From: Nanobdellota archaeon
GTDB lineage: Archaea; Nanobdellota; Nanobdellia; Pacearchaeales; GW2011-AR1
Assembly (NCBI GenBank): GCA_020056045.1
Contig: JAGVIM010000064.1
Location: 1 to 10,292, forward strand
DNA: 10,292 nucleotides
Reading direction: 5' to 3'
In this document: positions 1 through 10,292 of the stretch, one piece after another
Numbering within the stretch: position 1 is the first letter of the stretch
Layout: every line of letters starts with the position of its first letter
The notes under the pieces: model-generated
The model's input: only the letters and a program-made list of their open reading frames with translations
What the model was told of the DNA's origin: nothing
Database searches by the model: none
Position numbers and translations under genes: made by a program

Positions 1-1
1 A

Positions 2-175
2 ATAACAATAAACAATACAGACACTCTTCATGGAATAAGGATTCCTGAATTAAATCTTAAAGGCAATGATTTTATAGAATTTACAGCAGATAAAACAGGA
101 GAATTTACCTGGTATTGCACTAATATGTGTGGAAATGGACATATGCAGATGAAAGGAAAACTGATTGTAAAATAA
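2..175 (+). CDS. CuA-type cupredoxin, C-terminal part (5' end outside window)
   Basis: The last 57 residues of a cupredoxin fold are visible; the start lies before the window. The fragment carries a full set of binuclear CuA ligands: a His in LHGIRIPEL (fragment residue 10), then C39-x3-C43-x3-H47-x2-M50. This matches the Cys-x3-Cys-x3-His-x2-Met loop of cytochrome oxidase subunit II and nitrous oxide reductase. CuA centres pass single electrons on the outer face of the membrane. No oxidase subunit is visible in the window, so the partner is unknown; the domain could belong to a small anchored electron carrier rather than a true oxidase subunit. The stretch IEFTADKTGEF is nearly identical to one in the cupredoxin at 1199-1606, so the two are probably paralogues. 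It converges on the CDGSH gene with only 8 nt between the stop codons. Confidence 0.82.
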   Translation: MTINNTDTLHGIRIPELNLKGNDFIEFTADKTGEFTWYCTNMCGNGHMQMKGKLIVK

Positions 176-183
176 AAAAATAG

Positions 184-396
184 TTAAGAAGATTCTGAAT
201 CCCAATTTGAGCAATAAAGTTTAAGTTCTACATCTGATTTTGGAATAATTTTTAATGATTTATAGCTTGTTCCTTTTTCTTCATTCAGCTTTTTATGCTC
301 ATTATCACAATAGGGAAGATTTTTGCTTTTTCCACATGTGCATATAGAGCATTTTTCATCAGACTTTAATTTGACTATTTTACTTTCTTTATCCAT
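184..396 (-). CDS. CDGSH-type iron-sulfur protein
   Basis: This 70-residue protein has the CDGSH [2Fe-2S] signature: C19-T-C21-x2-S24-x3-P28-x-C30-D31-x2-H34, that is, three Cys and one His ligand. The usual CDGSH reads CDNEH here, which keeps Cys, Asp and His. There is no signal peptide or membrane helix, so it is probably cytoplasmic. Family members act in redox or iron-sulfur exchange, but a precise role cannot be read from sequence. Its start overlaps the end of the HxlR-type regulator gene by 8 nt, so the two are co-transcribed and translationally coupled. That suggests the regulator controls a small redox response. Cys16 and Cys62 are further cysteines outside the cluster motif. Confidence 0.85.
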   Translation of the reverse strand: MDKESKIVKLKSDEKCSICTCGKSKNLPYCDNEHKKLNEEKGTSYKSLKIIPKSDVELKLYCSNWDSESS

Positions 397-697
397 ATTT
401 CTTTGCCCAATTATTCAAACTTTTAAAACATCCCATAAGACATTTTCCAGAATCGGTTAAAGAATACTCAACTCTCGGAGGAATTTCATTAAACATTGTT
501 TTATTAATGATTTTAGCTTTTTCTAGTTCCTTTAATCTTTTTGAAAGTGTTCGTGAACTTATTCCATTTATTTCTTTAATTAATTCATTAAATCTTTTTT
601 TAGTATTTTTATCTCCATCTAATTGACGGATAATTAAAAGATTATATTTTTTGCTTAAGATATCAATAATTTTTGCAACAGGACATTCTTTTTCCAT
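389..697 (-). CDS. HxlR-family winged-helix transcriptional regulator
   Basis: The 102-residue protein matches the HxlR (DUF24) family over its full length: N-terminal ECPVAKIIDILSKKYN, the helix-turn-helix around FNELIKEINGISSRTLSKRLKELE (about 36-59), and the wing with IPPRVEYSLTDSG (72-84). Cys5, directly before Pro6, is at the position of the conserved redox-sensing Cys of bacterial family members such as YodB. Cys86 and Cys90 lie near the C-terminus. The gene is divergent from the thioredoxin-like/cupredoxin pair and in operon with the CDGSH gene, so control of both directions from the 698-796 region is likely. The inducer is unknown; a thiol-reactive or oxidative signal is an inference from Cys5 and the neighbours. 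Confidence 0.88.
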   Translation of the reverse strand: MEKECPVAKIIDILSKKYNLLIIRQLDGDKNTKKRFNELIKEINGISSRTLSKRLKELEKAKIINKTMFNEIPPRVEYSLTDSGKCLMGCFKSLNNWAKKYG

Positions 698-796
698 TTT
701 ATGTATAGCTTTACTTCGGGATACTATGTTATTTATAAAGCTTCTTTCCTAAATAAAGTATAATCAGTATATAAAAGTTACTATTATAAAACAAAA
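698..796. promoter_or_regulatory. Divergent promoter between the HxlR gene and the thioredoxin-like gene
   Basis: This 99-bp region separates two divergent genes. For the plus-strand gene, TATATAAAAG at 768-777 is centred about 25 nt before the ATG at 797, so the transcript should start at or next to the start codon (leaderless). For the minus-strand gene, TTTATAAAT (complement of 731-739) predicts a start near 709 and a leader of about 12 nt. Between them lies GTAT...ATAC (703-706 and 721-724), a weak inverted repeat. GGATACTAT at 719-727 recurs in the promoter at 1650-1658. These are candidates for the HxlR-type operator but the symmetry is poor. Confidence 0.6.
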
Positions 797-1183
797 ATGA
801 AAAAAATATTAAAAAGCCCTTGGACATATCTTATTATAGTTTTAGTTTTAATTTCAGCATTCTATGGTTACAAAAATATTACAGGAAAAGCAGTTCAAGG
901 TCAATATGATGAATTTGCAAAATACCTTACAGAACAAGGAGTTAAAATGTATGGGACTGAATGGTGTTCTCATTGTAAAAATCAAAAAAAGCTTTTTGGA
1001 AATTCATTTCAATACATAAATTATACTGATTGTGACAAAAATAGAAATGAATGCTCTATTGCAGGAGTAACTGGCTATCCTACTTGGAAAATAAATAATC
1101 AAACTCATCCTGGAGAGCAATCAATTGAAAGATTAATTTATTTAAGCGGGTATCAAAATGATAACGATAAACCTAAAAAATGA
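797..1183 (+). CDS. Membrane-anchored thioredoxin-like protein (VKOR-associated type)
   Basis: The 128-residue protein has an N-terminal membrane helix (about 10-26) and an extracytoplasmic thioredoxin fold. The active site is EWC57SHC60, and the cis-proline lies in GYP95TW. The order MYGTEWCSHCKNQKKLFG, then YTDCD, then GVTGYPTWKING-like, then LIYLSGY closely follows the thioredoxin domain fused to bacterial and plant vitamin K epoxide reductase homologues, where it oxidises disulfides in exported proteins. No VKOR membrane domain is visible here, so its electron partner must be elsewhere. Cys79 and Cys86 form a second possible disulfide. NITGKAVQG (27-35) follows the helix and resembles the STGNAI segment of the next protein. 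The two genes lie 15 nt apart, so it may keep cysteines of the cupredoxin reduced for copper loading (inference). Confidence 0.85.
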   Translation: MKKILKSPWTYLIIVLVLISAFYGYKNITGKAVQGQYDEFAKYLTEQGVKMYGTEWCSHCKNQKKLFGNSFQYINYTDCDKNRNECSIAGVTGYPTWKINNQTHPGEQSIERLIYLSGYQNDNDKPKK

Positions 1184-1190
1184 AAGGAGG
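1183..1190 (+). promoter_or_regulatory. Strong Shine-Dalgarno site for the cupredoxin gene
   Basis: AAAGGAGG ends 8 nt before the ATG at 1199. It overlaps the last base of the thioredoxin-like gene. It fixes the cupredoxin start and contrasts with the leaderless first gene of the operon. Confidence 0.75.
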
Positions 1191-1198
1191 AAACAAAA

Positions 1199-1606
1199 AT
1201 GAACAAAAAACATATTATAATAGCAATAATCCTGTTTTTAATAGTTGCAAGTTTTGTAATTATAAATACATTTAACTCTTCTTCAACAGGAAATGCCATA
1301 AAAGAAGATACATCTGCTCTTGTTAAAGAGTTTGTAATGACATCTTTTTATGATAATACAGGGATTTGGTTTTCACTTAAAGAAATAAGCGTCAACAAAG
1401 GAGATATTGTTCGGATAAAAGTAACAAATATTAAAGGAACTCACGATTTTACTCTTGATGAATATGGGATTAAAAAAATGACCCCTTTAAATGAAGAAGT
1501 AGTTATAGAATTTACAGCAGATAAAGCCGGAGAATTTATTTATTACTGCTCAGTTCCAGGACATAGGCAAAAAGGACAGTGGGGAACACTAAAAGTAATT
1601 GGATAA
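1199..1606 (+). CDS. Membrane-anchored type 1 (blue) copper protein with axial Gln
   Basis: The 135-residue protein has an N-terminal membrane helix (about 5-23), a short linker containing STGNAI (29-34), then a cupredoxin domain. Copper ligands visible are His82 (THDFTLDEYG), Cys117 and His122 (YYCSVPGH). The axial position, ten residues after the Cys, is Gln127 (GHRQKGQWGTL) where plastocyanin-like proteins usually have Met. An axial Gln is known from stellacyanin, where it lowers the reduction potential; the same effect here is an inference. It should sit on the outer face of the cytoplasmic membrane as a one-electron carrier. The segment around 102-112 is nearly identical, also at DNA level, to the CuA fragment at the window start. 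A T5 tract at 1615-1619 may end the transcript. Confidence 0.87.
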   Translation: MNKKHIIIAIILFLIVASFVIINTFNSSSTGNAIKEDTSALVKEFVMTSFYDNTGIWFSLKEISVNKGDIVRIKVTNIKGTHDFTLDEYGIKKMTPLNEEVVIEFTADKAGEFIYYCSVPGHRQKGQWGTLKVIG

Positions 1607-1679
1607 ACAGTAGATTTTTAATGCGAAGATAGGTTAGATTTGTACTAGAGGATACTATAATAAATATCAGTAATCTAAA
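1607..1679 (+). promoter_or_regulatory. Promoter of the ferric reductase-like gene
   Basis: The gap contains ACTATAATAAATA (1654-1666 region), an AT-rich TATA-like element whose upstream half is about 25 nt before the ATG at 1680. That predicts a leaderless or very short leader. TTAGATT (1634-1640) and AATCTAA (1672-1678) form an inverted repeat with 7-bp arms flanking the element. GGATACTAT at 1650-1658 is shared with the HxlR promoter. A T5 tract at 1615-1619 may terminate the upstream operon. Confidence 0.45.
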
Positions 1680-2975
1680 ATGAAAACTAAAGACAAATTA
1701 TTAGAAATATTGCTAATCATCTTTATATTTTTATTGATATTTATTTTTTATTCTGTTTTTAAGTCAATTAATCTTGATAATCTTTCTTTTAATATTTTAT
1801 TTTATTCCCTTGGAAAATTTTGCGGTTTAATTGGATTCCTATTTCTTTCAATCCTGATATTTTCAGGAGATACTGCAAGATTTTTTGACAGATTCTTAGG
1901 GATGGATAGGATAATAAAATTCCAGAGAAAATTCGCATTAATAACCTCTTTTTTTGTGATAGTTCATCCCTTATTTTTCATTCTTTCAAGCAGGAGCTAT
2001 TTAAATTATCTTATACCTGATTTTGCAGTTTTACCTATTGCATTAGGAACAATATCTCTTTATATCTTTATTATAATAATGATTTGTTCAGCATTATACA
2101 AGAGAATATCTTATCAAATATGGCAATATATCCACATTTTGACATACATTTTATTTTTCTTCAGTTTATACCATGCTACTAAAATCGGGTCTGAAGCAAG
2201 CAATACTTTTGTTAAATTGACATTTAGCATTCTTTTGATAGGGATAATTACAGGAATAATTTATAGGACTTATTATAAAATTAAACATAGAAAATTTAAG
2301 TGTTATGTTAAAGAAATAAGATGGGAAACTAAAGATACATTTACATTAATATTAAATCCAAACAAAAGGCTTAATTTTAAAGCAGGACAATTCTGTTTTT
2401 TAAGATTAAATAAAGATAAATTATATGCAAGGCATCCATTCACTATATCAAATTCCCCTGAAGATGAAACTTTGCATTTCACAATAAAACTAAATGGAAG
2501 ATTTACCAAACTGGCTTCTGAACTAAAAACAGGAGAGGAAGTAATTGTAGATGGCCCTTTTGGTATCTTTACCTTAGATAATGCAGATAAAAAGAAAAGT
2601 TTAGTTTTTATAGCAGGAGGAGTTGGAATCACACCTTTTTATAGCATTATCAAATCTTGCCTACATTCAGATATTAAAAGAAATATCACTCTTTTTTATT
2701 GTTCAAGAACACTAAAAGGAACGATATTCAAAAAAGAGTTAGACAACATCAAAGAAGATTGGTTAAAGAAAGTGTATATTTTTAGCGAAGAGATATGTCA
2801 AGATTATGAAAAAGGCTACATAAACAAGTCTATCATTGCCAAGCATTTAAAAGATATAAATAACTCTATTTTTTATATCTGCGGTCCTGAAAAAATGAAA
2901 GACTGTGCTATAAAAGATCTAAAAGAATTAGGAGTCAAAAAAGAGAACATAATAATCGAGGACTTTTTCTGGTAA
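1680..2975 (+). CDS. Ferric reductase/NOX-like transmembrane flavohaem protein
   Basis: The 431-residue protein combines a ferric reductase-like membrane domain (about six helices in residues 8-195) with a cytoplasmic FAD/NAD(P)-binding half (about 205-431). FAD binding is shown by ARHPFTISNSP (250-260), nicotinamide binding by IAGGVGITPF (311-320) and YICGPEKMK (399-407). Haem ligands expected for the superfamily are pairs of His spaced 14 apart in helix 3 and 13 apart in helix 5. Helix 5 has both (His152, His165). Helix 3 has His96 but Gln82 at the other position. The enzyme should move electrons from NAD(P)H across the membrane to an outer acceptor such as Fe(III), Cu(II), oxygen or a cupredoxin. 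Its place between cupredoxin genes and an FTR1-like permease favours metal reduction, but the acceptor is not proven by sequence. Confidence 0.87.
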   Translation: MKTKDKLLEILLIIFIFLLIFIFYSVFKSINLDNLSFNILFYSLGKFCGLIGFLFLSILIFSGDTARFFDRFLGMDRIIKFQRKFALITSFFVIVHPLFFILSSRSYLNYLIPDFAVLPIALGTISLYIFIIIMICSALYKRISYQIWQYIHILTYILFFFSLYHATKIGSEASNTFVKLTFSILLIGIITGIIYRTYYKIKHRKFKCYVKEIRWETKDTFTLILNPNKRLNFKAGQFCFLRLNKDKLYARHPFTISNSPEDETLHFTIKLNGRFTKLASELKTGEEVIVDGPFGIFTLDNADKKKSLVFIAGGVGITPFYSIIKSCLHSDIKRNITLFYCSRTLKGTIFKKELDNIKEDWLKKVYIFSEEICQDYEKGYINKSIIAKHLKDINNSIFYICGPEKMKDCAIKDLKELGVKKENIIIEDFFW

Positions 2976-3062
2976 TCAGAAAAATCAAACAAATATTAAA
3001 TAAAACCCAAAAAAATATCCACACATTTAAATAATTAAGATTACTTAAATCCATAATTAAAG
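2976..3062 (+). promoter_or_regulatory. Promoter and candidate operator of the FTR1-like gene
   Basis: TTTAAATAA at 3026-3034 is a plausible TATA box, predicting a start near 3055 and a leader of roughly 8 nt. Directly downstream, TTAAG (3035-3039) and CTTAA (3044-3048) form a palindrome around ATTA. It lies between the TATA box and the expected start, where a repressor would block polymerase. The spacing is reminiscent of metal-dependent repressor sites, but no regulator can be named. Confidence 0.4.
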
Positions 3063-3920
3063 ATGATTAGTTCATTAATTATAACTTTCAGAGAAACCTT
3101 AGAAATAGCACTCATAGTTGGAATAATCTTAAGTTATCTTGCAAAAACTAAACAATCAAAATACAATAATGTAGTTTACCTTGGAATAGTGTCTGGAATA
3201 ATTACTAGTATAATTGGTGCTTTTTTATTTTTAAAATTATTTGGTGGATTTGAAGGTTTTTCAGAGCAAATCTTTGAAGGTATAACAACTCTTATTGGAG
3301 CAATACTTCTTACAACAATGATTCTTTGGATGTTAAAACAAAAAAATGTTGCATCTAAACTACAACAAAAAGTTTCTGAAAAGATTGCAGAGACAAAACA
3401 ATTAGGGTTATTTATTTTAGTATTTATCTCAGTTCTAAGAGAAGGCCTAGAAACAGTTATTTTCTTAAGTGCTGCAAGCTTTGTTTCAAAAGAAAATAAT
3501 CTCTTTGGAGCTCTTTTAGGTATTATTATAGCAATAATTTTAGGATATTTGATATTTGTAGGTTCTAAAAAAATAAATATTAAAAAATTCTTCAATATAA
3601 CAAGTATTCTTTTAATTCTTTTTGCAGCAGGATTAATTGCACATAGTGCACATGAATTTGAAGAAGCAAAGATTCTTCCTCCTTTGATTGATCATATCTG
3701 GAATTTGAACCCAGAAGCTCCAAGAATTGCAGAAGGCATATACCCCTTATTGCATGAAGAAGGATATATTGGTTCTATATTAAAAAGTTTATTTGGATAC
3801 AGAGCCTCTCCATCCCTAATAGAAGTATTAGCCTATATTGGTTATATAATAATTGTAATAATTCTTTGGAGAAAGATTGAAAAAAACAAGCTTAAATTGA
3901 ACTTATATAAAAATATTTAA
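3063..3920 (+). CDS. FTR1/EfeU-family iron permease
   Basis: The 285-residue membrane protein carries both REXXE iron-binding motifs of the FTR1 family: RETLE (10-14) in the first helix and REGLE (126-130) in the fourth. About seven hydrophobic helices are visible. The conserved C-terminal segment with a PSLIEVLAYIGY-like sequence (250-261) is present, and the length is close to that of E. coli EfeU. Family members import iron through the cytoplasmic membrane, usually together with a reductase, oxidase or cupredoxin-containing partner. Here the ferric reductase-like gene lies 87 nt upstream and two cupredoxins are near. A charged loop with HSAHEFEE (194-201) is a possible additional metal site. 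The neighbour genes support iron as substrate, but lead-type members of the family cannot be excluded. Confidence 0.87.
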   Translation: MISSLIITFRETLEIALIVGIILSYLAKTKQSKYNNVVYLGIVSGIITSIIGAFLFLKLFGGFEGFSEQIFEGITTLIGAILLTTMILWMLKQKNVASKLQQKVSEKIAETKQLGLFILVFISVLREGLETVIFLSAASFVSKENNLFGALLGIIIAIILGYLIFVGSKKINIKKFFNITSILLILFAAGLIAHSAHEFEEAKILPPLIDHIWNLNPEAPRIAEGIYPLLHEEGYIGSILKSLFGYRASPSLIEVLAYIGYIIIVIILWRKIEKNKLKLNLYKNI

Positions 3921-3943
3921 TTATAAATCTAAAATTCGTAAGA

Positions 3944-3972
3944 CTTATATATTAGAATATTCTAATATAAGC
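3944..3972 (+). promoter_or_regulatory. ArsR operon promoter with 22-bp perfect palindromic operator
   Basis: CTTATATA at 3944-3951 is a TATA box whose centre is about 26 nt before the ATG at 3973, which predicts a leaderless transcript. A perfect palindrome occupies 3948-3969: half-site TATATTAGAAT followed by its exact reverse complement. It overlaps the TATA box end and stops 3 nt before the start codon. This is the expected location for autorepression by the ArsR-family protein encoded immediately downstream. Confidence 0.75.
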
Positions 3973-4296
3973 ATGGAAAAAGAAATATATAAACTCCATG
4001 CAGAAATGTGTAAGGTCTTTTCTAATCCAACAAGACTTGAAATTCTCAATTTACTCAGAGATAAAGAAATGTCTGTAACAGAGTTAATAAAAAAGACAAA
4101 ACTAACCCAAGCCAATATCTCTCAGCACTTATCAATTATGAAATCTAAAGGAATTGTTACATCTAAAAGAGATGGAAAAAATATTTATTATAAACTTTCA
4201 AATCATAAAATCATCAAAGCATTCGATATTATAAGAGAAGTTCTGGTTGAGAGGCTTGAAAAAAATAGAAAAATTATTCAGGAGATAAGAACATGA
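3973..4296 (+). CDS. ArsR-family winged-helix repressor
   Basis: This 107-residue protein is a typical ArsR/SmtB regulator: CKVFSNPTRLEILNLLRDKEMSV (13-35), recognition helix in TQANISQHLSIMKSKGIV (65-82), and the wing RDGKNIYYKLS (86-96). The classical metal-binding ELCVCDL motif is absent, and only one Cys (Cys13) is present. Its ligand therefore cannot be inferred, and it may sense something other than arsenic or cadmium. A long C-terminal helix (about 98-107) probably aids dimerisation. It is the first gene of a six-gene operon and overlaps the methyltransferase by ATGA. The perfect palindrome at its promoter indicates autoregulation. Confidence 0.9.
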   Translation: MEKEIYKLHAEMCKVFSNPTRLEILNLLRDKEMSVTELIKKTKLTQANISQHLSIMKSKGIVTSKRDGKNIYYKLSNHKIIKAFDIIREVLVERLEKNRKIIQEIRT

Positions 4297-4865
4297 AACT
4301 TAAAGAAAGTAGTATGCCTGAAGAAGATATGTGGAGTAGATTTTTTGAGCCCAACAAAATACTTCAAGTTCTAGGTTTAAGTAACAGTGTAGGAGATGTG
4401 GTAGATTTCGGATGTGGTTATGGAACTTTTACAATACCTGCAGCCAAGATAATAAGAGGAAAAGTTTATGCTATTGATATAGAACCAGAGATGATAGAAG
4501 CTACAAAAAGAAAGGCAGAAGAAGAAAAGTTAAGTAATGTAGAAACAATGCTTTGTGATTTCATGGCTGAAGGATCTGGTCTTAAAAATGAAATTATCGA
4601 TTATATCTTTCTTTTTAATATATTGTATACAACACAAAATCCAGAAAAATTATTGAAAGAAGCTTATAGAATTTTGAAAATAAATGGAAAACTTGGGATT
4701 ATTCACTGGAACTATGATTCAACAACTCCAAGAGGCCCGCCTATGGAAATGAGACCAAAACCAGAACAATGTATAGAATGGGCAGAATCTGTTGGATTTA
4801 ATAGTCCAAAAAAATATGATTTAAAACCATATCACTATGGCATCGTAATGGAGAAAACAAAATGA
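4293..4865 (+). CDS. Class I SAM-dependent methyltransferase (UbiE-like)
   Basis: The 190-residue protein has a Rossmann methyltransferase core: motif I DFGCGYGT (38-45), the acidic end of strand 2 in YAIDIEPEM (59-67), CDF (88-90), and LKEAYRILKINGKLGIIHW (121-139). The C-terminal half is distinctive: TPRGPPMEMRPKPEQC (145-160) and PYHYGIVM (179-186). The substrate is unknown. It lacks the conserved cysteines expected of arsenite methyltransferase ArsM. The start is fixed by GGAGA at 4281-4285, 7 nt before the ATG, and by the ATGA overlap with arsR. It overlaps the next gene in the same way. Co-regulation with a metal- or sulfur-type repressor suggests methylation of a toxic small molecule or thiol, which is an inference. 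Confidence 0.85.
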   Translation: MKLKESSMPEEDMWSRFFEPNKILQVLGLSNSVGDVVDFGCGYGTFTIPAAKIIRGKVYAIDIEPEMIEATKRKAEEEKLSNVETMLCDFMAEGSGLKNEIIDYIFLFNILYTTQNPEKLLKEAYRILKINGKLGIIHWNYDSTTPRGPPMEMRPKPEQCIEWAESVGFNSPKKYDLKPYHYGIVMEKTK

Positions 4866-5389
4866 AAAAAATAATATCATTAAATGTTTTATTTTTAATC
4901 TTGTCTTTAAGTATAATATCTGTTTATGCAGTTAGTCAAGATGAACTTAACGAAGCTAAAAACTTAATTGATAGCAAAATTAGTTGTAATAATCTAACAA
5001 ATGAGCAATTAGAAATTATTGGAGAATATTATATGGAGCAAATGATGCCAGGCATATCCCATGAAAGAGCACATGAAATGATGGGCATTAAAGAAGGATC
5101 TGAAGCTGAAGAACAATTCCATATAAACATGGCAAAGAGGTCTTACTGTGGCGAGAATGTTGGAACAGGTGGTATGATGGGTGGAGGAATGATGGGCAAT
5201 TATTATCAAAATCCTCAAAATAATAATAATAATAAAGACCCTTATCAAAACAATTTTTCTATATTTCAAATATTTTTTTATATCATGCTAACTCTTGTTA
5301 TTACTGCTATAATTTTAATAATTATATTACTAATAAGTAAATCCAAGAATAATATAAAACAAAAGGGAGGACGAGTAATTCCATATTAG
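4862..5389 (+). CDS. Exported Met/His-rich protein with C-terminal membrane anchor
   Basis: The 175-residue protein begins with a signal peptide (MKKIISLNVL..., likely cut after VYA at 23). The exported part holds a helical region: NEQLEIIGEYYMEQMMPG (47-64), HERAHEMMG (67-75) and EEQFHINMAKRSYCGE (83-98). Cys42 and Cys96 could form a disulfide. Then comes a GTGGMMGGGMMG tract (101-112), a poly-Asn stretch coded by an AAT repeat, one membrane helix (about 135-158) and a short basic tail inside. Clustered Met and His residues are typical of copper or silver binding outside the cell, so a metal buffer role is plausible. I recognise the domain as a recurrent uncharacterised family in DPANN and candidate-phyla genomes but cannot name it. 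GGAGA at 4850-4854 supports the start. Confidence 0.75.
   Translation: MKKIISLNVLFLILSLSIISVYAVSQDELNEAKNLIDSKISCNNLTNEQLEIIGEYYMEQMMPGISHERAHEMMGIKEGSEAEEQFHINMAKRSYCGENVGTGGMMGGGMMGNYYQNPQNNNNNKDPYQNNFSIFQIFFYIMLTLVITAIILIIILLISKSKNNIKQKGGRVIPY
5219..5235 (+). repeat. AAT trinucleotide repeat coding poly-Asn
   Basis: An in-frame run of AAT units within the exported Met-rich gene encodes five or more Asn between the GM-rich tract and the membrane helix. It is a simple slippage-prone repeat and probably a flexible linker. Confidence 0.8.
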
Positions 5390-5415
5390 TATCTAAAAAA
5401 TAGATATTTTAATAT
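5383..5415 (+). repeat. Inverted repeat between the Met-rich and GM-rich genes
   Basis: Inner arms TATCTA (5390-5395) and TAGATA (5401-5406) enclose five A. Outer arms ATATTA (5383-5388) and TAATAT (5410-5415) extend it across a small internal loop. The RNA could fold into an AT-rich hairpin covering the stop codon of the upstream gene. The left arm ATATTAGTAT matches the ArsR palindrome half-site ATATTAGAAT at 9 of 10 bases, so it may instead be a second, weaker protein-binding site. Confidence 0.4.
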
Positions 5416-5432
5416 GAAATTGGGAGATAAAA

Positions 5433-5669
5433 ATGAAAGACAATAATAATTTATTAGTTGGAATAATAATTGCAGTAGTGGCATTTTTATTTTTAGGAAT
5501 GTTTGGCTTTGGAGGAATGATGGGCGGAGGTTATGGCATGATGGGAAATTGGGGATATGGATTTGGAGGTATGTGGATTTTTGGAGCTTTATTTATGACT
5601 CTAATTTTAGTAGCATTAATTTTATTTATCCTATGGTTAATTAAACAATTGCAAGATGATAAAAGATGA
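5433..5669 (+). CDS. Small GM-rich membrane protein
   Basis: The 78-residue protein has a first hydrophobic helix (about 8-24), an extremely Gly/Met-rich loop (GGMMGGGYGMMGNWGYGFGG, 27-46), a second helix (about 48-70) and a charged end KQLQDDKR. The loop most likely lies outside the membrane, since the tail is charged. The Met pairs resemble those in the preceding protein's GM tract and are compatible with soft-metal binding such as Cu(I). I cannot assign a named family. GGGAG at 5422-5426 lies 6 nt before the ATG and supports the start. It overlaps the DUF302 gene by ATGA. Confidence 0.75.
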   Translation: MKDNNNLLVGIIIAVVAFLFLGMFGFGGMMGGGYGMMGNWGYGFGGMWIFGALFMTLILVALILFILWLIKQLQDDKR

Positions 5670-6055
5670 AAATAGAAGATTTTGCATATATTATTAAAAC
5701 AGAAAAAAGCTTTGATGAGGCAGTTGTTTCTGTTTTAAAATCTGTTGAACAAAAAGGATGGAGTATATTTCAAATTTACGACATTAAAGAAAGATTAGCA
5801 GCTAAGGGATTTGAGCAAAAACCATTAAAGATTATTGAGATTTGCTCTGGAAAACATGCTAATCTTTTCTTGAATAAAAACAAGTTAACCTCTCTTTGTA
5901 TGCCTTGTAAAATCAATGTTTTAGAAGAAGATGGAAAAGTAAAAATAATAGGAATAAACCCAATAATAATCTCCCAATTCTTTCCAGAAGTAAGCAAGAA
6001 AGAAGCTGAAGAAGTTGAGAAAGATATCAGGGAGATTATAGATAATGCAAAATAA
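5666..6055 (+). CDS. DUF302 domain protein
   Basis: The 129-residue cytoplasmic protein fits DUF302: an N-terminal KSFDEAVVSVLKSVEQKGWSI (14-34), the DIKERLAAKGF segment (39-49), IIEICSGKHANLFL (56-69) and LCMPCKINVLEEDGKVKI (77-94). The family usually has a conserved Cys in the position of Cys60 and an LPC motif near Cys81; here there is also Cys78, giving C-M-P-C. DUF302 proteins have no settled function, and many lie next to metal or sulfur stress genes. Cys60, His64, Cys78 and Cys81 could bind metal or form a redox pair, which is inference. No signal peptide or membrane helix is seen. The ATG overlaps the stop of the small membrane protein, and the end overlaps the next gene by 11 nt. Confidence 0.82.
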   Translation: MKIEDFAYIIKTEKSFDEAVVSVLKSVEQKGWSIFQIYDIKERLAAKGFEQKPLKIIEICSGKHANLFLNKNKLTSLCMPCKINVLEEDGKVKIIGINPIIISQFFPEVSKKEAEEVEKDIREIIDNAK

Positions 6056-6695
6056 TAAAGGGTTAAAAGATGAAGATTCTACAAAGAAACACTGGGAAAA
6101 TATTTTTTCAACCAAAAATTTTAATGAAGTAAGCTGGTATCAAGAAAATCCTAAAACATCAGTTGATTTAATATTGTCTGTTAACTTAGATAAAGATGCT
6201 AAAATTATTGATGTTGGTGCAGGAGATTCAAAACTTGCAGATAATCTTCTTAATCTTGGTTTCAGAAACATATCTGTATTAGATGTTTCTTCAAAGGCAT
6301 TAGAAAAAACAAAGAAAAGGCTGGGAAATAAAGCAGATTCTATTAAATGGATAGTTTCTGATATAAGGGAATTTGAAACAAATGATAGATATGACATCTG
6401 GCATGATAGAGCTGCTCTCCACTTCTTAACAGCAGATGATGATATTGATAAATATGCAAATAAGGTAAGGAGATTCTTAAAATACAATGGTTACTTAATT
6501 ATCTCAACATTCTCATTGAATGGACCAAAAAGATGTAGCGGATTAGATATAAAACAATACTCTGAAGCTTCTATTAAAAAGCTGTTTTATGATTTTGAGC
6601 ACATAAAAAGCTTTGAAGAAAAACACTTAACCCCTTGGAGAGATAGTCAGATTTTTGTGTATAATATATTTAGAAAGAAGAATGATAAAAAATAA
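6045..6695 (+). CDS. Class I SAM-dependent methyltransferase, second type
   Basis: The 216-residue enzyme has motif I IIDVGAGDSKL (54-64), SVLDVSSKAL (77-86), WIVSDIREF (102-110) and a hallmark YDIWHDRAALHFLT (116-129). Downstream are TFSLNGPKRCSGL (155-167), a KQYS segment and LTPWRDSQIFVYNIFRK (195-211). The opening HWENIFSTKNFNEVSWYQ (16-32) is also typical. The family is widespread in bacteria and archaea but its substrate is not established. It is not closely related to the methyltransferase at 4293-4865, so the operon carries two distinct activities. The N-terminal 11 nt lie within the DUF302 gene; GGGAG at 6030-6034 precedes the ATG by 10 nt. It is the last gene of the ArsR operon, followed by a 170-nt gap. 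Confidence 0.85.
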   Translation: MQNNKGLKDEDSTKKHWENIFSTKNFNEVSWYQENPKTSVDLILSVNLDKDAKIIDVGAGDSKLADNLLNLGFRNISVLDVSSKALEKTKKRLGNKADSIKWIVSDIREFETNDRYDIWHDRAALHFLTADDDIDKYANKVRRFLKYNGYLIISTFSLNGPKRCSGLDIKQYSEASIKKLFYDFEHIKSFEEKHLTPWRDSQIFVYNIFRKKNDKK

Positions 6696-6748
6696 AAACC
6701 AAACAGTCTGTAAAAGAGCCGGATTTCTTGCTAAATCTTCAATATTAA

Positions 6749-6788
6749 ATTGTATACATATTCTATTTTGTGTGTAAGCGTATACAAT
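6749..6788. promoter_or_regulatory. Inverted GTATAC boxes upstream of the ribonucleotide reductase operon
   Basis: ATTGTATAC (6749-6757) and its exact reverse complement GTATACAAT (6780-6788) are separated by 22 nt. Each contains the palindrome GTATAC; centres are 28 bp apart. The pair lies about 30 bp upstream of the TATA box. It recalls paired NrdR boxes of bacterial nrd promoters in layout, but the box sequence and 28-bp spacing do not match that consensus. A T6 tract at 6802-6807 follows and could terminate the upstream operon, in which case the arms might instead pair as RNA. Confidence 0.5.
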
Positions 6789-6819
6789 ATCTTGTACTAT
6801 CTTTTTTAATACTTATTAG

Positions 6820-6866
6820 TTTATAAACATTCTAGAATAGATATTTCCTATTGAATTTAAAAGAGG
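6820..6866 (+). promoter_or_regulatory. nrdD promoter and ribosome binding site
   Basis: TTTATAAA at 6820-6827 is a good TATA box, predicting transcription from about 6850. AAGAGG at 6861-6866 is the likely Shine-Dalgarno site. It touches the first of three consecutive ATG codons (6867, 6870, 6873) but lies 6 nt from the third, so 6873 is the preferred start. Unlike the other operons this one has a leader of about 20 nt. Confidence 0.6.
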
Positions 6867-6872
6867 ATGATG

Positions 6873-8900
6873 ATGGTTAAGAATATTATTAAAAGAAACG
6901 GAAAGATTGTCGAATTTGATAAGGGAAAGATTGTTGAAGCAATCTGGAATGCTGCAAAATCTGTTGGAGGGGGTGATAAGCCACGTGCCGAAGCTCTTGG
7001 GGATCTTGTTATTAGAGAGATTAACAAAATCTTTGTTGATAGAACTCCTAATGTTGAAGATGTTCAGGATATTGTTGAAAAGATCCTCATTGAAGAAGGA
7101 CATGCCAAAACTGCTAAGTCTTATATCTTATATCGTCAGAGTCACCAGGAATTAAGGCATATCAAGGCCATATTTGATACAATAGAAGTGGTTGAAGATT
7201 ATATAGGTGAAAAAGATTGGGCAGTGAAAGAGAATTCAAATATGGGATATTCTTTACAAGGGCTTAATAATTATATTACAGATAAAATAGTTAAGAATTA
7301 TTGGTTAGGAAGAATTTATCCTGAGAAAATAAGAAAAGCTCATGAAAGAGCAGAATTTCATATTCATGATTTGGGAACACTTGGCCCTTATTGTGTTGGA
7401 TGGGATTTAAAAGATTTATTATTGGTTGGCTTTAAAGGTGTTACAGGAAAAGTCCAATCAAAGCCAGCAAAACATCTAAGAACTGCACTTGGACAGGCTG
7501 TTAATTTTTTTTATACACTTCAAGGTGAAAGTGCAGGGGCGCAGGCGTTTTCTAATTTTGATACGCTTCTTGCACCTTTTGTAAAATATGATAAGATGAA
7601 TTATGAACAAGTTAAACAATGTTTCCAAGAGTTTTGTTTTAATATGGCTGTTCCAACTAGAGTTGGTTTTCAGACTCCATTTACTAATATTACATTAGAT
7701 TTGAAAATTCCGAATTATATGAGAGATGAACCTATTATTATTGGTGGCGAGTGCAAATCTGAAACTTATGGAGATTTTCAAAAAGAAATGGATATGATAA
7801 ATAAAGCATTTGCAGAGGTAATGACAGAAGGAGATGCAAGTGGGAGAATGTTTACATTTCCAATACCTACTTATAATATCACTAAAGATTTCGATTGGGA
7901 AAATCCTATTTATGATAATATCTGGGAAATGACTGCAAAATATGGTATTCCATATTTTTCGAATTTTGTTAATTCTGACATGAAGCCAGAAGATGCAAGA
8001 AGCATGTGTTGTAGATTAAGGCTTGATCAAAAAGAATTAAGAAAAAGGGGTGGAGGATTGTTTGGTTCTAATCCTTTAACCGGCAGTATTGGTGTTGTTA
8101 CTATAAATCTTCCAAGGATTGGTTATACTTCTCTAAATGAAGATGAATTTTTTAAGAAACTAGATGAATTAATGGAACTTGCAAAAGAAAGTCTTGAATT
8201 AAAAAGAAAAGTTTTAGAAAGATTTACTGAAAATGGACTTTATCCTTATTCTAAATTTTACCTTAGGCAAGTTCACAGCAGATTTAAACAGTATTGGAAA
8301 AATCACTTTTCTACAATAGGAATTCTTGGAATGAATGAGGCATTAATAAATTTTCTAGGGAAAGATATTGTTTCTAAAGAGGGTAGAGAATTTTCATTAA
8401 AAGTATTGGATTTTATTAGAGAAAAACTTGGAAATTACCAGAGAGAAACTGATAATCTTTATAATTTAGAGGCAACTCCTGGAGAAAGTACTACTTATAG
8501 GTTTGCAAGAGAAGATAAGAAAAGGTTTGGTAAGATAATTGTTGCTAATGAAAATAGATTGTCAGATGGAGCAAAGCCATATTACACTAATTCTACACAT
8601 CTTCCAGTTTATTATACTGAAGATTTATTTGAAGCCCTTGAAATACAAGACCCCCTACAGACAAAATATACTGGTGGAACTGTCTTTCACTGTTTTATTG
8701 GAGAAAAGATTACAAAAGTTGGTGTTAAGATACTAGTCAAGAAAATCTCTAACAATTTCAGCCTTTCTTATTTTACATTAACGCCAACTTTTTCTATCTG
8801 TCCAAATCATGGTTATTTAGAAGGAGAACATGAATATTGCCCAAAATGTGAATTAATTCCAGATATAATTAAAAAGGAGGTGATAAATAATGAAAACTAA
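6873..8900 (+). CDS. nrdD: Anaerobic (class III) ribonucleoside-triphosphate reductase, large part lacking the glycyl radical loop
   Basis: From ATG 6873 the protein is 675 residues (two more if ATG 6867 is used). It starts with an ATP cone (about 1-97: VKNIIKRNGKIVEFD...TAKSYILYRQ), the allosteric overall-activity domain. The catalytic barrel includes HIHDLGTLGPYC174, NPLTGSIG and the thiyl Cys in SMC379C380RLRLDQ, plus EATPGESTTYR near 533-543. A C-terminal zinc ribbon has C643PNH646 and C656PKC659. The protein then ends with a 16-residue tail, ELIPDIIKKEVINNEN. The universally required glycyl radical segment that normally follows the zinc ribbon is missing from this chain. It is encoded by the next gene, which overlaps by 11 nt. 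Together the two should reduce ribonucleotides to deoxyribonucleotides without oxygen, as formate-dependent class III enzymes do. Confidence 0.93.
   Translation: MVKNIIKRNGKIVEFDKGKIVEAIWNAAKSVGGGDKPRAEALGDLVIREINKIFVDRTPNVEDVQDIVEKILIEEGHAKTAKSYILYRQSHQELRHIKAIFDTIEVVEDYIGEKDWAVKENSNMGYSLQGLNNYITDKIVKNYWLGRIYPEKIRKAHERAEFHIHDLGTLGPYCVGWDLKDLLLVGFKGVTGKVQSKPAKHLRTALGQAVNFFYTLQGESAGAQAFSNFDTLLAPFVKYDKMNYEQVKQCFQEFCFNMAVPTRVGFQTPFTNITLDLKIPNYMRDEPIIIGGECKSETYGDFQKEMDMINKAFAEVMTEGDASGRMFTFPIPTYNITKDFDWENPIYDNIWEMTAKYGIPYFSNFVNSDMKPEDARSMCCRLRLDQKELRKRGGGLFGSNPLTGSIGVVTINLPRIGYTSLNEDEFFKKLDELMELAKESLELKRKVLERFTENGLYPYSKFYLRQVHSRFKQYWKNHFSTIGILGMNEALINFLGKDIVSKEGREFSLKVLDFIREKLGNYQRETDNLYNLEATPGESTTYRFAREDKKRFGKIIVANENRLSDGAKPYYTNSTHLPVYYTEDLFEALEIQDPLQTKYTGGTVFHCFIGEKITKVGVKILVKKISNNFSLSYFTLTPTFSICPNHGYLEGEHEYCPKCELIPDIIKKEVINNEN
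8874..8884 (+). promoter_or_regulatory. Near-perfect Shine-Dalgarno site for the glycyl radical subunit
   Basis: AAGGAGGTGAT lies inside the 3' end of nrdD and matches the 16S rRNA anti-Shine-Dalgarno over about 11 bases. Its GGAGG core ends 9 nt before the ATG at 8890. It is the strongest ribosome binding site in the window. An in-frame TAA at 8884-8886 precedes the ATG, so the small gene must be started here. Confidence 0.85.
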
Positions 8901-9030
8901 ATGTGAGGTTTATTCTAGAGTTGTTGGTTATCTTAGGCCTGTTGATAACTGGAATGAAGGAAAAAGAGAAGAGTTCAAAGATAGGAAACTATTCAATGTA
9001 TCAGAATATAAAGATTGTAAAATAAAATGA
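8890..9030 (+). CDS. Separately encoded glycyl radical domain of class III ribonucleotide reductase
   Basis: This 46-residue gene is too short for most gene callers. It encodes CEVYSRVVGYLRPVDNWNEG (5-24) and EEFKDRKLFNV (28-38), which is the glycyl radical loop at the C-terminus of ordinary NrdD. Gly13 in RVVGYL is the radical residue. The start ATG lies in another frame within the last codons of nrdD, 11 nt before its stop. The end overlaps nrdG by ATGA. In normal NrdD this segment follows the zinc ribbon directly in one chain. Here it must associate with the large chain, insert Gly13 near Cys379-380 and be activated by NrdG. A precedent for a stand-alone glycyl radical piece is YfiD/GrcA, which replaces the damaged radical domain of pyruvate formate-lyase. 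C-terminal Cys43 is of unknown role. Confidence 0.9.
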   Translation: MKTKCEVYSRVVGYLRPVDNWNEGKREEFKDRKLFNVSEYKDCKIK

Positions 9031-9740
9031 AAATAGCCGGAATTCAAAAAATGACATTGATTGATTATCCTGATAAGATTGCTTGTACTTTTTTTATTTT
9101 TGGTTGTAATTTTAAATGTGGCTATTGTCATAATCCTGAGTTAGTTATCAGAGAAAATATTATTAGTGATTATTCCCTTGAGAAGTGTTTGGATTTTCTT
9201 AAAAGAAAAAGAAAGTATCTTGATGGAGTCTGTATCACTGGTGGAGAACCTTTAATCAATCCTGATATAAAAGATTTTTTATTTGAGATAAAAAAGATGG
9301 GATATCTAATAAAAATAGATACTAATGGAAGTAATCCGGATTTATTACAGGAGATAATACTTGAAGGACTTGTGGATTATGTTGCGATAGATATAAAATC
9401 TGATAAAGAGAAATACAAGCAAATCATTCAAAAAAATACAAATATAAAAAATATTGAAAAAAGTATAAAAATATTGATGCAATCTCAAACAGATTATGAG
9501 TTAAGGACAACAGTTATCAGAGGATTTCATAATCTTAAAGTTATAAAAAATATAGGAGCATGGATAAATAATATCACAAAAGTAAAGCCCAAAAGATATG
9601 TTATTCAAAATTTTATTCCTAGAAAGAATAAATTAATTGATAAAAAATTTGAAGATATAAAAGAATTCAAAAACGTTGAATTAATGGAGTTTAAAAATTT
9701 AGCTGAGGATTATTTTGAAGAAGTTATAATAAGAAATTAA
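9027..9740 (+). CDS. nrdG: Anaerobic ribonucleotide reductase activating protein (radical SAM)
   Basis: The 237-residue protein begins MKIAGIQKMTLIDYPDKIAC, typical of archaeal NrdG-like activases. The radical SAM cluster motif is C27NFKC31GYC34, followed by CITGGEPL (about 69-76) for SAM binding, IDTNGSNPD and VDYVAIDIKS. It uses [4Fe-4S] and S-adenosylmethionine to abstract hydrogen from the glycine of the reductase, here Gly13 of the small upstream protein. Length and motifs are complete. The ATGA overlap with the glycyl radical gene means activase and its direct substrate are translationally coupled. The related pyruvate formate-lyase activase is less likely given the neighbour. Confidence 0.9.
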   Translation: MKIAGIQKMTLIDYPDKIACTFFIFGCNFKCGYCHNPELVIRENIISDYSLEKCLDFLKRKRKYLDGVCITGGEPLINPDIKDFLFEIKKMGYLIKIDTNGSNPDLLQEIILEGLVDYVAIDIKSDKEKYKQIIQKNTNIKNIEKSIKILMQSQTDYELRTTVIRGFHNLKVIKNIGAWINNITKVKPKRYVIQNFIPRKNKLIDKKFEDIKEFKNVELMEFKNLAEDYFEEVIIRN

Positions 9741-9741
9741 A

Positions 9742-10292
9742 ATGATTAAAATAATAAATGAAAATAAATTAGATTCTAGGCCTAGCTGGGATGAATATTT
9801 CATGATATTTGCAATAGTTGCTGCATCCAGGTCTTCTTGTTTAAATGTTGGTGCAGGAAGTATTATAGTTAAAAACAATAAGATCTTAGGAACAGGGTAT
9901 AATGGCGCCCCTCCTGGATTAAAAAATTGTTTAGAAACTGGATGCAGAAAAGAGAACAAAGGACTAAAATACAATGAATCTTTAAATACTGGCACTTGTA
10001 TCGGAGTTCATTCCGAGATGAATGCCTTAGGGCATCTGTCAAGTTTGACTGATGGTGGCTTTACAATATACACAACAATATTTCCATGTCATAGTTGTAT
10101 AAAAAACCTGCTGGCTTATAATGTACAAAGAATTGTGTTTAAGGAAAAATATTCTGAAAAAGAACTTGAAAAATCAATAGATTTGCTTAAAGAAACAAAA
10201 GTTAAAATAGAAAAAATGAAGATAAGTCAAGAAAGAATAATTGATATTATTTTTAATCAAAATAAAAAATATTTTAATGTTTTTTCCTCTTG
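9742..10292 (+). CDS. dCMP deaminase (ComEB-like), 3' end outside window
   Basis: 183 codons are open from ATG 9742, one base after the nrdG stop, to the window edge. RPSWDEYFMIFAIVAASRSSC (13-33), VGAGSIIVKNNKILGTGYNGAPPGL (36-60) and the zinc deaminase motif VHSEMNAL (H90, E92) with FPCHSC (C116, C119) identify the cytidine/dCMP deaminase family. The GYNGAPPG segment is typical of dCMP deaminase. The reaction is dCMP to dUMP, feeding thymidylate synthesis. Its place directly after the ribonucleotide reductase genes fits a deoxynucleotide supply operon. The usual family length is about 150-190 residues, so little is missing. No clear Shine-Dalgarno site is seen. Tadas or riboflavin deaminases are less likely given GYNGAP and context. 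Confidence 0.88.
   Translation, partial: MIKIINENKLDSRPSWDEYFMIFAIVAASRSSCLNVGAGSIIVKNNKILGTGYNGAPPGLKNCLETGCRKENKGLKYNESLNTGTCIGVHSEMNALGHLSSLTDGGFTIYTTIFPCHSCIKNLLAYNVQRIVFKEKYSEKELEKSIDLLKETKVKIEKMKISQERIIDIIFNQNKKYFNVFSS

What the first reader, a model, noticed from the sequence alone, without database searches (positions are those of the whole stretch)
6873..9030. Split class III ribonucleotide reductase: the glycyl radical loop is its own 46-residue gene
The large NrdD carries ATP cone, catalytic cysteines and zinc ribbon but stops before the glycyl radical motif. The motif (RVVGYLRPVDNWNEG, Gly13) is encoded by a separate overlapping gene between nrdD and nrdG. In textbook NrdD both are one chain, and I know of no described natural two-chain class III reductase. 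The 11-nt overlap, a dedicated strong ribosome binding site, an in-frame stop just upstream of the small ATG, and intact coding on both sides argue for a functional split rather than decay. A detachable radical subunit could be replaced after oxygen cleavage, as YfiD/GrcA does for pyruvate formate-lyase.
Basis: partly seen in the sequence, partly recalled or inferred. Interest (0 to 1): 0.88.

Follow-up and report, generated by a model that had tools for sequence, protein, structure and literature searches.

The report
Two-chain anaerobic ribonucleotide reductase
In this archaeon the oxygen-sensitive radical-carrying tip of an enzyme that makes DNA building blocks is encoded as its own tiny gene, and the same split turns up in many other archaea, in several bacteria and, as a lone spare-like gene, in viral contigs.

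Summary
A 677-residue NrdD (6867-8900) keeps ATP cone, barrel, finger-loop Cys381-Cys382 and zinc ribbon but ends before the glycyl radical loop. That loop is a separate 46-codon gene (8890-9030), overlapping nrdD by 11 nt and nrdG by 4 nt, with its own AAGGAGGTGA. Error or decay is unlikely: in 378 genomes drawn from the class, 51 of 94 loop matches lie in frames of 41-102 codons, 43 in frames of at least 391, none between. Split cores also occur in Aenigmarchaeota, Micrarchaeota, Elusimicrobia and all 12 genomes searched of the Halanaerobium genus, where (in the one locus read) nrdG lies between core and loop gene. On the core tree split/fused needs at least 19 changes. Loop genes are under purifying selection. 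Single-contig G121 has no other detected RNR. Best reading: a two-chain class III reductase whose radical subunit docks in trans. Some genomes carry several loop genes, some add one to an intact NrdD, and 44 of 50 viral records searched hold only the loop gene. Replacement after oxygen damage is possible, untested. No structure model, complex or activity data were obtained. Ten paper searches showed no such split NrdD.

The parts
6867..8900 (+). nrdD catalytic chain, 677 codons (ATP cone residues 6-94, barrel, zinc ribbon), no glycyl radical loop
8007..8012 (+). finger-loop Cys381-Cys382 codons, invariant in the 26 aligned NrdD
8799..8849 (+). zinc ribbon CxxH...CxxC (C645, H648, C658, C661), complete on the large chain
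8874..8883 (+). AAGGAGGTGA, Shine-Dalgarno-like, 6 nt before the small ATG; lies inside the 3' end of nrdD
8890..9030 (+). stand-alone glycyl radical loop gene, 46 codons (MKTKCEVYSRVVGYLRPVDNWNEGK...), Gly13 codon 8926-8928
8890..8900 (+). 11-nt overlap of nrdD and the loop gene, +1 frame
9027..9740 (+). nrdG, radical SAM activase (NrdG2 type), 4-nt overlap with the loop gene

Best explanation
The locus encodes a two-chain class III ribonucleotide reductase. The large chain carries ATP cone, barrel, finger-loop cysteines and zinc ribbon; the 46-residue chain carries the glycyl radical loop. NrdG, translated next, abstracts the hydrogen from Gly13; the small chain inserts its loop into the barrel of the large chain as the C-terminal loop does in one-chain NrdD, and the glycyl radical passes to the finger-loop cysteine. 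Shown here: gene structure, homology of each part, conservation and purifying selection of both, recurrence in many lineages, gene order that rules out one joined product in several of them. Inferred: two separate polypeptides, docking in trans, radical on Gly13, activity. Less certain still: that separability lets a damaged radical subunit be exchanged.
For: Both pieces match complementary parts of one family. The window's nearest relatives are split at the same point with different junctions: G029/L137 overlap 4 nt, G280/L067 overlap 4 nt, G225/L068 a 33-nt gap with five in-frame stops. Census: 94 loop matches in 85 of 378 class genomes; 51 short frames (41-102), 43 long (391 or more), no intermediates. 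68 split loci read here (one search lists 70, including L204 and L219, which have a fused NrdD plus an extra loop gene): relative frames 0/1/2 = 16/30/22; SD-like match of 5 nt or more before the loop gene in 61 of 68, against 15% in shuffled upstreams. Core tree of 157 rows (64 split, 92 fused, 1 without a loop match): minimum 19 changes, 44-55 in 50 label shuffles. dN/dS of loop genes 0.01-0.15 in the 8 of 11 pairs where dS could be estimated. All 12 genomes of the Halanaerobium genus group split, none fused; in L221 the order is core-nrdG-loop. In G121 (single contig, 100% complete) the only RNR matches are this core and an 85-codon loop gene. Several genomes have one core and more than one loop gene.
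Against: No protein-level evidence. The window's assembly (73% complete, 3.6% contamination) also holds a full-length divergent NrdD and a class II-type RNR, and only 1 of 17 other genus genomes (G016) has the split pair, so the window pair may be acquired, dispensable there, or on a misbinned contig. In 10 of 68 split loci the two frames are in phase with one stop between, so readthrough is formally possible there. The SD count chose the start that maximised the match, which inflates it; the control did not. Loop dN exceeds core dN in 7 of 11 pairs. Two genomes (G039, G376) have a loop gene but no core match, and two loop copies have lost the glycine (L232 Gly to Glu, L135 Gly to Trp).
Confidence: 0.87

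Rival explanations
1. Sequencing or assembly error, or a decaying nrdD, falsely splits a normal one-chain gene.
For: The window is a draft contig and the two frames differ by one base.
Against: Same split in independent assemblies with different frames and gaps, new starts and SD-like sites; 12 of 12 genomes of the Halanaerobium genus group; single-contig G121 and G145; low dN/dS.
Confidence: 0.02
2. Programmed frameshifting or stop readthrough makes one joined NrdD from the two frames.
For: Window: +1 relation with a strong SD-like sequence near the stop; 10 of 68 split loci are in phase with one stop.
Against: All three relative frames occur, gaps reach 835 nt (L221) and 1259 nt (L122), and up to five stops intervene in phase; nrdG lies between core and loop gene in L221; in Caldisericum G531 the loop genes lie about 9 kb from the core and on another contig; I saw no usual slippery site at the window junction (by eye).
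Confidence: 0.04
3. The small gene is a GrcA-like spare, dispensable for the enzyme, beside a reductase that gets its radical otherwise.
For: Spare-like loop genes exist beside intact NrdD in Patescibacteria L204 and L219 and in the genomes G527, G529, G530, and alone in viral records. The window's assembly has a divergent intact NrdD.
Against: The window core has no loop of its own, and none of 48 class genomes searched (46 with a core match) carries a fused copy, so the small gene is the only loop such a core can be seen to use.
Confidence: 0.05
4. Trans-splicing, an intron or an intein restores one chain, as reported for fragmented nrdD of Jug phages.
For: Jug phage nrdD genes are fragmented in 95 of 104 genomes, with splicing supported for several introns (PMC12363816, passages seen).
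Against: In the window the two genes overlap, so there is nothing to splice out; the median gap in the 70 loci is 1 nt.
Confidence: 0.02

Closest known systems
One-chain class III RNR (NrdD; P. copri 8p23, Thermotoga maritima 4u3e, T4 1hk8)
   Same: ATP cone (not in all), barrel, zinc ribbon, RxxGY radical loop, NrdG activase
   Different: the radical loop is a separate gene; the chain ends after the zinc ribbon
YfiD/GrcA and T4 Y06I, spare-part proteins of pyruvate formate-lyase
   Same: a small stand-alone glycyl radical protein that serves a larger glycyl radical enzyme in trans
   Different: NrdD-type sequence, not PFL-type; in the window it is the only loop the adjacent core has, not a spare; oxygen repair untested
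Split class II RNR NrdJa+NrdJb of Pseudomonas aeruginosa
   Same: a C-terminal RNR domain encoded as a separate gene
   Different: class II; the detached part is the cysteine-rich reduction domain, not the radical carrier
Intron/intein-fragmented nrdD of phages (Jug phages)
   Same: nrdD coding sequence broken into pieces
   Different: splicing was supported for several breaks there; here no intervening sequence and a start signal for the small gene

Membership tests
Class III ribonucleotide reductase (NrdD) | NRDD catalytic core with ATP cone | tested here: met
   PF13597 1-528, PF03477; PRK08270 1036 bits
Class III ribonucleotide reductase (NrdD) | finger-loop cysteine and C-terminal zinc ribbon | tested here: met
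   C381-C382, C645/H648/C658/C661
Class III ribonucleotide reductase (NrdD) | glycyl radical loop on the same chain | tested here: not met
   loop on a separate ORF
Class III ribonucleotide reductase (NrdD) | glycyl radical loop present in the system, with a radical SAM activase | tested here: met
   small ORF NRDD 531-562; NrdG2
Class III ribonucleotide reductase (NrdD) | glycyl radical formation and NTP reduction | not testable with these tools
   needs EPR and assay
GrcA/YfiD autonomous glycyl radical cofactor | PFL-type glycine radical sequence (Pfam Gly_radical, name recalled) | tested here: not met
   only PF13597 matched at E up to 1 for the window small ORF
GrcA/YfiD autonomous glycyl radical cofactor | coexists with an intact glycyl radical enzyme as a spare | tested here: inconclusive
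   the adjacent core lacks the loop, and 0 of 48 class genomes had a fused copy, but the window's assembly holds a divergent intact NrdD on C163; met in G527, G529, G530, G535
Programmed frameshift gene | fixed frame relation and shift site across relatives | tested here: not met
   frames 16/30/22 of 68, gaps -137 to 1259

The most novel reading that the evidence does not exclude
The NrdD glycyl radical loop is an exchangeable subunit in nature. It has been cut loose repeatedly in archaea and bacteria, giving obligate two-chain class III reductases, in some with the structural zinc site shared between the chains, and viruses carry lone copies that supply or renew the radical subunit of their host's reductase, the RNR counterpart of T4 Y06I for pyruvate formate-lyase.
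Probability: 0.55. Interest if true: 0.92.

Novelty: new variant of a known kind. Interest (0 to 1): 0.86.

Why it matters
A glycyl radical enzyme whose radical domain is naturally a separate small protein lets activation, docking, radical transfer and oxygen damage be studied by mixing parts. It bears on an open question stated by Andorfer et al. 2021 (PMC8683613, passages seen): only YfiD and Y06I are validated spare parts, and parts for other glycyl radical enzymes were thought possible. It also suggests that reductases which look truncated may be working two-chain enzymes, and that very short viral genes may act on host DNA precursor supply. Halanaerobium, a cultured genus, gives bench-accessible material.

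Tried and rejected
Sequencing error, decay, frameshift, readthrough and splicing were considered and rejected for the window (see rivals). A selenocysteine reading of an in-frame TGA in L134 was checked: no tRNA-Sec match above cut-off in G122; left unexplained. Three long frames in Elusimicrobiota (G609, G622, G627) could be core and loop fused by a long linker, but the tool's frame length reads through one stop when two matches are in phase (seen for G079, G522, G526), so they are left unresolved. PHROGs gave the lone loops only the tail of NrdD families and one family of unknown function. Paper searches on N. equitans split genes and on DPANN listed nothing on a split NrdD; passages of PMC3655853 say only that N. 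equitans encodes an anaerobic reductase. Passages of PMC9531940, PMC11528403, PMC4390871 and PMC12288474 held nothing on it. PMC4493059 was not read (one search was an error).

Full report
OBSERVATION. The ORF list and sequence give nrdD 6867-8900 (677 codons), a small ORF 8890-9030 (46 codons) and nrdG 9027-9740, all on +. The large ORF matches Pfam NRDD positions 1-528 of 562 and an ATP cone; the small ORF matches positions 531-562. By sequence against solved NrdD, the core match ends after the zinc-ribbon CPKC at 8p23 chain residue 703, and the profile of loop sequences (A2) aligns from 712 (RITGYL) at a weak E of 0.07 there and 0.013 for T. maritima NrdD; the authors number the radical glycine 711 (PMC11226230, passages seen). 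The split falls between the zinc ribbon and the radical loop.

RELATIVES. A search with the core in 109 genomes (39 with a match at E 1e-30) gave the first split relatives. A profile of 11 loop sequences (A1, split and fused) in 378 genomes drawn from the class matched 94 places in 85 genomes: 51 in frames of 41-102 codons, 43 in frames of 391 or more, none between. Of the 76 better matches (over 45 bits) 39 are short and 37 long, and no genome has both; over all 94, four genomes (G093, G103, G114, G122) have both, one of each NrdD subtype. A second draw of 371 genomes of the phylum, overlapping the first, matched in 91; of places new in it I fetched six regions. The loci were read frame by frame: 68 distinct split loci with a core upstream, plus L204 and L219, which have a fused NrdD and an extra loop gene. 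Before that count I dropped duplicates of one genome or contig (L005, L008, L010, L011, L023, L026, L069, L100, L144, L160); the tree below still holds one duplicate (L011 = L140).

NAMED AND BACTERIAL CASES. Of 82 loop ORFs in them, 56 lie in an NrdD frame or a frame over 300 codons and 26 stand alone: 18 with a split core, 2 beside a fused NrdD (L204, L219), 6 with no core in the locus (L150, L182, L192, L208, L211, L213). By record title the 18 are Woesearchaeota (L144), Nanoarchaeota (L160), Aenigmarchaeota (L193, L194), Micrarchaeota (L156, L165, L191), Diapherotrites (L223), one Thermoplasmatota MAG (L149) among fused relatives, Elusimicrobia (L168, L179, L197, L199), a Hippea MAG (L170), Lentisphaerae (L177), Anaerolineae (L187), Bipolaricaulota (L214) and Halanaerobium saccharolyticum (L221). 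All 12 genomes of that genus group have a core match ending at NRDD positions 530-538 and a loop gene in a 43-78-codon frame 783-918 nt beyond it, and none is fused; in L221 nrdG lies between. In the phylum of Elusimicrobia genome G523, 31 of 41 genomes match: 17 have the loop in a short separate frame (G604 on another contig), 3 are in phase and unresolved, 11 are fused, divergent or fragments; 6 of the 17 have additional loop genes, one of them in a 260-codon frame; G630 has a second NrdD locus in phase with one stop.

NOT ONE PRODUCT. Core and loop gene stand in all three relative frames (16/30/22 of 68), with starts from 137 nt inside to 1259 nt beyond the core's end; the -137 case (L007) comes from the start-choosing rule, and its downstream ATG lies 1 nt after the stop. 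Ten of 68 are in phase with a single stop. An SD-like match of 5 nt or more precedes the chosen start in 61 of 68; shuffled upstreams give 15%, but the start was chosen to favour SD, so this is only indicative. NrdG follows on the same strand in 58 of the 69 loci (of 70) with at least 700 nt shown downstream.

FUNCTION UNDER SELECTION. Nei-Gojobori estimates for 11 pairs: loop dN 0.02-0.19, dS 0.67-1.60 in the 8 pairs where it could be estimated, saturated in 3; core dN 0.03-0.16. Loop dN is above core dN in 7 of 11 pairs, below in 4. For the window against G029: loop dN 0.19, dS 1.28; core 0.16, 1.74. In G121 (one contig, 100% complete) PF13597 finds only the core and an 85-codon loop gene and PF02867 finds nothing; 27 of 48 genomes with a split pair lack PF02867 at E 1e-5 (6 of the 15 that are at least 90% complete). 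Many are incomplete drafts, so single absences are weak. In the 48 class genomes no fused copy was found; full-length matches there cross one or more stops, and that of G299 runs into a core tail without the loop (L070). The window's assembly is different: PF02867 on C142 and a full-length NrdD on C163; C163's protein has no other strong match in the genus.

EVOLUTION. On a quick LG+G4 tree of 157 cores the trait needs at least 19 changes against 44-55 with shuffled labels. Mixture modelling and bootstraps were not run; 47 of 153 inner branches are weak and long branches meet at the base. The window sits in a 25-row clade (99) in which only two genomes (G028, G173) are fused; these group together inside it (98), which suggests re-fusion or several splits.

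THREE WAYS TO CUT (68 loci). In 40 loci, the window among them, the whole zinc ribbon stays on the core. In 19 the core has only the first three ligands and the small chain begins with a Cys motif (L141 and L187 ambiguous). In 8, a divergent NrdD subtype, the core ends with one CxxC and the small chain starts with the other, so a zinc site would have to be built from two chains. One (L091) was not assigned. In the four Elusimicrobia loci and Hippea, core tail and start of the small chain both show heptad spacing of hydrophobic residues (by eye), a possible coiled-coil tether; no predictor was run.

MORE LOOPS THAN CORES. G195, G448, G413, G415, Caldisericum G531 and six Elusimicrobiota genomes have a core and more than one loop gene. 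Some extra copies lack the glycine. Patescibacteria (L204, L219) and two deltaproteobacterial MAGs (G527, G529) have an intact NrdD and a stand-alone loop with an N-terminal CxxC...CxxC segment; G530 has an intact NrdD and two stand-alone loops. These are spare-like.

VIRUSES. In 80 viral-contig loci (best 80 of 439 relatives), 68 stand-alone loop ORFs had no core in the locus, 2 had one, 10 were fused. I searched 50 of the 80 records whole, mostly the longer ones: 44 have only a stand-alone loop, 5 a fused NrdD, 1 a split pair. The sample is biased to this form, and records are fragments. Of 10 neighbouring proteins from 10 such loci, 8 matched PHROGs, among them a portal protein, two tail fibres, two DNA repair exonucleases and a primase. 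Of 8 from three further viral loci, 4 matched (integrase, HNH endonuclease, reverse transcriptase, nucleotide-sugar epimerase), none in L261; some of these also occur outside viruses. Whether the lone loops serve a host NrdD is inference.

LITERATURE. Ten searches of the paper library listed no description of an NrdD whose radical loop is a separate functional gene. Known split RNRs include class II NrdJa+b (PMC9669993, PMC5704485, passages seen). Disordering of the radical domain of P. copri NrdD with dATP, not seen in StNrdD (PMC12662201, passages seen), shows that this domain can move as a unit. Subscription papers are mostly not in the library.

VERDICT. A real, recurrent, probably functional two-chain class III RNR; the interpretation as a replaceable part is open.

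Noticed in passing
L239-L318 (viral contigs), e.g. L239:3489-3629: Stand-alone NrdD-type radical loop genes in viral contigs: 44 of 50 records searched whole show no NrdD core.
   Followed up: partly
L204:4216-4470, L219:4125-4442, L192:3581-4114, L208:3-503: Spare-like loop proteins with an N-terminal CxxC...CxxC segment in bacteria that also have an intact NrdD.
   Followed up: partly
G000:C163 (L002-L004): Full-length 1017-codon NrdD-like frame, 28% identical, with its own glycyl motif and a C-terminal extension that looks thioredoxin/glutaredoxin-like; an NrdR-like ORF lies upstream (both by eye, not scanned).
   Followed up: partly
L134:2395-2397: In-frame TGA directly before Cys at the finger-loop CC of a divergent split NrdD; selenocysteine suspected, but no tRNA-Sec above cut-off in G122.
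   Followed up: partly
L232:2178-2405; L135:1126-1404: Extra loop copies that have lost the radical glycine (to Glu, to Trp).
   Followed up: no
L225:7741-7875 and 8555-9121: In G195 a second loop gene lies about 0.7 kb before an AhpC/TSA peroxiredoxin gene on the same strand.
   Followed up: no
Halanaerobium genus group: In 8 of 12 genomes the nrdD core sits in a frame of 1044-1556 codons with the NRDD match broken in pieces, as inteins would give.
   Followed up: no
window 9743-10292: ORF running off the end after nrdG reads like a dCMP deaminase (HSEMNAL motif, by eye), fitting a nucleotide operon.
   Followed up: no
L319 (Oceanotoga phage vB_OteS-UFV02): Annotated phage NrdD (1758-nt CDS) that includes the radical loop match, so fused.
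   Followed up: no
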